Source: Pedobacter sp. SYSU D00535
GTDB lineage: Bacteria > Bacteroidota > Bacteroidia > Sphingobacteriales > Sphingobacteriaceae
Assembly (NCBI RefSeq): GCF_017355855.1
Contig: NZ_JAFEWD010000003.1
Coordinates: 496,001-560,000 of the forward strand
DNA: 64,000 bases
Reading direction: 5' to 3'
The notes beneath the pieces are model-generated. The model searched no databases. It was given only the letters and a program-made list of their open reading frames with translations, and was not told where the DNA came from. Shown here piece after piece: positions 1 through 64,000 of this stretch (the stretch's first letter is position 1; every line of letters begins with the position of its first letter). A program made the translations under genes and the position numbers.

Positions 1-1
1 G

Positions 2-550
2 CCTCGTCCGGGACAGGAGATGCACATTGTCTTAGTTGATAACGGCCGTACTACCCAGTTGGGACGCGAAGATTTTCGGAATTCATTGAAATGTATTCGC
101 TGCGGCGCCTGCATGAACACATGTCCCGTTTACAGAAGAAGCGGAGGGCATAGCTATCATAATGCAATTGCAGGCCCTATCGGCTCTATCCTCGCTCCCA
201 ATCTCGACATGAAGAAATACGCGGATCTTCCGTTTGCTTCAACGTTATGCGGTTCCTGTTCGAATGTTTGTCCTGTCAAGATCGATATTCATGATCAGTT
301 GTATAAGTGGCGTCAGGTGTTGGTGAAAGAGGGGCATGTTAGCCCCGTTAAGGCGGTGGGAATGAAAGCAATGGCTTTTACGTTCAGTATGCCCAGGTTC
401 TTTGCCTTTGCCGGTAAAGCGGGTAGGTCGCTTATGCGTTTGTTCCCTTTTGCAGTGAACAACAAGCTCAATCCATGGTTCAAGGAGAGAGAAATGCCTG
501 CTCCCCCTCAAGAATCGTTTAGAGAGTGGTATAGTAAGAATCGGAAATAG
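2..550 (+). CDS. lutB: LutB-like lactate utilisation iron-sulfur protein, 3' part
   Basis: This is the C-terminal part (about 183 codons) of a LutB-type protein. The frame is open from base 2, so the start lies upstream of the window; full-length family members are about 460-480 residues. It carries a CxxCxxCxxxCP ferredoxin motif (CIRCGACMNTCP) followed by a second cysteine cluster (CGSCSNVCP), the two 4Fe-4S-binding sites typical of LutB. The family acts in the cytoplasm with LutA and LutC in oxidation of L-lactate to pyruvate. The next gene, 76 bp downstream, encodes the partner LutC, which supports the call. The Met at base 20 is internal and not a start, because the conserved sequence continues upstream of it. 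Confidence 0.9.
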   Translation, partial: PRPGQEMHIVLVDNGRTTQLGREDFRNSLKCIRCGACMNTCPVYRRSGGHSYHNAIAGPIGSILAPNLDMKKYADLPFASTLCGSCSNVCPVKIDIHDQLYKWRQVLVKEGHVSPVKAVGMKAMAFTFSMPRFFAFAGKAGRSLMRLFPFAVNNKLNPWFKEREMPAPPQESFREWYSKNRK

Positions 551-626
551 CGTTCCTGAGAAAACGCACGTAATTCATTTGATTAATAATTCTAAAGACG
601 GGGGTATTTAACTCCTTTTAGTGTAG

Positions 627-1205
627 ATGACAAGTCGCGATAAAATTCTAGCAGCTGTTAAGGCAAATCAACCGGATTTAAGACCATTACCAGAAGTGGT
701 TATTCCGGTGTCACACGCCGATCTTATTCAAAAATATACGGAAGTTGCGTCCGGAATCGGGGCAAAGGTATACGAGGTGGAAAGCGTTAGTCAGATCAAA
801 TCAATTCTGGCTGATCATTTTGATATGTCAAAACGGAAGGTTACTACACTGGCCGACTTTGCGGATTTCGCAGAAACAGATATTTTACAGCTGGATCCAC
901 ATGCTTTAGAAGACGTAGAGCTAGCGATACTAAAAGCAGAATTGGGCGTAGCAGAGAATAGTGCCCTTTGGGTAGCAGAACAGCACCTGGGGCAGCGCGT
1001 AGTTCCCTTTATTTGTCAGCATCTGGCCATCCTTGTTGAGCGGGAAAAAATCCTACCCACCATGCACCAGGCATACGAATACATCGGCGAGCGCGATTAC
1101 GGCTATGCAGCTTTCATTGCCGGTCCCTCCAAAACGGCCGATATTGAGCAGTCCCTTGTGTTGGGCGCCCATGGCCCGCGCAGCTTGTCTGTGTTTATTG
1201 TATAG
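627..1205 (+). CDS. lutC: LutC-like LUD-domain protein
   Basis: A 192-residue LUD-domain protein, close to the usual LutC length. The C-terminal stretch AGPSKTADIEQSLVLGAHGP (about residues 165-184) is the conserved LUD signature. LutC is the cytoplasmic accessory subunit of the LutABC lactate oxidation system. It follows lutB in the same direction and probably ends that operon, because the next gene begins a different functional block 128 bp later. The ATG at 627 gives a normal LutC N-terminus (SRDKILAAVK). Nothing appears damaged. Confidence 0.88.
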   Translation: MTSRDKILAAVKANQPDLRPLPEVVIPVSHADLIQKYTEVASGIGAKVYEVESVSQIKSILADHFDMSKRKVTTLADFADFAETDILQLDPHALEDVELAILKAELGVAENSALWVAEQHLGQRVVPFICQHLAILVEREKILPTMHQAYEYIGERDYGYAAFIAGPSKTADIEQSLVLGAHGPRSLSVFIV

Positions 1206-1333
1206 AAGCAGGACAGCACGGGTTGCGCCGGGCAATCTAAACCGCTAAGTTTACCTTAACCAATTTGTTACAGAAGTCGGATGCTCTCGACGTGAGAGTT
1301 TGAAATCTTGACGAGTGTAACACACCAATTATT

Positions 1334-1921
1334 ATGAATGACCTGAAGAAACTTTCTGACGAGAATCTTTTGGAAATGCTTAAGGAAGGGCACGTTTCTG
1401 CCTTCGAAGAGCTCTATAATAGGTATTGGTCTAAGTTGTATGCAAGTGCTTATAAGCGTTTGAAAGAGAAGGAAGTTTGCGAAGAGATTGTTCAGGATTT
1501 TTTTACGAGCTTATGGCTAAAAAGGAGCACGTTAGTGGTTCATACGGGTTTTAGCAACTATGTCTACACAGCAGTCCGCTACCTCATCTTCAGCCATTTC
1601 CATAAAGAGGGAATTCGCAAATCCTACCAAGATACTCTACAGGTGGCAACTACTAAACATGACAATTCTACGGAAGAAACTGTCGCGTTCAACGAATTAA
1701 ACCGACTTTTGCGGCAGGGCGTTGAGGTTTTGCCGGAGAAATGCCGGGCCGTCTACGAACTTAGTAGAAAGCAAAATAAAAACAACAAAGAGATTAGTCA
1801 CCTGCTCGGTATCTCTGAAAAAACTGTTGAAAATCACATGACCAAGGCATTAAGGACTTTGAGGCTGAGCGTGAAGGATATAATGTCAGTTCTCCTGGTT
1901 TCCTCAATCGATCTTTTCTGA
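1334..1921 (+). CDS. ECF RNA polymerase sigma factor (sigma-70 family, Bacteroidetes FecI-like)
   Basis: A 195-residue ECF sigma factor. Region 2 covers about residues 20-90 (FEELYNRYWSKLYASAYKRL and following) and the region 4 helix-turn-helix about residues 130-185 (LPEKCRAVYELSRKQNKNNK, then ISEKTVENHMTKAL). Proteins of this type direct RNA polymerase to one or a few promoters and are held inactive by a membrane FecR partner, which is the next gene, 91 bp downstream. The order sigma, anti-sigma, STN-bearing SusC, SusD is the standard Bacteroidetes arrangement for substrate-triggered PUL expression. The direct target is inferred to be the SusC/SusD pair at 3195-8966. Confidence 0.93.
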   Translation: MNDLKKLSDENLLEMLKEGHVSAFEELYNRYWSKLYASAYKRLKEKEVCEEIVQDFFTSLWLKRSTLVVHTGFSNYVYTAVRYLIFSHFHKEGIRKSYQDTLQVATTKHDNSTEETVAFNELNRLLRQGVEVLPEKCRAVYELSRKQNKNNKEISHLLGISEKTVENHMTKALRTLRLSVKDIMSVLLVSSIDLF

Positions 1922-2012
1922 TCATTATACCGCTTTAAATTTTTTTAATACTAATAGGGGTGAGAGCATTCTCGCCATACTATACTAATACCGATTACCG
2001 TATCAGCCTAAA

Positions 2013-3011
2013 ATGGAACAAATTATACCTAAAGAATTGATTGAAAAGTATCTGCAGGGAAAATGTTCTCCGGAAGAAGAGCAGAAATTGCAATCGTGGT
2101 ATAATTCGTTCGAAGATGAGCCGGATCCGATGGCACAACTTTCGGAAGAAGCGCAAAACCTACTGAAGGAACGAATGTTAATAGCTATAAAGGAAAGGGT
2201 AGTTAACGGCTCTGATTTTGAGTCGGTTATAATTAAGAAACTTATGGCGTATGCCGCAAGTATTGCTGCTATTTTACTCTTGGTATTGACGATGGTGAAA
2301 TACGCGGGCATGCCCGTCAAACTTCCTGCAAAGCAAGCAAGTCAATCTCTTTTACGTATAGTATCAAATCATTCCGTAAAAATCAAAAAGCATGTGCTAC
2401 CAGATGGAACTACGATCTGGCTTCAACCGGCGTCGTCGATATCCTATAATAAGCAATTTAGAGGAAGACTTAGGGAGATAAGCATGAAAGGAGATGCTTT
2501 CTTTGACGTCACAAGGAATCCTGAAAGGCCTTTTGTAGTTCATACAGAGGATATTGAGGTGAAGGTGCTAGGGACGAGTTTTAACGTTAAATCCCGAGAA
2601 GGCAGCGCGTCTTCGGAAGTTTCGGTGCTAACAGGAAAGGTAGCAGTAGCCAGGTTTGACGAGGTATCTCAAAGACGCGAAAGTGTGGTTCTGGTGCCAG
2701 CAGAAAAAGCTGTTTATACTGCAGAGGCGAAAGTAATTAAAAAGGAGAAGTTGGAGGACAGGAGCTTGGATATGTGGAAGAAAAGCAGTTTGACCTTCGA
2801 CAATGTGCCTGTTTCAAGGGTATTGAATACAATAAGCGAACGTTTTAATATCAGCCTGGAGGTTGTGGATCCAACTATTCGAAGCTATAGCCTTAGGGCA
2901 GATTTTACAGACGTGAACCTCCCGTCGATCTTAGATATCCTTGGAAAGTCACTAGGATTGACCTATGAAGTGAAAGGGGATAAAATACTTTTATCAAGAA
3001 ATGAAAAGTAA
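2013..3011 (+). CDS. FecR-family anti-sigma factor
   Basis: A 332-residue single-pass inner-membrane protein. An N-terminal cytoplasmic part (1-77) would bind the sigma factor. A transmembrane segment lies at about 78-98 (LMAYAASIAAILLLVLTMV). A periplasmic FecR domain follows at about 130-225, and a C-terminal DUF4974/STN-like domain at about 262-330. It should relay a signal from the STN domain of the SusC encoded next to the sigma factor encoded just before. Length and domain order are normal for the family. The 183-bp gap to the SusC gene may carry the sigma-dependent promoter, but no consensus could be assigned. Confidence 0.93.
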   Translation: MEQIIPKELIEKYLQGKCSPEEEQKLQSWYNSFEDEPDPMAQLSEEAQNLLKERMLIAIKERVVNGSDFESVIIKKLMAYAASIAAILLLVLTMVKYAGMPVKLPAKQASQSLLRIVSNHSVKIKKHVLPDGTTIWLQPASSISYNKQFRGRLREISMKGDAFFDVTRNPERPFVVHTEDIEVKVLGTSFNVKSREGSASSEVSVLTGKVAVARFDEVSQRRESVVLVPAEKAVYTAEAKVIKKEKLEDRSLDMWKKSSLTFDNVPVSRVLNTISERFNISLEVVDPTIRSYSLRADFTDVNLPSILDILGKSLGLTYEVKGDKILLSRNEK

Positions 3012-3194
3012 ACGATACCAATATATTTTTTAACCTAAAAATGGAATATGATATAAAGTAAGAAGCAAAAACGATCTCAGAAAAAGAGCTAAGAAGTGTG
3101 GGGGCACTCCTTAACTCAAAACCACTAACTAAAGCCTGACTGCTTAGCGGAGGTTTTTATTGTCTCATTTTTAGCAAATAAAACAAATAAAAGT

Positions 3195-6100
3195 ATGGAT
3201 TTTTATTTACAACTCTCAATTGACTGGCGTTATATTATGAGAATTACTTTAAGTCAGCTGATAGTTCTCCTTGTATTAACAGGGATTTCGTATGCTGCAC
3301 CAGGTAAAGCACAGGGAGTGCTTAACAATAAAGTAAGCGTGGATTACTCAAGTTCAAGCTTGCAAAATGTGTTGAAGGAATTAGAGAAGGCTGCTGACGT
3401 AAAGTTTGTCTACAGTAAAAATGTGGTAGATGTCACGCAGTCAGTTTCATTGAAGGCTGTAGAAACGAAGCTGGCGGATGTCCTAGACAATCTCCTCCTT
3501 AGCAGAGGTATCTCTTATGAGTTGGTAAATGACAAAATTATTCTAAGCAATAGCGGGTTGGATATAGCTAGAGCGGATCTGATTGTTACAGGGAGGGTCA
3601 CGGACAGTAGAGGAGAGCCATTGCCTGGCGTAAGTGTTAAAGTTAAAGGAGGTTCTCAAGGCACAAGTACAGATGTAGAAGGTAACTATAGTATCCGGCT
3701 ACTGGATGCGCAAAGCAATGCGACTCTCGTATTTTCCTACTTGGGATTCGTATCTCAGGAAGTGGCCATAAACGGACGGACTTCGATCAATGTTCGTCTT
3801 GCTGAGGATGTTCGTTCTCTTCAGGAAGTAGTAGTGGTGGGGTATGGAACGCAGAAAAAAAGTGATGTAACAGGTTCTTTAACAAGTATTTCTGCTGAGA
3901 CGATTCAAGAACGACCGGTAACCAACGTACTTCAGGCAATGCAGGGGAAGGCGGCTGGTATCAATGTTAGTACTAACATGAAACCTGGCGAAACGCCAGC
4001 CATTCGGATTAGAGGAAGTCGATCGCTACGAGCCTCTAATGATCCTTTATATGTTGTAGACGGCATTCCGATCGTCTCTGCGTTAGGTGTTACTTCTTTT
4101 TCAATTAACGACATCAATCCTAACGATATCGCGTCTATTGAGATTTTAAAGGATGCCTCTGCCACAGCTATTTATGGTTCTCGTGGAGCAAACGGTGTGG
4201 TACTAATCTCAACGAAAAAGGGTTCGAAAGGCCGGGTTTCGGTTAATTACAATACCACTGTCTCGCTTGACTCTTACAAATCTTTAACCGACTGGATGGA
4301 CGGAGGGCAATATATTGACAGATGGCGCGAAGGACTTATAAATGGACGGCAGTATAATACCAATATTCCCAATAATGCTGATTTGACAAAGCCTGCTGCA
4401 AGCTGGTATCCTGATCCGTTCCTGGATAATCAAAGAATGGGGCTGGCGCAGGATCTGGTTGCTCAACAGTCTGTTTGGAGTGGATATGAGTGGGAACAGT
4501 ACGGAGTCACGCCGAAAATGAGACCAACAACAGCAGAAGAGCAAGCTATGGGCTGGCCAGCACAAGTTCCAATCTATAATTCTAGTAATATTCGCTCTTA
4601 CGATTGGGCTAATGATGCTGTTAGGCAAGGCTTAACTCAAAATCACCAGCTATCACTGTCTTCCGGAACTGACATTTCCCGGATGTATTTGTCCTTCGGG
4701 TATAATAATCAAAAAGGAGTTCAAAGGGATCAAGATTTTAAAAGATACAATCTAAGTATCAATGGAGATATAACTGCCAATAAGTGGCTTACACTAGGTA
4801 CTTCGATTATTGGTTCGTATTCAGATCAGGCTTATGGTATTTTTGGGCCAAATACGAGCAACACCGGATCGAAAGACCTGTATTCAAGAGCTCTAGAGCA
4901 ATTCCCTTATGCTTTGCCGAGGGATGCAAATGGCGCATGGATCAGAAATGCTGGGGGGAATCTGAACTTGTGGAACCCCTTGATTGACATTGATCAGTCC
5001 AGGAATGACAGACGATCAGCTTCCGTTATGGCGAATATGTTCTCTGAGGTGAAATTCACACCTTGGTTGAAATATCGATTAAATTTTGGAGCGCAGTATC
5101 GAAGCTTTAGAACCGGCGCATGGACCGGTCCAGATGCAACAAACCATCTAACTAACAGGCCTAATACAGCCGGTCAGAACCGGGATGAAAATTTCTCCTG
5201 GGTGGCGGAGAACTTGTTGTATGTCGATAAGACATTTGGTAAAGATCATACAATTGGAGTAACCTTGCTGCAATCTGCACAAAAATCAAGCAGAGAAGGG
5301 ATAGGAACAAACGTTTCAGGAACAACCATTCCTCTTAGCTTGTGGTATGATTTATCATCCAACACCGTGGGTCGACCAGATGGTTACGGAAGCAGCTATA
5401 CAGAGAATACCCTGTTCTCTTATATGGGCCGTTTGAATTATACTTTGATGAACAAGTATCTGCTTACAGCCTCAGGTCGTTTTGATGGATCCTCTGTTCT
5501 TGCACCGGGACACAAATGGGACTTTTTCCCTTCCTTTGCCCTTGCATGGAAACTGAAAGAGGAAGAGTTTTTACAAGGAATTACCTGGATCAACGAACTT
5601 AAGCCGCGGCTTGGATACGGGGTAACAGGTAACTCTTCTGTTCCTCCTTATACTACTTCCGGGCCTTTAAGTAGGAACCCATATGTCATCGGAAACACTC
5701 CTGCTATCGGTTACTTGCCGCAAATGGTATCGAATCCTTTACTGGGCTGGGAGAAGACGGCTGCTTGGAATTTAGGACTTGACTTTTCGGTACTAAGGTC
5801 TCGCTTGTCTGGGTCGGTAGAGCTCTATGATGCTAGAACGTACGACTTATTGATGGAGCGTCCTCTTAACCCCGTTTCTGGTTATGTTGCAAAGTTCGAG
5901 AACGTGGGTAGAACCCGAAACCGGGGGATCGAGGTAACTCTTTCTTCCGTAAATATTGATAAGAAAGACTTCAGCTGGAGTACTGACTTTAATTTTACCA
6001 GAAATAAAGAGGAGGTCGTAGAGTTGTTGAATGGAAAAGAAGATATGATCGCTTCAAACCTCTTCATCGGTCATCCTCAGGGCTCTTTTTACTACTATAA

Positions 6101-6773
6101 ATACGATAGGCTTTGGCAGAATACCCCCGAAGATTTGGCTGAAATGGCAAAGTTCAAAACAACAGGTAATCTGAATTACTATCCCGGCACCATAAAGCTG
6201 GTTGATCAAAATGGTGACTATAAGTTTGATGGCGCTGATCAAGTAGTGTTGGGCTCGACGGTTCCCAAGTGGACTGGCGGTTTGACAAACTCCTTTAGGT
6301 ATAAAAACTTCGGTTTAAGTTCTTTCATCTACGCCCGGGTTGGACAGACTTATTTTGGAGGATATCCAAACTCTTACGGCGGAACGTTTCCTAATGGCCG
6401 GGTGGAAAATGACATGTGGTCGTGGTCTAATCCAAACGGAAGGTGGCCTATGCCACTGGTTGGTCCGCTTAATTCGTCTGATGCTCGTGCAATGCAGTAT
6501 AATGACGGGTCTTTTGTTGCTGTAAGAAATATTTCGCTGACCTATGACTTGCCTGGTAAATTGCTGAGTAGATACTCTTTCAAAAATGTTCAGCTAAATG
6601 TTCAGGTCCTGAATCCTTTCTTATTTGGAGGGGAAGTAGTTAGTTATGGAATAAATCCAGACGACGAAACTAACTGGGATCGGATATCAAGTAACGGAAG
6701 TCCGTTAGGGGGAACCAACAACAACACTATTCTCCCACAAAGTATTGTGTTTGGATTACGTGCTGGATTATAG
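3195..6773 (+). CDS. SusC/RagA-family TonB-dependent outer-membrane transporter with STN signalling domain
   Basis: An 1192-residue outer-membrane transporter for glycan oligomers. Domains in order: signal region; STN (secretin/TonB short N-terminal) domain at about 49-119; CarboxypepD_reg-like Ig domain at about 130-205; a plug beginning with VVVVGYGTQKKSD; and a C-terminal beta-barrel. Of the three SusC proteins here it is the only one with an STN domain, so it is the likely partner of the FecR protein upstream. The first ATG (3195) follows an A-rich stretch typical of Bacteroidetes starts. A second ATG at 3237 gives a more ordinary signal peptide (MRITLSQLIVLLVLTG). The choice is open, and N-terminal extensions are common in STN-type SusC proteins. 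Confidence 0.95.
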   Translation: MDFYLQLSIDWRYIMRITLSQLIVLLVLTGISYAAPGKAQGVLNNKVSVDYSSSSLQNVLKELEKAADVKFVYSKNVVDVTQSVSLKAVETKLADVLDNLLLSRGISYELVNDKIILSNSGLDIARADLIVTGRVTDSRGEPLPGVSVKVKGGSQGTSTDVEGNYSIRLLDAQSNATLVFSYLGFVSQEVAINGRTSINVRLAEDVRSLQEVVVVGYGTQKKSDVTGSLTSISAETIQERPVTNVLQAMQGKAAGINVSTNMKPGETPAIRIRGSRSLRASNDPLYVVDGIPIVSALGVTSFSINDINPNDIASIEILKDASATAIYGSRGANGVVLISTKKGSKGRVSVNYNTTVSLDSYKSLTDWMDGGQYIDRWREGLINGRQYNTNIPNNADLTKPAASWYPDPFLDNQRMGLAQDLVAQQSVWSGYEWEQYGVTPKMRPTTAEEQAMGWPAQVPIYNSSNIRSYDWANDAVRQGLTQNHQLSLSSGTDISRMYLSFGYNNQKGVQRDQDFKRYNLSINGDITANKWLTLGTSIIGSYSDQAYGIFGPNTSNTGSKDLYSRALEQFPYALPRDANGAWIRNAGGNLNLWNPLIDIDQSRNDRRSASVMANMFSEVKFTPWLKYRLNFGAQYRSFRTGAWTGPDATNHLTNRPNTAGQNRDENFSWVAENLLYVDKTFGKDHTIGVTLLQSAQKSSREGIGTNVSGTTIPLSLWYDLSSNTVGRPDGYGSSYTENTLFSYMGRLNYTLMNKYLLTASGRFDGSSVLAPGHKWDFFPSFALAWKLKEEEFLQGITWINELKPRLGYGVTGNSSVPPYTTSGPLSRNPYVIGNTPAIGYLPQMVSNPLLGWEKTAAWNLGLDFSVLRSRLSGSVELYDARTYDLLMERPLNPVSGYVAKFENVGRTRNRGIEVTLSSVNIDKKDFSWSTDFNFTRNKEEVVELLNGKEDMIASNLFIGHPQGSFYYYKYDRLWQNTPEDLAEMAKFKTTGNLNYYPGTIKLVDQNGDYKFDGADQVVLGSTVPKWTGGLTNSFRYKNFGLSSFIYARVGQTYFGGYPNSYGGTFPNGRVENDMWSWSNPNGRWPMPLVGPLNSSDARAMQYNDGSFVAVRNISLTYDLPGKLLSRYSFKNVQLNVQVLNPFLFGGEVVSYGINPDDETNWDRISSNGSPLGGTNNNTILPQSIVFGLRAGL

Positions 6774-6788
6774 GTTAACTGATAAAAA

Positions 6789-8966
6789 ATGAATGACATG
6801 AAGAATTATATAAAAATTATAGCTCTCATTATTGTAGGCAGCTTTGCTTCTTGTAAAGACTTTTTGGAGGAAAAGCAGATATCTAATTTGACACAGGCAT
6901 ACTATAATGACGAAAACGGGTTGAACTCTTTGATAAACGGATTGTATGTTTACGCTAGGGTTAAGCATGAATGGGATGGCAACGGGTCAAAACTGATTGA
7001 GCCAGAAACGGATTCCTATATGCACACCAATACCAATTTTGCACGAATTGGAGCAGCGGAATATGGGTCGGAGTTGACAGGAATAGCCGCAAACGTCAAC
7101 AATTATATAGGAGCAGCAAATGCATCAAACGCTCCAATGGGTGCCTATCCTCATATCAATAACTGTAATATCGCCTTAGATATCATTGATAATATTCGAC
7201 CTGGTCGTTTTGGTACAGATGAGACCTATCGCAAGAGTCGGCGTGCGGAAGTCTTGTTTCTAAGATCCTGGGCCTACTACCTTATCTCTAATCAGCTTGG
7301 CGACGTTCCTTTATTATTAACTCCAACAAGAGAGGATAATGGAGTTTATCACTATCCAAAAGCGCCCCTTTCGGCTATTTATAGACAAATAATTACGGAT
7401 TTGAGGTACGCTTACGAGAACCTTCCTGTACCCGCAGCCGCAGATCGAGGTGGGCGTGCGAATAAATATGCTGCTGGCCATTTTCTTGCTAAAGTGTATT
7501 TAAATCGTGCCCAAGCTGCTACTTTTCAAAACAGTGCTGAAACTCATCTGAAGATGCTTTTTAAAGGAAATGTATCAACAGACTTAGACTCGGTAATTAC
7601 TATTAGCACTGAGGTAATTAATGGAATGGGCGGCCCTTCTGGCTTGGCGCCTGATTACTGGACATTATTTGATCCAAAAGTATCAGAAACGAATCCTCAC
7701 AAAGAGGTTTTGTGGTCGGCGCAGTTTGACGTAAATACAGCTCTTAATGGACGCTTCCAGAACAGATCAGTTAACTATCATACCGGCGATTATACCAACC
7801 AGACCGGTGTTACCCGGGCAATGGCCTATGGCCGACCATTTGGCACTTATAAGCCTACAGATTGGGGGTACGATAATTTCAGAGATAAGGTTAATGATTC
7901 AAGATACTACAAAACTTTCCAGTATGAGTATGTAAGTAATATGCCAAACAGCACGAGCACTTCGTATACCTGGAGCGCTGCTGCTGCGGCATGGTGGAAT
8001 GCAAATAAACCAGCAGGAGAGCCAGCTGTTACTGCTGGAAGTAAGAGAATTCTCAATGGTACCAGAGCGCTCATTTATCTGGAAAATCAAAAGGAAGAGG
8101 CGCTGGATTCTGCTATGGTAATGAGCATGCCTTTCCAGTTCATGGTTCGCTGGATTCGATCTGCCACTACTGGCCGCTACTACTACCGCCTGTTCATTGA
8201 CCAATCTCCAATGGGCCTAGCAACTAGCCGGGTAGCCCCTTACTTGTCATCAAAGAAATATATAGATCCACTTCGTGGCGGTAGTTCAGATGAGGCAAAT
8301 TTCAACAGTGAGAGTGGCACTCGCGACGTAATTCTAATGCGTCTGGCCGAAACTTATCTGGTTCGAGCGGAAGCATACGGACGGAAGGGACAATATTCTC
8401 AAGCCATTGCAGACATCAATGTCCTTCGGCAAAGAGCCGCGTATAAGCCTGGGGAAAATCGGCCGAATGTGCTGGTTCAGTGGGAGCCGCAGGCTTCAAC
8501 TTTAGCACCACAAGAACGAACCGCTCCATTTGCCGCCACAGCAAGCTCCTACAGCAAGATTCAGGTAAGTGAAAATCATTTTACTCCTGGAACTCCTGAG
8601 GCGAACGGCGAGGGCTATATTCCAACCGTCACCAGCAAACAAGACATGTTTATTCACTTCATTTATAACGAAAAGGCTAGAGAATTCTTGTCCGAAGGTT
8701 TGCAATGGGAAGATTTGCATAATGCAGGAATATTATACGAGCGCGTAGTATATTTAAATCAAATGGCCTCGGATAAGACTGGTCTTTGGCCTGTCGCCTT
8801 TAACACAGTTAATGGGAACGGACAAAATGGAAACGGGAAAGGACAGTATCAAAAATACCACACCTTCCGTCCTTGGCCGAACGCTTATCTCGTTCAATTA
8901 ACCGATGAGACTGGAAAGCCCTTGGACGTGGCCGCCAGGGACGCGTACCAGAATCCGGGTTATTAA
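6789..8966 (+). CDS. SusD/RagB-family surface glycan-binding lipoprotein
   Basis: A 725-residue SusD-like lipoprotein that forms the lid of the SusC pore encoded 15 bp upstream. The signal peptide ends in a lipobox with Cys22 (GSFASC). The C-terminal SusD signature is seen in DVILMRLAETYLVRAEAYGR and NEKAREFLSEGLQWEDL. At 725 residues it is longer than the usual 480-600, which suggests extra surface loops. Another Met (residue 4) could also be the start. It is followed directly by a perfect 11-bp-stem terminator, so the operon ends here. The bound glycan cannot be read from sequence; pectin fragments are inferred from context. Confidence 0.94.
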   Translation: MNDMKNYIKIIALIIVGSFASCKDFLEEKQISNLTQAYYNDENGLNSLINGLYVYARVKHEWDGNGSKLIEPETDSYMHTNTNFARIGAAEYGSELTGIAANVNNYIGAANASNAPMGAYPHINNCNIALDIIDNIRPGRFGTDETYRKSRRAEVLFLRSWAYYLISNQLGDVPLLLTPTREDNGVYHYPKAPLSAIYRQIITDLRYAYENLPVPAAADRGGRANKYAAGHFLAKVYLNRAQAATFQNSAETHLKMLFKGNVSTDLDSVITISTEVINGMGGPSGLAPDYWTLFDPKVSETNPHKEVLWSAQFDVNTALNGRFQNRSVNYHTGDYTNQTGVTRAMAYGRPFGTYKPTDWGYDNFRDKVNDSRYYKTFQYEYVSNMPNSTSTSYTWSAAAAAWWNANKPAGEPAVTAGSKRILNGTRALIYLENQKEEALDSAMVMSMPFQFMVRWIRSATTGRYYYRLFIDQSPMGLATSRVAPYLSSKKYIDPLRGGSSDEANFNSESGTRDVILMRLAETYLVRAEAYGRKGQYSQAIADINVLRQRAAYKPGENRPNVLVQWEPQASTLAPQERTAPFAATASSYSKIQVSENHFTPGTPEANGEGYIPTVTSKQDMFIHFIYNEKAREFLSEGLQWEDLHNAGILYERVVYLNQMASDKTGLWPVAFNTVNGNGQNGNGKGQYQKYHTFRPWPNAYLVQLTDETGKPLDVAARDAYQNPGY

Positions 8967-8976
8967 AAAGCTTTAG

Positions 8977-9008
8977 GTTAGGGCTGAAAAAATCAGCCCT
9001 AACTTTTT
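8977..9008 (+). terminator. Rho-independent terminator after the first SusC/SusD operon
   Basis: A perfect 11-bp inverted repeat, GTTAGGGCTGA (8977-8987) and TCAGCCCTAAC (8993-9003), with an AAAAA loop and a following TTTTT run. It lies 10 bp after the SusD stop codon. Confidence 0.88.
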
Positions 9009-9442
9009 GTAAAAAAGTGCAATAAAAATCTAAATCTCCATGGTTGCTATACTGGTAACAAAAAGGACCGGTCCTTAAAAAAAATCGCACTTACTTTTTC
9101 TTTTCTCATCTAACTTTTAATAAAAAGCTCCTTTTCCTTTTCTTTTTCTTTAGTGTTGTTAGCACACTATCCCTTTTAATCCCGCAAAAGGCAGGATACC
9201 ACAGGTTGCATTGCAATTTACTTCGAAGTAGTTTAGTATTCGATAACCAATTAACCTAGCGCTTGAGGAAGGCGGTAGGACATTTTAACCGATTAACTAG
9301 ACTATATGAGGAAAGCTTTACATTTACTACTTCTGGAACGTCCACACTATTTAGCAATAGCATCTGTTCCATCTTTCCAAACCAAACGTAGATAGCTAGC
9401 CGCCCTTCCAACAGGTTCGTATTTAATAACAATAATTTATAT
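9009..9442 (+). other. Intergenic leader upstream of the FAS1/SusCD block
   Basis: About 430 bp without a plausible gene. It holds a pyrimidine-rich tract (about 9090-9155), the motif CAGGATACCACAGG followed by GGTTGCATTGCAAT (9192-9217), and an imperfect direct repeat AACC(A/G)ATTAAC...TAG...TGAGGAA at 9245-9273 and 9287-9315 (42-bp spacing). It is most likely the promoter and regulatory region for the gene block starting at 9443. Confidence 0.5.
9192..9217 (+). promoter_or_regulatory. Candidate regulatory motif, copy 1
   Basis: CAGGATACCACAGG at 9192-9205, running into TTGCA-T-TGCAA, a short inverted repeat at 9206-9216. The same 14 bases recur exactly at 56318 and with one change at 25983 and 58320, each time upstream of a pectin-utilisation gene. 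Here it lies 251 bp before the first FAS1 gene. Function is inferred from recurrence only. Confidence 0.4.
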
Positions 9443-11647
9443 ATGAAGAGATCGATACAAAGTTTATTGTACTTTTTATCCGCTGTTCTTTTGCTTTCTG
9501 CTTGCAGTAAAAAGGACGAAATTTTTGATAGACCGCCAGGATTAGCTGATCCGATATATCAACAGCTTCAAAGTCGGGGTAACTTTACTAATTTTCTCGC
9601 ACTGGTTGATAAGGCAGGGTACAAGGAAATTTTGAGTACTGGTGGATACTGGACTATGTTTGCCCCAACGGACGATGCTTTTACGAAGTTTTTTCAGGAG
9701 AGCAACATATCCGGAGTAGCCGATATCCCTGATTCTACGGCCGCGAAGATTGTGAAGTATTCTTTAGTTTATAATGCAAATCGCAGAGCCCAGTTGCCGA
9801 ACTATCAGTCGCCCGCAGGAGTCTTGCCTAATATGGCCTATAAGCGCGAAACCGCTTACTATGATTGGGTAAAGTCGAACGGGAAAAGAAAGTATATAGC
9901 GGCTAACCGTAACGGAATTACGCCAGTAGCCAACGATAACAACAACAAGCATATTCCTTACTTTACTGACGAATATTTTACTGCTAAAAACCTAAATGGC
10001 GCAACAGAGTATAACTACTTTTTCCCTAACACTACTTTCACAGGCTTTAATGTCATTGATGCCAAAGTGTTGGAGCAGGATATCGTTGCGGAAAACGGAA
10101 TAATTCACACGGTTGATAAAGTGCTATTGCCTCTTCCCAGCTTAGAAAGTTATCTGGCATCAAAGCCCGAATACAGCAAGTTTAGGGAGTTGTTTGAGAA
10201 GCACATGGTACGGTACGTATACAGCGCTGACATTACGAGGAGAAATCAGGTGTTAACAGGCTCTGCTGACTCAGTGTTCTATAAAATGTATTCGGGTGTT
10301 GCTTTTGCAATCAATAATGAAAACTATGCAGTTGGAAACACTGATTCTCAGATAGAAGGATTTACCATAGCCATACCTACTAATAATGTCGTTGATGCTT
10401 ACGTCGCGGAGATACTAAAGCACTACGGTACTTTTGAAGCCGCTCCTCCTTCTGTTATTTCCAGTTTTTTGAACGCACACATGTGGGGATCCACCATCTG
10501 GAAAGGTCGTCTTAACAATGCATTAAACGTTCAACAAGAGCCACCCACTTTCTCAGCGACTAATATTGTTGATAAAAAGGTGGTTAGTAATGGTATTTTT
10601 TATGGAATAGATAAGGTTCAGGATGCTAACGTCTTCAGATCCGTTTATGGAAAGGCTTTTCTTAATCCTAACTATACGCTCATGACCCGGGGCTTGGACG
10701 CTGAACTTCGTTTCTCTATTCTGAACCCAACCTCAAATTACACGCTAGTTATGATGTCAAACCAAAATCTAAATAAAGAGGGGTATGACTTCAACACGGA
10801 CAGAAATCAATGGTCTTTTACCCGCCCGGGCGGAACGGCAACCATTGACGAAAGCTCGAGGAATAGGTTTATGCGATTGTTGCAAAATTCCGTGTTCCTA
10901 ACGCCGAACGGAGAAATGAACAATCTTGGCGGCTTCGGTATGGTGGAGGCCTGGAATGGTGAGTATGTGAAATTTAAAGACAATAAGCTGTGGGCTAGCG
11001 GAAATGAGGAAATTAATAAGGCCGTAAATGTTACTTCTCAGGAAACTGCACACAATGGAAAGGTGTACTACACCGACGGTATATTGACTTTCAGCGAGAA
11101 GACAATAGGGCACCACCTGGATTCTCTTGCCAGGATAGATCCAAATACTTATGGGCACTTCTTTAGCTACTTAAAAAACCACCGTACAATGTGGATACCA
11201 GCAGTAGCGCCAGCCACAGGTGGATCCATCCTAGGTGCTAACACTGGGGCTTTTCATACAATCTTTGTTCCTACGAATGCTGCCATTGTTAACGCAGTGA
11301 AGGCAGGTATACTTCCGGGCAATACGTCTACGGGACAACCAAATTTTACACCAGCCAACGCTTCTGCTGACTCGGAAAAAATAGAGCGGTTCATTCAGTA
11401 TCACATTATCAACAAAAATACTGTGGTTCCGGACGGTAAGAAGTTTGGTGCCTTCGAAACGCTGCTTAAAAATGGAAGCGGGGATCCCGTTTTCATAACC
11501 GTCAATAATGGAATAAATAGCATGGAGTTAGTTGGAGCAGTTGATCCAGCAACTAACCGGGCCAATCTAAATGCTGATATCAATAAGAGTAATGTGTTAT
11601 CAAATAAGACTGTTATTCATTCGATTGATAAGGTTCTAAAATTTTAG
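9443..11647 (+). CDS. Fasciclin (FAS1) repeat surface lipoprotein, 734 aa
   Basis: A 734-residue lipoprotein with lipobox LLSAC (Cys21) followed by SKKDE, a charged pattern resembling the Bacteroidota surface-export signal of lipoproteins. I see about four FAS1-like units, at roughly 33-230, 235-400, 400-550 and 560-734. The first and last are the clearest (YWTMFAPTDDAF; FHTIFVPTNAAI), each closing with an NG-xx-H-xx-D-VL type strand (NGIIHTVDKVLL, TVIHSIDKVLKF). FAS1 domains are adhesion or binding modules. The gene lies 19 bp upstream of a SusC gene and is probably co-transcribed with it, so a role in holding glycan at the cell surface is inferred. No enzymatic motif is seen. Confidence 0.85.
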   Translation: MKRSIQSLLYFLSAVLLLSACSKKDEIFDRPPGLADPIYQQLQSRGNFTNFLALVDKAGYKEILSTGGYWTMFAPTDDAFTKFFQESNISGVADIPDSTAAKIVKYSLVYNANRRAQLPNYQSPAGVLPNMAYKRETAYYDWVKSNGKRKYIAANRNGITPVANDNNNKHIPYFTDEYFTAKNLNGATEYNYFFPNTTFTGFNVIDAKVLEQDIVAENGIIHTVDKVLLPLPSLESYLASKPEYSKFRELFEKHMVRYVYSADITRRNQVLTGSADSVFYKMYSGVAFAINNENYAVGNTDSQIEGFTIAIPTNNVVDAYVAEILKHYGTFEAAPPSVISSFLNAHMWGSTIWKGRLNNALNVQQEPPTFSATNIVDKKVVSNGIFYGIDKVQDANVFRSVYGKAFLNPNYTLMTRGLDAELRFSILNPTSNYTLVMMSNQNLNKEGYDFNTDRNQWSFTRPGGTATIDESSRNRFMRLLQNSVFLTPNGEMNNLGGFGMVEAWNGEYVKFKDNKLWASGNEEINKAVNVTSQETAHNGKVYYTDGILTFSEKTIGHHLDSLARIDPNTYGHFFSYLKNHRTMWIPAVAPATGGSILGANTGAFHTIFVPTNAAIVNAVKAGILPGNTSTGQPNFTPANASADSEKIERFIQYHIINKNTVVPDGKKFGAFETLLKNGSGDPVFITVNNGINSMELVGAVDPATNRANLNADINKSNVLSNKTVIHSIDKVLKF

Positions 11648-11666
11648 TCATTCACAATAGCGAAAT

Positions 11667-14600
11667 ATGAAAATAATAGGTTCAAAAATCCTATCATGCT
11701 TAGTAGGCCTTATGATACTGTTTACGACAGGATGGGCGCAGACGACAGCAGAACGAATTACAGTTAGAGGAAAGGTAACAGATCGCGGTGATAAGCAGCC
11801 CATTATTGGCGCATCTGTTGTAGAATTGGATAAAGATGGACGGACAGTAGCGGGGGTATCAACTGATATTGACGGAAACTTTGCTCTACGTGTTTCTAAC
11901 CCTAATAACAGTATTGCTGTTTCTTTTATAGGTTACAAAACTTTTAGACAGGCAATAGGGGGAAGAACAACCCTCAACATTCAATTGGCTCCGAGTGCAA
12001 ATGAACTTACGGAGGTAGCAATTACTGCGAGGCGGCCGGTTAACAATGGAACCGGGCTTAATATTGATGCAAGAAATTCTACAGTAGCCACAGCAACTGT
12101 ACAGGCGAAGGATTTGGAGGAGTTAGGCGCTCAGTCAATTGACCAGGCTCTACAGGGCCGTCTGCCCGGTGTAGACTTTGGAACTTCTTCCGGAGATCCT
12201 GGAGCAGGTATGTCTATCCGTATTCGTGGTACTGCTTCCATCAACGGCTCGTCAGATCCCTTGATCGTCCTCGATGGAATGCCTTACGAAACTCAAATAC
12301 CGGAAGACTTCAACTTTGGAACTGCTGACGAGCAGGGGTATGCCCAGTTATTGAACATCGCCCCAACAGATATCAGAGACATCACCGTGTTGAAGGACGC
12401 TGCATCAACTGCAGTTTGGGGAGCCAGAGCAGCAAATGGTGTTTTAATTATCAATACAAAGCGTGGGGCGATAGGCAAACCTCAGGTGACCTATAATTTC
12501 AAAGGATCCTTGTCTCGCCAACCAAATGCCATCCCGATGCTTTCGGGCAACCAGTTTTCCATGCTAGTTCCAGAGATGTATGCTAATAGAGACGGACTTC
12601 CATTGAACATCCAACAGAATAAGGAGTTTCAATACGATCCAAACGATCCGTACTGGTATCATAACTATAGCAATAACACTGACTGGATTGATCAAATCAC
12701 CAGGATCGGACACATGCAGGATCACAACGTGTCAATGACTGGGGGGGGTGAAAAAGCCAGATATTATGCTTCTGTCGGTTATGTAAACCAACTAGGAACT
12801 ACGATTGGAACCGATCTGAGTCGTATTTCCTCCAAAATTAACCTTGACTATAACGTATCAAGTCGAATTCGCTTCAGAACGGATATCTCTTATACCCACG
12901 TTAACAACACGCTGAACTACACAGACAAAATTCGGGAAGTCGCGTATAATAAGATGCCAAATATGGCAGTATACGAGTATGATGAGTATGGAAATCAGAC
13001 CCCAAACTATTTCTCCCCCCTACAGAACATTCAAGGGAGATTCGGCTTTGATGACAAAGACAAAGTAACGGGTACATTTAACCCGTTGGCAATGGCCAGG
13101 GAAGGAAGCAGTAGGCTAATTGGTGAACGGATTGTACCGCATTTCTTCTTACAGTATGATATTTTACCTAGCTGGATTACATCCACTTTTGATCTTCAAT
13201 TCGATATCAACAATACTAAGTCGAAAACTTTTCTACCCCAGGTAGCTACCGGAAGATTAACTACCGAGCCGTTTGTTAACAGGGCAACCGACAGCGATGG
13301 AGACGCCTTTACGGTTAGTAGCAAATTAAATTTTGTTTTCACTCCCAGACTATCTGAAAAACACACGTTGTCTTCGTTGCTCTCTATTCAGACAAACGAT
13401 AACAAGAATTACGGTCAGTTTGCACGGTCTTCTAACACCGCTTCGTCCTTCTTACAAGACCCTTCAATCCCCTCTCGTCTAACTAATCCTGAGTCACGGC
13501 TTACTTCAACTGTATTCCAGAGACGGGAAATTGGGGTGCTTGTGAACGGACAATACGGATACTTGGATCGCTATCTCATAAATGCGGGTCTGCGGTTAGA
13601 CGGAAACTCGAGATTCGGACCTGCTAACAGATACGGACTTTTCCCTTCAATATCTACCCGTTGGAGGATTTCAGGCGAGCCCTTCATGAGGCGGTTCGAA
13701 AACTTCCTCGATGATTTAAGTTTGCGAGCAAGTTATGGACATGCAGGAAAGGCTCCCGGGAAAGATTACTTGTTCTATAATTTGTATCAGAACTACGACT
13801 TCAATTATCTGGGTATGTCCGGCGTTTTCCCTTCTAACATGGAACTTACAAATCTGCGTTGGGAGACACTCGTTGGAAAAAACCTGGGTTTGAACTTGTG
13901 GATGTTTAAGAACCGCGTTAAACTGGATGCGGAGGTTTATAAAAATAGCACCAGGGACTTGCTGTATGATGATCTGCAAATATCCTCTTTCACCGGGTTT
14001 GACAAGGTGACAATGAACGTTGGTACGATTGACAACCAAGGGTGGGAGGTATCATTGAATACCATCCCTGTTAAGACTCGTAACCTCACAGTCGGATTCG
14101 ATCTGAATATTGCCAGAAACATCAACGTAGTTCGTTCTGTTTCCGAGTTCTATCCCAAAGAAAACGCCGCCCGTATCAATGAAAATGGGAAATACAAAAC
14201 TTACCTACAGATAGGTAATCCGTTTGGGTCCTATTATGGCTTCAAATTTAAAGGCGTGTACAAGGACCAGGATGCTACTATCGCCCGTGACAAAAACGGA
14301 AACCAAATCATCGGTCCAAACAATCAGATTGTGTATATGCGATTTAACTACCCCTTGACGGATTATACGTTCCAGCCGGGAGATGCGATGTATGAGGATA
14401 TTAACAACGATGGAAATATCAACTACATGGATATGGTATACCTGGGTAACGGTATTCCGAAGTTTACAGGCGGATTTGGTCCGACCTTTACTTACAAGGG
14501 TAATTGGAAGTTGAACATGTTCTTTAGTTACCGATATGATTATGACCTCGTGAACGCAACGAGGATGAAGACTACTAATATGTGGGACTTCAATAATCAA

Positions 14601-14960
14601 AGCACGGAGGTTCTAAGCAGGTGGAGAAATCCAGGAGATGAAACAATCATCCCAAGGGCATTATATCGGTCTGGTTTCAACTGGTTGGGATCTGACAGAT
14701 ATGTGGAAGATGCGTCTTTCGTCCGCCTTAGATCTGTGACTCTGAGGTATAATTTCACCAAGCAGCTTCTCAGTAAGCTAAAAGTGAAGAGCTCCAGCTT
14801 CTACGTGACGGCAGAAAACCTCTATACCTGGACAAATTATACAGGGCAGGATCCTGACGTATCAATTAGAGGAAACAACGATCCTTTTAAATATCCGGAA
14901 GACAATTCCTTAACCCCTCCGGGGAGAACTATTTTGATGGGTGTTACTGTTGGATTTTAA
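11667..14960 (+). CDS. SusC/RagA-family TonB-dependent transporter, second copy
   Basis: A 1097-residue SusC protein: signal peptide (to about residue 24, TGWAQ), CarboxypepD_reg-like domain at about 32-108, TonB plug with LQGRLPGVDFG and VLKDAASTAVWGARAANGV, and a long beta-barrel to the C terminus. It has no STN domain, unlike the first SusC, so it is unlikely to signal through FecR directly. It sits between a FAS1 lipoprotein gene and its SusD partner (12-bp gap). The plug motif has Trp where SATAIYG-type Tyr is usual, a minor family variation. Confidence 0.94.
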   Translation: MKIIGSKILSCLVGLMILFTTGWAQTTAERITVRGKVTDRGDKQPIIGASVVELDKDGRTVAGVSTDIDGNFALRVSNPNNSIAVSFIGYKTFRQAIGGRTTLNIQLAPSANELTEVAITARRPVNNGTGLNIDARNSTVATATVQAKDLEELGAQSIDQALQGRLPGVDFGTSSGDPGAGMSIRIRGTASINGSSDPLIVLDGMPYETQIPEDFNFGTADEQGYAQLLNIAPTDIRDITVLKDAASTAVWGARAANGVLIINTKRGAIGKPQVTYNFKGSLSRQPNAIPMLSGNQFSMLVPEMYANRDGLPLNIQQNKEFQYDPNDPYWYHNYSNNTDWIDQITRIGHMQDHNVSMTGGGEKARYYASVGYVNQLGTTIGTDLSRISSKINLDYNVSSRIRFRTDISYTHVNNTLNYTDKIREVAYNKMPNMAVYEYDEYGNQTPNYFSPLQNIQGRFGFDDKDKVTGTFNPLAMAREGSSRLIGERIVPHFFLQYDILPSWITSTFDLQFDINNTKSKTFLPQVATGRLTTEPFVNRATDSDGDAFTVSSKLNFVFTPRLSEKHTLSSLLSIQTNDNKNYGQFARSSNTASSFLQDPSIPSRLTNPESRLTSTVFQRREIGVLVNGQYGYLDRYLINAGLRLDGNSRFGPANRYGLFPSISTRWRISGEPFMRRFENFLDDLSLRASYGHAGKAPGKDYLFYNLYQNYDFNYLGMSGVFPSNMELTNLRWETLVGKNLGLNLWMFKNRVKLDAEVYKNSTRDLLYDDLQISSFTGFDKVTMNVGTIDNQGWEVSLNTIPVKTRNLTVGFDLNIARNINVVRSVSEFYPKENAARINENGKYKTYLQIGNPFGSYYGFKFKGVYKDQDATIARDKNGNQIIGPNNQIVYMRFNYPLTDYTFQPGDAMYEDINNDGNINYMDMVYLGNGIPKFTGGFGPTFTYKGNWKLNMFFSYRYDYDLVNATRMKTTNMWDFNNQSTEVLSRWRNPGDETIIPRALYRSGFNWLGSDRYVEDASFVRLRSVTLRYNFTKQLLSKLKVKSSSFYVTAENLYTWTNYTGQDPDVSIRGNNDPFKYPEDNSLTPPGRTILMGVTVGF

Positions 14961-14972
14961 TAGAACTTAAAT

Positions 14973-16466
14973 ATGCTTAAGAAATTTATACATACAATTC
15001 TGCTGACAAGTACTCTTCTTTTAGGTACCTCGTGTAACAAGTGGTTGGAGTTGGCACCTCAGGACGGTATCATCAGACAGGAGTTCTGGAAAACGAAAGA
15101 GGATATTCAATCTGCGGTTGTCGGAATCTACTCTTCCATGCTAACAGATCCTCTTGTTAATAATCTATTTATTTGGGGTGAGCTTCGTGCTGATATGGTT
15201 GCACCCGGCTTCATCATACAGTTCAACGAGTCTAACTTGATGACTAACGAGATTTTATCAAGTAACCCATTAACAAGCTGGAGACCTATTTATAAGACGA
15301 TTAACTACTGTAACACAGTAATTGAATTTGCACCTCAGGTAGAGGACCCAACATTAACTACTGAGCAGCGCAATGCCTACCTGGCAGAAGCGCATGCAGT
15401 TCGGGGTCTGATGTATTTTTACCTGCTTCGGATTTGGGGGGAAGTACCTCTGAAGCTCACACCTACTTCTAGTGATGCCACTCTCGAGCAACTTCCCAAA
15501 AACACAAAAGAAGAAGTCTATAATCAAATTATAGCCGATCTTACTTTCGCGGAAGCGAATGCAGTGTCTACTTACGAGCCTAACAATCCTTTCTCGAAGC
15601 AGGACAAGGGGCGCATTACAAAATATACTGTAAATGCGATTCAAGCCGACGTTTACCTCTGGAATGAGAAGTATGAGGACTGTTTGACAGCGTGCAACAA
15701 AATTATTGCATCAGGTAAATACCGTTTAGTTCCTGGTACTACTCAGGCTAGTTGGTTTGGAGACCTTTATTTGGAGGGAAATTCCGAGGAAGGGATTTTT
15801 GAATTGCAATTTGATAATCAGAAGCTTAATAGCTTCTTCCCACTCTTTATTGATGCCAACAGAAGATTTATTGCAGCAGATAAAGTGTTGAATGATATGT
15901 ATACGATTGATTTTGGTGATGCAAACAACAAAGACATTCGGGGAGACATGGGTTCTGTAAGAGCATCAGACGGTGCTATTTGGAAGTATGTCGGCTGGAC
16001 TGGCGATGATGCAAGAACGCTCAATCAGTCCTACGCCCACTGGATTGTGTACCGATACGCAGATATTTTATTGATGAAGGCTGAAGCACTTGCATGGACA
16101 AATAGGGGCCAGGAGGCGCTGGATATCGTTAACACGATCAGAACCAGAGCACATGCGCTGGTAACGTCTTCTCAGGATCCTGATCCAACATCTGCTCTCG
16201 ACGTATCAAATTATATCCTTGCAGAACGGGCAAGAGAATTTGCATTTGAAGGTAAACGCTGGTTCGATATTCTTAGACATGCTAAGCGGGAGAACTATAA
16301 GAACTTAAGCATTTTACTTGATATGGTTGTTGAGTCTGCCCCTGCTGACAGGCAACAAACTATCCTCAACAAGTTCCGGGATTTCAATAGTCACTATCTG
16401 CCGATTAATGACTATGAGTTGAACACTGATAAGAATTTAGTTCAGAATCCTTTCTACATAAAATAA
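14973..16466 (+). CDS. SusD/RagB-family lipoprotein, second copy
   Basis: A 497-residue SusD-like protein of normal size. Lipobox LLLGTSC gives Cys21. N-terminal SusD helices contain AVVGIYSSM. The C-terminal signature includes YADILLMKAEALAWTNRGQE and AERAREFAFEGKRWFDILRH. It should pair with the SusC encoded 12 bp upstream. A FAS1 lipoprotein gene follows 11 bp downstream, so the three surface proteins are likely made together. Confidence 0.95.
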   Translation: MLKKFIHTILLTSTLLLGTSCNKWLELAPQDGIIRQEFWKTKEDIQSAVVGIYSSMLTDPLVNNLFIWGELRADMVAPGFIIQFNESNLMTNEILSSNPLTSWRPIYKTINYCNTVIEFAPQVEDPTLTTEQRNAYLAEAHAVRGLMYFYLLRIWGEVPLKLTPTSSDATLEQLPKNTKEEVYNQIIADLTFAEANAVSTYEPNNPFSKQDKGRITKYTVNAIQADVYLWNEKYEDCLTACNKIIASGKYRLVPGTTQASWFGDLYLEGNSEEGIFELQFDNQKLNSFFPLFIDANRRFIAADKVLNDMYTIDFGDANNKDIRGDMGSVRASDGAIWKYVGWTGDDARTLNQSYAHWIVYRYADILLMKAEALAWTNRGQEALDIVNTIRTRAHALVTSSQDPDPTSALDVSNYILAERAREFAFEGKRWFDILRHAKRENYKNLSILLDMVVESAPADRQQTILNKFRDFNSHYLPINDYELNTDKNLVQNPFYIK

Positions 16467-16477
16467 AATCGATAGGT

Positions 16478-18208
16478 ATGAAAAAAATTAATTTCACAAA
16501 CTCGTCACTCTTTTTGGTGGTATTGCTGCTGGTCCTTTTAGGAGGATGCAAAGAGGAACCAATAGTTTATAACACTACTGAAGACGTAAATATCACAGGA
16601 TATTTTGAGAAGTATCCTGAAGAGTTTTCTGAGTTCAAGAAAATCCTTGACATTACCGGGACTTCCGGCTTCCTTCAGGCTTATGGCTCATATACAATTT
16701 TTGCGCCTAATAACGCAGGGGTCGAGGCATTTCTGAAAGCGAAGGGCAAAAATTCCGTGGAGGAGCTTGATGTTGAGGAGCTCAAAAACATCGTGAAGTT
16801 CCACTTACTGGAGGATACTATTTCTACACCGAAGTTCACCGATGGTAAATTGCCGCGCCTGACAATGTACGGGCAATATCTTACTACCGGTGCTCAGAAC
16901 TCGAATAACGTTACGAGGATAACAGTAAACAGACAAGCTAATGTTGTTAAGCCTAATGTGCTGGTTGGGAACGGGGTAATTCACGTTATAGATAATGTGC
17001 TTCAGCCTGCCTCACAAACGTTGGCACAAATGCTTGAAAGTAACCCTAACTACAGCATTTTCACTCAGGCGCTAAAAGCAACAGGGCTTTTCGAGTCATT
17101 AAATAAAATTCCTGCAACAAACACCGATGTGGAGACCCAATGGCTTACAGTAGTAGCAGAATCGAATCAAACGTTGGCAAGCAAGGGATTCAACAGCTTT
17201 GATGCTTTGAAAGCCCGCTATTCGCACACCGGAAATCCAGCAAATCCAGCTGATAGTTTAAACTTGTTCGTGAAATATCATATCCTTAAAGAGGCTAAAT
17301 ATCTTGCCGATATCGTATCGGTATCTTCTCATGCGACCCTGGCACCTTTGGAAATAGTAACATCTAGCTTACTCGGTCAGCGGGTTTTATTAAATGATGC
17401 GGTGTTTAACGGGGTGCATGAACCCGGAGTGGAAATTAACCGTCAGTCGAGCGATCTATCTGCGAGGAATGGGGTTTTGCATGATTCACAGGGGCATTTT
17501 GTAATTAAAGTCAGAAAACCACAGCGAGTAGACTGGGACGTTGCTGCAGAATGTAGTGACCTGGCGAAAATACCGGGAGTATTGAGACAGAGAAGTTTAG
17601 GTACAGGTGCTCCAGCTTACAATGATAGCTTCGCGCCCCGCGGATTTACTGAACTAAACGATTTGCGTAGTCCTGGAGTGACCGGTATTGGCTATGAATA
17701 TGGAACGAGCGGTTCATTATATGGTGCCGCGTGGTGGGGAGACTTTTTGACAATCCCTCTCGGAGGACCGAACAGGAACCCGTGGATTGAGCTACGAAGC
17801 CCAATGATCATTAAAGGTACCTATAAGGTTTGGATCAACTACCGTTCTCGTGCTCAGTCAGCTAACAACTCCCAAAATCTTAACGAAGTCTCCATTGATG
17901 GCGTACCACTGCCTCGTTTAATGAACTTTGTTCAGGGCCGGCCCTCTGGGACAGAAGCTGAGTTAGAAGGGCAAGGCTGGAAGGCCTATACGGCGGTAGC
18001 AAGTAGCAATCACTCGGGTAGGTTAGTTGGTACTATCGAAATCAAAACTACTGACAGACACTGGGTTAAGTTTACCACCATTAATGGAACACAGAACACG
18101 AACCATTTAGATATGATTCAATTTATTCCTGTTTCTGAAAATCAGTTGTATCCGAAGTTCCATATGGATGGCCGTAAACTAGGGCCAAATGGGGAGCCGA
18201 TGCAGTAA
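16478..18208 (+). CDS. FAS1 lipoprotein with C-terminal beta-sandwich domain, 576 aa
   Basis: A 576-residue lipoprotein (lipobox LLGGC, Cys24, then KEE). Two FAS1 domains lie at about 35-175 (GSYTIFAPNNAGVEAFL; NGVIHVIDNVLQP) and 180-345. Residues about 345-560 form a different, aromatic- and Gly-rich beta-type domain ending in HLDMIQFIPV, the ending common in galactose-binding/CBM-like sandwiches. This suggests a glycan-binding module carried on a FAS1 stalk, playing the part SusE/SusF proteins play elsewhere. That role is inference from position, 11 bp after a SusD gene. A hairpin follows the stop codon. Confidence 0.82.
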   Translation: MKKINFTNSSLFLVVLLLVLLGGCKEEPIVYNTTEDVNITGYFEKYPEEFSEFKKILDITGTSGFLQAYGSYTIFAPNNAGVEAFLKAKGKNSVEELDVEELKNIVKFHLLEDTISTPKFTDGKLPRLTMYGQYLTTGAQNSNNVTRITVNRQANVVKPNVLVGNGVIHVIDNVLQPASQTLAQMLESNPNYSIFTQALKATGLFESLNKIPATNTDVETQWLTVVAESNQTLASKGFNSFDALKARYSHTGNPANPADSLNLFVKYHILKEAKYLADIVSVSSHATLAPLEIVTSSLLGQRVLLNDAVFNGVHEPGVEINRQSSDLSARNGVLHDSQGHFVIKVRKPQRVDWDVAAECSDLAKIPGVLRQRSLGTGAPAYNDSFAPRGFTELNDLRSPGVTGIGYEYGTSGSLYGAAWWGDFLTIPLGGPNRNPWIELRSPMIIKGTYKVWINYRSRAQSANNSQNLNEVSIDGVPLPRLMNFVQGRPSGTEAELEGQGWKAYTAVASSNHSGRLVGTIEIKTTDRHWVKFTTINGTQNTNHLDMIQFIPVSENQLYPKFHMDGRKLGPNGEPMQ

Positions 18209-18215
18209 AGATAAT

Positions 18216-18242
18216 ATGCTCCCCCAGCAGAGCGGGGAGCAT
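18216..18242 (+). terminator. Intercistronic stem-loop between two FAS1 genes
   Basis: A perfect 9-bp stem, ATGCTCCCC (18216-18224) with GGGGAGCAT (18234-18242), around a 9-base loop. There is no proper T run after it (CAATAAATTTT), so it may act as a partial terminator or an mRNA-stabilising element rather than a full stop. Confidence 0.5.
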
Positions 18243-18276
18243 CAATAAATTTTGATGAAGAACTATTCGATTTAAA

Positions 18277-19749
18277 ATGATTTTATTACAAAAGAAAATA
18301 CCATTTCTATTCCTGGCCCTTACCGTCTTCAGTCTGTTTTCATGTAAGGACAAGTGGGAAGAACACGTAGCCTTGAGCAATCCCGTGCTAGCGGAGGATT
18401 TGATGAAGCAGATTAATGCTAATCCAGATTTGACAACCTTCGCTGAGCTGGTTGTAAAGGCGGGGCTGGACGATACGTTGGCAGCGTCAAAAAGTTTTAC
18501 AGTTTGGGCGCCGAGCAATGATGCATTGAAAGATTTAGATGCGGGGATTGTAAACGATGATGTAAAGTTGAAAGCTTTTGTGAGAAGCCATATAGCCAAT
18601 CAAGCATATTTCACTACTGCCTCCAGCCCTTCTGTTAATGTTAAGAATCTTAACGGCAAGAATTTTGTTTTTACCGCGTCTACTGTTGATGATATAGGAA
18701 TAGCAAAAGCAAACCAGCTGGTAGGGAATGGGGTCCTCCATGTAATTGGCCAACCACTGCAAGTAAGAGAGAACGCCTGGGAGTTTATTAACAACGCATC
18801 GGTATCAACAGTGCAAAAAGCATTTTTTAAGCGCTTAGCTTTTAAGATTTTCAATTCTAGTCTGGCTGTTGTGGAAGGCTATGCTCCTAACGGCGATCCT
18901 ATCTATAAGCCAGGAACCGGTATTGTTAGCGTAAATCAGTTTTTCTCGAGGGTCGCTAATATTGGCAATGAGGATGAAGAGTTTACCTACGTCGTTTTGA
19001 CCGATGATGCTTTTAATGCAGAAAAAGCTAAACTGAGCAAGTATTTCGAGGTTAGCACGGCCGACAGCACAGACAGCATAACCAGCTGGCATGTCGCAAA
19101 AGATCTGGTGTTTAGAGGAAAGTACTTAAACGGCAATTTCCCTGACTCAATTTATTCAGCAGACAGTGTCAAAATTCATCTGGAAAAATCAGCAATTGTT
19201 TCTACCCATAAAGTGAGTAACGGAGTCGTATATGTAATGAACAAAATTGATTACAGACTGGATCATAAATTTAAGCCAATCAAAATAGAAGGAGAGTTAA
19301 ACGGAAGCACATCAACCATTCAGATGAATATGCAGACTCCGAAAAACCTGGAGATTCGGACAAGGACCAACCAACTGACGAAGAAAGTCTATAGACATCT
19401 CTTTGTGAATGGGCATGGAGTCAATAATTTCTGGATCAAGTATCCGATTACGATCAATAAGAATATCAAGTACAAGGTAGTGTGGGTTGCGGTGAACGAT
19501 TTTCAAACCGGCACCTTCAATATGCAGCTTGCATTCAAAACGCCAACACCGATTACCTTTACGAAGTTGGTTGAACTGAATAATTACAACGAGGTGGTTC
19601 TGGGAGAATATCAAGCCGACCGGTATTACTACTTCAGCGGTTCTCATGCTGTTGGAACGCGAGGGTTTCCTTTAGATGTGTTTTTAACCAGCAGCGGAAC
19701 GAATCCCCTGACTTTAGATTACATCAAGCTTGTACCGGTTTTTAACTAA
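18277..19749 (+). CDS. FAS1 lipoprotein with C-terminal beta-sandwich domain, 490 aa
   Basis: A 490-residue lipoprotein (FSLFSC, Cys23, then KDKWEEH). Two FAS1 units lie at about 35-165 (SFTVWAPSNDALKDL; NGVLHVIGQPLQV) and 170-325 (NGVVYVMNKIDYRL). A C-terminal beta-rich domain at about 330-490 ends in LDYIKLVPV, matching the ending of the FAS1 protein encoded just before. The two proteins share an architecture and are probably paralogous surface binding proteins. The gene runs to 25 bp before the chosen start of the third SusC, suggesting co-transcription with it. Confidence 0.82.
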   Translation: MILLQKKIPFLFLALTVFSLFSCKDKWEEHVALSNPVLAEDLMKQINANPDLTTFAELVVKAGLDDTLAASKSFTVWAPSNDALKDLDAGIVNDDVKLKAFVRSHIANQAYFTTASSPSVNVKNLNGKNFVFTASTVDDIGIAKANQLVGNGVLHVIGQPLQVRENAWEFINNASVSTVQKAFFKRLAFKIFNSSLAVVEGYAPNGDPIYKPGTGIVSVNQFFSRVANIGNEDEEFTYVVLTDDAFNAEKAKLSKYFEVSTADSTDSITSWHVAKDLVFRGKYLNGNFPDSIYSADSVKIHLEKSAIVSTHKVSNGVVYVMNKIDYRLDHKFKPIKIEGELNGSTSTIQMNMQTPKNLEIRTRTNQLTKKVYRHLFVNGHGVNNFWIKYPITINKNIKYKVVWVAVNDFQTGTFNMQLAFKTPTPITFTKLVELNNYNEVVLGEYQADRYYYFSGSHAVGTRGFPLDVFLTSSGTNPLTLDYIKLVPVFN

Positions 19750-19774
19750 TATTTCGACTTTACATATTCCACAT

Positions 19775-22700
19775 ATGCAATTATTTACTAAAGCAATTAA
19801 AACGACAGTAGTTTTGGGCATCTGTTCGTCCTTGGCTCTTTCATTGCAAGCGCAGGAGACTGATACGTCCTCAACTTCAGTCGATACTATCTCAGCTGTC
19901 ACAACTCCCGTAAGGAAAGGGCCGACTGTTTCCGGTACAATTCGAGATGCGTCGACAGGTAAACCTTTGTCCGGAATTGCGGTAAGCGTTGAAGGGTACT
20001 CTGCAGGCTTTACGAGTGATGATGGACGCTTCACCATTTCTATTCCATCTAAAGATGCGGTTATTGTTGTGAAGGCGCAGGGTTACCAGACAAAGCACCT
20101 GCCTATAAAGGGGCGTAAGGAAATTAACGCAGCCTTGCACGAAGATACTTTTGTATCCTTATATGACGCAGCATCGCTTCCCTACGCTAACAAAACCAAG
20201 AATCAAACTGCTTTTTCTATCGCAACCATTAATAACGAGGACAACTGGAGACGGATTTCGGAAAGCACAGACTCGTATCTGCAAGGACGGGTGGGCGGTC
20301 TGAACGCTATCAGGAGGTCTGGGACCCCAGGAATAGGAGCAAATTTATTTCTTCGTGGATTTAATTCCATAAATGCCACTAATCAGCCTCTTATTGTCGT
20401 TGATGGGATGATCTATGACATCAGCGACTATGGTTCTTCCATCATTGGAAACCATAATGTCAATCCTCTTGCACATTTGGAGTTGAAAGATGTCGATAAT
20501 ATAACGGTTGTTAAGGATGGTGCTTCGATGTATGGTACAAAAGGCGCGAATGGGGTAATTCTTATTACAACAGGCAGAGCCAAGGTAGAGGCGACAAATA
20601 TCGATTTTGCAGCATACGGCGGACTTAACTCGAGAGTAAACCAGTTACCTGTAATGAACTCAGGGCAATACCGAATTTATCTATCCGACGTATTAAAGAC
20701 AACTGGTTTAACAGATAACCAAATAAGTGCTCTTCCGTTCATGAACGATAACGCAGATCCAGCGATAAATCCTAACTACTACCGGTATCATTACAATACG
20801 AACTGGCAAGATCAGGTGATGAATGATGGGTACAATCAAAACTACTATTTGAAAGTCACCGGCGGGGATAATATCGCTACTTATGGATTGTCGGTAGGGT
20901 ATCTGAATAATAAAGGGTTAATCACGAATACGAGCCTTGATAGATATCATACGCGCTTCAACGCAAATCTTAATTTATCAAGTAAATTGAAAGGAACAGC
21001 GAACCTTTCCTTTACTTCCAATGAGCAAAATTTGAGGGATCAGGGACTTTCTTTCAGGACAAATCCTCTTTATCTAGGTCTTATAAAAGCCCCTATTTTA
21101 CCTCGTCAGGATGTTTCAGACTTAGGAGCTGAATCTCCAAACCTCGCGAACTACGATATTTTTAATATCAGTAATCCGGCCAGTATAACCGACGAGATGA
21201 TGGCAGTAAATCGGAATTATAGATTTTTCGGATCGTCGGGATTTACTTACCTCGCTTCTAAAAGTATCAACGTTTCTACTCTATTCGGGATTACATATGA
21301 TAAAGTAAGAGAAAATTTCTTTATCCCGGAGAGAGGCGTTGCGCCGGTAGTCGGTCAAACTGCTGTACTTCGTAACAGTTCTGGTGCGAATGTCCAGCGA
21401 TTATTCTCGATTTATAATGATACGCGTCTCTCCTACAATAAGGTGTTTAACAGCGTAAATGAGTTAAATACGAATGTGGGTGCCCGTTTTATATCTACTA
21501 ATACCGAGTCGGATGCAGGATTTGGATTCAATTCTGCTACTGATGAGTTTGTCAGTGTAGGCGAGGGAACCGCAAGCCTACGCCGCTTGGTCGGAGACCT
21601 GGGTAGGTCAAAGTGGTTGAATATGTATTTGAATGCGGACTACAAGTTGCGCAATAAGTATTTCCTATCCTTCAATTTGGCGGTCGACGGCTCTTCTCGT
21701 TTTGGAAAAGAAGCGGATGCTCTGAAGATCGCTGGAAATCCCTTTGCTGTTCTTCCTTCTCTTGGAGCAAGTTGGCTCGTTTCTTCAGAAGATTTTATGG
21801 CCGGGGCTAAATCCGTTGACGTATTCAAACTCCGTGCAAGTTATGGCTTGGTGGGTAATGACGACATTGGCAATTATACCTCCCGCCAATATTATGTTAC
21901 TCAAAGTTTACTAGGACTGCAGGGGCTTGTTCGTGGAAATATCGGAAACTCATCAATTAAATGGGAGACTGTTGAGAAGCTAAATGGGGGCGTAGACTTA
22001 GCATTCTTTAACGAAAGACTAAGCATTAGTGCAGACGTATTTAGCAACAATACCAGAGACATGCTTATCTACGAGCCAGTAACAACAGTAAGTGGGTTCA
22101 ACTTTGCCCTTACCAATAACGGAGGCATGCGAACGAATGGGCTTGAATTTGAGATAAATAGCAGACTTCTTAACAAGAAGGTGAAATGGGATTTGGGATT
22201 GAATTTGCTGACCTATAAAAACAAAATCACCTCTATCCCTGATGGCAGAATGATATCTTCCTTTGGGGGAGCAACCATCCTGTCCGAAGTAGGAAGGGCG
22301 GCCAACCTGTTCTATGGCTATCAATCCAATGGGATTTTTAGATCAGAGTCCGAAGCGGCGAGTTCCGGTTTACTAAATCGTTTGCCTGATGGAACACTTG
22401 TACCTTTCAAAGGTGGAGATGTACGATTTGTGAATGCAGTGGACACAGAGGCGGATAAGCTGGCTGGAATCCAGGTGATAGATGAGAACGATATGCAAGT
22501 TATCGGAAATCCCAACCCGGACGTAACGGGAATGTTCAGCAATCGCGTTTCGTACAAGAGATGGTCTTTTGATGCGGCTTTTTCGTTTAGTCTTGGAAAC
22601 GATATTTATAACGGAATGAGGGCACGACTAGAATCAATGGCTGGGCCTCAGAACCAGATAGCAAGCGTGGTTAATCGGTGGAGGGTAGACGGGCAAGAGA

Positions 22701-23005
22701 CAGATATGCCCCGGGCAGCCTGGGGTGATCCTTCCGCAAATTCTCGTTTCTCTGATCGATGGATAGAAAAGGGTAGTTACCTACGCTTAAGGACCGCCTC
22801 GGTTTCCTATAATTTGCCCTCAAATCAGAAAGTGTTTAAGTACGCAACGGTGTACCTGACGGCTAACAACCTATTTACTTTAACTAAATATCTAGGGTAT
22901 GATCCGGAATTTAGCGCAACTAGCAGTATTATCGGCCAGGGCGTGGATGTGGGACTAGAGCCTCAGTTTAGAACTACCCAACTTGGAGTTAAAATTGGAT
23001 TATAA
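19775..23005 (+). CDS. SusC/RagA-family TonB-dependent transporter, third copy
   Basis: A SusC-like transporter of 1076 residues from the ATG at 19775 (MQLFTKAIKTTVVLGICSSL, a clean signal peptide). An upstream in-frame ATG at 19730 overlaps the previous gene and adds no sensible leader, so it was not used. It has a CarboxypepD_reg-like domain (VSGTIRDASTGKPLSGIAVS), a plug containing FLRGFNSINATNQPLIVVDG and VVKDGASMYGTKGANGV, and a beta-barrel. It has no STN domain, and the usual VVVVGYGT-like stretch before the plug is missing, making it the most divergent of the three. The SusD partner starts 22 bp later. Confidence 0.92.
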   Translation: MQLFTKAIKTTVVLGICSSLALSLQAQETDTSSTSVDTISAVTTPVRKGPTVSGTIRDASTGKPLSGIAVSVEGYSAGFTSDDGRFTISIPSKDAVIVVKAQGYQTKHLPIKGRKEINAALHEDTFVSLYDAASLPYANKTKNQTAFSIATINNEDNWRRISESTDSYLQGRVGGLNAIRRSGTPGIGANLFLRGFNSINATNQPLIVVDGMIYDISDYGSSIIGNHNVNPLAHLELKDVDNITVVKDGASMYGTKGANGVILITTGRAKVEATNIDFAAYGGLNSRVNQLPVMNSGQYRIYLSDVLKTTGLTDNQISALPFMNDNADPAINPNYYRYHYNTNWQDQVMNDGYNQNYYLKVTGGDNIATYGLSVGYLNNKGLITNTSLDRYHTRFNANLNLSSKLKGTANLSFTSNEQNLRDQGLSFRTNPLYLGLIKAPILPRQDVSDLGAESPNLANYDIFNISNPASITDEMMAVNRNYRFFGSSGFTYLASKSINVSTLFGITYDKVRENFFIPERGVAPVVGQTAVLRNSSGANVQRLFSIYNDTRLSYNKVFNSVNELNTNVGARFISTNTESDAGFGFNSATDEFVSVGEGTASLRRLVGDLGRSKWLNMYLNADYKLRNKYFLSFNLAVDGSSRFGKEADALKIAGNPFAVLPSLGASWLVSSEDFMAGAKSVDVFKLRASYGLVGNDDIGNYTSRQYYVTQSLLGLQGLVRGNIGNSSIKWETVEKLNGGVDLAFFNERLSISADVFSNNTRDMLIYEPVTTVSGFNFALTNNGGMRTNGLEFEINSRLLNKKVKWDLGLNLLTYKNKITSIPDGRMISSFGGATILSEVGRAANLFYGYQSNGIFRSESEAASSGLLNRLPDGTLVPFKGGDVRFVNAVDTEADKLAGIQVIDENDMQVIGNPNPDVTGMFSNRVSYKRWSFDAAFSFSLGNDIYNGMRARLESMAGPQNQIASVVNRWRVDGQETDMPRAAWGDPSANSRFSDRWIEKGSYLRLRTASVSYNLPSNQKVFKYATVYLTANNLFTLTKYLGYDPEFSATSSIIGQGVDVGLEPQFRTTQLGVKIGL

Positions 23006-23027
23006 TTAGCCAGGAAAAGTTTCACAG

Positions 23028-24728
23028 ATGAAAAGAAAATACTTTAATAAGTTCACAATAGCATTAATAACGATGTTATCCTTCAGCATAACATCCTGCA
23101 AAAATGCATTTGATGTAGAGCCGGAGCATGTGTTAGACTCCGAACAAATGTATCAGAACGTGTATGATGCCGACGCAGCAATCATAGGCATATATAGTAA
23201 ATTGATGGGGGTGACGGATCGTATCCTGGTTTTGAATGAACTAAGGGCAGATCTAATGAACGTTACAATAAATGCAAACAATCACTTGCGGGAGATTAAT
23301 AACCATCAAGTCTCACTGGGGAATCCTTATGCCGACCCTCGTCCTTTCTACGATCTCATCAATAATTGCAACGATGTGCTTGCGAATTTCAAGAAAATGA
23401 GGGCGGAGAATAAATTGGATGATAACCAGTTCGTCCAACGATATTCAGATGTTGGAGCACTGCGTTCATGGCTGTACCTTCAACTCGGCATTCACTACGG
23501 TAACATTCCTTATGTAACAGTTCCTGTTGAAAGTATTGATGATCTAAAAGACCAGTCACAATATGGGCCGATCCCTTTCGATCAGCTTCTGGATTCGCTG
23601 GTTCAGTTTACCGAGGCTTTACCCTGGAAAGATCCTTATCCTACTACAGCAACATTGGGTGGTTTTGTGGATGGCTACAATACGGCGAAATTGTTTGTAA
23701 ACAAAAAATGTGTTCTTGGCGATATTCATCTTTGGAAGGGAAATTACCTTCAGGCTGCCAAGTATTATAAGGACGTAATGACTTATGCAGATGTGCTTTA
23801 TCCAACGAAGGATAGCGAGCAGTGGTACGAGACATACCGAATTGGGTCATTGACAAACCAACTTAGGAATGAACGTTGGGGTAGGATTTTTTCTGAGCCT
23901 TACGGGGAAAGAGATCAAAATCTCGAGAATATTTGGATGTTACCCTATGATAAAAACTTTTCTCCTCGCAATCCATTCATTAATCTGTTCGCATCCGGCC
24001 TAACAACATATTTGCTAAAACCCTCGACACTTGCTATCAGCAACTGGAATAATCAAGTTCGTGCAGACAATACGCCGGGAGATTGGAGAGCAGTTGGATC
24101 CGAAGGTAGGGGAGCATCTTACAGGGTTAATCCGAACGGAGATACTGTTGTTTACAAATTTGTAAGTAACTACAATTCATCTCTCCCATTTGAAACTACC
24201 GGCAAATTCATCATGTATAGAGCATCTAAATTACATTTGAGGTTCTCCGAAGCTGCCAATCGCAACGGGAGAACCAAGCTTGCTCATGCGCTTGTAAACA
24301 GCGGGATAAACTACCATTTTGATGATAATCCCAGCGGAGGAAATAATAGGAATGTGAGTAACACGCAGCAAACTTTTGACGTTCCTCCTTATGATTTTGA
24401 TGCCCGTAATGGAAACTTCCCTGTTTTCCGTAATACATGGTACCGAAACACTGGAATTAGAGGCCGGGTAAATTTAACTCGTAGAGATGCAGCTCTGGAA
24501 ACAAATATGTTAGGAATGGAAGACGCTATTATCGATGAAGCTGCACTTGAACTTGCTTTTGAAGGTAATCGGTGGGATGATTTGCTTAGGATTTCTCTCC
24601 GGAGAGGAGACATGTCTTTTCTAGCCAATAAAGTGCAAGAAAAGTTTATTAAGGCAGGCAGAGTTTCAGAAGGTGCGGCTGTAAGGGCTCGTATTCTTGC
24701 TAATCCTTACTTGCCGTTTAAATGGTAA
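23028..24728 (+). CDS. SusD/RagB-family lipoprotein, third copy
   Basis: A 566-residue SusD-like lipoprotein (lipobox SITSC, Cys24). Typical elements are DAAIIGIYSKLMG near the N-terminus, MYRASKLHLRFSEAANR, and the C-terminal DEAALELAFEGNRWDDLLRI. It pairs with the SusC encoded immediately upstream. A long perfect hairpin follows the stop codon and probably marks the end of this transcription unit or protects its mRNA. Confidence 0.94.
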   Translation: MKRKYFNKFTIALITMLSFSITSCKNAFDVEPEHVLDSEQMYQNVYDADAAIIGIYSKLMGVTDRILVLNELRADLMNVTINANNHLREINNHQVSLGNPYADPRPFYDLINNCNDVLANFKKMRAENKLDDNQFVQRYSDVGALRSWLYLQLGIHYGNIPYVTVPVESIDDLKDQSQYGPIPFDQLLDSLVQFTEALPWKDPYPTTATLGGFVDGYNTAKLFVNKKCVLGDIHLWKGNYLQAAKYYKDVMTYADVLYPTKDSEQWYETYRIGSLTNQLRNERWGRIFSEPYGERDQNLENIWMLPYDKNFSPRNPFINLFASGLTTYLLKPSTLAISNWNNQVRADNTPGDWRAVGSEGRGASYRVNPNGDTVVYKFVSNYNSSLPFETTGKFIMYRASKLHLRFSEAANRNGRTKLAHALVNSGINYHFDDNPSGGNNRNVSNTQQTFDVPPYDFDARNGNFPVFRNTWYRNTGIRGRVNLTRRDAALETNMLGMEDAIIDEAALELAFEGNRWDDLLRISLRRGDMSFLANKVQEKFIKAGRVSEGAAVRARILANPYLPFKW

Positions 24729-24739
24729 AGGTATTATTA

Positions 24740-24778
24740 TTATTGTAGGAGCTATCGTTTAGATTGCTCCTACAATAA
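24740..24778 (+). terminator. Strong stem-loop after the third SusD gene
   Basis: A perfect 13-bp inverted repeat, TTATTGTAGGAGC (24740-24752) with GCTCCTACAATAA (24766-24778), and a 13-base loop. No T run follows, so the stem may terminate weakly or stabilise the 3' end of the SusC/SusD mRNA. Confidence 0.55.
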
Positions 24779-24875
24779 CCTTATCTCAGACCTATAGCCT
24801 TTCATTTCCTAGAAACCTGGACGCTTCGCGCGAGAGTTAAGCGCATTTCGGAGTCACCACTCGAGAAAGTATGAT

Positions 24876-25937
24876 ATGAAACGTGTTCTTCAACTAGCCT
24901 TTATAATTCTCGCTATCAACCTGCTGGCTTGCAAGAAGCAGGAGCGGACTATTCAGTCAGGAACGGACATTATCCGATACCATGTGGAGCATGGCTCAAT
25001 CACCACTATTAAGGAAGACGAAAGAATTGTAGAAGTGAAAATTAACGACTTTGTCAGCCGAAAAGCATTAGCTCCGATATTTCAGCTTTCTCCGGGAGCT
25101 ATAGCAACAGTGGACGGAGTCGTTCAGAGAAGTAGTGTTAGCAAACTTGATCTGACAAAGCCCGTGAAGTATGTTATCACTGCCGAGGATGGGAAACAAG
25201 CTGAGTGGATAGTTGTCTTGAAATCCAACTCCTTCGAAATTGGATTGGGTAACGAAACGACAGAAGAGAATAGACTAGAACGAGCCTATGATTGGTACAT
25301 CCCGCAGGAATATACCGGAGAGCTATCAAAGTTTAATAGTGGTCCAGTAGTTGTTAAAATGGCCGCCTATTGGAGCAATGTCTTACATCTTGTTGATTTC
25401 GAAGAAATGAGAGCCTGGATTGATGCTTATAAGGAAAACTTAAAACCTTCGGTGCCGGCGTCCCTTCCTTTTTTTACAAGCGATCTAGGCTATTATTTAA
25501 GACATATTAGCGTGGCTCACGAGTATGTATCGATCTTAAACAATATCGATCGTCTAAAGGACTTCGTGGACGCCGGATATATCTCGATCCTACTAGTCGA
25601 TATGCAGAAAATTCCCTTTAATATTTATCCGGAGCAAAGAACCGGGAAAATTTATAAAGGGCGCGATAACACGACCGATTCACGATACGTCATCGTTAAG
25701 GGATATAAAGTGGTCGACGGAATATTGTGGTTCGAGGTCTACGATCCCTATTCAAATGGTGAAAGATATAAAGACGGAACATTGAAAGGCAAAAACCGCT
25801 ATTACTCCGCGAAATCGTTAAGCGATGCTACAGTTGATCATTGGCCCTATTGCATTGTCGTGGCCCCCAAACCCTTCCCCGTGGAAGGTGTTAACGGCCT
25901 CAATCCCCACTTTATTCGGCAACAGGCAGGAAATTAG
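24876..25937 (+). CDS. Lipoprotein with DUF5018-like domain and degenerate C39/papain-like domain
   Basis: A 353-residue lipoprotein (NLLAC, Cys19). Residues about 30-125 resemble DUF5018-type Ig-like domains (YVITAEDGKQAEWIVVLK). The C-terminal part resembles the C39/papain-like fold: NSGPVVVKMAAYW at about 154-166 matches the N-CGP helix, and RYVIVKGYK with EVYDPYSNG (about 270-295) matches the H-Y-V-V-x-G-Y and D-P strands. The expected catalytic Cys and His are Ser155 and Arg270; only Asp290 remains. A non-catalytic binding role is therefore inferred. It follows the third SusC/SusD pair after a hairpin. The fold assignment is tentative and from motifs alone. Confidence 0.55.
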   Translation: MKRVLQLAFIILAINLLACKKQERTIQSGTDIIRYHVEHGSITTIKEDERIVEVKINDFVSRKALAPIFQLSPGAIATVDGVVQRSSVSKLDLTKPVKYVITAEDGKQAEWIVVLKSNSFEIGLGNETTEENRLERAYDWYIPQEYTGELSKFNSGPVVVKMAAYWSNVLHLVDFEEMRAWIDAYKENLKPSVPASLPFFTSDLGYYLRHISVAHEYVSILNNIDRLKDFVDAGYISILLVDMQKIPFNIYPEQRTGKIYKGRDNTTDSRYVIVKGYKVVDGILWFEVYDPYSNGERYKDGTLKGKNRYYSAKSLSDATVDHWPYCIVVAPKPFPVEGVNGLNPHFIRQQAGN

Positions 25938-25982
25938 AACGCCCCCCGTAACACAAATGTTGCACCCTTCCTCCCTTCCAAA

Positions 25983-25996
25983 CAGGATACCTCAGG
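25983..25996 (+). promoter_or_regulatory. Candidate regulatory motif, copy 2
   Basis: CAGGATACCTCAGG, one base different from the copies at 9192 and 56318. It lies 180 bp upstream of the GH105 gene that opens the first enzyme block. An AT-rich stretch (TATACTTTATACTTTAG, about 26011-26027) follows and may hold the promoter. Function is inferred from recurrence. Confidence 0.38.
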
Positions 25997-26162
25997 ACAC
26001 AAACAATCCCTATACTTTATACTTTAGTAGCTCCCGAACTGGCCAATAAAAACACACAAAAAGGGAGATATACAAATATCAGTAGCCGAAAGGTAGGGGT
26101 GATCTTATCCTGAGGTGACATGGTATTAGAACTAACGAAACTAAGGGAAAAAAGCATTTCAA

Positions 26163-27548
26163 ATGATCATCTCTATCCAAAAACCTACAAGAAAGGCAAT
26201 GAGAGCACTGTTCTCTTGCGGAATAATGATTGCTGCAGCAGCACCCCTCTCTGCTCAGTATGTCACACAGAAAGGAAATGATTCAACTACTCCGCTGCAT
26301 CTTTTAAAACCCGATTATCCTACTCCCTATGGAGAGACAAAGCCGGCCGATATTAAAGTCGTGCTTGACCGGGTATACAACTATCTCGATGCGACCACTT
26401 ATGCGCAGCTGATAGACAAAGATTCAAAAGCGGAGATAAGCAATCTTAAAAAGGTAAATTCAAACACGATCTTAAAACCTGGTGACTTCCGGCTGCTGAG
26501 CTACGAATGGGGAGTTACCTACACGGGCATGCTGGAAGCCGGAGCCGCAACAGGAGATAAAAAGTATACCGACTATGCAGTAAAACGAGTAAACTTCATC
26601 GCAGATGCTGTATCCGCATTCAAGAGCTATCTAAAATCCAACCCTGGTGCAACAACTCCGGTCCGTTCTGTTTTAGATCCTCATGCCCTGGATGATGCAG
26701 GTTCTCTCTGTGCTTCGTTTATCAAGACAGCCAGGACAGGACAAGTCAAAGGCGATATTCGCCCCGTGATCGACAACTTCGTTAACTACATTATGACGAA
26801 AGAGTTCCGTCTGAAGGATGGAACCCTCGCCCGCAACCGGCCGCAGCCGAACACACTGTGGTTAGATGATTTGTACATGAGTTTGCCTGCACTCGCTCAA
26901 ATGGGTGTACTTACCGGCGATAAGAAGTATTTCGACGAGGCGGTGAAGCAGTATCAGCTGTTTACTAAGAGAATGTTCAATGAGGAGAGGGGCTTGTATA
27001 TGCACGGCTGGGTACAGGACATGAATCCGCACCCGCAGTTTCATTGGGCTCGTGCAAATGGCTGGGCAATCATGACCAAGATTGAGCTTTTGGATGCTTT
27101 GCCGGAAAATCATCCGGGTAGAGCGGAGATCCTGAATTATCTTAGAAAACACGCGGCAGGACTAGCTGCCCGTCAGCATGGAACCGGCTTTTGGCACCAA
27201 TTGCTGGATCGGAATGATTCCTACCTCGAAACTTCTGCTACTGCAATTTATGCGTATTGTATTGCCCGCGCTGTAAACAAAGGCTGGTTAGATGCGAAGG
27301 CATATGGTCCCATGGCTTTACTAGCCTGGAATGCGGTGGCTACCAAGGTGAATGCAAAAGGCCAGGTGGAAGGTACTTGTGTTGGAACCGGAATGGGCTT
27401 CGATCCAGCCTTCTACTACTACCGGCCGGTGAACAATTATGCTGCTCATGGTTACGGTCCGGTGTTACTGGCTGGCGCGGAAGTGTATCGCCTGTTACAG
27501 CAGCATCCGTTCGAAATTAACGACAGCTCGGTGCAGATGATTAAATAA
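26163..27548 (+). CDS. GH105/GH88-type unsaturated rhamnogalacturonyl hydrolase
   Basis: A 461-residue secreted (alpha/alpha)6-barrel enzyme that removes the unsaturated uronic acid left at the non-reducing end by pectin or rhamnogalacturonan lyases. The signal peptide ends near APLSAQ. Family motifs are DPHALDDAGSL (Asp177/Asp178, the likely catalytic region), WLDDLYMSLPALAQMG, HWARANGWAIM and a C-terminal NYAAHGYGPVLLAGAEVYRL. A second Met (26199) could also be the start. It is the first gene of a run of enzyme genes with short gaps and complements the PL11 lyase at 56392. A second, shorter GH105 (60287) suggests two substrate lengths or linkages. Confidence 0.9.
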   Translation: MIISIQKPTRKAMRALFSCGIMIAAAAPLSAQYVTQKGNDSTTPLHLLKPDYPTPYGETKPADIKVVLDRVYNYLDATTYAQLIDKDSKAEISNLKKVNSNTILKPGDFRLLSYEWGVTYTGMLEAGAATGDKKYTDYAVKRVNFIADAVSAFKSYLKSNPGATTPVRSVLDPHALDDAGSLCASFIKTARTGQVKGDIRPVIDNFVNYIMTKEFRLKDGTLARNRPQPNTLWLDDLYMSLPALAQMGVLTGDKKYFDEAVKQYQLFTKRMFNEERGLYMHGWVQDMNPHPQFHWARANGWAIMTKIELLDALPENHPGRAEILNYLRKHAAGLAARQHGTGFWHQLLDRNDSYLETSATAIYAYCIARAVNKGWLDAKAYGPMALLAWNAVATKVNAKGQVEGTCVGTGMGFDPAFYYYRPVNNYAAHGYGPVLLAGAEVYRLLQQHPFEINDSSVQMIK

Positions 27549-27599
27549 TTGCAGGGGCAGAAATTTAGCTACTAACAGATATTAAGATTCCTTTACAGA

Positions 27600-28904
27600 A
27601 TGATATTCAAGGGCCTCGCCATACCAGCTATCGTTGCAATCCTTTTCAGTCCGGCACTTGCTCAGGAGCTACCGAAGACGTCTTGCAGGTTTGATTTCGG
27701 ATCCGCTGATACAAAAATAGGCTACATCCCCATCACCGCCGAAACTTTTTATTCAAAGGATAAAGGATACGGTTTCCTTCCCGGGGCTTCCATTCAATCC
27801 GTAGACAGGGGCGGAGATGTATTAAAAGGAGACTTTATTACCAGCGACCAGCCATTTTATTTCACAGTTGATCTTCCTGAAGGAGATTATGATGTAAAAG
27901 TCATTCTTGGGGATAAAAAGGGAACCTCCGAGCAAACAGTAAGGGCAGAGTGCCGGAGGATGATGGTGTATAAGGAAGTGACAAAAAGCGGTCAACAAAT
28001 CGAGAAGAACTTCACGGTTCACATCCGCACGCCTCAGATAGCAGGCACCGGTCAGTCGGTTAAACTAAAGCCAAGGGAGCTTGCCTACTTCCATTGGGAT
28101 AACCAACTTACGCTCGAGTTTAACGGTATGAATCCGAAGGTGGCGGCTGTTGAGATTAAAAGGGCTGACAAGCCGATCAGACTTTTTCTTGCCGGCAACT
28201 CCACTGTAGTGGATCAGGCCTCTGAGCCGTTTGCAGCATGGGGACAAATGATGCCTGCTTTTTTTGAGCCGGGTAAGATTTCCGTAGCCAACTATGCTGA
28301 GTCGGGTGAGACCCTGAGCAATTTCAAGGGGGCAAGACGTCTGGAGAAGATTTTGAGCCAAATGCGGAAAGGAGATTACCTGTTTATTGAATTTGGGCAT
28401 AACGATCAAAAGCAAAAAGGAGAGGGGATTGGCGCCTTTACCAGCTATAAAAGAGACCTGAAATACTATATCGCGGAAGCGCGTAAAAAAGGGGGGATTC
28501 CGGTTATCGTAACCTCCATCCAGCGAAGGAACTTTAACGAAAACGGGACTATCAATGAAACGCTAGGTGACTATCCGGAGGCTTGCAGACAAACAGCCAG
28601 GGAAGAAAATGTGCCGCTGATCGATTTGAATAAGATGACTAAAGTGCTATACGAGGCTTGGGGGCCAAAAGAGTCGGAAACCGCTTTTGCTCACAATCCT
28701 CAGATAGACAATACGCACCCTAACCCGTTCGGTGCGTACCAGATGGCCAAATGCGTGATCAAGGGTATCCAGGAAAGCAAGCTGGACATCGCCAGATACA
28801 TTGTAAATTTTGATGGTTTTGATCCGGCGAAGCCGGAGAGAATTTCTGCTTTTTACTGGCCTTTAAGTCCGTCAAAATCGACGATTAAGCCAGATGGTAA
28901 TTAA
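27600..28904 (+). CDS. CE12 rhamnogalacturonan acetylesterase with N-terminal beta-sandwich domain
   Basis: A 434-residue secreted SGNH esterase that removes acetyl groups from rhamnogalacturonan so that lyases and hydrolases can act. An N-terminal beta-domain (about 25-190) precedes the catalytic domain, where GNSTV holds the nucleophile Ser201, FGHNDQK gives block III and DNTHP gives Asp370/His373. This complete triad and extra domain distinguish it from the two single-domain esterases at 58639 and 59455. The gene follows GH105 by 51 bp. Confidence 0.9.
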   Translation: MIFKGLAIPAIVAILFSPALAQELPKTSCRFDFGSADTKIGYIPITAETFYSKDKGYGFLPGASIQSVDRGGDVLKGDFITSDQPFYFTVDLPEGDYDVKVILGDKKGTSEQTVRAECRRMMVYKEVTKSGQQIEKNFTVHIRTPQIAGTGQSVKLKPRELAYFHWDNQLTLEFNGMNPKVAAVEIKRADKPIRLFLAGNSTVVDQASEPFAAWGQMMPAFFEPGKISVANYAESGETLSNFKGARRLEKILSQMRKGDYLFIEFGHNDQKQKGEGIGAFTSYKRDLKYYIAEARKKGGIPVIVTSIQRRNFNENGTINETLGDYPEACRQTAREENVPLIDLNKMTKVLYEAWGPKESETAFAHNPQIDNTHPNPFGAYQMAKCVIKGIQESKLDIARYIVNFDGFDPAKPERISAFYWPLSPSKSTIKPDGN

Positions 28905-28970
28905 CACAAATGACGCTTGGCCTTGAAAGCACCTTATTTGAATAGCTGGGCCGGTTTCTAAACTCGAAAA

Positions 28971-30497
28971 ATGAAGAAGATCGCATACTTATTTTTTGTA
29001 CTTGTAACAGCTTCTCAAGCTTTATTTGCTGCGGTTAATTTCAATGTGAAGGATTTTGGAGCGAAGGGTAACGGCGAAACTCTGGACACCGAGGCGATAA
29101 ACAAAGCGATTGAGGCAGCTGCAAAGCAGGGAGGCGGAACGGTATACTTTCCGGCGGGTACGTATCTCAGCTACTCCATCAGGTTAAAGAGCAATATCTC
29201 TTTGTATATCGACCAGGGGGCGACAATTTTAGCAGCGACTCCAACGGGAGATGTGGGCTATGATGCTCCCGAGACCGGTGCGGGAAACAAGTTTCAGGAC
29301 TTTGGCCACAGTCATTGGCATAACAGCTTGATCTGGGGGGAGAATCTCGAGAACATATCAATTCTGGGTCCGGGTACCATTTTTGGGAAGGGCCTTACAA
29401 GAGAAGGGCCGCACCGTGCTCCCATCGGCAATAAGGCAATAGCTTTAAAACTTTGCAAAAACGTCATCCTGAAAGATTTTACCATTCTCTACGGAGGGCA
29501 TTTCGGGATTCTGGCTACCGGCGTCGATAATTTCACGATCGATAATCTGAAGATGGACACCAATCGCGATGGGATGGATATCGACTGTTGCCGCAATGTG
29601 CGGATATCCAATTGCACGATTAATTCGCCCTGGGACGATGCTATTTGTTTGAAAAGCTCTTATGCCCTTGGCTACGCACGCGCAACTGAAAATGTAACAA
29701 TCACCAATTGCCAGGTGACCGGCTATGACAGAGGAACCTTTATTAACGGCACTTATCAAAGAAATGAGGCTAAATTAGTTCCCGATAAGGAAGGGCCTAC
29801 CGGACGTATTAAATTCGGAACCGAATCGAACGGAGGCTTTAAAAATATCACGATCTCCAACTGTGTCTTTGAGTTTTGCCGGGGACTGGCTTTAGAGACA
29901 GTAGACGGAGGTTTGCTGGAAGATATCACCATCACAAACATCACCATGCGGGACATTGTCAATTCCCCCATCTTTTTGCGCCTTGGCGGCAGAATGAGAG
30001 GGCCGGAAGGGGTTCCTGTTGGGAAACTTCGCCGCGTAATAATCAGCAACCTGATGGTCTACAATGCCGACTCTCATTTTTCCTCACTCATCAGCGGCAT
30101 ACCCGGTCATGATATCGAGGATGTAAAACTTAATAATATTCGCATCTATTACCGTCCGATAGACTCGGCAGAATCCAAGATCCAAAAGATAGTTCCTGAA
30201 CATGAAAAAGCTTATCCGGAGCCGGAGAAATTTGGAGTTCTGCCTGCATACGGGTTTTTTATCCGCCATGCGAGAAATTTTGAAATGAATAACGTGGAGG
30301 TAAGCTTTCTGGGCAAGGAAACGCGTCCCGCTTTCATTCTTGACGACGTAAAAAATATTGAGATGCGTAATGTAGAGGCGCAGAAAGCACCGGGAGCTCC
30401 ACTGTTTCAGCTAAAAAACGTGGAGAACTTTAGCATTTCGGATAGCAAGTCGACGAAGGATAGAGCATTGAAAACTGTCAAAGAAAAGAGTTTTTAA
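28971..30497 (+). CDS. GH28 family protein (polygalacturonase-like), 508 aa
   Basis: A 508-residue secreted right-handed beta-helix protein with the GH28 N-terminal repeat FNVKDFGAKGNGETLDTEAI. Active-site motifs are partly present: NRDGMDID (Asp200) and PWDDAICLKSS (Asp222/Asp223). However, the GHG histidine region reads GRIKFGTESNGG and the R-I-K motif aligns with ALETVDGG, so the usual His, Arg and Lys are not evident. It may be a GH28 subgroup with altered specificity, for example toward rhamnogalacturonan, or altered mechanism. Its place between CE12 and PL22 genes supports a pectin role. Confidence 0.87.
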   Translation: MKKIAYLFFVLVTASQALFAAVNFNVKDFGAKGNGETLDTEAINKAIEAAAKQGGGTVYFPAGTYLSYSIRLKSNISLYIDQGATILAATPTGDVGYDAPETGAGNKFQDFGHSHWHNSLIWGENLENISILGPGTIFGKGLTREGPHRAPIGNKAIALKLCKNVILKDFTILYGGHFGILATGVDNFTIDNLKMDTNRDGMDIDCCRNVRISNCTINSPWDDAICLKSSYALGYARATENVTITNCQVTGYDRGTFINGTYQRNEAKLVPDKEGPTGRIKFGTESNGGFKNITISNCVFEFCRGLALETVDGGLLEDITITNITMRDIVNSPIFLRLGGRMRGPEGVPVGKLRRVIISNLMVYNADSHFSSLISGIPGHDIEDVKLNNIRIYYRPIDSAESKIQKIVPEHEKAYPEPEKFGVLPAYGFFIRHARNFEMNNVEVSFLGKETRPAFILDDVKNIEMRNVEAQKAPGAPLFQLKNVENFSISDSKSTKDRALKTVKEKSF

Positions 30498-30551
30498 ATA
30501 GGCTGTTACGGTCATCCTCGGGTGTAGTAGCTAATAATCATAAAGCCAGTT

Positions 30552-31766
30552 ATGGAATTAAAAGGGATTTTTTTATCGGCACTCATAGCAATACTACCAG
30601 TCATCCTTCGGGGCCAGCCTGTTATAGAAACAGGCTCACAGAAGCCCATGCCGCGTGAGTGGATTGATAAAGATACGGGGCATAAAATTGTTCGGCTTTC
30701 AAACATCGAGGGAAGCAACGCCAGCTTTTATTTTCACAATAATCCCTTTATCGGGAATAGGATGATCTTTTACAATACGATGGATAGTATCAGGCGCCAG
30801 CTGTACACCGTCGATCTGAAGACGCTGAAAACAGAGCGGCTCACCAATCATTCATCGCGGATAGGAGCGGAAATCGTTGATGCAAAGAGGGGAGAGGTGT
30901 ATTACCAGGCAGGCGATAGCGTGTTTGCCACCAATAGCAAGAGCAAAAAAACGCGGCTGGTATTTGTCTTTCCTCCGGATTTCAAGGCTACAGTATCCAC
31001 TTTAAACTCAGATGGTACTATCCTGGCAGGGCGGTACAGTGATGGTACCCGTGAGCGGGAAATACTGCAGCAGTACCCCGAAAAAAGTCAGTTTTTCAAT
31101 CGCATATATGAGGCGAAAATCCCGAACACCTTGTTCACCGTCAATACCCAAACGGGGGAACTGAAAAGGATCCACCAGGAGAACACCTGGCTGGGGCACG
31201 TTCAGTTTTCACCTGCAGATCCGAACCTGCTGATGTTCTGTCAGGAAGGCCCCTGGCACAAAGTCGATAGAATCTGGACGATCAATCTGGCTAGCGGAGA
31301 GGTGAAGAAAAGACACACCCGTACGATGGACCAGGAGATTGCTGGCCATGAATTTTTTTCGCCCGATGGAAAGGTGATCTGGTTCGACCACCAAATGCCC
31401 AAAAGCGTGAATTTCTATTTAACCGGTGTAGATGTCAATACGGGTGAGGTGAAAAAGTATTCGCTCACCAGGAACGAGTGGTCAATACATTTCAATATTT
31501 CTCATGATCAGCAGTTATTTGCCGGGGATGGAGGGGATCCGGGACAGGTAGCCAAAGCGGAGGATGGCAGGTGGATTTATTTGTTCCGGCCAAAAGGAGA
31601 GAAGTTGGAGTCGGAGAAACTGGTGAACATGAAAGCGCATGGTTTTAAGTTGGAGCCTAACGTTCATTTTTCGCCCGATGATAAGTGGGTGATCTTTCGA
31701 GCTAATTTTGAAGGAAAGAGCCAGGTATATGCGGTGGAGATAGCAAAAAGTACGGGGCGGAATTAA
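30552..31766 (+). CDS. PL22 oligogalacturonate lyase
   Basis: A 404-residue beta-propeller enzyme that cleaves short oligogalacturonides into unsaturated products. PL22 signatures are seen: WIDKDTGHKIVRLS near residue 37, FCQEGPWHKVDRIW, AGHEFFSPDGKVIWFDHQ (His266, His280) and LEPNVHFSPDD (His372), plus TolB-like propeller repeats. A signal peptide (to about residue 23) suggests a periplasmic location. It would take the output of PL1 and GH28. The Mn-binding site should be checked by alignment, because the region around His372 differs from the enterobacterial enzyme as I remember it. Confidence 0.88.
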   Translation: MELKGIFLSALIAILPVILRGQPVIETGSQKPMPREWIDKDTGHKIVRLSNIEGSNASFYFHNNPFIGNRMIFYNTMDSIRRQLYTVDLKTLKTERLTNHSSRIGAEIVDAKRGEVYYQAGDSVFATNSKSKKTRLVFVFPPDFKATVSTLNSDGTILAGRYSDGTREREILQQYPEKSQFFNRIYEAKIPNTLFTVNTQTGELKRIHQENTWLGHVQFSPADPNLLMFCQEGPWHKVDRIWTINLASGEVKKRHTRTMDQEIAGHEFFSPDGKVIWFDHQMPKSVNFYLTGVDVNTGEVKKYSLTRNEWSIHFNISHDQQLFAGDGGDPGQVAKAEDGRWIYLFRPKGEKLESEKLVNMKAHGFKLEPNVHFSPDDKWVIFRANFEGKSQVYAVEIAKSTGRN

Positions 31767-31864
31767 GGGGGTGTTGTACCACAAGATCCTTTCGCAGGTT
31801 AAGAATGATTTAAATAGCTGGCAATACCGAGCCTAAGTGTGGAATTATTTTTCTCTAGAATAAA

Positions 31865-34726
31865 ATGAAAAAAAGCTTTATCAAAGCAAGTTTACTGGGA
31901 GCAATACTGGCAGCACACACCTTTGTGTCTGCACAAACAAAGCCGCAATGGCCGGAGATCACCAAAGAAAACAAACCCTGGTCGCGCTGGTGGTGGCAGG
32001 GAAGTGCGGTGAATGAGAAGGACCTAAGCTGGATGCTGGACGAATACAAGAAGGCGGGCTTAGGGGGATTGGAGATTACCACTATTTACGGCGTGAAAGG
32101 CGCCGAAAATCAATTTATAGATTTTGTCTCTCCAAAATGGATGGAGATGCTTAAACATACACTGAAAGAAGGAAACCGTCTTGGGCTGGGTATCGATATG
32201 GCGCAGGCATCGGGCTGGCCTTTTGGAGGGCCCTGGGTAAGTGATGAGGATGCCAGCAAATACGTTACCTACAAAACGTACACGCTTAAAGGCGGAGAGA
32301 AGTTAAAAGAGTCTGTTCAGTTTCAGCAGGCAGTTATAAACCGGGCTGTTGGAGAGCGCCTGGACATTACAAAGATAAAAGAGCCTTTTGCCACTACTCC
32401 CAACCTGCAATTGCATGCCTTCGATCAGGTCCGCTTCCCAAAGATGTTGCCTTTGCAGGCCCTAATGGCTTATTCCGATAAAGGGCAGGTGATAGAGCTG
32501 ACAGGAAAGGTTGCCAAGAATGGGACGCTTAACTGGACCGCCCCGGCAGGGAACTGGAACCTGTACGCAGTTTTTCAGGGCTGGCATGGGAAAATGGTAG
32601 AACGTGCGGGTCCGGGCGGCGAAGGTTACGCCATTGATCACTTCTCAAAGGCGGCGAGCACGAATTTCCTTAAATATTTCGATCAGGCCTTTAAGGGACA
32701 TGATATTTCGGGGCTCCGGGCTTTTTTTAATGATTCCTACGAAGTAGATGATGCCCAGGGGGAAGCCAACTGGACGCCACGTTTCTTTGAGGAGTTTCAG
32801 GCAAGGCGGGGTTATGACTTAAGGACGCAATTACCAGCGTTATTCGGAAAGGATGCGGAGGAGAAAAATAAAAGGGTCTTGACGGATTACCGCGAAACCG
32901 TTTCGGATTTGCTGCTGGAAAATTATACGCAAACCTGGCACGACTGGGCAAAGGCTCGTGGTGCTTTGATCAGGAATCAGGCGCACGGTTCTCCAGCCAA
33001 CATCCTGGATCTATATGCTGCCACCGATATTCCGGAAATAGAGGGGACAGACATCATGCGCATCAAATTTGCCTCCTCTGCGGCGAATGTAACAGGCAAA
33101 CCGCTTACCGCATCAGAATCAGCAACCTGGGAAAATGAGCATTTCCTTTCCAAACTAAGTGATGTTAAGAAAGCGATGGATCTGTTCCTGTTAGGCGGTG
33201 TAAACCACACCTTCTATCACGGAACCAACTATACCCCTCAAAATGAGCCTTTCCCCGGATGGCTGTTTTATGCGGCCGTACATTTTACTCCTCACAACCC
33301 TTTCTGGGATGATTTCAAGAAACTGAACTCCTACGTTGCACGAGTCCAGTCGTTTATGCAAAGAGGTAAGCCGAACAACGACGTATTGCTTTATCTTCCA
33401 ATCTACGATTCGTACTCGAAGGCCGGACGATCACTCCTGCAACATTACGACGGGATCGATCACGGATTTAAGGGATCGAGCCTGGAGGAAAGCGCACATG
33501 CTTTACAGAAAAAAGGCTATAGCTTCGACTTTATCTCTGACAGGCAGATCTATAACACTGCTCTGGAAAACAACCAGATCAAAACAGGCGGAGTGTTGTA
33601 TAAGACGATTGTCGTTCCTCAAACACAGTTCATGCCGCTGTCAACGCTTCAAAAGCTGGCTGACCTGGCAAGGAGCGGCGCAACTGTCATCTTTTATAAA
33701 AATACGCCAACAACGGTTCCCGGACTTGGCAATTTCTATGAGCAGCGCGTGTCCGACTTTAAGCACGTACTGGGGCAGATGCGTTTTTCAGCTACAGAAG
33801 CCGCGGGGATCCAAATGGCTGCTTTGGGAAAAGGAACTGTACTGGTGGTGGATGATTTGGATAAGGGACTCGCATTTGGCAAAGTGGAGCGTGAAAAAAT
33901 GGTAGACCAGGGATTGCAGGTGATCCGCAGGAAGCATGACAAGGGATCGTACTACTTTCTTGTAAACTCCAGTGATAAAGCCATTAAGGGCTGGGTGCCG
34001 GTACAATCGCCCGCTGCCTCTGTTGCAATTTTCAATCCCATGACCGGCAAAGCCGGTTATGCTGCTCTTCGTAAGGGGGATCAAAATGGCACGGAAGTCT
34101 ACCTGGAACTTGCATCGGCTGAAGGGCTGATCCTGGAAACTTCTATGGATGTAATCCAGGGAGCTAAATATCCATACATGGAAGCAGCCGGAGCCGCACA
34201 GCCAGTTAAAGGCGATTGGAATATCGCTTTTGTCAAGGGAGGCCCGACTTTACCAAAAGCTGTGAAGACTGCTAGCCTTACCTCATGGACTGACTTTTCG
34301 GTGGAAGGCCTGAAGGATTTCTCAGGCACCGCGGCTTATTCTATCTCATTTAAGAAGCCAAAAGGGAAAGCGGAAAGTTGGCTGCTGGATCTGGGTGAAG
34401 TACAGGAGAGTGCCACGGTGACCCTGAACGGAACTAATATCGGCACTGTCATCGGGCCTGTTTATCGATTGGAAGTTCCTACAACACTCCTGAAAAAGAA
34501 GAACACTTTGGAAGTGAAAGTTTCTAATTCCATGGCAAATCATATCAGTTACCTGGATAAGAAGGGCGTTAACTGGAAGAAGTTCTACAATACAAACATG
34601 CCTGCAAGACTGGCGGTAAACCGCGGAGCTGACGGGCTATTTACTGCAGCTAAATGGGAACCGAGAAAATCGGGCTTAATAGGGCCTGTTACCCTTACTC
34701 CTTTAAAAACAATAAATCCAGAATAG
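31865..34726 (+). CDS. GH106 alpha-L-rhamnosidase
   Basis: A 953-residue secreted enzyme expected to remove terminal alpha-L-rhamnose from pectin fragments. The N-terminus has the GH106 signature WPEITKENKPWSRWWWQGSA; further conserved parts are GLGIDMAQASGWPFGGPWV, AFFNDSYEVDD (Glu293), NQAHGSPANILDLYAATDIP and GGVNHTFYHGTNYTP. A C-terminal galactose-binding-like domain ends the protein. It lies 6 bp before the GH115 start, so the two are probably translated together. A second GH106 gene starts at 62029. Length is typical for the family. Confidence 0.92.
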   Translation: MKKSFIKASLLGAILAAHTFVSAQTKPQWPEITKENKPWSRWWWQGSAVNEKDLSWMLDEYKKAGLGGLEITTIYGVKGAENQFIDFVSPKWMEMLKHTLKEGNRLGLGIDMAQASGWPFGGPWVSDEDASKYVTYKTYTLKGGEKLKESVQFQQAVINRAVGERLDITKIKEPFATTPNLQLHAFDQVRFPKMLPLQALMAYSDKGQVIELTGKVAKNGTLNWTAPAGNWNLYAVFQGWHGKMVERAGPGGEGYAIDHFSKAASTNFLKYFDQAFKGHDISGLRAFFNDSYEVDDAQGEANWTPRFFEEFQARRGYDLRTQLPALFGKDAEEKNKRVLTDYRETVSDLLLENYTQTWHDWAKARGALIRNQAHGSPANILDLYAATDIPEIEGTDIMRIKFASSAANVTGKPLTASESATWENEHFLSKLSDVKKAMDLFLLGGVNHTFYHGTNYTPQNEPFPGWLFYAAVHFTPHNPFWDDFKKLNSYVARVQSFMQRGKPNNDVLLYLPIYDSYSKAGRSLLQHYDGIDHGFKGSSLEESAHALQKKGYSFDFISDRQIYNTALENNQIKTGGVLYKTIVVPQTQFMPLSTLQKLADLARSGATVIFYKNTPTTVPGLGNFYEQRVSDFKHVLGQMRFSATEAAGIQMAALGKGTVLVVDDLDKGLAFGKVEREKMVDQGLQVIRRKHDKGSYYFLVNSSDKAIKGWVPVQSPAASVAIFNPMTGKAGYAALRKGDQNGTEVYLELASAEGLILETSMDVIQGAKYPYMEAAGAAQPVKGDWNIAFVKGGPTLPKAVKTASLTSWTDFSVEGLKDFSGTAAYSISFKKPKGKAESWLLDLGEVQESATVTLNGTNIGTVIGPVYRLEVPTTLLKKKNTLEVKVSNSMANHISYLDKKGVNWKKFYNTNMPARLAVNRGADGLFTAAKWEPRKSGLIGPVTLTPLKTINPE

Positions 34727-34732
34727 AAATTG

Positions 34733-37672
34733 ATGAGATTGCGTGTGAATCTGTTGTTGACTATCGGTTGTGCGTTTGTTCTGGGTATTGCTGCAGTTCA
34801 GCCGGTGCTCGCACAATCGATCCAGGTCTCCGAGGTACGATCAGCAAACGCTTTTCCGCTTGTTGAAAATAGTAAGGGAACAGCAATTACCTACGACCCC
34901 GCTGATGCCACCGTTGTTCGCATTGCTGCAGAGGCACTGGCAGCAGATATTCAACAAGTGACTGGGGTAAAGCCGCTTGTAGGGACGCAGACACCGGGAG
35001 GGCTGACGATTTTGGTAGGGACACTGGGTCGGTCAAAAGTTGTTGATGATTTGGCGGCAAAAGGAAAGATTGAAGCTGCTAAAATTCTCGCGGCCGAAAC
35101 TTTTCTCATCCAGAAAGTGGACTTTCCTGAGCCAGGAAATTCAAGCGCATTGGTCATTGCCGGTCGTGATCCACGTGGAACAGCTTTTGGTGTTTTTGAG
35201 TTATCTAAACTTATTGGTGTTCACCCCTTTAGCTGGTGGGCTGACATTCACCCGAACCCTCGTAAATCGCTTTATATTTCCGGCTCTCATGTGGCGAAAG
35301 CGCCCTCTGTAAAATACCGTGGCATCTTCCTGAACGATGAAGATTGGGGACTACAACCTTGGGCAGCAAAAACCTTTGAACCGGAAACGGGAGATATCGG
35401 TCCCAAGACCTATGGCAAGATATTCGAACTCTTATTACGCTTAAAGGCCAATTTGATCTGGCCCGCCATGCACCCCAGCACGAAGGCCTTTTTTCATTAT
35501 CCCGGCAACCAAAAGGTAGCCGAAGATTATGCCATCATTATCGGTACTTCGCATGCAGAGCCAATGCTGCGCAACAACGTGGACGAGTGGGATAAACAGA
35601 AGATGGGCGCGTTTAATTATCTCACCAACAAATCCACAATCACAAAATATTGGGAGGACCGGATAAAGCAAAGTGCTAACGTCAACGCCATGTACACGCT
35701 GGGCATGAGAGGTGTACACGATAGCGGCATGGAAGGTGTTAAAAGCGCTAAAGAGGCGCTGCCCTTGCTTGAGCAGATTATCGGCGAACAGCGCAGCATG
35801 CTGAGCAAAAATCTAAAGAAGCCGGTAACAGAAATTCCTCAGGCATTTACAGCTTACAAAGAAGTGCTCGAGATTTACGATCTCGGTTTGAAGCTTCCTG
35901 AAGACGTGACCCTTGTCTGGCCTGATGATAATTATGGCTATATCCACCGTCTCAACAATAAAGCAGAGATGCAACGATCTGGCGGCTCGGGCGTGTATTA
36001 CCACGCTTCTTACTGGGGCCGGCCGCATGACTATCTCTGGCTGAGTTCTACGCATCCGGCACTGATCAGAGAGGAGATGATGAAGGCCTACGTTAACAAG
36101 TCGGATAAATTGTGGGTGTTGAATGTAGGGGATATCAAACCCCTGGAGTACAATATTCATATGTTTATGGACATGGCCTGGAACGCCGAACCCTTTATGG
36201 ATCCGGCGTATGCTAAAACGCATCTTGCAGACTGGAACAAAGAAGTGTTTGGAGCCCGGTTTGCTACCAGGATTACGGACATTATGTGGAAGTATTACGA
36301 CCTGGCTTTTGAAAGACGTCCGGAATTTATGGGCTGGAGCCAGACCGAACCTACGACACAAACCAGCTATTCAGAGTATAATCATTTCTATTTTGGGGAT
36401 GAAGGGCAGCGTCGGATAGATGCCTATACGAAACTAGAGAAAGAGGTGAAGCAGTTGCAAATTGCAGTTGCGCCCGAAGATGCGGATGCGTTCTATCAAT
36501 TGGTTTACTACCCGGTAGTGGGCGCTTCTCTGATGAATAGAAAGTTTCTTTACCGGGACAAAAGCAATCTCTACGCGAGACAAAACAGGTTGAGTGCCGA
36601 AGATTACGCAAGGATGAGTAAAGAAGCGTATGAGAGCATCAAAAAAGAAACATACTTCTACAACAATCAGCTGGCAGACGGGAAATGGAAGCATATGATG
36701 TCGATGGAACCCCGGGCGCTTCCGGTGTATAAAGAACCGGTGTTGCCCGAAATTACCATCGACCGTTCGCAGCTGTGGGGACTGTTGCCAGAGGGACTAG
36801 AATTGGCACCTACTTCAGGTAAAATGTCTTTGCCGATGTTCAATCGCTACACGCAAAAGAAATACTTTGTGGATATTTTCCTGAGTGATGACAAGCCCTT
36901 GAAATGGAAAGCACAGCCGTCCCAAAAGTGGATCAAACTTTCTGAGAGCGAGGGTACTTTGAACGGAGCTAATAAAGAAAATCGGATATGGGTAAGTGTT
37001 GATTGGGAGAAGGCCCCGGCCCGGCAGCAGCTGAGCGGACATGTGATGTTTTCTGCTGCAGGAAAAAAGATGCACCTGGAAGTAAAGGCGCTCGCCCCTT
37101 CAGCTCCGGACTTAGCTACTTTTAATGGTCACCTGGAGGATAACGGCCGGGTTTCGATCGCTGCGGCTAGTTTTAGCCGGAAAAAAGGCGTCGAAAACAA
37201 GGAGTGGAAACTGGTGGATGGATTGGGGCACATGGGCACTGCTTTAATGGCAAGTCCGCTCGAAGAGATTTCGGTTCCAGAAACCGGGGACTACGAGCAG
37301 GTGAAAGCGAGTTTACCGGTCGTAGAATACGATTTTTATACCTTCACCGACACTGTCGCTGAACTTAAAGTCTTCAGTCTTCCTACGCATCCTCTTAACG
37401 ACAGATACCAGATGAGTTATCTTGTTTCTGTGGATGATCGCCCGGCGACTCTTCTAAACTTTAAAACCCTAGGACGCAGTCAGGAGTGGAAGCAAAACGT
37501 GTTGCGGAATGCCGCTATCCGCACAATTAAACTCGGACAGCTGGCAAAAGGTAAACACACCTTGAAAATTTACATGGTAGATCCGGGAGTGATTTTAGAC
37601 AGGATGGAGATCAATCTAGGCAATCCCTATCAACCCTACAGTGCGGTAGCAGAAACAAAACACAGAAAGTAG
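34733..37672 (+). CDS. GH115 alpha-1,2-glucuronidase-family protein
   Basis: A 979-residue secreted protein. GH115 features are GIFLNDEDWGLQPWAAKTFE, LLLRLKANLIWPAMHP, NNVDEWD, VLEIYDLGLKLPEDVTLVWP and FMDMAWNAEPF. Known members remove glucuronic acid from glucuronoxylan side chains. Within a pectin locus the target may instead be GlcA on rhamnogalacturonan, arabinogalactan or co-located xylan. The ATG at 34733 is preferred; the codon just before it (34730) is TTG. The signal peptide ends near QPVLAQ. The GH43-like gene begins immediately after the stop codon. Confidence 0.92.
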   Translation: MRLRVNLLLTIGCAFVLGIAAVQPVLAQSIQVSEVRSANAFPLVENSKGTAITYDPADATVVRIAAEALAADIQQVTGVKPLVGTQTPGGLTILVGTLGRSKVVDDLAAKGKIEAAKILAAETFLIQKVDFPEPGNSSALVIAGRDPRGTAFGVFELSKLIGVHPFSWWADIHPNPRKSLYISGSHVAKAPSVKYRGIFLNDEDWGLQPWAAKTFEPETGDIGPKTYGKIFELLLRLKANLIWPAMHPSTKAFFHYPGNQKVAEDYAIIIGTSHAEPMLRNNVDEWDKQKMGAFNYLTNKSTITKYWEDRIKQSANVNAMYTLGMRGVHDSGMEGVKSAKEALPLLEQIIGEQRSMLSKNLKKPVTEIPQAFTAYKEVLEIYDLGLKLPEDVTLVWPDDNYGYIHRLNNKAEMQRSGGSGVYYHASYWGRPHDYLWLSSTHPALIREEMMKAYVNKSDKLWVLNVGDIKPLEYNIHMFMDMAWNAEPFMDPAYAKTHLADWNKEVFGARFATRITDIMWKYYDLAFERRPEFMGWSQTEPTTQTSYSEYNHFYFGDEGQRRIDAYTKLEKEVKQLQIAVAPEDADAFYQLVYYPVVGASLMNRKFLYRDKSNLYARQNRLSAEDYARMSKEAYESIKKETYFYNNQLADGKWKHMMSMEPRALPVYKEPVLPEITIDRSQLWGLLPEGLELAPTSGKMSLPMFNRYTQKKYFVDIFLSDDKPLKWKAQPSQKWIKLSESEGTLNGANKENRIWVSVDWEKAPARQQLSGHVMFSAAGKKMHLEVKALAPSAPDLATFNGHLEDNGRVSIAAASFSRKKGVENKEWKLVDGLGHMGTALMASPLEEISVPETGDYEQVKASLPVVEYDFYTFTDTVAELKVFSLPTHPLNDRYQMSYLVSVDDRPATLLNFKTLGRSQEWKQNVLRNAAIRTIKLGQLAKGKHTLKIYMVDPGVILDRMEINLGNPYQPYSAVAETKHRK

Positions 37673-38704
37673 ATGAAAAGACGGATAGAGGTACTTTTGG
37701 TTTTAGCGTTGCTGCTGGGGGCAGCCGGCGGCACATCAGCTCAGCAAAAAAAGGGGAAGCTGGCAGATAAACCCTTATTTCGTGATCCCATTTTTGATGG
37801 AGCTGCTGATCCTGTGGTTATCTGGAGCAAGAAGGAAAAAAAGTGGTTCATGTTTTACACTAACCGGCGGGCAAAGGCTGAAGGGCTGGACGGGGTGACC
37901 TGGGTGCATGGAACCCGGATCGGCATTGCTGAGTCCACAGACGGGGGAGCCACCTGGAAATATCGGGACACCGCCAATATCAATTACCGCCCGACACCTG
38001 ATTATACACATTGGGCACCCGACGTTTTTGAGCATAATGGCTTGTACCACATGTACCTTACCTATGTTCCCGGAGTCTTTACCACTTGGAACCACCCACG
38101 AAATATTCTCCATCTGACCAGTAAGGATTTGTTAAACTGGGAGTATAAGTCGACGCTGAAGCTGATCAATGATAAAGTGATCGATGCTACTGTGTTTCAA
38201 TTGTCTGACGGTATCTGGCGAATGTGGTATAACAACGAACGCGACGGGAAATCCATTTACTACGCCGACAGTAAGGACCTGGAAAACTGGGAACTGAAAG
38301 GGAAGGCCGTAGGAGACAGAGGCGGCGAGGGACCGAAAGTCTTCAGATGGAAAGGGAAGTTCTGGATGCTGGTGGACAACTGGGCGGGCATGGGCTTGTA
38401 TCATTCGGAAGATTTTACCAACTGGACGAAGCAGCCTAACCGGATTCTGGAGCAGCCAGGCAAAGGTCCCGAGGATCAGGCGATAGGTGGGCATGCCGAT
38501 GTAGTGGTAAGCGACGATAGGGCGTTTGTCTTTTACTTCACGCATCCGGGAAGGGTGAAGAAACCCTTTGCAGACTCTGAGGAGACTCGCAGAAGTTTGA
38601 TCCAGGTGGTGGAGTTAGAATTGCAAGACGGAAACGTAATAGCGGACAGAGATAAGCCGGTATATATTAAGCTAGGGAAGAAGGCGATTAATAGAAGAAA
38701 GTGA
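37673..38704 (+). CDS. GH43-like five-bladed beta-propeller glycoside hydrolase
   Basis: A 343-residue secreted protein (signal peptide to about residue 23, GTSAQ). A clan GH-F-like triad can be placed: Asp46 in GAADPVVIW, Asp117 in WAPDVFEHNG and Glu219 in GGEGPKVF. GH43 enzymes mostly cut arabinofuranosyl, xylosyl or galactosyl side chains; here side-chain removal from rhamnogalacturonan I is inferred. The start codon follows the GH115 stop directly with no gap, indicating translational coupling. The exact subfamily cannot be told by eye. Confidence 0.78.
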   Translation: MKRRIEVLLVLALLLGAAGGTSAQQKKGKLADKPLFRDPIFDGAADPVVIWSKKEKKWFMFYTNRRAKAEGLDGVTWVHGTRIGIAESTDGGATWKYRDTANINYRPTPDYTHWAPDVFEHNGLYHMYLTYVPGVFTTWNHPRNILHLTSKDLLNWEYKSTLKLINDKVIDATVFQLSDGIWRMWYNNERDGKSIYYADSKDLENWELKGKAVGDRGGEGPKVFRWKGKFWMLVDNWAGMGLYHSEDFTNWTKQPNRILEQPGKGPEDQAIGGHADVVVSDDRAFVFYFTHPGRVKKPFADSEETRRSLIQVVELELQDGNVIADRDKPVYIKLGKKAINRRK

Positions 38705-38716
38705 AGCAACTGGCCC

Positions 38717-38826
38717 TGCGATCGGATGACTATAACAAAGCGCTCCATCGCCATCCGACCGCTAAAAAGATAGCACAACAAGTCGTCGGATGAAACTGCT
38801 AACGCAGCCTGATTCGTCCGATCGCA
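38717..38826 (+). repeat. Nested inverted repeats upstream of the GH2 gene
   Basis: Outer perfect 10-bp arms TGCGATCGGA (38717-38726) and TCCGATCGCA (38817-38826) enclose inner 8-bp arms CATCCGAC (38752-38759) and GTCGGATG (38785-38792). The element fills most of the 155-bp gap between GH43-like and GH2. It could fold as an mRNA structure or serve as a protein-binding region. There is no T run, so a simple terminator is unlikely. Confidence 0.6.
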
Positions 38827-38859
38827 TTAAATAAATACAAGGTAGATAAACTATAAATT

Positions 38860-41727
38860 ATGAATTTGAAAAAGGGAGTTCTTACGCTGGGAATGTCGAT
38901 AGCGACACTTACCGGTGTCTTTGCTCAAAGCACTACGACGAAGGAGGTTCAATACCTTTCCGGAAAAGATGCCAACAATACTGTTACCTGGGATTTTTGG
39001 GCAACAGGAGGAAGAAATAGCGGATTCTGGAGTAATATCGAGGTTCCCTCACACTGGGAACAGCAGGGCTTTGGTGGCTATAACTACGGACGCGATTATG
39101 TAACCTACGGTAAAAACTTCCGCTTTGAAGATGAGAAGGGTTTGTACAAGAAAGCCTTTACCGTACCCGATGCTTGGAGAGGAAAGGACATCTACATTGT
39201 TTTCGAGGGCTCGATGACAGATACCGAAGTGAAGATCAACGGTAAGTCGGCGGGACCGATCCATCAAGGGTCTTTTTATCGTTTCAAGTATAACATCAGC
39301 GACAAGATAAAATTTGGGCAGTTCAACTTACTGGAAGCCACCGTCAGCAAGATGTCGGCAGACGCCTCCGTGAATAATGCGGAGCGTCTGGCTGATTACT
39401 GGATCTTCGGCGGGATCTTCCGCCCTGTATATCTGGAAGCGCTTCCAAAAGAACATATTGATTGGACGGCTATCGATGCAAAGGCAAACGGCTCCTTTAA
39501 CATGAACGTCTATCTCAAAAATGCGCAGGCAGGAAGAGATGTGGTAGCAGAAATTGTGGATGCCAGGGGAACAGTGGTTGGAACGGCTACCGCTAAAACA
39601 GCAGGCGCAGATTCGCTGGTAAATCTAAAGACGAACATTAAAAAGCCAGCGCTTTGGACGGCTGAAACTCCAAATCTGTACACTGTTCGCGTGTCCATTC
39701 GCAACAACGGAAATACGGTGTATCAAACTTCAGATAAGTTCGGGTTCAGAACCATCGAGGTGAGGAAGCAGGATGGCATCTATGTGAACGGTACCAAAGT
39801 AAAGATGAAAGGGGTGAACCGCCACGTTTGGTGGCCGGAGACAGGTCGGGCAACCAATCCCAAAGCCGATCTGATGGATGCCAAACTTATCAAGGAGATG
39901 AATATGAACGCTGTTCGTTGCTCGCACTATCCTCCGGATAAGTACTTCCTTCAGCTTTGCGACTCGCTGGGTATTTATGTACTGGATGAATTGGCCGGCT
40001 GGCAGAAAGCCTATAGCACCAAGGCAGGGACACCGCTGGTGCGGGAAATGGTTATTCGTGATGTCAACCATCCTTCTATTATTCTTTGGAGTAACGGGAA
40101 TGAAGGTGGACATAACAAGGAGCTGGTAGACGATTACGCTAAATACGATCTCTCCAACCGTACAGTAATCCATGCTCATCACCGTCCGGGAAATGCCATC
40201 AACGGGATCGATGGTAATCACTACGAGGATTACTACAGTACACAAAAGATTCTGGCAGATACAAACATCTATATGCCAACGGAATTCCTGCACGCGCAGG
40301 ATGACGGCGGTGCTGCCTCTGGCCTTGCTGATTTCTGGGAGCTGCATTGGAACTCGAAAAAAGGGGCCGGTGGTTTTATATGGGATTTAGCAGACGAGGG
40401 CCTTGTAAGAACAGATCAGAACAATATTATCGATGTGAATGGAGTAAACGCTCCTGACGGCATCGTGGGTCCACACCGCGAAAAAGAAGGCAGCTATTAT
40501 GCGATCCGCGAAATCTACTCGCCGGTAAGAATTACGATGAAAAAGCTTCCGGCTAACTTCAAGGGAGAAATTCCGGTAGAAAACCGCTATCACTTTACCA
40601 ATTTGAATCAGCTTACTTATAAATACGAACTGATTAACTTCAACAAGAAGGAGTCGTACGCGGGTGGCTATACTTCTGCGGTCAAAGGAAATATTAAAGC
40701 TCCTAATGTAGCTCCTGTGGCCAAAGGTAACCTGAAAATTAATTTACCTGACGACTGGAAAAACTACGATGCCTTAACGTTAACCGCTGTAGATCCCCAT
40801 GGCAATGAGGTGTATACCTGGAGCTGGAAGGTGAAAGACAATGCTGCGTTGATAGCACCGTTAATGGCTTCTAAAGAGACTGAGGCGGTGACGGTTACAG
40901 AGGCCGACACCTTAGTGACAATGAAAGCGAACGGAATTGCAGTGACGTTTAACAAGCGTAATGGTATGCTCAGCAGTCTTGCCAACGATGCAAGTATGGC
41001 ACTTTCCTTTGGAAATGGACCGGTTCTGGTTAGCGGCAACGCCACTTTCAACGGACTGAAGCATTTCAAAGAGGGCAACAGCCACGTAGTGGAGGCCTCT
41101 TACACAGGAGATATGAAAGCTGTTCGCTGGAAAATGAACCCCAGTGGCTGGCTGGAGATGACTTACGAGTATACTCTTAACGGAGATTATCAATTTACTG
41201 GGATTAGCTTTAACTACCCTGAAAACTTTGTTCTGGGTGCAAAATGGTTAGGCAAAGGACCAAGCCGTGTTTGGAAGAACCGCCTGCAGGGAACGAGCTA
41301 TAATGTATGGCAAAACAGGAATAACAATACACACACGGGAAATGCTCCGTGGATCTACCCAGAGTTTAAAGGTTACTTCGCAGACATTACTTGGATCGAG
41401 ATGAACACGGTTCAGGGAAAGTTTACGGTGGCCACGCCGGATGAAGATATGTTTGTTCGCCTGTTTGATTTTTATGGATTGAGCGGTGCCAAACCTCATC
41501 CGGATCTTCCCGTTGGTAATATTTCGTTCCTTGACAGAATTCCACCAATCGGAACGAAGCTGGCCTTGAATATTAGTCCGAATTCACGCGTGCTTGGACC
41601 GCAAAGCGAGCTAAACCACGTGAACGGTGCAACAAAACGCACGCTTTACTTCTACTTCGGTATTCCGAAGCCGGAAGCAGAGAATCGCCAGTTCACGATG
41701 CCTAAAGAGAATATCCTGACGGATTAA
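38860..41727 (+). CDS. GH2 beta-galactosidase-like enzyme
   Basis: A 955-residue secreted GH2 protein (signal peptide to about residue 23). The order is sugar-binding domain (IEVPSHWEQQGFGGYNYG), Ig-like domains, TIM barrel (GVNRHVWWPETGR), then C-terminal beta-galactosidase small-chain-like domain (GKGPSRVWKNRLQG). The acid/base is Glu415 in SNGNEGGH and the likely nucleophile is Glu475 in MPTEFLHAQDDGG. It probably removes beta-galactose from RG-I galactan or arabinogalactan side chains, though other GH2 activities such as beta-glucuronidase are possible. It ends the enzyme block, followed by a strong terminator. Confidence 0.9.
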   Translation: MNLKKGVLTLGMSIATLTGVFAQSTTTKEVQYLSGKDANNTVTWDFWATGGRNSGFWSNIEVPSHWEQQGFGGYNYGRDYVTYGKNFRFEDEKGLYKKAFTVPDAWRGKDIYIVFEGSMTDTEVKINGKSAGPIHQGSFYRFKYNISDKIKFGQFNLLEATVSKMSADASVNNAERLADYWIFGGIFRPVYLEALPKEHIDWTAIDAKANGSFNMNVYLKNAQAGRDVVAEIVDARGTVVGTATAKTAGADSLVNLKTNIKKPALWTAETPNLYTVRVSIRNNGNTVYQTSDKFGFRTIEVRKQDGIYVNGTKVKMKGVNRHVWWPETGRATNPKADLMDAKLIKEMNMNAVRCSHYPPDKYFLQLCDSLGIYVLDELAGWQKAYSTKAGTPLVREMVIRDVNHPSIILWSNGNEGGHNKELVDDYAKYDLSNRTVIHAHHRPGNAINGIDGNHYEDYYSTQKILADTNIYMPTEFLHAQDDGGAASGLADFWELHWNSKKGAGGFIWDLADEGLVRTDQNNIIDVNGVNAPDGIVGPHREKEGSYYAIREIYSPVRITMKKLPANFKGEIPVENRYHFTNLNQLTYKYELINFNKKESYAGGYTSAVKGNIKAPNVAPVAKGNLKINLPDDWKNYDALTLTAVDPHGNEVYTWSWKVKDNAALIAPLMASKETEAVTVTEADTLVTMKANGIAVTFNKRNGMLSSLANDASMALSFGNGPVLVSGNATFNGLKHFKEGNSHVVEASYTGDMKAVRWKMNPSGWLEMTYEYTLNGDYQFTGISFNYPENFVLGAKWLGKGPSRVWKNRLQGTSYNVWQNRNNNTHTGNAPWIYPEFKGYFADITWIEMNTVQGKFTVATPDEDMFVRLFDFYGLSGAKPHPDLPVGNISFLDRIPPIGTKLALNISPNSRVLGPQSELNHVNGATKRTLYFYFGIPKPEAENRQFTMPKENILTD

Positions 41728-41744
41728 AAGAACTTAAGCAAAAA

Positions 41745-41777
41745 GGAAGGGAGCCCGAGAAATGGGCTCCTTTTTTG
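41745..41777 (+). terminator. Rho-independent terminator after GH2
   Basis: A perfect 7-bp GC-rich stem, GGAGCCC (41750-41756) with GGGCTCC (41764-41770), extendable by A-T and G-T pairs, followed by six T. It lies about 20 bp after the GH2 stop and closes the enzyme operon. Confidence 0.9.
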
Positions 41778-42325
41778 TTAACGGCGTTTCTGAGATGAAA
41801 ATGGCTTGCTTCATTCAGCATGACGCTTTGAAGTTGCGGTTGTCGTTTTGAGGCTCTGTCGTTCGGTATTCTATAAACGTTGCTGGTCTTCATTTGCCTT
41901 TTCTTTCTTCGTCATCCTGAACTGGTTTCAGGATCTCTTGAGTTATTGTTTTCTTGCAAGCCAACAGATGCTGAAATAAATTCAACATGACGATTGAAGT
42001 TGCGGTTGTGGTTTTTGTGGCTCTTTCGTTCAGCGTTCTATATACGCTTATCTTCGCCTGCCTTTTCTTCCTTCGTCATCCTGAAATTTACCCTGCACTT
42101 GTTTTAGGGCGAGTTTCAGGATCTCTTGAACTATTTTTTCTTGCAACCTCAAGAGATGCTGAAATAAATTCAGCATGACGTTTTGAAGTAGCGGTTGTGG
42201 TCCTTCAATCGCTTTCATCCTATAAATAGAAGCTCAATTGCTTATCTTTTCCTACTGCTTCTTTCTTCGTCATCCTGGAATTTACCCTGAACTTGTTTCA
42301 GGGCGAGTTTCAGGATCTCTTGAAC

Positions 42326-42681
42326 GTCTTTCTCTTAGCCATACCAGATCAAATCTCGTCGAACAAATCTCTCATCTCTGGATTAAATGAGCGGATGAGG
42401 TTTAGCTTCCATTCTCGGTGCCAATTTTTTAGCTGTTTCTCTCTTTCAATAGCATGAGTGATGTCCCCGATAACTTCGTAGTACACCAGGTATTTACATT
42501 TATATTTCTTGCTGAAGACAGAACCTTGGCCTTCTCTATGCTGATAGATTCCTTCGCGTAAGTCGCTGGTCACCCCGACATAAAGAATAGTACGCTGGAT
42601 ATTTGAGACGATGTAAACGTATCCGCCTTTGTGCATTAGGTTTAGTTTTACCTATAAAACTAATAATTTCCCGAGGTCTTC
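42326..42681 (-). mobile_element. GIY-YIG cassette replacing a repeat arm
   Basis: The third repeat unit has arm A (42268-42325) but no arm B. In its place is a 356-bp segment with the minus-strand GIY-YIG gene, after which the usual post-arm-B spacer resumes at 42682 (CTTTGAAGTAG). The exact fit between two repeat landmarks suggests the segment was inserted or exchanged as a unit. Mobility is inferred; no transposase is present. Confidence 0.4.
42349..42636 (-). CDS. Small GIY-YIG nuclease-domain protein
   Basis: A 95-residue single-domain GIY-YIG protein of the UPF0213/YhbQ-like type. The motifs are GYVYI (residues 5-9), LYVGVTSDL (18-26), a nearby Arg27, and IEREKQLKNW (63-72) containing the metal-binding Glu64. 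The domain is complete, so cleavage activity is possible. Small proteins of this type are abundant in Bacteroidota and their role is not settled. It is alone on the minus strand inside a palindromic repeat array, between terminator-bounded + strand operons. A functional link with the repeats, by cutting or spreading them, is a hypothesis only. Confidence 0.88.
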   Translation of the reverse strand: MHKGGYVYIVSNIQRTILYVGVTSDLREGIYQHREGQGSVFSKKYKCKYLVYYEVIGDITHAIEREKQLKNWHREWKLNLIRSFNPEMRDLFDEI

Positions 42682-43400
42682 CTTTGAAGTAGTCGTGGTT
42701 TTTTCTGGGCTGTATCGTTTTGGGCTTTATAAACGCTGCTGGTCTTCATTTGCCCTTCCTTCCTTCGTCATCCTGGAATTTCCTGCACTTGTTTCATGGC
42801 TGGTTTCAGGATCTCTTGAATTATTTTTTTCTTGCAATCTCAAGAGATGCTGAAATAAATTCAGCATGACGCTTTGAAGTTGCGGTTGTCGTTTTGAGGC
42901 TCTGTCGTTCAGTGTTCTATAAACGTTGCTGGTCTTCATTTGCCTTTTCTTTCTTCGTCATCCTGAACTGGTTTCAGGATCTCTTGAGTTACTGTTTTCT
43001 TGCAAGCTCAAGAGATGCTGAAATAAATTCAGCATGACGCTTTGATGTAGCGGTTGTGTTTTCGCAGCTCTGTCTTTTGCGGTTTTATAAAAGTTGTTGG
43101 TCTTCGCCTGCCTTTTCTTTCTCGTCATCCTGGAATTTACCCTGCACTTGTTTCAGGGCGAGTTTCAGGATCTCTTGAACTATTTTTTCTTGCAACCTCA
43201 AGAGATGCTGAAATAAATTCAGCATGACGCTTTGAAGTTGCAGTTTTAGCTTTTCGTGGCTCTGTCGTTCAGTGTTCTATAAACGTAATCAATGATTCGT
43301 AACTAGAAATTTACCACAGAACATACTTGTACAGGATAGTCTAAACCTCTTTTTTTATTAATCTTGAAATCTTATAACCAAGGTAATAAACTGTCTCTCT

Positions 43401-44885
43401 ATGCATGGAAAGGTGCAAGCTGCGCAGCCGGCTGATTTATTTCTTCGCCCACGAAGAAATACACGAATAATCCAATTAAGTAAACCACTTTTTGTGATTT
43501 TGTTGCTCTTGCAGTGCTCGGTCTTTTCAATACATGCCGCAGACCCTAGTTGGGCCTCAAAAGTGGGAGTAAAGAAAATCAAGGTAAAAAAGCACGTGTT
43601 TAGCGTAAATGAATTTGGTGCAGTGAATGATGGAAAAACGATTAACACGGCAGCCATCCAAAAAGCAATAGACGCCTGTGCAGCCAAGGGGGGAGGAACA
43701 GTAGTCTTTTCCCCGGGCCAATACTTGACAGGTTCAATATTCGTGAAAAAAAATGTGTTCCTGCAGATCGATAAAGGTGTCGAACTACTGGGCAGCCAGG
43801 ATTTAAAAGACTATCCGGATATCGATACGCGGGTGGCAGGCATCGAAATGAAATGGCCGGCAGCTCTGATCAATATTATCGGGCAGAAAAACGCAGGGGT
43901 ATTGGGAGATGGGGTGGTAAATGCACAAGGAAAGCCTTTCTGGGACGCCTACTGGGCGCTAAGAAAAGCCTACGAACCAAAGAAACTTCGCTGGATAGTT
44001 GATTACGACGCCAAGCGCCCCAGAACCTTACTGGTAGCAGATTGTGAGAACGTGCTGGTGAAAGGGCTGACACTGCAGCAAGCCGGATTCTGGACCGTTC
44101 ACGTGCTATACTCCAAATACATCACGGTGGATGGAGTCACCATCCAGAATAACATTGGGGGCCATGGACCAAGTACGGATGGCATCGACATCGACTCCTC
44201 TTCCTGGGTGTTGGTGCAAAATTCAGATATCGACTGTAACGACGACAACTTCTGCATCAAGTCGGGTCGTGACTGGGATGGTCTCCGCGTGAACCGTCCT
44301 GCCGAATACATCGTCATTCGCGACTGTGTTTCCCGCAAAGGAGGAGGCCTCATTACTTTCGGAAGTGAAACTTCGGGTGGGATGAAGCATATTCTCGCCA
44401 AAAACCTAAAAGCAAACGGCACGGGAGTAGGTATTCGTTTTAAGTCGGCCAAAAACCGCGGCGGGACTGTAGAGGATATTTACATCGATAATATTCAAAT
44501 GACCGAGGTGGGGACAGCTTTGGAAATTACTCCAAACTGGAATCCATCTTATAGCTATTCTGCTTTACCTGCAGGTTACGACATCAATACAGTACCGGAA
44601 CACTGGAAAAAAATGCTTCAGCCGGTAGCTCCCGAAAAAGGTATACCCACCTTCAAAGATGTCTTTATCTCCAACATCAAGGCTGACAACGCGCGTAGAG
44701 CAATTTTTGCCGACGGTCTGGATGAGAAACCCTTGAAAAACTTCAACCTGGCAAACGTCAGTATCATCGCAAACAATGCCGGATCTATTAAAAACGCAAA
44801 AGACTGGGCGTTCAAAAATGTTAACATCACTGCAAAAGACAATAGTAAAATCACAGTAACAGCATCGGAAGGAGTAAACCCTTAA
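43401..44885 (+). CDS. GH28 family protein (polygalacturonase-like), 494 aa
   Basis: A 494-residue beta-helix protein with an unusually long N-terminal region before a hydrophobic segment (about residues 30-46, LFVILLLLQCSVFSIHA); no later Met offers a shorter start. GH28 motifs are STDGID (Asp260), CNDDNFCIKSGRD (Asp281/Asp282) and GIRFKS in place of R-I-K. The GHG histidine is replaced: R-K-G-G-G-L aligns with R-D-G-H-G-G of the other GH28 at 47267, putting Gly315 at the His position. Altered catalysis or substrate is possible. It opens the second enzyme block after the repeat array, 9 bp before PL1. Confidence 0.87.
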   Translation: MHGKVQAAQPADLFLRPRRNTRIIQLSKPLFVILLLLQCSVFSIHAADPSWASKVGVKKIKVKKHVFSVNEFGAVNDGKTINTAAIQKAIDACAAKGGGTVVFSPGQYLTGSIFVKKNVFLQIDKGVELLGSQDLKDYPDIDTRVAGIEMKWPAALINIIGQKNAGVLGDGVVNAQGKPFWDAYWALRKAYEPKKLRWIVDYDAKRPRTLLVADCENVLVKGLTLQQAGFWTVHVLYSKYITVDGVTIQNNIGGHGPSTDGIDIDSSSWVLVQNSDIDCNDDNFCIKSGRDWDGLRVNRPAEYIVIRDCVSRKGGGLITFGSETSGGMKHILAKNLKANGTGVGIRFKSAKNRGGTVEDIYIDNIQMTEVGTALEITPNWNPSYSYSALPAGYDINTVPEHWKKMLQPVAPEKGIPTFKDVFISNIKADNARRAIFADGLDEKPLKNFNLANVSIIANNAGSIKNAKDWAFKNVNITAKDNSKITVTASEGVNP

Positions 44886-44894
44886 AACCAGCGT

Positions 44895-46169
44895 ATGAAA
44901 ACAATCAGAACGTATATAAGATATGCCGCAGTGGCGGCTTTAGCCTTTACTAGCTCTCAGTCGCTTCAGGCTCAGCAACTGGCCTTCCCCGGTGCAGAAG
45001 GATTTGGACGCTTTGCCAGCGGAGGAAGAGGCGGAACAGTCTACCATGTCACCAACCTAAACGATTCCGGACCCGGTTCCTTTCGGGATGCCGTAAGTCA
45101 GCCGAACAGAATTGTTGTTTTTGATGTCGGAGGAATCATTAAAGCGCAAAGTCGCATCATGGTGGCGCCGCATATTACGATTGCAGGTCAGACTGCCCCG
45201 GGAGACGGAGTAACAATTTACGGTAACCGGCTTTCCTTTTCAAAAGCGGATCATACCATCGCCCGCTATCTACGGGTAAGGATGGGCGTTACTGGTGAAA
45301 AAGGCCAGGATGCCATTACTATTTCCGAAGGATCGAACATGATTTTTGATCATGTCTCCGTATCCTGGGGAAGGGATGAAACCTTCTCCGTGAGTGGGAA
45401 GGTTTCCGACGTGACGATTCAAAATTCCATCATCGCCGAAGGGCTGCATTCTCATTCCGCCGGGGGACTTATTCAAACAACTGGCGGCATTAGTTTGCTG
45501 CGCAACCTGTACGTCAATAATCACACCCGCAATCCGAAGGTAAAGGGTAAGAATCAATTCATCAACAACGTAGTGTACAACTGGCGGGTTGGCGCCTATA
45601 TTCTTGGCGACTCACAGAGTGCATCCTATGCCAATGTGGTGAATAACTATTTTATTGACGGGCCTCAAACCAGCGCTGCGCCTTTCACCCGGGGAAATAT
45701 GAACTTCCACATCTTTGCCGCGGCAAACTATCACGACTCGAATAAAAACGGTAAGTTGGACGGAGCAGAAATCCCACGGGAAAAATATACCGTAGTAGAC
45801 TGGCAGTCAAAGGAGTTCGACTATCCAAAAGTAATGCTGAGGAGTCCGTCCGCTGCTTATGACTATGTGTTGAAACATGCGGGAGCATCGTTAAAGCGCG
45901 ATCAGATAGATAAACGCCTGGTAGCGACGGTAGCCTCGTTAGGAAAAGAGGGAAAGATCATCAGCTCTGAAGAAGAAAATCCCGAGAAGGGTCCGGGAGA
46001 ACTTAAAGCAGGCAAAGCCAAAAAGGATACAGACGGCGATGGAATGCCCGACGACTGGGAGAAAAAGAAGGGCTTGGATCCAAAAAAGGTAGACGCCAAC
46101 GGAGATGCGGATAATAATGGCTATACGAACATCGAGGAATATTTAAACGAGCTTGCAGGGATAGATTAA
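44895..46169 (+). CDS. PL1 pectate lyase with C-terminal calcium-binding repeats
   Basis: A 424-residue secreted PL1-family lyase that cuts homogalacturonan by beta-elimination. The signal peptide ends near SLQAQ. Typical parts are FPGAEGFGRFASGGRGG, ITIAGQTAPGDGVTIYG, MIFDHVSVSWGRDETFSVSG (calcium/substrate region) and NHTRNPKVKGKNQFINNVVY, which holds the likely catalytic Arg. A charged linker (about 358-380) leads to a thrombospondin-3-like calcium repeat at the C-terminus (DTDGDGMPDDWE, DANGDADNNGYTNIEEY). Products should feed PL22 and GH105. Gaps to its neighbours are 9 and 11 bp, so it is co-transcribed. Confidence 0.9.
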   Translation: MKTIRTYIRYAAVAALAFTSSQSLQAQQLAFPGAEGFGRFASGGRGGTVYHVTNLNDSGPGSFRDAVSQPNRIVVFDVGGIIKAQSRIMVAPHITIAGQTAPGDGVTIYGNRLSFSKADHTIARYLRVRMGVTGEKGQDAITISEGSNMIFDHVSVSWGRDETFSVSGKVSDVTIQNSIIAEGLHSHSAGGLIQTTGGISLLRNLYVNNHTRNPKVKGKNQFINNVVYNWRVGAYILGDSQSASYANVVNNYFIDGPQTSAAPFTRGNMNFHIFAAANYHDSNKNGKLDGAEIPREKYTVVDWQSKEFDYPKVMLRSPSAAYDYVLKHAGASLKRDQIDKRLVATVASLGKEGKIISSEEENPEKGPGELKAGKAKKDTDGDGMPDDWEKKKGLDPKKVDANGDADNNGYTNIEEYLNELAGID

Positions 46170-46180
46170 AATAAAAGGGT

Positions 46181-47251
46181 ATGAAGCGAAGAGAGTTTAT
46201 ATCAGGCGCGCTGGTCTTGTCGGCCGCTGTGATGCTTCCCGATTGGGTGAAGGCAACTGTGCACCTGGAGGGGCATCCCTTGTCCGACTTCGTCAAAAAA
46301 TTGAAGCCGGTGGGCCGCGTTCTCGAAACGGAAGGATACTATGTCTGGTGTAACAGCCCTATCCAAGCTCCCGACAGAAAGATCCACGTTTTTTACTCCC
46401 GCTGGCCCTCAAAAAAAGGGATGGGGGGATGGATTAACAGTTCAGAAATTGCGCATGCTGTAGCTGATCGACCCGAAGGCCCCTATACTTATCTGGAAAC
46501 AGTACTGGCTCCCCGAGGGCTCGGTTTCTGGGATGCTACTACCTGCCATAATCCTCATATCCAGTACGTGGACGGGAAATACTGTCTTTTCTACATGGGG
46601 AATTCCAACGGAAAAACCAATACCAAAAGGATAGGCCTTGCCATTGCTGATTCCCTGAGCGGCCCCTGGAAACGACCAGACGAGCCCCTCCTGCAACCGG
46701 GTTCTGAGGGCGCCTGGGACGATCATTGTACCACTAACCCTGCCTTCGTAAAAAACAAGGGGAAGTACTGGCTATACTACAAATCCTGGAACAATAACGA
46801 CTATTATAATTCGCCGGACCCCGCCATTAGGGGAAATAGAAAATACGGGCTGGCAGTGGCCGACAAGCTGGAAGGTCCCTATGTCCGTGTTTCGGAGAAG
46901 CCGGTGATTGACTTTTCGGGGAAGGGCGGAAACCGACAGTTCGAAGATGCCTTTGTCTGGCATGAAAAGGGGAAGTTCAAACTGCTTGCCCGCGATATGG
47001 GGGTCTACAATCACGAGGTGGGACTTTACCTCGAATCAAAAGACGGAATGAAATGGACCGAGCCGACAATTGCTTATCACCCGCTGAAAGAGTATGCTGC
47101 TGAGCCTCCCGCTCCGCCTCACCTTAAACGGTACGGCCGCCTGGAGCGTCCGCAACTCCTTTTTATCAAGGGGAAACCCGCTTATCTTTTTACTACAGCT
47201 CAGGGTGGACGCTATATGACGGCATCATCCTTTGTTCTTAAAATTGATTAA
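46181..47251 (+). CDS. GH43-like beta-propeller protein with twin-arginine leader
   Basis: A 356-residue protein. Its N-terminus, MKRREFISGALVLSAAVM, fits a Tat signal, suggesting export in folded form, unlike the Sec leaders of its neighbours. The fold appears to be a five-bladed propeller of the GH43/GH32 type: repeated blades CHNPHIQYVDGKYCLFYMG, TTNPAFVKNKGKYWLYYKS and FEDAFVWHEKGKFKLLARD. At the usual Asp-Pro positions the sequence has Asn-Pro (HNPH, TNPAF), so the catalytic acids are not the standard GH43 set; the FEDAF acids are candidates. Family and substrate are uncertain, with a side-chain sugar of pectin inferred from context. Confidence 0.7.
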   Translation: MKRREFISGALVLSAAVMLPDWVKATVHLEGHPLSDFVKKLKPVGRVLETEGYYVWCNSPIQAPDRKIHVFYSRWPSKKGMGGWINSSEIAHAVADRPEGPYTYLETVLAPRGLGFWDATTCHNPHIQYVDGKYCLFYMGNSNGKTNTKRIGLAIADSLSGPWKRPDEPLLQPGSEGAWDDHCTTNPAFVKNKGKYWLYYKSWNNNDYYNSPDPAIRGNRKYGLAVADKLEGPYVRVSEKPVIDFSGKGGNRQFEDAFVWHEKGKFKLLARDMGVYNHEVGLYLESKDGMKWTEPTIAYHPLKEYAAEPPAPPHLKRYGRLERPQLLFIKGKPAYLFTTAQGGRYMTASSFVLKID

Positions 47252-47266
47252 TCAACACAATACAAA

Positions 47267-48697
47267 ATGCTACTTAGACGAAATCAAATTTTAGTATTCT
47301 TTCTGCTGGTTTCCCTTTTGGGGATTTATTCCTGCGCGACTAACAAAGCCAGGGTATGGAACACCACGGCCGAACCCGAGAAGGAAATGGCGAAGCTGCG
47401 TCAACAGATTAGAGCCCCTGAGTTTAAAAAACAAGACTTTTTAATTACTAATTTCGGAGCGGTAGGCGATGGAAAAACGAAGAATACCGAAGCTTTCCGG
47501 AAGGCGATCGAGGCTTGTAATAAAAATGGTGGCGGCCGGGTGGTAGTGCCAACCGGGACTTTCCTGACAGGTGCCATCTATCTCAAAAGTAACGTGAACC
47601 TGCACATGGTGGATAGTGCAAAGATCCTGTTCAGTCGGGATCCGGCAGATTACCCCATCGTCTTTACCCGCTGGGAGGGCATGGAGCTGATGAACTATTC
47701 CTCATTTATCTATGCTTACGGTGAGAAAAATATCGCCATTACCGGAAACGGAGTGCTGGACGGAAACGCCAACAACGAATATTGGTGGTGGTGGTGCGGA
47801 GCTAAAAAGTTCGGTTGGGAACCAGGAAAGCCGCGTCAAACCGAGGCCCGCAATAAGCTGCACGAGCAAAACCACGAGCAGAGTGATCCACGGAAGCGAG
47901 TTTATGGCGATGGGCATTACCTCCGTCCCAACTTCATCCAGCCTTACAATTGCAAAAACGTTCTGATCTCGGGTGTGAAGATGATCAATTCACCGATGTG
48001 GAACATCAATCCGGTACTTTGTGAAAACGTGATCGTGGAGAAAGTGAAGATCATCTCGCACGGACCCAATAATGACGGCTGTGATCCGGAATCATGTACC
48101 AATGTGCTGATCAAAGACTGCTACTTCGATACAGGCGACGATTGTATTGCCATTAAATCCGGTCGTGATGAAGATGGGCGCCGCATAGGAAAGCCAGCAG
48201 CAAATCACATCATTGAGGGTTGCGAGATGCGCGATGGCCATGGCGGTGTAGTGATCGGCAGCGAGATTTCAGGAGGAGCGGTCAATATTTACGCCATCAA
48301 TAACACCATGGACAGTCCTAACCTGGACAGAGCCCTGCGCATCAAAACCAGTTCATCAAGAGGAGGGATCATCCAGAACGTATTTATGAAAGATACCAAA
48401 GTGGGGACCTACAAAGAGGCGGCTATCAAATTCAACATGTTTTATGAAAAGCCGGGCAACTTTATTCCGACGATCCGGAACATCTGGGTGGAGAATATGG
48501 AGGTGGAAAAAGGAGGCAAATACGGTTTGCTGTCCGCGGCCTATAAAAGTTCCCCGGTTCAGAATGTAAGATTGATTAACGTGAACATTAAAGGGGTGGA
48601 GATTCCGATGAAGGTGGACTATATCAAAAACCTCCAGTTTGAGAATGTAAGGATCAACGGTGCTCCTGCAGTTGTTCCCGATACTTTGAAGAACTAG
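47267..48697 (+). CDS. GH28 polygalacturonase-like lipoprotein with full active-site set
   Basis: A 476-residue GH28 enzyme with a lipoprotein-type leader (GIYSC, Cys23), so membrane-anchored. All classical motifs are present: NNDGCDP (Asp270), TGDDCIAIKSG (Asp291/Asp292), DGHGG (His325) and RIK (358-360). The N-terminal DFLITNFGAVGDGKTKNTEA matches the family. It is the only one of the three GH28 proteins in the window with the complete canonical active site, so it is the best candidate for standard polygalacturonase or rhamnogalacturonan hydrolase activity. It sits 4 bp before the DUF4450 gene. Confidence 0.91.
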   Translation: MLLRRNQILVFFLLVSLLGIYSCATNKARVWNTTAEPEKEMAKLRQQIRAPEFKKQDFLITNFGAVGDGKTKNTEAFRKAIEACNKNGGGRVVVPTGTFLTGAIYLKSNVNLHMVDSAKILFSRDPADYPIVFTRWEGMELMNYSSFIYAYGEKNIAITGNGVLDGNANNEYWWWWCGAKKFGWEPGKPRQTEARNKLHEQNHEQSDPRKRVYGDGHYLRPNFIQPYNCKNVLISGVKMINSPMWNINPVLCENVIVEKVKIISHGPNNDGCDPESCTNVLIKDCYFDTGDDCIAIKSGRDEDGRRIGKPAANHIIEGCEMRDGHGGVVIGSEISGGAVNIYAINNTMDSPNLDRALRIKTSSSRGGIIQNVFMKDTKVGTYKEAAIKFNMFYEKPGNFIPTIRNIWVENMEVEKGGKYGLLSAAYKSSPVQNVRLINVNIKGVEIPMKVDYIKNLQFENVRINGAPAVVPDTLKN

Positions 48698-48701
48698 TGC
48701 T

Positions 48702-51700
48702 ATGACCTTGATTTGTAAGACAGCCCTTCAATTATCCGGCGTTTTTGGTCTGGCCCTTGCATTGGTGCTTAACCCGGGCGACAGCCAGGCTCAGCAGCAG
48801 CGACCCTGGCATGGAAAAGAACGGCAGATACACTACCGCCCGGACGGTGAAGACTTTGTCCTGGCCAATGGAAAGAAACGATTTAACAGAGCCCTTTACG
48901 GGACGAATACCGGCTTTCGTGTAGAAACGGGAGATCTTCCTGAATTTGCACTGTACCTCCCGGGCATGGGCGGGAATTTGAAGTTTGGGATTATTTCCGG
49001 TGATCAGAGCCGCTGGATCATCGATGCAAAACAGATCGAAACGAGATACCGCCCCGGATCCATGCTATATAAAATTAAGGATCCCATCCTGGGAAATGGA
49101 ACCCTCCACCTCACAGTACTTGCGCAAGCCGATGCAGAGGGGGTGATTATTAAAGCAAATTTTGAAGGAGTTAAAACCGGAACGGAACTTTTTTGGGCCT
49201 TTGGTGGCGCAACTGGCAGGAAGTTTTCCCGGGAAGGAGATATAGGAGCCGACCCGGAGTCGTCCTTCTATCTCAAACCCGAGTACTGTCGGGATAACGT
49301 CTATCAGCTGAATAAAAACGCTTTTCAACTCAGCTTTGGTTTTGGGAAGGCGCTCTCGGAACAGGAGCGCCAGCTGATTTTGCAGTCGCCAGCCAAAGCA
49401 AAGGAAAGCGGGATTGCTATCGAGAAGCAGAAATCATTAGCAGGCGTATTCCCTGTAGCGTCGGTGTTGCGACTATCAGACGCAGAAGCTCAAAGTAGTC
49501 CTTTGGTTCTTGCTTCCGCGAAAGCAGGAGCAGCGCCTTTGCTGACCGGACATCTGAAGCAGGTGCAGAATAAAGACTTGTATTTTGCCATTCAGAATCC
49601 CGCTTCAGCTAAACCGTTGTCCTATACGCAGCTGGCTTCTGTTTTTACCAAAGCGGAAGAAGCCAGACAAAAGCTGGCGTCGAGAGTGAAGGTAACGACC
49701 CCCGATCCTTTCATCAATACGCTGGGCGGTGCACTTGCCGTCGCCGCTGATGGTATTTGGGAAGATCCTACCTTTTTGCATGGCGCTGTTGCCTGGCGCA
49801 TGCGCTTGAATGCCTGGAGGGGAGCCTATATCGCTGATCCGCTGGGCTGGCACGACCGGGCGCAGCGACACTTCAAAAGTTATGCTAACTCGCAGGTGAT
49901 TTCGCCCGAGACAGCTCCTGTCGTGATGGACACAGCTTTGCATCTGGCCCGTCATATTGAGAAGATGGGGACTTCCGTTTTCAGCAGCGGCTACATATCG
50001 AGGAACCCCAATGATAATACGCGCCCTCACCACTACGACATGAACCTCGTGTTCTTCGATCAGATGCTTACTCATTTCCAGTGGACAGGCGACGAGCGCT
50101 TCATCCGGGAAATGTGGCCGGTAATCAAAAGACATCTGGCCTGGGAGAAAAGAAACTTTGATCGGAATAACGACGGTTTGTACGATGCTTATGCCGCTAT
50201 CTGGGCCAGTGATGCGTTGCAGTACAGCGGTGGGGGGGTAACGCACACTTCCTCCTACAATTACCGCTCGAACAAGATTGCAGCTCAGTTGGCTAAGATC
50301 GTTGGTGAAGATCCGCGTCCTTACGAGCAGGAAGCCGAGAAAATCTTGAAGGCCATCAACTCTGTTCTCTGGATGCCTCAGCTGGGCTGGTATGCCGAGT
50401 ATAAAGATCTGCTGGGACACCAGCTGCTCCATCCTGCCGCAGGTTTATGGACAGTTTACCACGCCATAGACTCAGAGGTGCCCGATCCGTTCCAGGCTTA
50501 CCAGGCGCTGCGGTACGTGGATACGCAGATCCCGCATATTCCTATTCAGGCTACTGGCCTCCCGAATAAAAATTATTACACGCTTTCTACTACCAACTGG
50601 CAGCCGTACGACTGGTCGATCAATAACGTAGCACTAGGAGAGGTGCTGCATACCGCGCTTGCTTACTGGCAGGGCGGCCGTCCCGAAGAGGCGTATAAAC
50701 TGTGGGAAAGTATTTTGGTGGAAAGCATGTACCTGAGTTCCAGCCCGGGTGGGTTTGAGCAGCTTTCCTTCTACGATGCTATTAGGGGAGAGCTTTACCG
50801 CGATTTCGCCGATCCGATAGGCGTAGCAGGCCGAACACTGGTAGAAGGCCTTTTTGGAATCAAACCTAACGCGCTTAATGACACACTCACCATTCAGCCG
50901 GGCTTCCCTGCTGCCTGGAACTCCGCGTCTTTGAATGTTCCGGATATCGCTTTCGATTTTAAGCGCCAGGGTAGCAAAGACAGCTATACGATTCGTCCCT
51001 CTTTACCCCGGGCGATGAATTTAAAGTTCCTGGTGGCCGCAAAGAGCGACCGGGTAAAATCGGTGACTATCAACGGATCGAAGGTGAGTTGGAAGAACAA
51101 GGGAGGAGCATTGGAAATGCCACTATTGGAAGTAGCGGCAGGCAAAGCCGATAGCTACCGGATCGAGATTGAGTGGGATGGTCAGGCCATAGAATCCGCC
51201 GCACCACAGGAAGTTATCGAGCGGGCAGCACTGAAACCGCAATTTGCAAGGGCAAAGGTACAGGAGCTATTCAATCCTTATCAAAAAGGAGCGAATGAGC
51301 AGCTGAGCTTTGTGGGAGAAGGACATAAGACGGTATTTTACAAACTTCAGCAAGGTGATTTTGAATGGTGGGAGCCCGTGAATTATCAGGTGCTAAAGCC
51401 CGTAGAGATCCTGGCCGAACAGGAGCAAACTGGGCCGGTACTGACCGTCTCTTTAAAAAACCGGAATAATGAAATACGCGGCAAGCTGACTGTTAATGCA
51501 GGGAAGAAAGCCTTCACTCAGGAGCTGAAGCTGGCGCCGAACGAAAGCCGGCAGTTAGAAATCCCTGTCAGGTACGTGTCTTCGGGAACCAATGTGATCA
51601 GGTTCGAATATGCAGATGGGGCAGTGGAGGAGAGGATCACGAACTGGACAGTGGAACCTTCTGAAAAGACGAAATTTGAGCAGGTAGACTTGCGACCGGC

Positions 51701-52397
51701 ATTTAACGATGCCGTAACCAACATCTTCAAAAATAAATACTTGTCGCCGCGGCCCGAGGGCCCTACGCTGCAGCTGCCGTGGCAGGGCATCGGTAACTGG
51801 TGCTATCCTCTAACCGATGCAAATATTGACGATTCGGGATTGAGGAAGCTGGCGTCCGGGAGGAATGTCATCAGCTTACCGAACGGCGTGGCTTTGTCAA
51901 CTCCATCTGCCGCCGGCGCTAAAAACATCATTTTTACTTCGCAATGGGATAATTATCCCGATGCAGTCAGGATACCACTGAAAGGGAAATCTTCACATGC
52001 TTATATGATGCTGGCGGGCTCTACCAATCCGATGCAGTCTCGTCTTGACAACGGTGAGATCATCATTTATTATAAGGACGGAAGCTCCGAACGTCTGGCA
52101 CTCCGGAACCCCGAGACCTGGTGGCCGATTGAACAGGACTATTTTACGGATGGCTATGCCTTCACGACCGGAGCACCTAAGCCGTATCGGGTGTACCTGA
52201 AATCGGGAGAAATAAGCCGGACTTTTAAAAATTTCACGAGCATCAAGGGATACTCTAACTTTGCTATTGACGGCGGCGCTGCTACTATTTTGGATCTGCC
52301 CCTCAATCCTGACAAAGAATTGAAAGAATTGCAGCTGAAGACCCTTGCGAATGATGTGGTGATCGGCTTGATGAGCTTGACCCTGCAGAGAAAGTAA
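48702..52397 (+). CDS. DUF4450-domain putative six-hairpin glycosidase, 1231 aa
   Basis: A 1231-residue secreted protein. The N-terminal part (about 40-290) matches my recollection of DUF4450 (HYRPDGEDFVLANGKKRFNR). About 330-690 looks like an (alpha/alpha)6 barrel (DGIWEDPTFLHGAVAWRMRL; HYDMNLVFFDQMLTHFQWTG; RNNDGLYDAYAAIW). Further beta-rich domains fill the C-terminal 500 residues. This layout is like clan GH-L/GH-G inverting glycosidases, so hydrolysis of a pectin side chain is inferred; no residue can be assigned as catalytic by eye. The start is 4 bp after GH28, indicating translational coupling. A 275-residue minus-strand ORF inside it is a shadow. Confidence 0.75.
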   Translation: MTLICKTALQLSGVFGLALALVLNPGDSQAQQQRPWHGKERQIHYRPDGEDFVLANGKKRFNRALYGTNTGFRVETGDLPEFALYLPGMGGNLKFGIISGDQSRWIIDAKQIETRYRPGSMLYKIKDPILGNGTLHLTVLAQADAEGVIIKANFEGVKTGTELFWAFGGATGRKFSREGDIGADPESSFYLKPEYCRDNVYQLNKNAFQLSFGFGKALSEQERQLILQSPAKAKESGIAIEKQKSLAGVFPVASVLRLSDAEAQSSPLVLASAKAGAAPLLTGHLKQVQNKDLYFAIQNPASAKPLSYTQLASVFTKAEEARQKLASRVKVTTPDPFINTLGGALAVAADGIWEDPTFLHGAVAWRMRLNAWRGAYIADPLGWHDRAQRHFKSYANSQVISPETAPVVMDTALHLARHIEKMGTSVFSSGYISRNPNDNTRPHHYDMNLVFFDQMLTHFQWTGDERFIREMWPVIKRHLAWEKRNFDRNNDGLYDAYAAIWASDALQYSGGGVTHTSSYNYRSNKIAAQLAKIVGEDPRPYEQEAEKILKAINSVLWMPQLGWYAEYKDLLGHQLLHPAAGLWTVYHAIDSEVPDPFQAYQALRYVDTQIPHIPIQATGLPNKNYYTLSTTNWQPYDWSINNVALGEVLHTALAYWQGGRPEEAYKLWESILVESMYLSSSPGGFEQLSFYDAIRGELYRDFADPIGVAGRTLVEGLFGIKPNALNDTLTIQPGFPAAWNSASLNVPDIAFDFKRQGSKDSYTIRPSLPRAMNLKFLVAAKSDRVKSVTINGSKVSWKNKGGALEMPLLEVAAGKADSYRIEIEWDGQAIESAAPQEVIERAALKPQFARAKVQELFNPYQKGANEQLSFVGEGHKTVFYKLQQGDFEWWEPVNYQVLKPVEILAEQEQTGPVLTVSLKNRNNEIRGKLTVNAGKKAFTQELKLAPNESRQLEIPVRYVSSGTNVIRFEYADGAVEERITNWTVEPSEKTKFEQVDLRPAFNDAVTNIFKNKYLSPRPEGPTLQLPWQGIGNWCYPLTDANIDDSGLRKLASGRNVISLPNGVALSTPSAAGAKNIIFTSQWDNYPDAVRIPLKGKSSHAYMMLAGSTNPMQSRLDNGEIIIYYKDGSSERLALRNPETWWPIEQDYFTDGYAFTTGAPKPYRVYLKSGEISRTFKNFTSIKGYSNFAIDGGAATILDLPLNPDKELKELQLKTLANDVVIGLMSLTLQRK

Positions 52398-52451
52398 TAA
52401 AAGGAAGGCTTTGAATAAAAAAGTATAACTGAACAATTAAATACCAATTAC

Positions 52452-54629
52452 ATGATGACAGCTTTTGGAAGGAAACCACAGCGATTTAAAACTGCTTTAG
52501 TTCTTTTCGCGACTTTGGTGACGGTGCTTCCTGCATCGTCCCAAACGACCCCTATCAATCGTAAAGCCCTGGTCGAACGGCATACCATTGTTAATACCCG
52601 TATTGATTCGCTCGAGTCGCTTTCACTCGGTAACGGAAAGTTCGCCTTTACGGCGGATGTGACCGGTTTGCAAACATTCCCGCTGCGTTATGCCAAGGGT
52701 GTTTCCTTGGGTACACAGTCGGAGTGGGGTTGGAACAGATGGCCTGATACCGCTGGATTTAAGTTTGAAGAAACTTTGCGGGAGTATACGCTGAATGGGA
52801 AAAAGTCAAGTTACTCCGTGCAGTGGTCAGCGCCCAACACCCGCCAGAGAAACGCTTCCGACTGGTTTAGAAAGAGCGTTCATCGCCTGCAACTGGGGAA
52901 CGTAGGTTTTGATCTGTATAAAGCTGATGGTTCACTTGCCCAGCCAGCAGACATCAAAAATATCCGTCAGTCATTGAACATGTGGACCGGCGAGTTGACC
53001 AGTCATTTTACCGTAGATAATATTCCTGTCGATGTTATAACTGTTGGCCACCAGGACCAGGATCTGATTTCGGTACAAGTGAAATCAAAGCTGATTCCAA
53101 TGGGCAGATTGAAAGTACGGCTTGTTTATCCTTACCCAACCGCCGATTTTCTGGATGAGGGGGTTAACTACAAGAACCCGGAGAAGCACCAATCTTCCAT
53201 CCTGGCTAAAACCGGCGCCGGCGCAGTGGTGCAACACAAGTTGGAAGGCACCACCTATTTCACCACCTTCAGATGGAATAACGGATCTTCTATCGCTGCT
53301 ACGGCAACGCCGCACTATTTTCAAGTGAATCCGGATAAGAACAGCGAAACCCTTGAACTGAGCGTGCTATTCAGTCCTTCACAGCCAGATGTTTCTACTT
53401 TACCAGCCTTTGCTAACACCAGAGCAAACAGCAACACCAAATGGAAAGATTTTTGGATGAGCGGTGCCGCCATCGACTTTACCGGAAGTACAGATCCGCG
53501 GGCAAAGGAGCTTGAAAGAAGAGTAGTAACCTCTCAATATCTGACTAAAATTCAGTGCGCGGGCGCTTTCCCTCCACAAGAAACCGGCCTGACCTTCAAC
53601 AGCTGGTTTGGCAAGCCGCACCTGGAGATGCACTGGTGGCATGCAGTTCACTTCGCGCTGTGGGACCGCCCTCAGTTTATGGAGAAAACCCTCGATTGGT
53701 ATTTCACCGTACAGGATAAGGCGAAGGAGATTGCACAACGTCAGGGATTTAAAGGAGCAAGGTGGCAGAAAATGACCGACCATGAAGGATTGGAAAGTCC
53801 TTCCTCTGTAGGAGCGTTCATCATCTGGCAACAGCCACACCCCATCTACATGGCGGAGTTAGCTTATCGCGATGAGCAAAGCAAAGACATCCTCGAAAAA
53901 TATAAAGACATCGTTTTTCAAACTGCTGAATTCATGGCTTCTTTTCCGGCTTACGACAGTTTAAAGCAGCGTTATAACTTGGGAAAAGGTGTGATTCCGG
54001 CTCAGGAAGTTTTTAAGGCAGAAGAAACTTATAATCCCACTTACGAAGTAGCTTACTGGGATTGGGGACTGCGCATTGCTCAAAAATGGCGGGAGCGCTT
54101 AGGAATGCCGCGAAACCCTGAATGGGATGTGATCATCAATAAGCTGGCACCTTTGCCCGTACATAACGGCGTTTACTTGTCCACCGAAAATAACAAGGAT
54201 TCCTTTACGAACGAAGCCTGGTTGCGCGATCACCCATCCGTCCTCGGAGCATTAGGAATGGTTCCTGCATCACCTAAATTGGATAAAGCAACAATGACCC
54301 GCACTTTCGATACTGTCTGGAAGGTATGGCAGTGGCCGGACACCTGGGGATGGGATTTCCCGATGACAGCACTGACAGCTGCTCGTTTGGGTAAAACAGA
54401 GAAAGCAATTGACGCCCTGTTCATGAACGTACAGACAAATCGCTACCTTAAAAATGGCCACAACTACCAGGATGGTCGCTTACGCATTTACCTGCCGGGT
54501 AATGGCGGGGTACTGACAGCCGTTGCTATGATGGCCGGTGGCTGGGACGGATCTACTGGTGCGAATCCGGGATTCCCGAAGAACGGAAAGTGGAAAGTGA
54601 AATCAGAAGGCTTTAAAAAGATGCCCTAA
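52452..54629 (+). CDS. GH65/GH95-like six-hairpin glycoside hydrolase, 725 aa
   Basis: A 725-residue secreted protein. The signal peptide ends near LPASSQ. An N-terminal beta-sandwich (about 30-320) is followed by an (alpha/alpha)6-type domain with GLTFNSWFGKPHLEMHWWHA and FALWDRP near residues 373-405, typical of GH65-like folds, and a conserved WPDTWGWDFPMTALTAARLG toward the end. Charged segments such as KMTDHEGLE could hold the acid. Substrate is unknown; alpha-linked sugars of pectin are inferred. It lies 54 bp after DUF4450 and ends the block, with terminator hairpins just downstream. Confidence 0.78.
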   Translation: MMTAFGRKPQRFKTALVLFATLVTVLPASSQTTPINRKALVERHTIVNTRIDSLESLSLGNGKFAFTADVTGLQTFPLRYAKGVSLGTQSEWGWNRWPDTAGFKFEETLREYTLNGKKSSYSVQWSAPNTRQRNASDWFRKSVHRLQLGNVGFDLYKADGSLAQPADIKNIRQSLNMWTGELTSHFTVDNIPVDVITVGHQDQDLISVQVKSKLIPMGRLKVRLVYPYPTADFLDEGVNYKNPEKHQSSILAKTGAGAVVQHKLEGTTYFTTFRWNNGSSIAATATPHYFQVNPDKNSETLELSVLFSPSQPDVSTLPAFANTRANSNTKWKDFWMSGAAIDFTGSTDPRAKELERRVVTSQYLTKIQCAGAFPPQETGLTFNSWFGKPHLEMHWWHAVHFALWDRPQFMEKTLDWYFTVQDKAKEIAQRQGFKGARWQKMTDHEGLESPSSVGAFIIWQQPHPIYMAELAYRDEQSKDILEKYKDIVFQTAEFMASFPAYDSLKQRYNLGKGVIPAQEVFKAEETYNPTYEVAYWDWGLRIAQKWRERLGMPRNPEWDVIINKLAPLPVHNGVYLSTENNKDSFTNEAWLRDHPSVLGALGMVPASPKLDKATMTRTFDTVWKVWQWPDTWGWDFPMTALTAARLGKTEKAIDALFMNVQTNRYLKNGHNYQDGRLRIYLPGNGGVLTAVAMMAGGWDGSTGANPGFPKNGKWKVKSEGFKKMP

Positions 54630-54641
54630 GGTTTGGCTACC

Positions 54642-54662
54642 AGAGGTAAGAAAGCCTCTTTT
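54642..54662 (+). terminator. Small + strand hairpin after the six-hairpin glycosidase gene
   Basis: AGAGG (54642-54646) pairs with CCTCT (54655-54659), followed by TTTA. A short stem, possibly a weak terminator for the + strand operon ahead of the stronger convergent one. Confidence 0.4.
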
Positions 54663-54677
54663 ACATAGTAGACTAAA

Positions 54678-54710
54678 AAACCAAAGCCACCCATGAGGTG
54701 GCTTTGGTTT
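54678..54710. terminator. Bidirectional terminator between convergent genes
   Basis: A perfect 14-bp inverted repeat, AAACCAAAGCCACC (54678-54691) with GGTGGCTTTGGTTT (54697-54710), and a 5-base loop. On the minus strand it is followed by a T run (TTTTTTAG), so it should terminate the histidine kinase transcript and may also serve the + strand operon. Confidence 0.87.
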
Positions 54711-54748
54711 AGTATTAAGAGCGATATTTTTGACTTAAGAGCTGTTTC

Positions 54749-55927
54749 CTACTCAGGAAGGGTGATTCTGAAAGTCGTTCCTTTGCCCGGTTCACTGGCA
54801 ACGTCGATCTTTCCACCGAGTGATTGAATCTGCGTTCTGGTCATGTGGAGACCCAAACCTCTTCCTTCCTTGTCGAAGTTGAATTTTTTATACAAGCCGA
54901 AAAGCTTGTCTCCCATCGAACACAGATCCATTCCGATCCCCTGATCACTTATTGCAATCTGTAAACCTTCTTCTACTTTTTCCGCTGAAATAGTGATAAC
55001 AGGTGCCACGCCGTCTTCTGTGTATTTGATGGAGTTGCTGATAAGGTTGTAGAAAATGCTTTGCACGTAACTTTTGATTGATTTAAAATGCCTTAGCTCG
55101 TCGGGAATTTCATTCTTGATGATGGCATTAGAATCAACGATCTGCTTTTTTAGGTTATTTTTTACCGAATTGATAATATCCTGAAAGTCTAGTTCTTCAC
55201 GCTTTTCATTGATCGGTTTGCGCGAGGATAAGATGAGATTTAGATCTTGAATAATAGAATCGATAGAACTGGCCGAGTCGGATATGAAGTTGACGAGCTC
55301 GCCCGTTTCTGATGCTTCTTCGGCATAGTGAAATTTTAAGATTTCGGTTAAGCCAATAATGTTTGCGATAGGGGAGCGGAGGTTGTGCGAAACAATGTAG
55401 TTAAACTGCATCAGTTCGTTGTACTTCTGCGTAAGCTCATTCAGAAGTCCTTTGTGCTCCTTCTCCAGGGCTTTTATCGCAGAATCTCCTTTTTTCTGAT
55501 TGGAGATGTCGGTGATGAAGCCTTCAATGTCAACGCCGTCACTTTCATTTAAACTCACGCTGGCCACATCCCTGACCCATTTGACGCTACCATCCTTGCA
55601 CATGATGCGATACTCAGTCTGGACCGAACCGCCGTCTTCAGTCGCATTATAAAAAGCGGAGGAGAATAGTTGCAAATCTTCCGGATGCACCAAATCCGAC
55701 AGGTTGATCTCCAGCAACTCTTCTACCGAATACCCTGTAAGACTCAGGCATCCCTGACTCACGTAAATCATCGTCAGCTCAGGAGGGGATGTGAGTCTGT
55801 AGAACATTCCCTGGAGATTTTTAAGCAAATTCTCAGAGATCGTCAGATTTGATTTTTGGTCCTCTATTAACATTCTTTTCCCAGTTGTTAAGGTTTTTTG
55901 CAATTGGCGTTTCGCAGAACTATGCAA
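54749..55927 (-). CDS. Soluble PAS-domain sensor histidine kinase
   Basis: A 392-residue kinase without transmembrane segments. A PAS domain lies at about 40-145 (FYRLTSPPELTMIYVSQGCL; EYRIMCKDGSVKWVRDV). The dimerisation and phosphorylation helix carries His181 (FNYIVSHNLRSPIANIIG). The ATPase domain has the N box (FYNLISNSIKYTE), DQGIG at 328-332 and GRGLGL at 355-360. No response regulator gene is adjacent, so it is an orphan. It interrupts the pectin genes and is read away from PL11. Its link to pectin use is unproven. The start may be Met1 or Met19. Confidence 0.92.
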   Translation of the reverse strand: MHSSAKRQLQKTLTTGKRMLIEDQKSNLTISENLLKNLQGMFYRLTSPPELTMIYVSQGCLSLTGYSVEELLEINLSDLVHPEDLQLFSSAFYNATEDGGSVQTEYRIMCKDGSVKWVRDVASVSLNESDGVDIEGFITDISNQKKGDSAIKALEKEHKGLLNELTQKYNELMQFNYIVSHNLRSPIANIIGLTEILKFHYAEEASETGELVNFISDSASSIDSIIQDLNLILSSRKPINEKREELDFQDIINSVKNNLKKQIVDSNAIIKNEIPDELRHFKSIKSYVQSIFYNLISNSIKYTEDGVAPVITISAEKVEEGLQIAISDQGIGMDLCSMGDKLFGLYKKFNFDKEGRGLGLHMTRTQIQSLGGKIDVASEPGKGTTFRITLPE

Positions 55928-56391
55928 ATGGAGTACCAGCTCCTCTCAAAAGACAGCAATTCAGGGCCTGTCCTTACTATTTGGAAGAAATATGTGGATT
56001 TAAGGCTGTGTTAAGCAATTGTTAAGCTTTCAGCCGTCTCATTTGCTTGGATTTGCCTCAAGTTTTTAAAGACGGCTGGGGGTACTACATCCCCAAAAAT
56101 TCCCAATTGCATCCACAGTCCTGAGAAAACTGAGGAATCTGAGCACCTGCGGTTGCAGTCATCACGGCTCTACTTTCCCCGGTTGTTTTTGTAAATTTTT
56201 TATCACATCAAGTGCGGTTCTTGTAACAACTGTATTACTGCCCCCTTGCGGGATCAGGCAATTGCCGTAAAAAGAGCGTTTTAAACCGGATGAAAGGCCG
56301 AAATAGCGTCCGGGCCACAGGATACCACAGGATGTACAGCCCCGCTCATCCCGCTAACTTTAACCCTACCAATTATAAAATACTTGAGATT
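55928..56391. other. Divergent intergenic region between histidine kinase and PL11
   Basis: About 460 bp with promoters expected in both directions. It contains an inverted repeat CAGCCGTCT (56031-56039) and AGACGGCTG (56070-56078), a small GGGG...CCCC palindrome just after it, and the recurring motif CAGGATACCACAGG (56318-56331). No convincing gene is present. Confidence 0.5.
56318..56331 (+). promoter_or_regulatory. Candidate regulatory motif, copy 3
   Basis: CAGGATACCACAGG, identical over 14 bases to the copy at 9192. It lies 74 bp before the PL11 start. Assigning the PL11 start to 56392 rather than 56290 leaves this motif outside the coding region. Confidence 0.4.
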
Positions 56392-58290
56392 ATGAACAGA
56401 CTTATACACAAAGCCTATTTGATGCTAGCATTGGTAATAGCGTCGGTCCACGTAATGGCACAGCGTAACATGGAGAACCTGGGTCGGGGAGTGGTGGCTA
56501 TTAACCAGGGACAAGGGAAGGTATTTATCAGCTGGAGGCTTCTTGCCACCGATCCCGATAATGTAGCTTTCAACATCTATCGCAAAACGGGAAACGCCGC
56601 TCCTGTCAAATTGAATAAAACAGCGATCACTACCACCACCAATTTCGCTGATAGCGGAGTGGACACCACCCGGGAAAACGCCTACTACGTTCGTACGGTG
56701 ATCAACGGGAAGGAGCTGGAGACAAGTACCTCCTATTCGCTCAAAGCAAATTCAGGTGCAAAACCCTATCTATCTGTTCCGCTGCAAACCCTCGAAGGAT
56801 ATACGCCTAATGATGCCTCTGTTGGAGACCTTGACGGTGACGGAGAATACGAGATCGTATTGCACCAGGTAGGAAGAGGACGTGATAACTCGCATGCAGG
56901 AACGACAACCGATCCTATCCTCGAGGCCTACAAATTGGATGGTACCATGCTCTGGCGAATTAATCTGGGCAAAAATATCCGTGAAGGCGCTCATTATACG
57001 CAGTTTATGGTGTATGACTTAGATGGCGATGGTCGAGCAGAAATTGCCTGCAAAACTGCCGATGGAACAGTAGACGGAAAGGGCAAAGTGATCGGCGATC
57101 CAACGAAAGATTACCGCGATGAGCGCGGCTATATTCTTTCCGGTCCTGAATACCTTACTGTTTTCAACGGTCTAAGCGGTGCCGAAATTCATACTACCAA
57201 ATATCTTCCGGGGCGCCATCCTGAAAAGGAGAATCCTACTACCGAAGAAATGGCGGCAGTGTGGGGTGACGGCCGGGGAAATCGAATGGATCGGTTTCTT
57301 GCAGCAGTAGCGTATCTGGATGGTAAAAATCCCAGCTTAATTATGTGTCGCGGTTATTATACCCGTACAGTGATTGCTGCATGGGACCTAAAAGATGGAA
57401 AATTAACTTCAAGGTGGGTTTTTGATAGCGATGCATCCCCTGAAAATCGTCCCTATCGTGGCCAGGGAAATCATAATCTAACTGTTACTGATGTGGATGG
57501 CGATGGTAAGGACGAAATTGTGTATGGTCAGATGACGCTCGATGACAATGGTAAGGGTCTTTACACAACCGGTATCGGGCATGCGGATGCATTGCATGTT
57601 TCTGACCTTGACCCTAATCGCCCGGGTCTGGAAGTTTTCGGTATCCAGGAACGCTTTGGTGATGCTGGAGCAAACTTCCGGGATGCACGTACCGGGGAAG
57701 TGATCTGGAAAAAACCTTCAGTGAAAGCAGGGGACGATGGGGAAGGACCCGGAAGAGGACTGTCACTGGATGTAGATCCGCGCTATCCCGGATTCGAATC
57801 CTGGGTTGCAGGCGCTAATATTGAGGGAATGTTCGACGTAAAAGGAAACAAAATTGCTGATCGTACGCCTTCCGTGAACTTTGGTATTTTTTGGGATGAC
57901 GACATGCTCAGCGAGGTGCTTAATGGTACTACCGTTGGTAAATGGGACTATCTGAATCAGAAGACCAACATCCTGCTCAATGCGGCCGACTACGATTGTT
58001 TGAGCAACAATGGCACCAAATCGACTCCTGTGCTAAGTGGGGATATCCTGGGGGACTGGCGGGAGGAAGCAATCTTCAGGACACGGGATGGCAAGGAACT
58101 CCGTATTTTTACTACTACTATTCCAGCTAAAAACCGTTTCTATACATTCATGCACGACCCTCAGTATCGCTTGAGTATCGCCTGGCAAAACGTGGCCTAT
58201 AACCAGCCTCCTCATACCAGCTTTTTTATCGGGGAAGGGATGAAAATACCGCCAAAGCCGAGTATCAATCTGGTTAAAAGGAAGAAGTAG
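56392..58290 (+). CDS. PL11 rhamnogalacturonan lyase
   Basis: A 632-residue secreted lyase from the ATG at 56392, which starts a normal signal peptide (MNRLIHKAYLMLALVIASVH, ending near VMAQ). An upstream ATG (56290) adds 34 residues with no leader character and was rejected. The enzyme cleaves the rhamnose-galacturonate backbone of RG-I. PL11 features are RNMENLGRGVVAINQGQGKV at the mature N-terminus and three calcium-binding DxDGDGxxEI repeats (DLDGDGEYEIV, DLDGDGRAEIA, DVDGDGKDEIV) of the eight-bladed propeller. It opens the RG-I backbone block; its unsaturated products are substrates for the GH105 enzymes. Confidence 0.95.
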   Translation: MNRLIHKAYLMLALVIASVHVMAQRNMENLGRGVVAINQGQGKVFISWRLLATDPDNVAFNIYRKTGNAAPVKLNKTAITTTTNFADSGVDTTRENAYYVRTVINGKELETSTSYSLKANSGAKPYLSVPLQTLEGYTPNDASVGDLDGDGEYEIVLHQVGRGRDNSHAGTTTDPILEAYKLDGTMLWRINLGKNIREGAHYTQFMVYDLDGDGRAEIACKTADGTVDGKGKVIGDPTKDYRDERGYILSGPEYLTVFNGLSGAEIHTTKYLPGRHPEKENPTTEEMAAVWGDGRGNRMDRFLAAVAYLDGKNPSLIMCRGYYTRTVIAAWDLKDGKLTSRWVFDSDASPENRPYRGQGNHNLTVTDVDGDGKDEIVYGQMTLDDNGKGLYTTGIGHADALHVSDLDPNRPGLEVFGIQERFGDAGANFRDARTGEVIWKKPSVKAGDDGEGPGRGLSLDVDPRYPGFESWVAGANIEGMFDVKGNKIADRTPSVNFGIFWDDDMLSEVLNGTTVGKWDYLNQKTNILLNAADYDCLSNNGTKSTPVLSGDILGDWREEAIFRTRDGKELRIFTTTIPAKNRFYTFMHDPQYRLSIAWQNVAYNQPPHTSFFIGEGMKIPPKPSINLVKRKK

Positions 58291-58638
58291 CACCTTCAGA
58301 AGTGTCTATTACAATGTCTCAGGATGCCACAGGTTGCGCAATCGCCTCGCATTGCCGAAACTAGTGGACTTTTAGTAGAAACCAATTGTAATCGGGAAAT
58401 CAGCTGGCTTTTTGAGGCATCTGCAGGGGTTTGTAAGAGTAAGGAGCAGTGTTTTACACGCAGGTGTGCTTGGAAGCAGGATGAAGATCCTCTATATTAT
58501 AATTGTTACATAAGCAAGTTCCCGGCTTTCGCACACACGAAAAAATGGATATTAGGATTAAAATTGCAAATGGATTGCCTTCGGGCTTTTCCCTGCACGG
58601 TATTGAAAGGCTACCGGAACTAACACCACCTGATAGAA
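58291..58638 (+). other. Intergenic region between PL11 and CE12
   Basis: About 350 bp. It holds the fourth copy of the CAGGATRCCACAGG motif (58320-58333), overlapping the near-palindrome GGTTGCGCAATC (58332-58343). A 99-residue ORF (58324-58623) has no recognisable domain and a composition unlike real genes here, so it was not called. A separate promoter for the downstream esterases is likely. Confidence 0.5.
58320..58343 (+). promoter_or_regulatory. Candidate regulatory motif, copy 4, with near-palindrome
   Basis: CAGGATGCCACAGG (one change from copies 1 and 3) overlaps GGTTGCGCAATC, a palindrome apart from its second and eleventh bases and centred on GC. The palindromic part resembles operators of dimeric repressors such as LacI-type proteins, though no such gene lies in the window. 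Confidence 0.4.
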
Positions 58639-59424
58639 ATGAAAAGGATAACATCTATAATTAAGACGAAGGCAGTTCTTGTCACCCTGTTGGCTCTTGT
58701 TATCGTGCTGCAAGCATTTAAAGAAGAGAAAATACCAACGATTTATATTATTGGTGATTCCACGGTTCGGAACTTCAATAATTCACAACGCGGATGGGGA
58801 ACTTTCCTCGGTAGTTTTTTGGATACCAACCGTATTGCCGTTAATAACCAGGCGATGGCAGGTCGCAGCACCCGCACTTTTATTAAGGAGCAGCGCTGGA
58901 CAAAAGTGGATTCTATGCTGAAACCCGGCGACTATGTCTTTATGCAGTTTGGTCATAACGAGGGAAGCGTTCCCGACACCAGCAGGGCAGGCTATCGCGG
59001 GGTATTGAGAGGGACAGGTGAAGAGGTGAAAGAGCTGACCTGGAAAGACGGGACGGTGGAGGTAGTACACACCTACGGATACTACCTGCGCAAGTTCATC
59101 CGTGAAGCAAAAGCCAAAGGAGCCATTCCGGTAGTGTTATCGATGATTCCACGGAATCAGTGGGACAACGACAAGGTGAAGCGCGCTACGAATGATTTCG
59201 GCAAGTGGGCAAAAGAAGTGGCAGAACAGGAGAACGTGGCTTTTATCGATCTGAATCAAATCACTGCCGATAAATACGATGAGATGGGACCAGAGAAAGT
59301 TAAAACACTTTTCCAGGGAGATCATACGCATACCAACGAGGCTGGAGCCCGCATCAATGCAGCATCGGTTATCAGCGGCATCAAAATGCATCCCCAATTA
59401 GCTCTTAATAAATTTATCAAATAG
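58639..59424 (+). CDS. CE12-like rhamnogalacturonan acetylesterase, 261 aa
   Basis: A single-domain SGNH esterase. IYIIGDSTVRNF holds the nucleophile Ser41, and GDHTHTNEAG gives Asp228 and His231. Block III reads FGHNEGS, with Glu where the family normally has Asp; the oxyanion Asn is kept. An N-terminal hydrophobic stretch (about 10-25) should direct export. Like the next gene, it should remove acetyl groups from the RG-I backbone. The two esterase genes are 30 bp apart and are probably paralogs. Confidence 0.88.
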   Translation: MKRITSIIKTKAVLVTLLALVIVLQAFKEEKIPTIYIIGDSTVRNFNNSQRGWGTFLGSFLDTNRIAVNNQAMAGRSTRTFIKEQRWTKVDSMLKPGDYVFMQFGHNEGSVPDTSRAGYRGVLRGTGEEVKELTWKDGTVEVVHTYGYYLRKFIREAKAKGAIPVVLSMIPRNQWDNDKVKRATNDFGKWAKEVAEQENVAFIDLNQITADKYDEMGPEKVKTLFQGDHTHTNEAGARINAASVISGIKMHPQLALNKFIK

Positions 59425-59454
59425 ATATACTCAAAAACATCATCACACATCAAG

Positions 59455-60267
59455 ATGTCAAATTCTCTTAAATTAAGCTCTTTACTAGCGATCATTCTTT
59501 TTTCATCCTTTGTTCTTTTTAAGCCAGCGGAAAAGCCGACGCTGTTTCTAATCGGAGATTCGACGGTGAAGAACGGCAAGGGCGACGGTGCTGGTGGCTT
59601 GTGGGGTTGGGGAAGTTTTATCGGTGAATATTTCGACGCAAAGAAAATTACCGTAAAAAATGAAGCGTTAGGAGGGACGAGTACCCGTACCTTTATGCAT
59701 CGCGGACGTTGGCAGGCTGTCCTTCCTCAGATTAAAAAGGGAGACTATGTCATCATGCAGTTTGGACACAACGATAGCAGTCCGCTGGACGACTCAGCTA
59801 GAGCACGCGGCACCATAAAGAGTAATGGGGACGAAAGCCAGGAGATTTATAATCCGATTACTAAACAACGGGAGCTAGTTTACTCCTATGGCTGGTATTT
59901 GCGCAAATTTGTTTCAGACATTAAAGCGAAAGGAGCGATCCCCATCATTTGTTCGCATATCCCGAGAAATGACTGGGAGAACGGAAAGGTAGTGAGAAAT
60001 ACAGCCGACTATGGTGAATGGGCGAGGGAAGCTGCCAGGCAAAGTGGCGCTTTTTTCATCGACCTTAATCAGCTGATTGCCGACGAGTACGATCAGCAGG
60101 GGGAAGCGAAAGTGCGCGCCACCTATTTCAATACCAAAGACCGGACGCACCCGATAGAGGCAGGATCGCGCTTAAATGCGAAAATGGTAGTTAGGGGAAT
60201 TAAGAGAGTTGAGGGACTACCTTTAAAGAAGTATCTAACCAAACAGGCAAAGAAAGAAATTAACTAA
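59455..60267 (+). CDS. CE12-like rhamnogalacturonan acetylesterase, 270 aa
   Basis: A single-domain SGNH esterase. LFLIGDSTVKNG holds Ser36, FGHNDSS gives a standard block III, and KDRTHPIEAG gives Asp229/His232. It resembles the esterase encoded 30 bp upstream along its whole length (GWYLRKFVSDIKAKGAIPI against GYYLRKFIREAKAKGAIPV), so the pair arose by duplication. An N-terminal hydrophobic segment indicates export. Having three CE12 enzymes in the window suggests a heavily acetylated RG-I substrate. Confidence 0.9.
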   Translation: MSNSLKLSSLLAIILFSSFVLFKPAEKPTLFLIGDSTVKNGKGDGAGGLWGWGSFIGEYFDAKKITVKNEALGGTSTRTFMHRGRWQAVLPQIKKGDYVIMQFGHNDSSPLDDSARARGTIKSNGDESQEIYNPITKQRELVYSYGWYLRKFVSDIKAKGAIPIICSHIPRNDWENGKVVRNTADYGEWAREAARQSGAFFIDLNQLIADEYDQQGEAKVRATYFNTKDRTHPIEAGSRLNAKMVVRGIKRVEGLPLKKYLTKQAKKEIN

Positions 60268-60286
60268 TCGATTAAATTAATACGTA

Positions 60287-61441
60287 ATGAACAATAGTTT
60301 CAGGCTTAAAGCCGCTCTGTGTTTACTGATTTTTGTAGTATCTGCCGGGCAGATCAGCGCTCAAAAGCTACCCAAGCAGAAAAAGGTGTTGAAGGTGATG
60401 CGCCAAACCAACGAGTATTTTATGAACAAGTGGCCTGACCCGGGAAAGTCAATCATTACTAACCGCGAGCGCCCGAGTAACATCTGGACCAGGGGCGTGT
60501 ACTATGAGGGATTGATGGAACTCTATCGTATTGATCCCAAAGAGTCACAGAAGAAAGTGTACTACGACTATGCAGTTGATTGGGGAAATAAGCATAATTG
60601 GGGACTGAGAAACGGAATTAAAACCCGCAATGCAGATGACCAGGCTTGCGGTCAAACTTACATCGATCTTTATCTGATCGACAAGAAAGAAGAAAGAATC
60701 AAAGATATCAAGGCATCTATCGACCTAATGGTCAACAGTCCGAAAGCGGACGACTGGGACTGGATCGATGCGCTGCAGATGGCAATGCCGGTGTACACGC
60801 GGCTGGGAGTGGTGTATAACGACACCTCGTACTTCCGCAAGATGTACGACTTGTACGCCTTCTCGAAATACAAGCACGGCGGCAACGGCCTCTGGAATCC
60901 TGCTGACAAACTGTGGTGGAGAGATAAAGACTTCGTACCTCCTTACAAAGAGCCGAATGGCGAAGACTGCTACTGGTCAAGAGGTAATGGTTGGGTAGTT
61001 GCTGCACTGGTAAGAACGCTAGACATGCTGCCTAAAACTGATCCTCATTATAACGAATACATGCAGGATTACAAAGATATGCTGCAGGCTTTATTGCCTA
61101 TCCAACGTTCAGACGGTTTCTGGAATGTAAGCTTGCACGATCCAACCCATTTTGGTGGAAAGGAAACTACCGGAACTGCGCTGTTTGTTTACGGAATGGC
61201 TTATGGTATTAACAAAGGCCTCATCAGCAAGGAGATCTATCAGCCGGTGGTGATCCGTGCCTGGAACGCAATGGTGAAAGATGCGGTGCACAAAAACGGT
61301 TTCCTGGGTTATGTGCAGGGTACCGGAAAAGAGCCGAAAGACGGCCAGCCGGTTAGCTATACCAGCATGCCTGATTTTGAAGACTATGGCTTAGGCTGCT
61401 TCCTGCTTGCGGGCAGCGAAGTATACAAAATGAAAAAGTAA
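60287..61441 (+). CDS. GH105-type unsaturated rhamnogalacturonyl hydrolase, 384 aa
   Basis: A 384-residue (alpha/alpha)6 enzyme with a signal peptide ending near GQISAQ. Family motifs are NADDQACGQTYIDLY (Asp117/Asp118), DWDWIDALQMAMPVYTRLG, YWSRGNGWVVAALVRTLDML, KETTGTALFVYGMAYGI and DYGLGCFLLAGSEVY. It acts on the unsaturated galacturonic acid at the end of RG-I fragments made by PL11. It is closer to the classical YteR-type size than the 461-residue GH105 at 26163. It lies 19 bp after CE12. Confidence 0.92.
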   Translation: MNNSFRLKAALCLLIFVVSAGQISAQKLPKQKKVLKVMRQTNEYFMNKWPDPGKSIITNRERPSNIWTRGVYYEGLMELYRIDPKESQKKVYYDYAVDWGNKHNWGLRNGIKTRNADDQACGQTYIDLYLIDKKEERIKDIKASIDLMVNSPKADDWDWIDALQMAMPVYTRLGVVYNDTSYFRKMYDLYAFSKYKHGGNGLWNPADKLWWRDKDFVPPYKEPNGEDCYWSRGNGWVVAALVRTLDMLPKTDPHYNEYMQDYKDMLQALLPIQRSDGFWNVSLHDPTHFGGKETTGTALFVYGMAYGINKGLISKEIYQPVVIRAWNAMVKDAVHKNGFLGYVQGTGKEPKDGQPVSYTSMPDFEDYGLGCFLLAGSEVYKMKK

Positions 61442-61454
61442 ATCCGTTAGAAAT

Positions 61455-61490
61455 CGCTTCCTTCGGCTTCGGCGGGAGGGAGCGTGTTTT
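61455..61490 (+). terminator. Possible terminator after GH105
   Basis: CGCTTCC (61455-61461) pairs with GGGAGCG (61478-61484) with one G-T pair, followed by TGTTTTCTT. The loop is long (16 bases), so this is a moderate call; read-through to the mutarotase is possible. Confidence 0.42.
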
Positions 61491-61637
61491 CTTATCACCA
61501 TACCTCCATTCCAATCAACTAAGCTGATCATAAGCCGATCTAACGTTTGTAGATACAGGCGCTGGTAGCAGTCAGTTAGCAAGCAGGGAAACGCTGCTAA
61601 GCAGAACTAATCAATAACCAATTTTACAGAAGTTAAT

Positions 61638-61949
61638 ATGTCGAAACTAGCCTTTAAGATGAAGCTGAAACCGGGCTTCAAAGACGAGTACAAGAAACGC
61701 CACGACGAAATCTGGCCCGAGTTGAAGGAACTGTTAAAACAGAACGGCATTAGCGATTACACTATTTTTCTGGATGAAGAAACGAACATTCTTTTTGCTG
61801 TTCAGCAGCAATCAGGTGCCTCTTCTCAGGATCTTGGCAGCACAGAGATTGTGCAGAAATGGTGGGCCTACATGGCTGATATCATGGAGACCAATCCGGA
61901 TAACTCTCCGGTCAGCACTTCCCTGGTGGAGGTATTTCATATGGACTAA
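61638..61949 (+). CDS. rhaM: L-rhamnose mutarotase
   Basis: A 103-residue cytoplasmic mutarotase that interconverts the alpha and beta anomers of L-rhamnose. The active-site residues Tyr18 and His22 (EYKKRHDEIWPEL) are at the numbering I recall for E. coli RhaM; a KWWAYMADIM segment follows near residue 75. Length is standard. It links extracellular rhamnose release by the GH106 enzymes to cytoplasmic rhamnose catabolism, whose kinase, isomerase and aldolase genes are not in this window. Confidence 0.93.
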   Translation: MSKLAFKMKLKPGFKDEYKKRHDEIWPELKELLKQNGISDYTIFLDEETNILFAVQQQSGASSQDLGSTEIVQKWWAYMADIMETNPDNSPVSTSLVEVFHMD

Positions 61950-62028
61950 GCAAGGCACGACATATATACATTTAAGAAAAAAGGACCAACTGGACATTGC
62001 AGCAGTTAGGGACTAAAGAAGAGATTTT

Positions 62029-64000
62029 ATGCGGTTGACTAAACAAACAATTCTACTACTGGCAGGACTGGCTGCCGCTCAGATCACAGCCCGCGCACAA
62101 ACAGCACTATGGCCGGAAGTTAAAAAGGAAACAAAACCCTGGACCCGCTGGTGGTGGATGGGGAATGCGGTAGATGAAAAGAACATCGGCAGCTTGCTTG
62201 AATCCTATAACCAAGCAGGCATCGGAGGGGTAGAAATAGCACCGATTTATGGGGCAAAAGGCTATGAAAGCAGGTACGTACAATACCTGTCGCCACAATG
62301 GATGCAACTGCTGAACTACACGAGCCAGAAAGCGGGTATGCTTAACATGGGCGTCGATTTAACTAATGGAACGGGCTGGCCGTTTGGCGGTCCCCAGGTT
62401 CCTGCGGAATATGCTGCTGCCCGTCTTATCGTCAATACCTACAAACTTGGAGGAGGCGAAACGTTGAAAGAGCGCCTCGTTGTGACCGACCCCAAAGCGG
62501 GCCTTACCAAGTTGCAGGCAGTAACGGCCTACAGCGACAAGGGAGAGGTGCTGCAGTTGCTCGACAAGGTTGATCAGAACGGCAATCTGAAATGGACGCC
62601 AAAAGCCGGCAACTGGGAGATCTATGCAGCTTTTAATGCTCGTACCCGTCAAATGGTAAAACGGGCGGCACCAGGTGGCGAAGGGTTTACGCTTAACCAC
62701 TTCTCCAGACCTGCGCTGAACGAATACCTGTCGCGCTTCGACAAAGCGTTCAAAGCTTCGCCACCCAATGTAAGGGCGTTCTATAACGATAGTTACGAGG
62801 TGTACAATGCCGACTGGTCCGATCAGTTCTTCGAGGAGTTTCAAAAACGCCGCGGTTATGATTTAAGGCTGCACCTGCGCGACTTCATGAGCAAAGAAAA
62901 ATCGGAGAAGGTAGCCCGTCTGAAGTCGGATTACCGGGAGACCATGGCCGAAATGCTGCTGGACAACTTCACTATCCCCTGGACCAACTGGGCCCATCAG
63001 TACAATGCAAAAACCAAGAATCAGGCCCACGGCTCGCCGGGTAACCTGCTCGACTTGTACGCTGCAGTAGATATCCCCGAGTGCGAGACCTTCGGCTCCA
63101 GCTATTTTCCTATCCCGGGCTTACGCCGAGATAGTGCCGATATCCGGAATGTAGACCCGGATCCGGTAATGTTGAAGTTTGCTTCTTCCGGAGGGCACGT
63201 GGTAGGCCATAACCTGGTTTCCTGTGAAACCTTTACCTGGCTCACCGAACACTTCAAAACTTCCCTTTCGCAGGCGAAACCAGAAGTAGAGCAGGTCTTT
63301 TTATCGGGAGTGAACCACGTATTCTATCACGGTACCACCTATTCGCCGGAAGATGTGAAATGGCCGGGATGGCTGTTCTACGCTTCGGTAAATATGGTGC
63401 CAGCGAACAGCCTCTGGTCGCATGTACCCGGTCTGAATAGCTATATTACCCGTGTGCAATCTGTATTGCAGGCAGGTAAACCGGATAATGAAGTGCTGGT
63501 CTACTGGCCGGTATACGATGCCTGGAACGATCCGAAGGGAATGGATATGCCATTGAAGGTACACGACGTCGACGTCTGGCTGCACCCTACGCCTTTCTAT
63601 AAAAATGTAACTTCTCTGCAAAGCGCAGGCTATTCGCTTGACTTTATTTCTGATAACCTCCTTAAAAATTCTTCTGTTTCTAACGGTTCAATCAGCACAG
63701 CTCCCAATGCCTCTCCTTACAAGGTCTTAGTGGTGCCGAAGGCAGAGATTATGCCGGTGGAGACCTTGCAGAAGATGATCGAGCTGGCCAGGAATGGTGC
63801 TACTGTGATTATTCAGCAGCTACCCAACGACGTGCCGGGCTTGCAGAACCTGGAACAGCGCCGTAAAGATTTGAAATCCCTGATTGCTTCGCTCGCTTTC
63901 GTGGATGCTGGAAACGGTATGAAGCAGCTGAAAACAGGTAACGGAAGTATCATCCTCTCGGAGGATGTTCAGAAAGCGCTCGCCTTCAAAGGGCTGCAGG
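62029..64000 (+). CDS. GH106 alpha-L-rhamnosidase, second copy, 5' part
   Basis: The first 657 codons of a GH106 enzyme that runs past the window end. A signal peptide (MRLTKQTILLLAGLAAAQIT, ending near ARAQ) is followed by WPEVKKETKPWTRWWWMGNA, GVDLTNGTGWPFGGPQVP, AFYNDSYEVYN (Glu257), KNQAHGSPGNLLDLYAAVDI and SGVNHVFYHGTTYSP, each matching a block of the GH106 at 31865. It is a paralog rather than a recent copy, since many other positions differ. It follows the rhamnose mutarotase gene by 79 bp, consistent with a rhamnose-releasing role. Confidence 0.92.
   Translation, partial: MRLTKQTILLLAGLAAAQITARAQTALWPEVKKETKPWTRWWWMGNAVDEKNIGSLLESYNQAGIGGVEIAPIYGAKGYESRYVQYLSPQWMQLLNYTSQKAGMLNMGVDLTNGTGWPFGGPQVPAEYAAARLIVNTYKLGGGETLKERLVVTDPKAGLTKLQAVTAYSDKGEVLQLLDKVDQNGNLKWTPKAGNWEIYAAFNARTRQMVKRAAPGGEGFTLNHFSRPALNEYLSRFDKAFKASPPNVRAFYNDSYEVYNADWSDQFFEEFQKRRGYDLRLHLRDFMSKEKSEKVARLKSDYRETMAEMLLDNFTIPWTNWAHQYNAKTKNQAHGSPGNLLDLYAAVDIPECETFGSSYFPIPGLRRDSADIRNVDPDPVMLKFASSGGHVVGHNLVSCETFTWLTEHFKTSLSQAKPEVEQVFLSGVNHVFYHGTTYSPEDVKWPGWLFYASVNMVPANSLWSHVPGLNSYITRVQSVLQAGKPDNEVLVYWPVYDAWNDPKGMDMPLKVHDVDVWLHPTPFYKNVTSLQSAGYSLDFISDNLLKNSSVSNGSISTAPNASPYKVLVVPKAEIMPVETLQKMIELARNGATVIIQQLPNDVPGLQNLEQRRKDLKSLIASLAFVDAGNGMKQLKTGNGSIILSEDVQKALAFKGLQ

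Follow-up and report, generated by a model that had tools for sequence, protein, structure and literature searches.

The closest described systems are REPtrons (REPIN-RAYT systems), in which a single-gene locus is bracketed by inverted REP hairpins with their GTAG tags pointing outward. The gene encodes a RAYT enzyme, an HUH/Y1 transposase; gene-less REP doublets (REPINs) are found elsewhere, and the type of REP tracks the type of enzyme. To our knowledge, the enzymes of repeat dispersal described so far are HUH transposases. The GIY-YIG nucleases are a classical homing family, which includes free-standing endonucleases of the I-TevI type.

A further group of repeats, the CGTC REPs, was defined by Di Nocera et al. 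(2013, PMC3733652) by a CGTC tag (or TGTC, CCTC) that is unpaired at one end, an AT-initial stem of 8-9 bp, a loop of 4-5 bases and an occurrence mostly as doublets with the tags outside (HH). They were reported from five phyla and include the neisserial dRS3 and the rickettsial RPE-4 and RPE-6 elements (PMC3733652). In the accessible portions of that paper the CGTC REPs are described as apparently without a dedicated transposase, and the authors propose that their own elements vanished early or that other transposases move them. No link between GIY-YIG genes and REPs was found among the matches listed in the open-licence PMC literature.

The window, a 64-kb stretch of DNA from Pedobacter sp. 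SYSU D00535, carries an array of repeats flanked by glycoside hydrolase genes of family 2 (ending at 41727) and family 28 (starting at 43401) (Table 1). A normal unit consists of arm A on the plus strand (CGTCATCCTGAA...TTCAGGATCTC), a spacer of 27-28 bp, and arm B on the minus strand (CGTCATGCTGAA...TTCAGCATCTC when read on its own strand). The palindromic repeat arms of the earlier note are real, and are more exactly CGTC-tagged REPs whose A and B forms resemble each other without being the same (stems CCTGAA vs GCTGAA). All 11 arms carry the CGTC tag; seven have the 8-bp AT stem and a 5-base loop, and the other four, which are A arms, have loops of 27-29 bases. Five of the six units are outward-tagged (HH) doublets. 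Apart from the four longer loops, the repeats agree with the CGTC REPs of Di Nocera et al. in tag, AT start, stem, loop and HH arrangement. They differ in that the accessible text of that paper reports no associated transposase gene, whereas a GIY-YIG gene is found here within the doublets or next to them. The array is not due to chance, because the rest of the 64-kb window, outside 41700-43400, is free of YGTC-AT hairpins (<=1 mismatch). The genome as a whole has 17 matches to the window's REP type, in five clusters on three contigs. A complex array at contig ends of the same genome (L042, G000:C8:47500-49803; L039, G000:C6:1-2500) contains CGTC REPs together with another type of repeat, GAAGTTCCTATCGTAGGTTCTGAGAACCGG..., and may be why the assembly breaks there.

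Unit 3 departs from this plan. Its similarity to the other units ends at about 42325; arm A is kept, arm B is absent, and a 356-bp piece (42326-42681) with a minus-strand GIY-YIG gene appears instead, as the earlier note had described. The spacer that otherwise follows arm B (CTTTGAAGTAG) restarts at 42682, the coordinate given there. The claim that the gene sits exactly in place of one arm is true of the window and fails as a rule: specific replacement of arm B was ruled out, as the gene lies between the two arms wherever both are found elsewhere. Because the arrangement with the gene between two arms recurs elsewhere, the missing arm B of unit 3 looks like local decay and not a defining trait.

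Table 1. Repeat arms, nuclease gene and related features of the array, in window coordinates.
Feature	Coordinates	Strand	Remarks
CGTC-tagged REP doublet array	41910..43229		six A arms (+), five B arms (-); doublet tags outward
REP arm A1	41910..41937	+	CGTCATCCTGAACTGGTTTCAGGATCTC
REP arm B1	41965..41992	-	
REP arm A2	42074..42125	+	long-loop form
REP arm B2	42153..42180	-	
REP arm A3	42268..42319	+	long-loop form; adjoins 3' end of GIY-YIG gene; without partner arm B
356-bp segment	42326..42681		in lieu of the remaining unit 3; bears the nuclease gene
GIY-YIG nuclease gene	42349..42636	-	stand-alone, 95 aa, PF01541
Spacer	42682..42765		resumes as if after arm B
REP arm A4	42766..42815	+	long-loop form
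REP arm B4	42844..42871	-	
REP arm A5	42956..42983	+	
REP arm B5	43012..43039	-	
REP arm A6	43123..43174	+	long-loop form
REP arm B6	43202..43229	-	

The 95-aa window protein matches Pfam PF01541 (E=2.8e-14), was matched by no NCBIfam model, and is predicted to fold as a bare GIY-YIG domain (mean pLDDT 94). In an alignment of 17 rows (A3), both Tyr columns and the Glu and Asn columns (8, 19, 66, 85) are invariant, and position 29 has Arg in every row (16 of 17) but that of the window protein, which has Gly. We take these Tyr, Tyr, Arg, Glu and Asn columns to be the catalytic positions, following the work on I-TevI. The set is shared by homing GIY-YIG endonucleases and the window's protein family, the window protein itself excepted. 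Since Gly stands at the otherwise conserved Arg position, this copy is probably inactive or catalytically impaired; with its arm absent and its Arg replaced, the window's copy of the unit has probably been damaged. I-TevI-type enzymes have the GIY-YIG catalytic domain and a selfish logic in common with the present genes. The contrast is that here 95 aa leave no separate DNA-binding domain, and that repeat arms flank the gene, which does not appear to interrupt a gene or intron. A search with the predicted fold placed 1zg2 (UPF0213) first, followed by the branched-DNA nuclease Slx1-Slx4 and the N-terminal domain of UvrC, all with modest scores (best E-value 1.7e-3). The sequence profile A1 matched 1zg2 (E=1.3e-7) and 1ywl (E=3.6e-5) among solved structures. 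Like the window protein, these UPF0213/COG2827 proteins are single-domain GIY-YIG proteins of ~95 aa (90-110 aa was the range applied). We take COG2827 to be the name for small GIY-YIG proteins of the window's type. The same name is used for three small genes of C. crescentus in the available text of PMC1839093. No repeat-related role of UPF0213/COG2827 was found among the matches listed in the open-licence PMC literature.

A profile of ten proteins retrieved at least 573 confirmed relatives, of which the best 80, taken by protein similarity alone, were used for an analysis of neighbourhoods. These represent 17 named phyla (25 Pseudomonadota, 23 Bacteroidota), with nine lacking an assigned phylum. 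The loci of this and the following comparisons are partly non-independent: L064 and L074 are one place in two species, and some genomes yield two loci. A strict detector (YGTC tag, 8-bp stem starting with AT, loop of 3-12, <=2 mismatches) was designed after the first loci of the window's family and before the 80-locus set; a loose detector for the 80 loci accepted any NGTC tag. A strict hairpin lies within 300 bp of 59 of the 80 genes, which span 12 of the 17 named phyla and 8 of the 9 relatives without one. The earlier note had named a lack of enrichment at repeat arms in relatives as the outcome that would refute its proposal, and the proposal survived this test: at <=1 mismatch a YGTC hairpin is found within 300 bp of 50 of the 80 genes. 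The density of such YGTC-AT hairpins there (103 in 46,352 bp) is 33-fold that found more than 1.5 kb away within these loci (23 in 341,140 bp). When any 4-mer was allowed as the tag, TGTC (63) and CGTC (40) came out on top near the genes, the next one reaching 20; by their letters, many of the lower-ranked tags are the same hairpins on the other strand, and TGTC was also first, at 15 of 433, among the hairpin tags far from genes. The association of small GIY-YIG genes with REPs is solid.

The REPs are placed in a preferred geometry around the genes. With the strict detector, an outward '+' REP is present upstream at 37/80 loci (median distance 22 bp) and an outward '-' REP downstream at 42/80 (median 11.5 bp); both sides are occupied at 26 loci and neither at 27. 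The corresponding inward counts are 20/80 and 15/80, with both at 5/80. With the loose detector, outward REPs are found on both sides at 32/80 and on either side at 54/80 loci (inward, 27/80 and 19/80, both 8/80), vs both sides in 7 of 1600 random windows and at 1 of 373 other short ORFs from the same loci. Altered outward REP pairs can be seen by eye at several of the 'neither' loci (L090, L125, L132, L134 and L141 among them) and stand outside these counts. Within the 26 two-arm loci, left and right arms have a mean similarity of 0.74, vs 0.28 between loci (0/5000 permutations), and are identical in eight. An intact homologue, from Sinorhizobium or another member of the Rhizobiales, is encoded next to CGTCATCCTCGGGCTTGACCCGAGGATCCA.

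In the window's family, 73 of 74 loci had a usable GIY-YIG frame (L069 was left out). Forty added loci, 33 of them from additional genomes, were chosen from the matches listed with their neighbourhoods unseen. The proteins form three groups, A, B and C, type C being a merger of two tRNA-linked clusters. A second detector, hp2, was made post hoc, after variants had been seen by eye, and at least one of its type-B matches, at L052, is chance-like. A REP lies within 300 bp of 24/25 type A genes by hp2 and 17/25 by the strict detector, of 20/28 and 15/28 type B genes, and of 2/20 and 1/20 type C genes. The tRNA genes are distributed in the opposite way, one being present within 600 bp at 0/25, 0/28 and 17/20 loci, respectively. 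At the Y1 transposase genes of the same family, a YGTC hairpin was found within 300 bp in 1/30 (strict) or 3/30 (hp2), and none of six loci with UvrC or other long GIY-YIG genes had a REP hairpin nearby. Types A and B together have outward REPs on both sides at 16/53 loci vs 2/500 control windows, and any hairpin within 300 bp at 44/53 vs 79/500 with a looser detector.

The type C genes form a subject of their own. Those at L043 (G000:C13:404500-410500), L053, L057, L067, L075, L200, L202, L204 and L207, as well as at L212, L220, L221, L224, L228, L231, L233 and L235, are tRNA-adjacent. In 13/20, the gene is bracketed by a direct repeat that overlaps a predicted tRNA or lies within 60 bp of it. 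Tandem copies with a period of ~343-361 bp are present at L043, L053, L075 and L200, and the tandem set of the window's genome adjoins two tRNA-Val genes. Type C appears to be a nuclease-linked duplication unit of a second kind.

Genes and repeats also go together across genomes. In 201 genomes of the window's family, type-B genes were found in 38 and type-B REPs in 66; the REP is present in 30 of the 38 genomes with the gene vs 36 of the 163 without it (Fisher, 8.7e-11), and the co-occurrence persists with genera as strata (p=3.4e-4). None of the 201 contains the type-B REP pattern in reversed form. Eight of the 38 gene-bearing genomes are without the strict REP pattern. One genome of genus g16 (G017) has 206 type-B REPs, while no type-B gene reached the threshold; either it has lost the nuclease gene, or its REPs are served by a diverged enzyme. 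REP distance and protein distance are correlated (84 of 113 loci with a REP; Mantel r=0.30, 0/2000 permutations), also upon shuffling within phylum, a stratification weakened in that eight phylum-less loci shared one label and window-family loci were taken as Bacteroidota. The covariation lies mostly within phyla (r=0.61), cross-phylum pairs alone being not significant (r=0.05, p=0.12).

Small GIY-YIG genes occur at three places in the window's genome, the window being one. At another (L001, G000:C6:43888), the gene is in a second CGTC array of different sequence, where by eye it stands in for part of a repeat unit. The third is a four-copy tandem (G000:C13:407027-408233) beside tRNA genes and without REPs, which was dropped as a REP-linked candidate and belongs to the type C clade with tRNA genes. 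One genome of the same genus (G002) has a single small GIY-YIG gene, 69% identical to the window's, which by eye comes directly after an arm A in a CGTC array whose arms escaped the strict detector. Its neighbour is an aminotransferase class IV gene, so it has a different chromosomal address from the window's gene. The strict detector missed every arm of L044, though these are plain by eye.

More distant replicons present variants of the same theme. In Neisseria gonorrhoeae (L193, NZ_CP119140.1), a small GIY-YIG frame, which the record's sparse gene table does not list, is situated in a CGTC REP array that fits the description of dRS3, which ties the pairing of GIY-YIG genes and REPs to long-known neisserial repeats. 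In the Novosphingobium plasmid pNL2 (L195) and two rhizobial plasmids (L192, L194), GIY-YIG genes are flanked, on a single side or on both, by REP variants that have CCTC tags or whose stems begin with GC instead of AT; these variants escape the strict detector. In the Planktothrix agardhii plasmid p1 (L196), a small GIY-YIG gene amid TGTC REPs has an MmeI-type restriction gene on one side and the DISARM gene drmA on the other. The phage homologues comprise ten records, all from Rhizobium phages and none covering 80% of the query; one (L197) is packed among other phage genes.

The limits of the element can be read from repeated copies. Tag-bounded ends are seen in one genome, a member of the Rhizobiales (G254), in which BLASTN aligns two copies on different contigs (L279, L281; 375 and 373 bp) at 85% identity. 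Their homology starts one base outside the left CGTC and stops at the GTC of the right tag (GGTC in L279), and the flanks are unrelated (0.56 and 0.48 identity over 100 bp). In a Parcubacteria genome with two copies 2.5 kb apart, the match starts exactly at a REP tag; the two arms of each copy are more like each other than like the arms of the other copy, and the REP sequences differ between copies.

Presence and absence between relatives point in the same direction. In genus g13 of the window's family, 12 of 30 places between a deiminase gene and fabG hold a GIY-YIG gene; in the 11 that were printed, a REP or worn REP stands before and after the gene by eye, the detector (<=3 mismatches) having flagged a REP at 4 of the 12. 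Seven places (L168, L171, L174, L177, L179, L187, L188) are short intervals without gene or REP, and three (L161, L162, L182) have a doublet or remnants without the gene, again by eye; six have other DNA and two are unreadable. Among rhizobia, S. meliloti Ak57 and Sinorhizobium K101 each lack a unit that the other has; the pieces covered in both are ~96% identical. K101 was aligned at the first place; at the second, C101 (to which K101 is 99.9% identical there) supplied the unit and Ak57 was aligned, M103 being judged by coverage only. Since both empty alleles keep REP remnants and have ragged junctions, insertion and deletion are indistinguishable here, and the same features make loss by recombination between repeats a possible reading of this polymorphism. 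No target-site duplication was identified. Beside the S. meliloti gene is a REP doublet whose spacer contains, by eye, just the 3' end of a nuclease gene, and which may represent an internal deletion of the type that would yield gene-less doublets. The suggestion of the earlier note that the gene moves with the repeats gains support from the tag-bounded copies and from presence and absence between relatives; movement of gene and arms as one unit is well supported.

The reading preferred here, at a probability of about 0.7, is that the unit 3 segment is a decayed REP-GIY-YIG-REP mobile unit whose nuclease disperses it together with gene-less doublets. The unit would consist of two inverted CGTC- or TGTC-tagged REP hairpins with the tags outside and a gene for a nuclease of ~95 aa between them, ~350-450 bp in all. 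The nuclease would recognise the hairpin of a REP, either as an extruded form or as single-stranded DNA in replication, and nick it at the CGTC tag or next to it. Repair or recombination would then copy the released doublet, or the unit with its gene, into new sites. Internal deletion would give rise to gene-less doublets, the non-autonomous form, as REPINs are to RAYT genes. The sequences show the anatomy, the strong enrichment in many phyla, the matching arms of a locus, the tag-bounded ends in two copies of one genome, and units present or absent among relatives; hairpin recognition, tag cleavage and dispersal by the nuclease are what we infer. The likeness to REP-associated transposases drawn by the earlier note holds for the logic (a single gene bracketed by inverted, outward-tagged hairpins, gene-less doublets elsewhere, REP type tracking enzyme type) and not for membership: the enzyme is a GIY-YIG nuclease and not an HUH/Y1 transposase, and the tag is CGTC/TGTC and not GTAG. 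The system works like RAYT/REPIN and is not a member of it.

Alternatively, a selfish free-standing homing endonuclease might cut an existing REP doublet, between its arms or close to them, and repair would copy the gene in, the REPs being the target and not the ends of a transposable unit. Such behaviour is in keeping with the classical role of the GIY-YIG family, with the position of the gene between the arms wherever both are found, and with the Parcubacteria copies, whose REPs differ while their own arms match, as if the gene had entered different doublets. Homing is nevertheless unlikely. Both arms pass the hairpin detector, and hence are unsplit, at 26 of the 80 loci, and no gene interrupting its recognition site was met there; copies at unrelated sites have both REPs and gene in common, up to the tags; and the seven short g13 intervals are empty sites without a REP by eye. 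Less probable still is a host maintenance enzyme like Slx1 or SbcCD that resolves REP hairpins or cruciforms, with the REPs moved by other means. The nearest folds, UPF0213 (1zg2) and then Slx1-Slx4, agree with it at modest E-values, as does the SOS box reported for one Caulobacter COG2827 gene in the available text of PMC1839093. A repair gene acting in trans, however, need not lie between its own substrates, and a mobile element better fits a gene that lies inside the doublet at many loci, occurs in several copies per genome, is patchily present, and belongs to a unit present or absent between relatives.

That the gene is a passenger, with REP-rich intergenic regions serving as safe harbours or recombination hot spots for any small accessory gene, is very improbable, although several of the gene neighbourhoods are entire REP arrays and some hairpin is met within 300 bp in 79/500 random windows of the family loci by the looser detector. 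Other short ORFs are flanked on both sides in 1/373 cases; hairpins adjoin Y1 genes at 1/30 (3/30) and type C genes at 1/20 (2/20) vs 17/25 (24/25) for type A and 15/28 (20/28) for type B; and the types of protein and REP covary. There is next to no likelihood that RAYT-type or IS200 transposases move the REPs and that the GIY-YIG gene is incidental. Y1_Tnp proteins are encoded in 109 of the 201 family genomes, but no Y1_Tnp match (E<=0.001) was found in the window's genome or two genomes of the same genus, and a YGTC hairpin is near 1/30 Y1_Tnp loci. The accessible part of Di Nocera et al. (PMC3733652), moreover, has the CGTC REPs apparently transposase-less.

With the mobile REP-GIY-YIG-REP unit as the preferred reading, the small GIY-YIG family is the best candidate for the dedicated enzyme of the CGTC REPs. 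It is more likely than not, though less so than the reading of unit 3 itself, that these nucleases are the missing enzymes of the CGTC REPs and define a class of minimal mobile element that spreads itself and its gene-less doublets in many phyla, including dRS3 and possibly RPE. One of the two large REP superfamilies, described as transposase-less in what is accessible of the 2013 publication, gains a candidate enzyme in this way, and a 95-aa nuclease between the arms makes the question of the missing enzyme testable with one purified protein and one set of oligonucleotides. If true, the proposal would give a function to the common annotation 'GIY-YIG nuclease family protein' and would add a further class of enzyme to those that disperse repeats.
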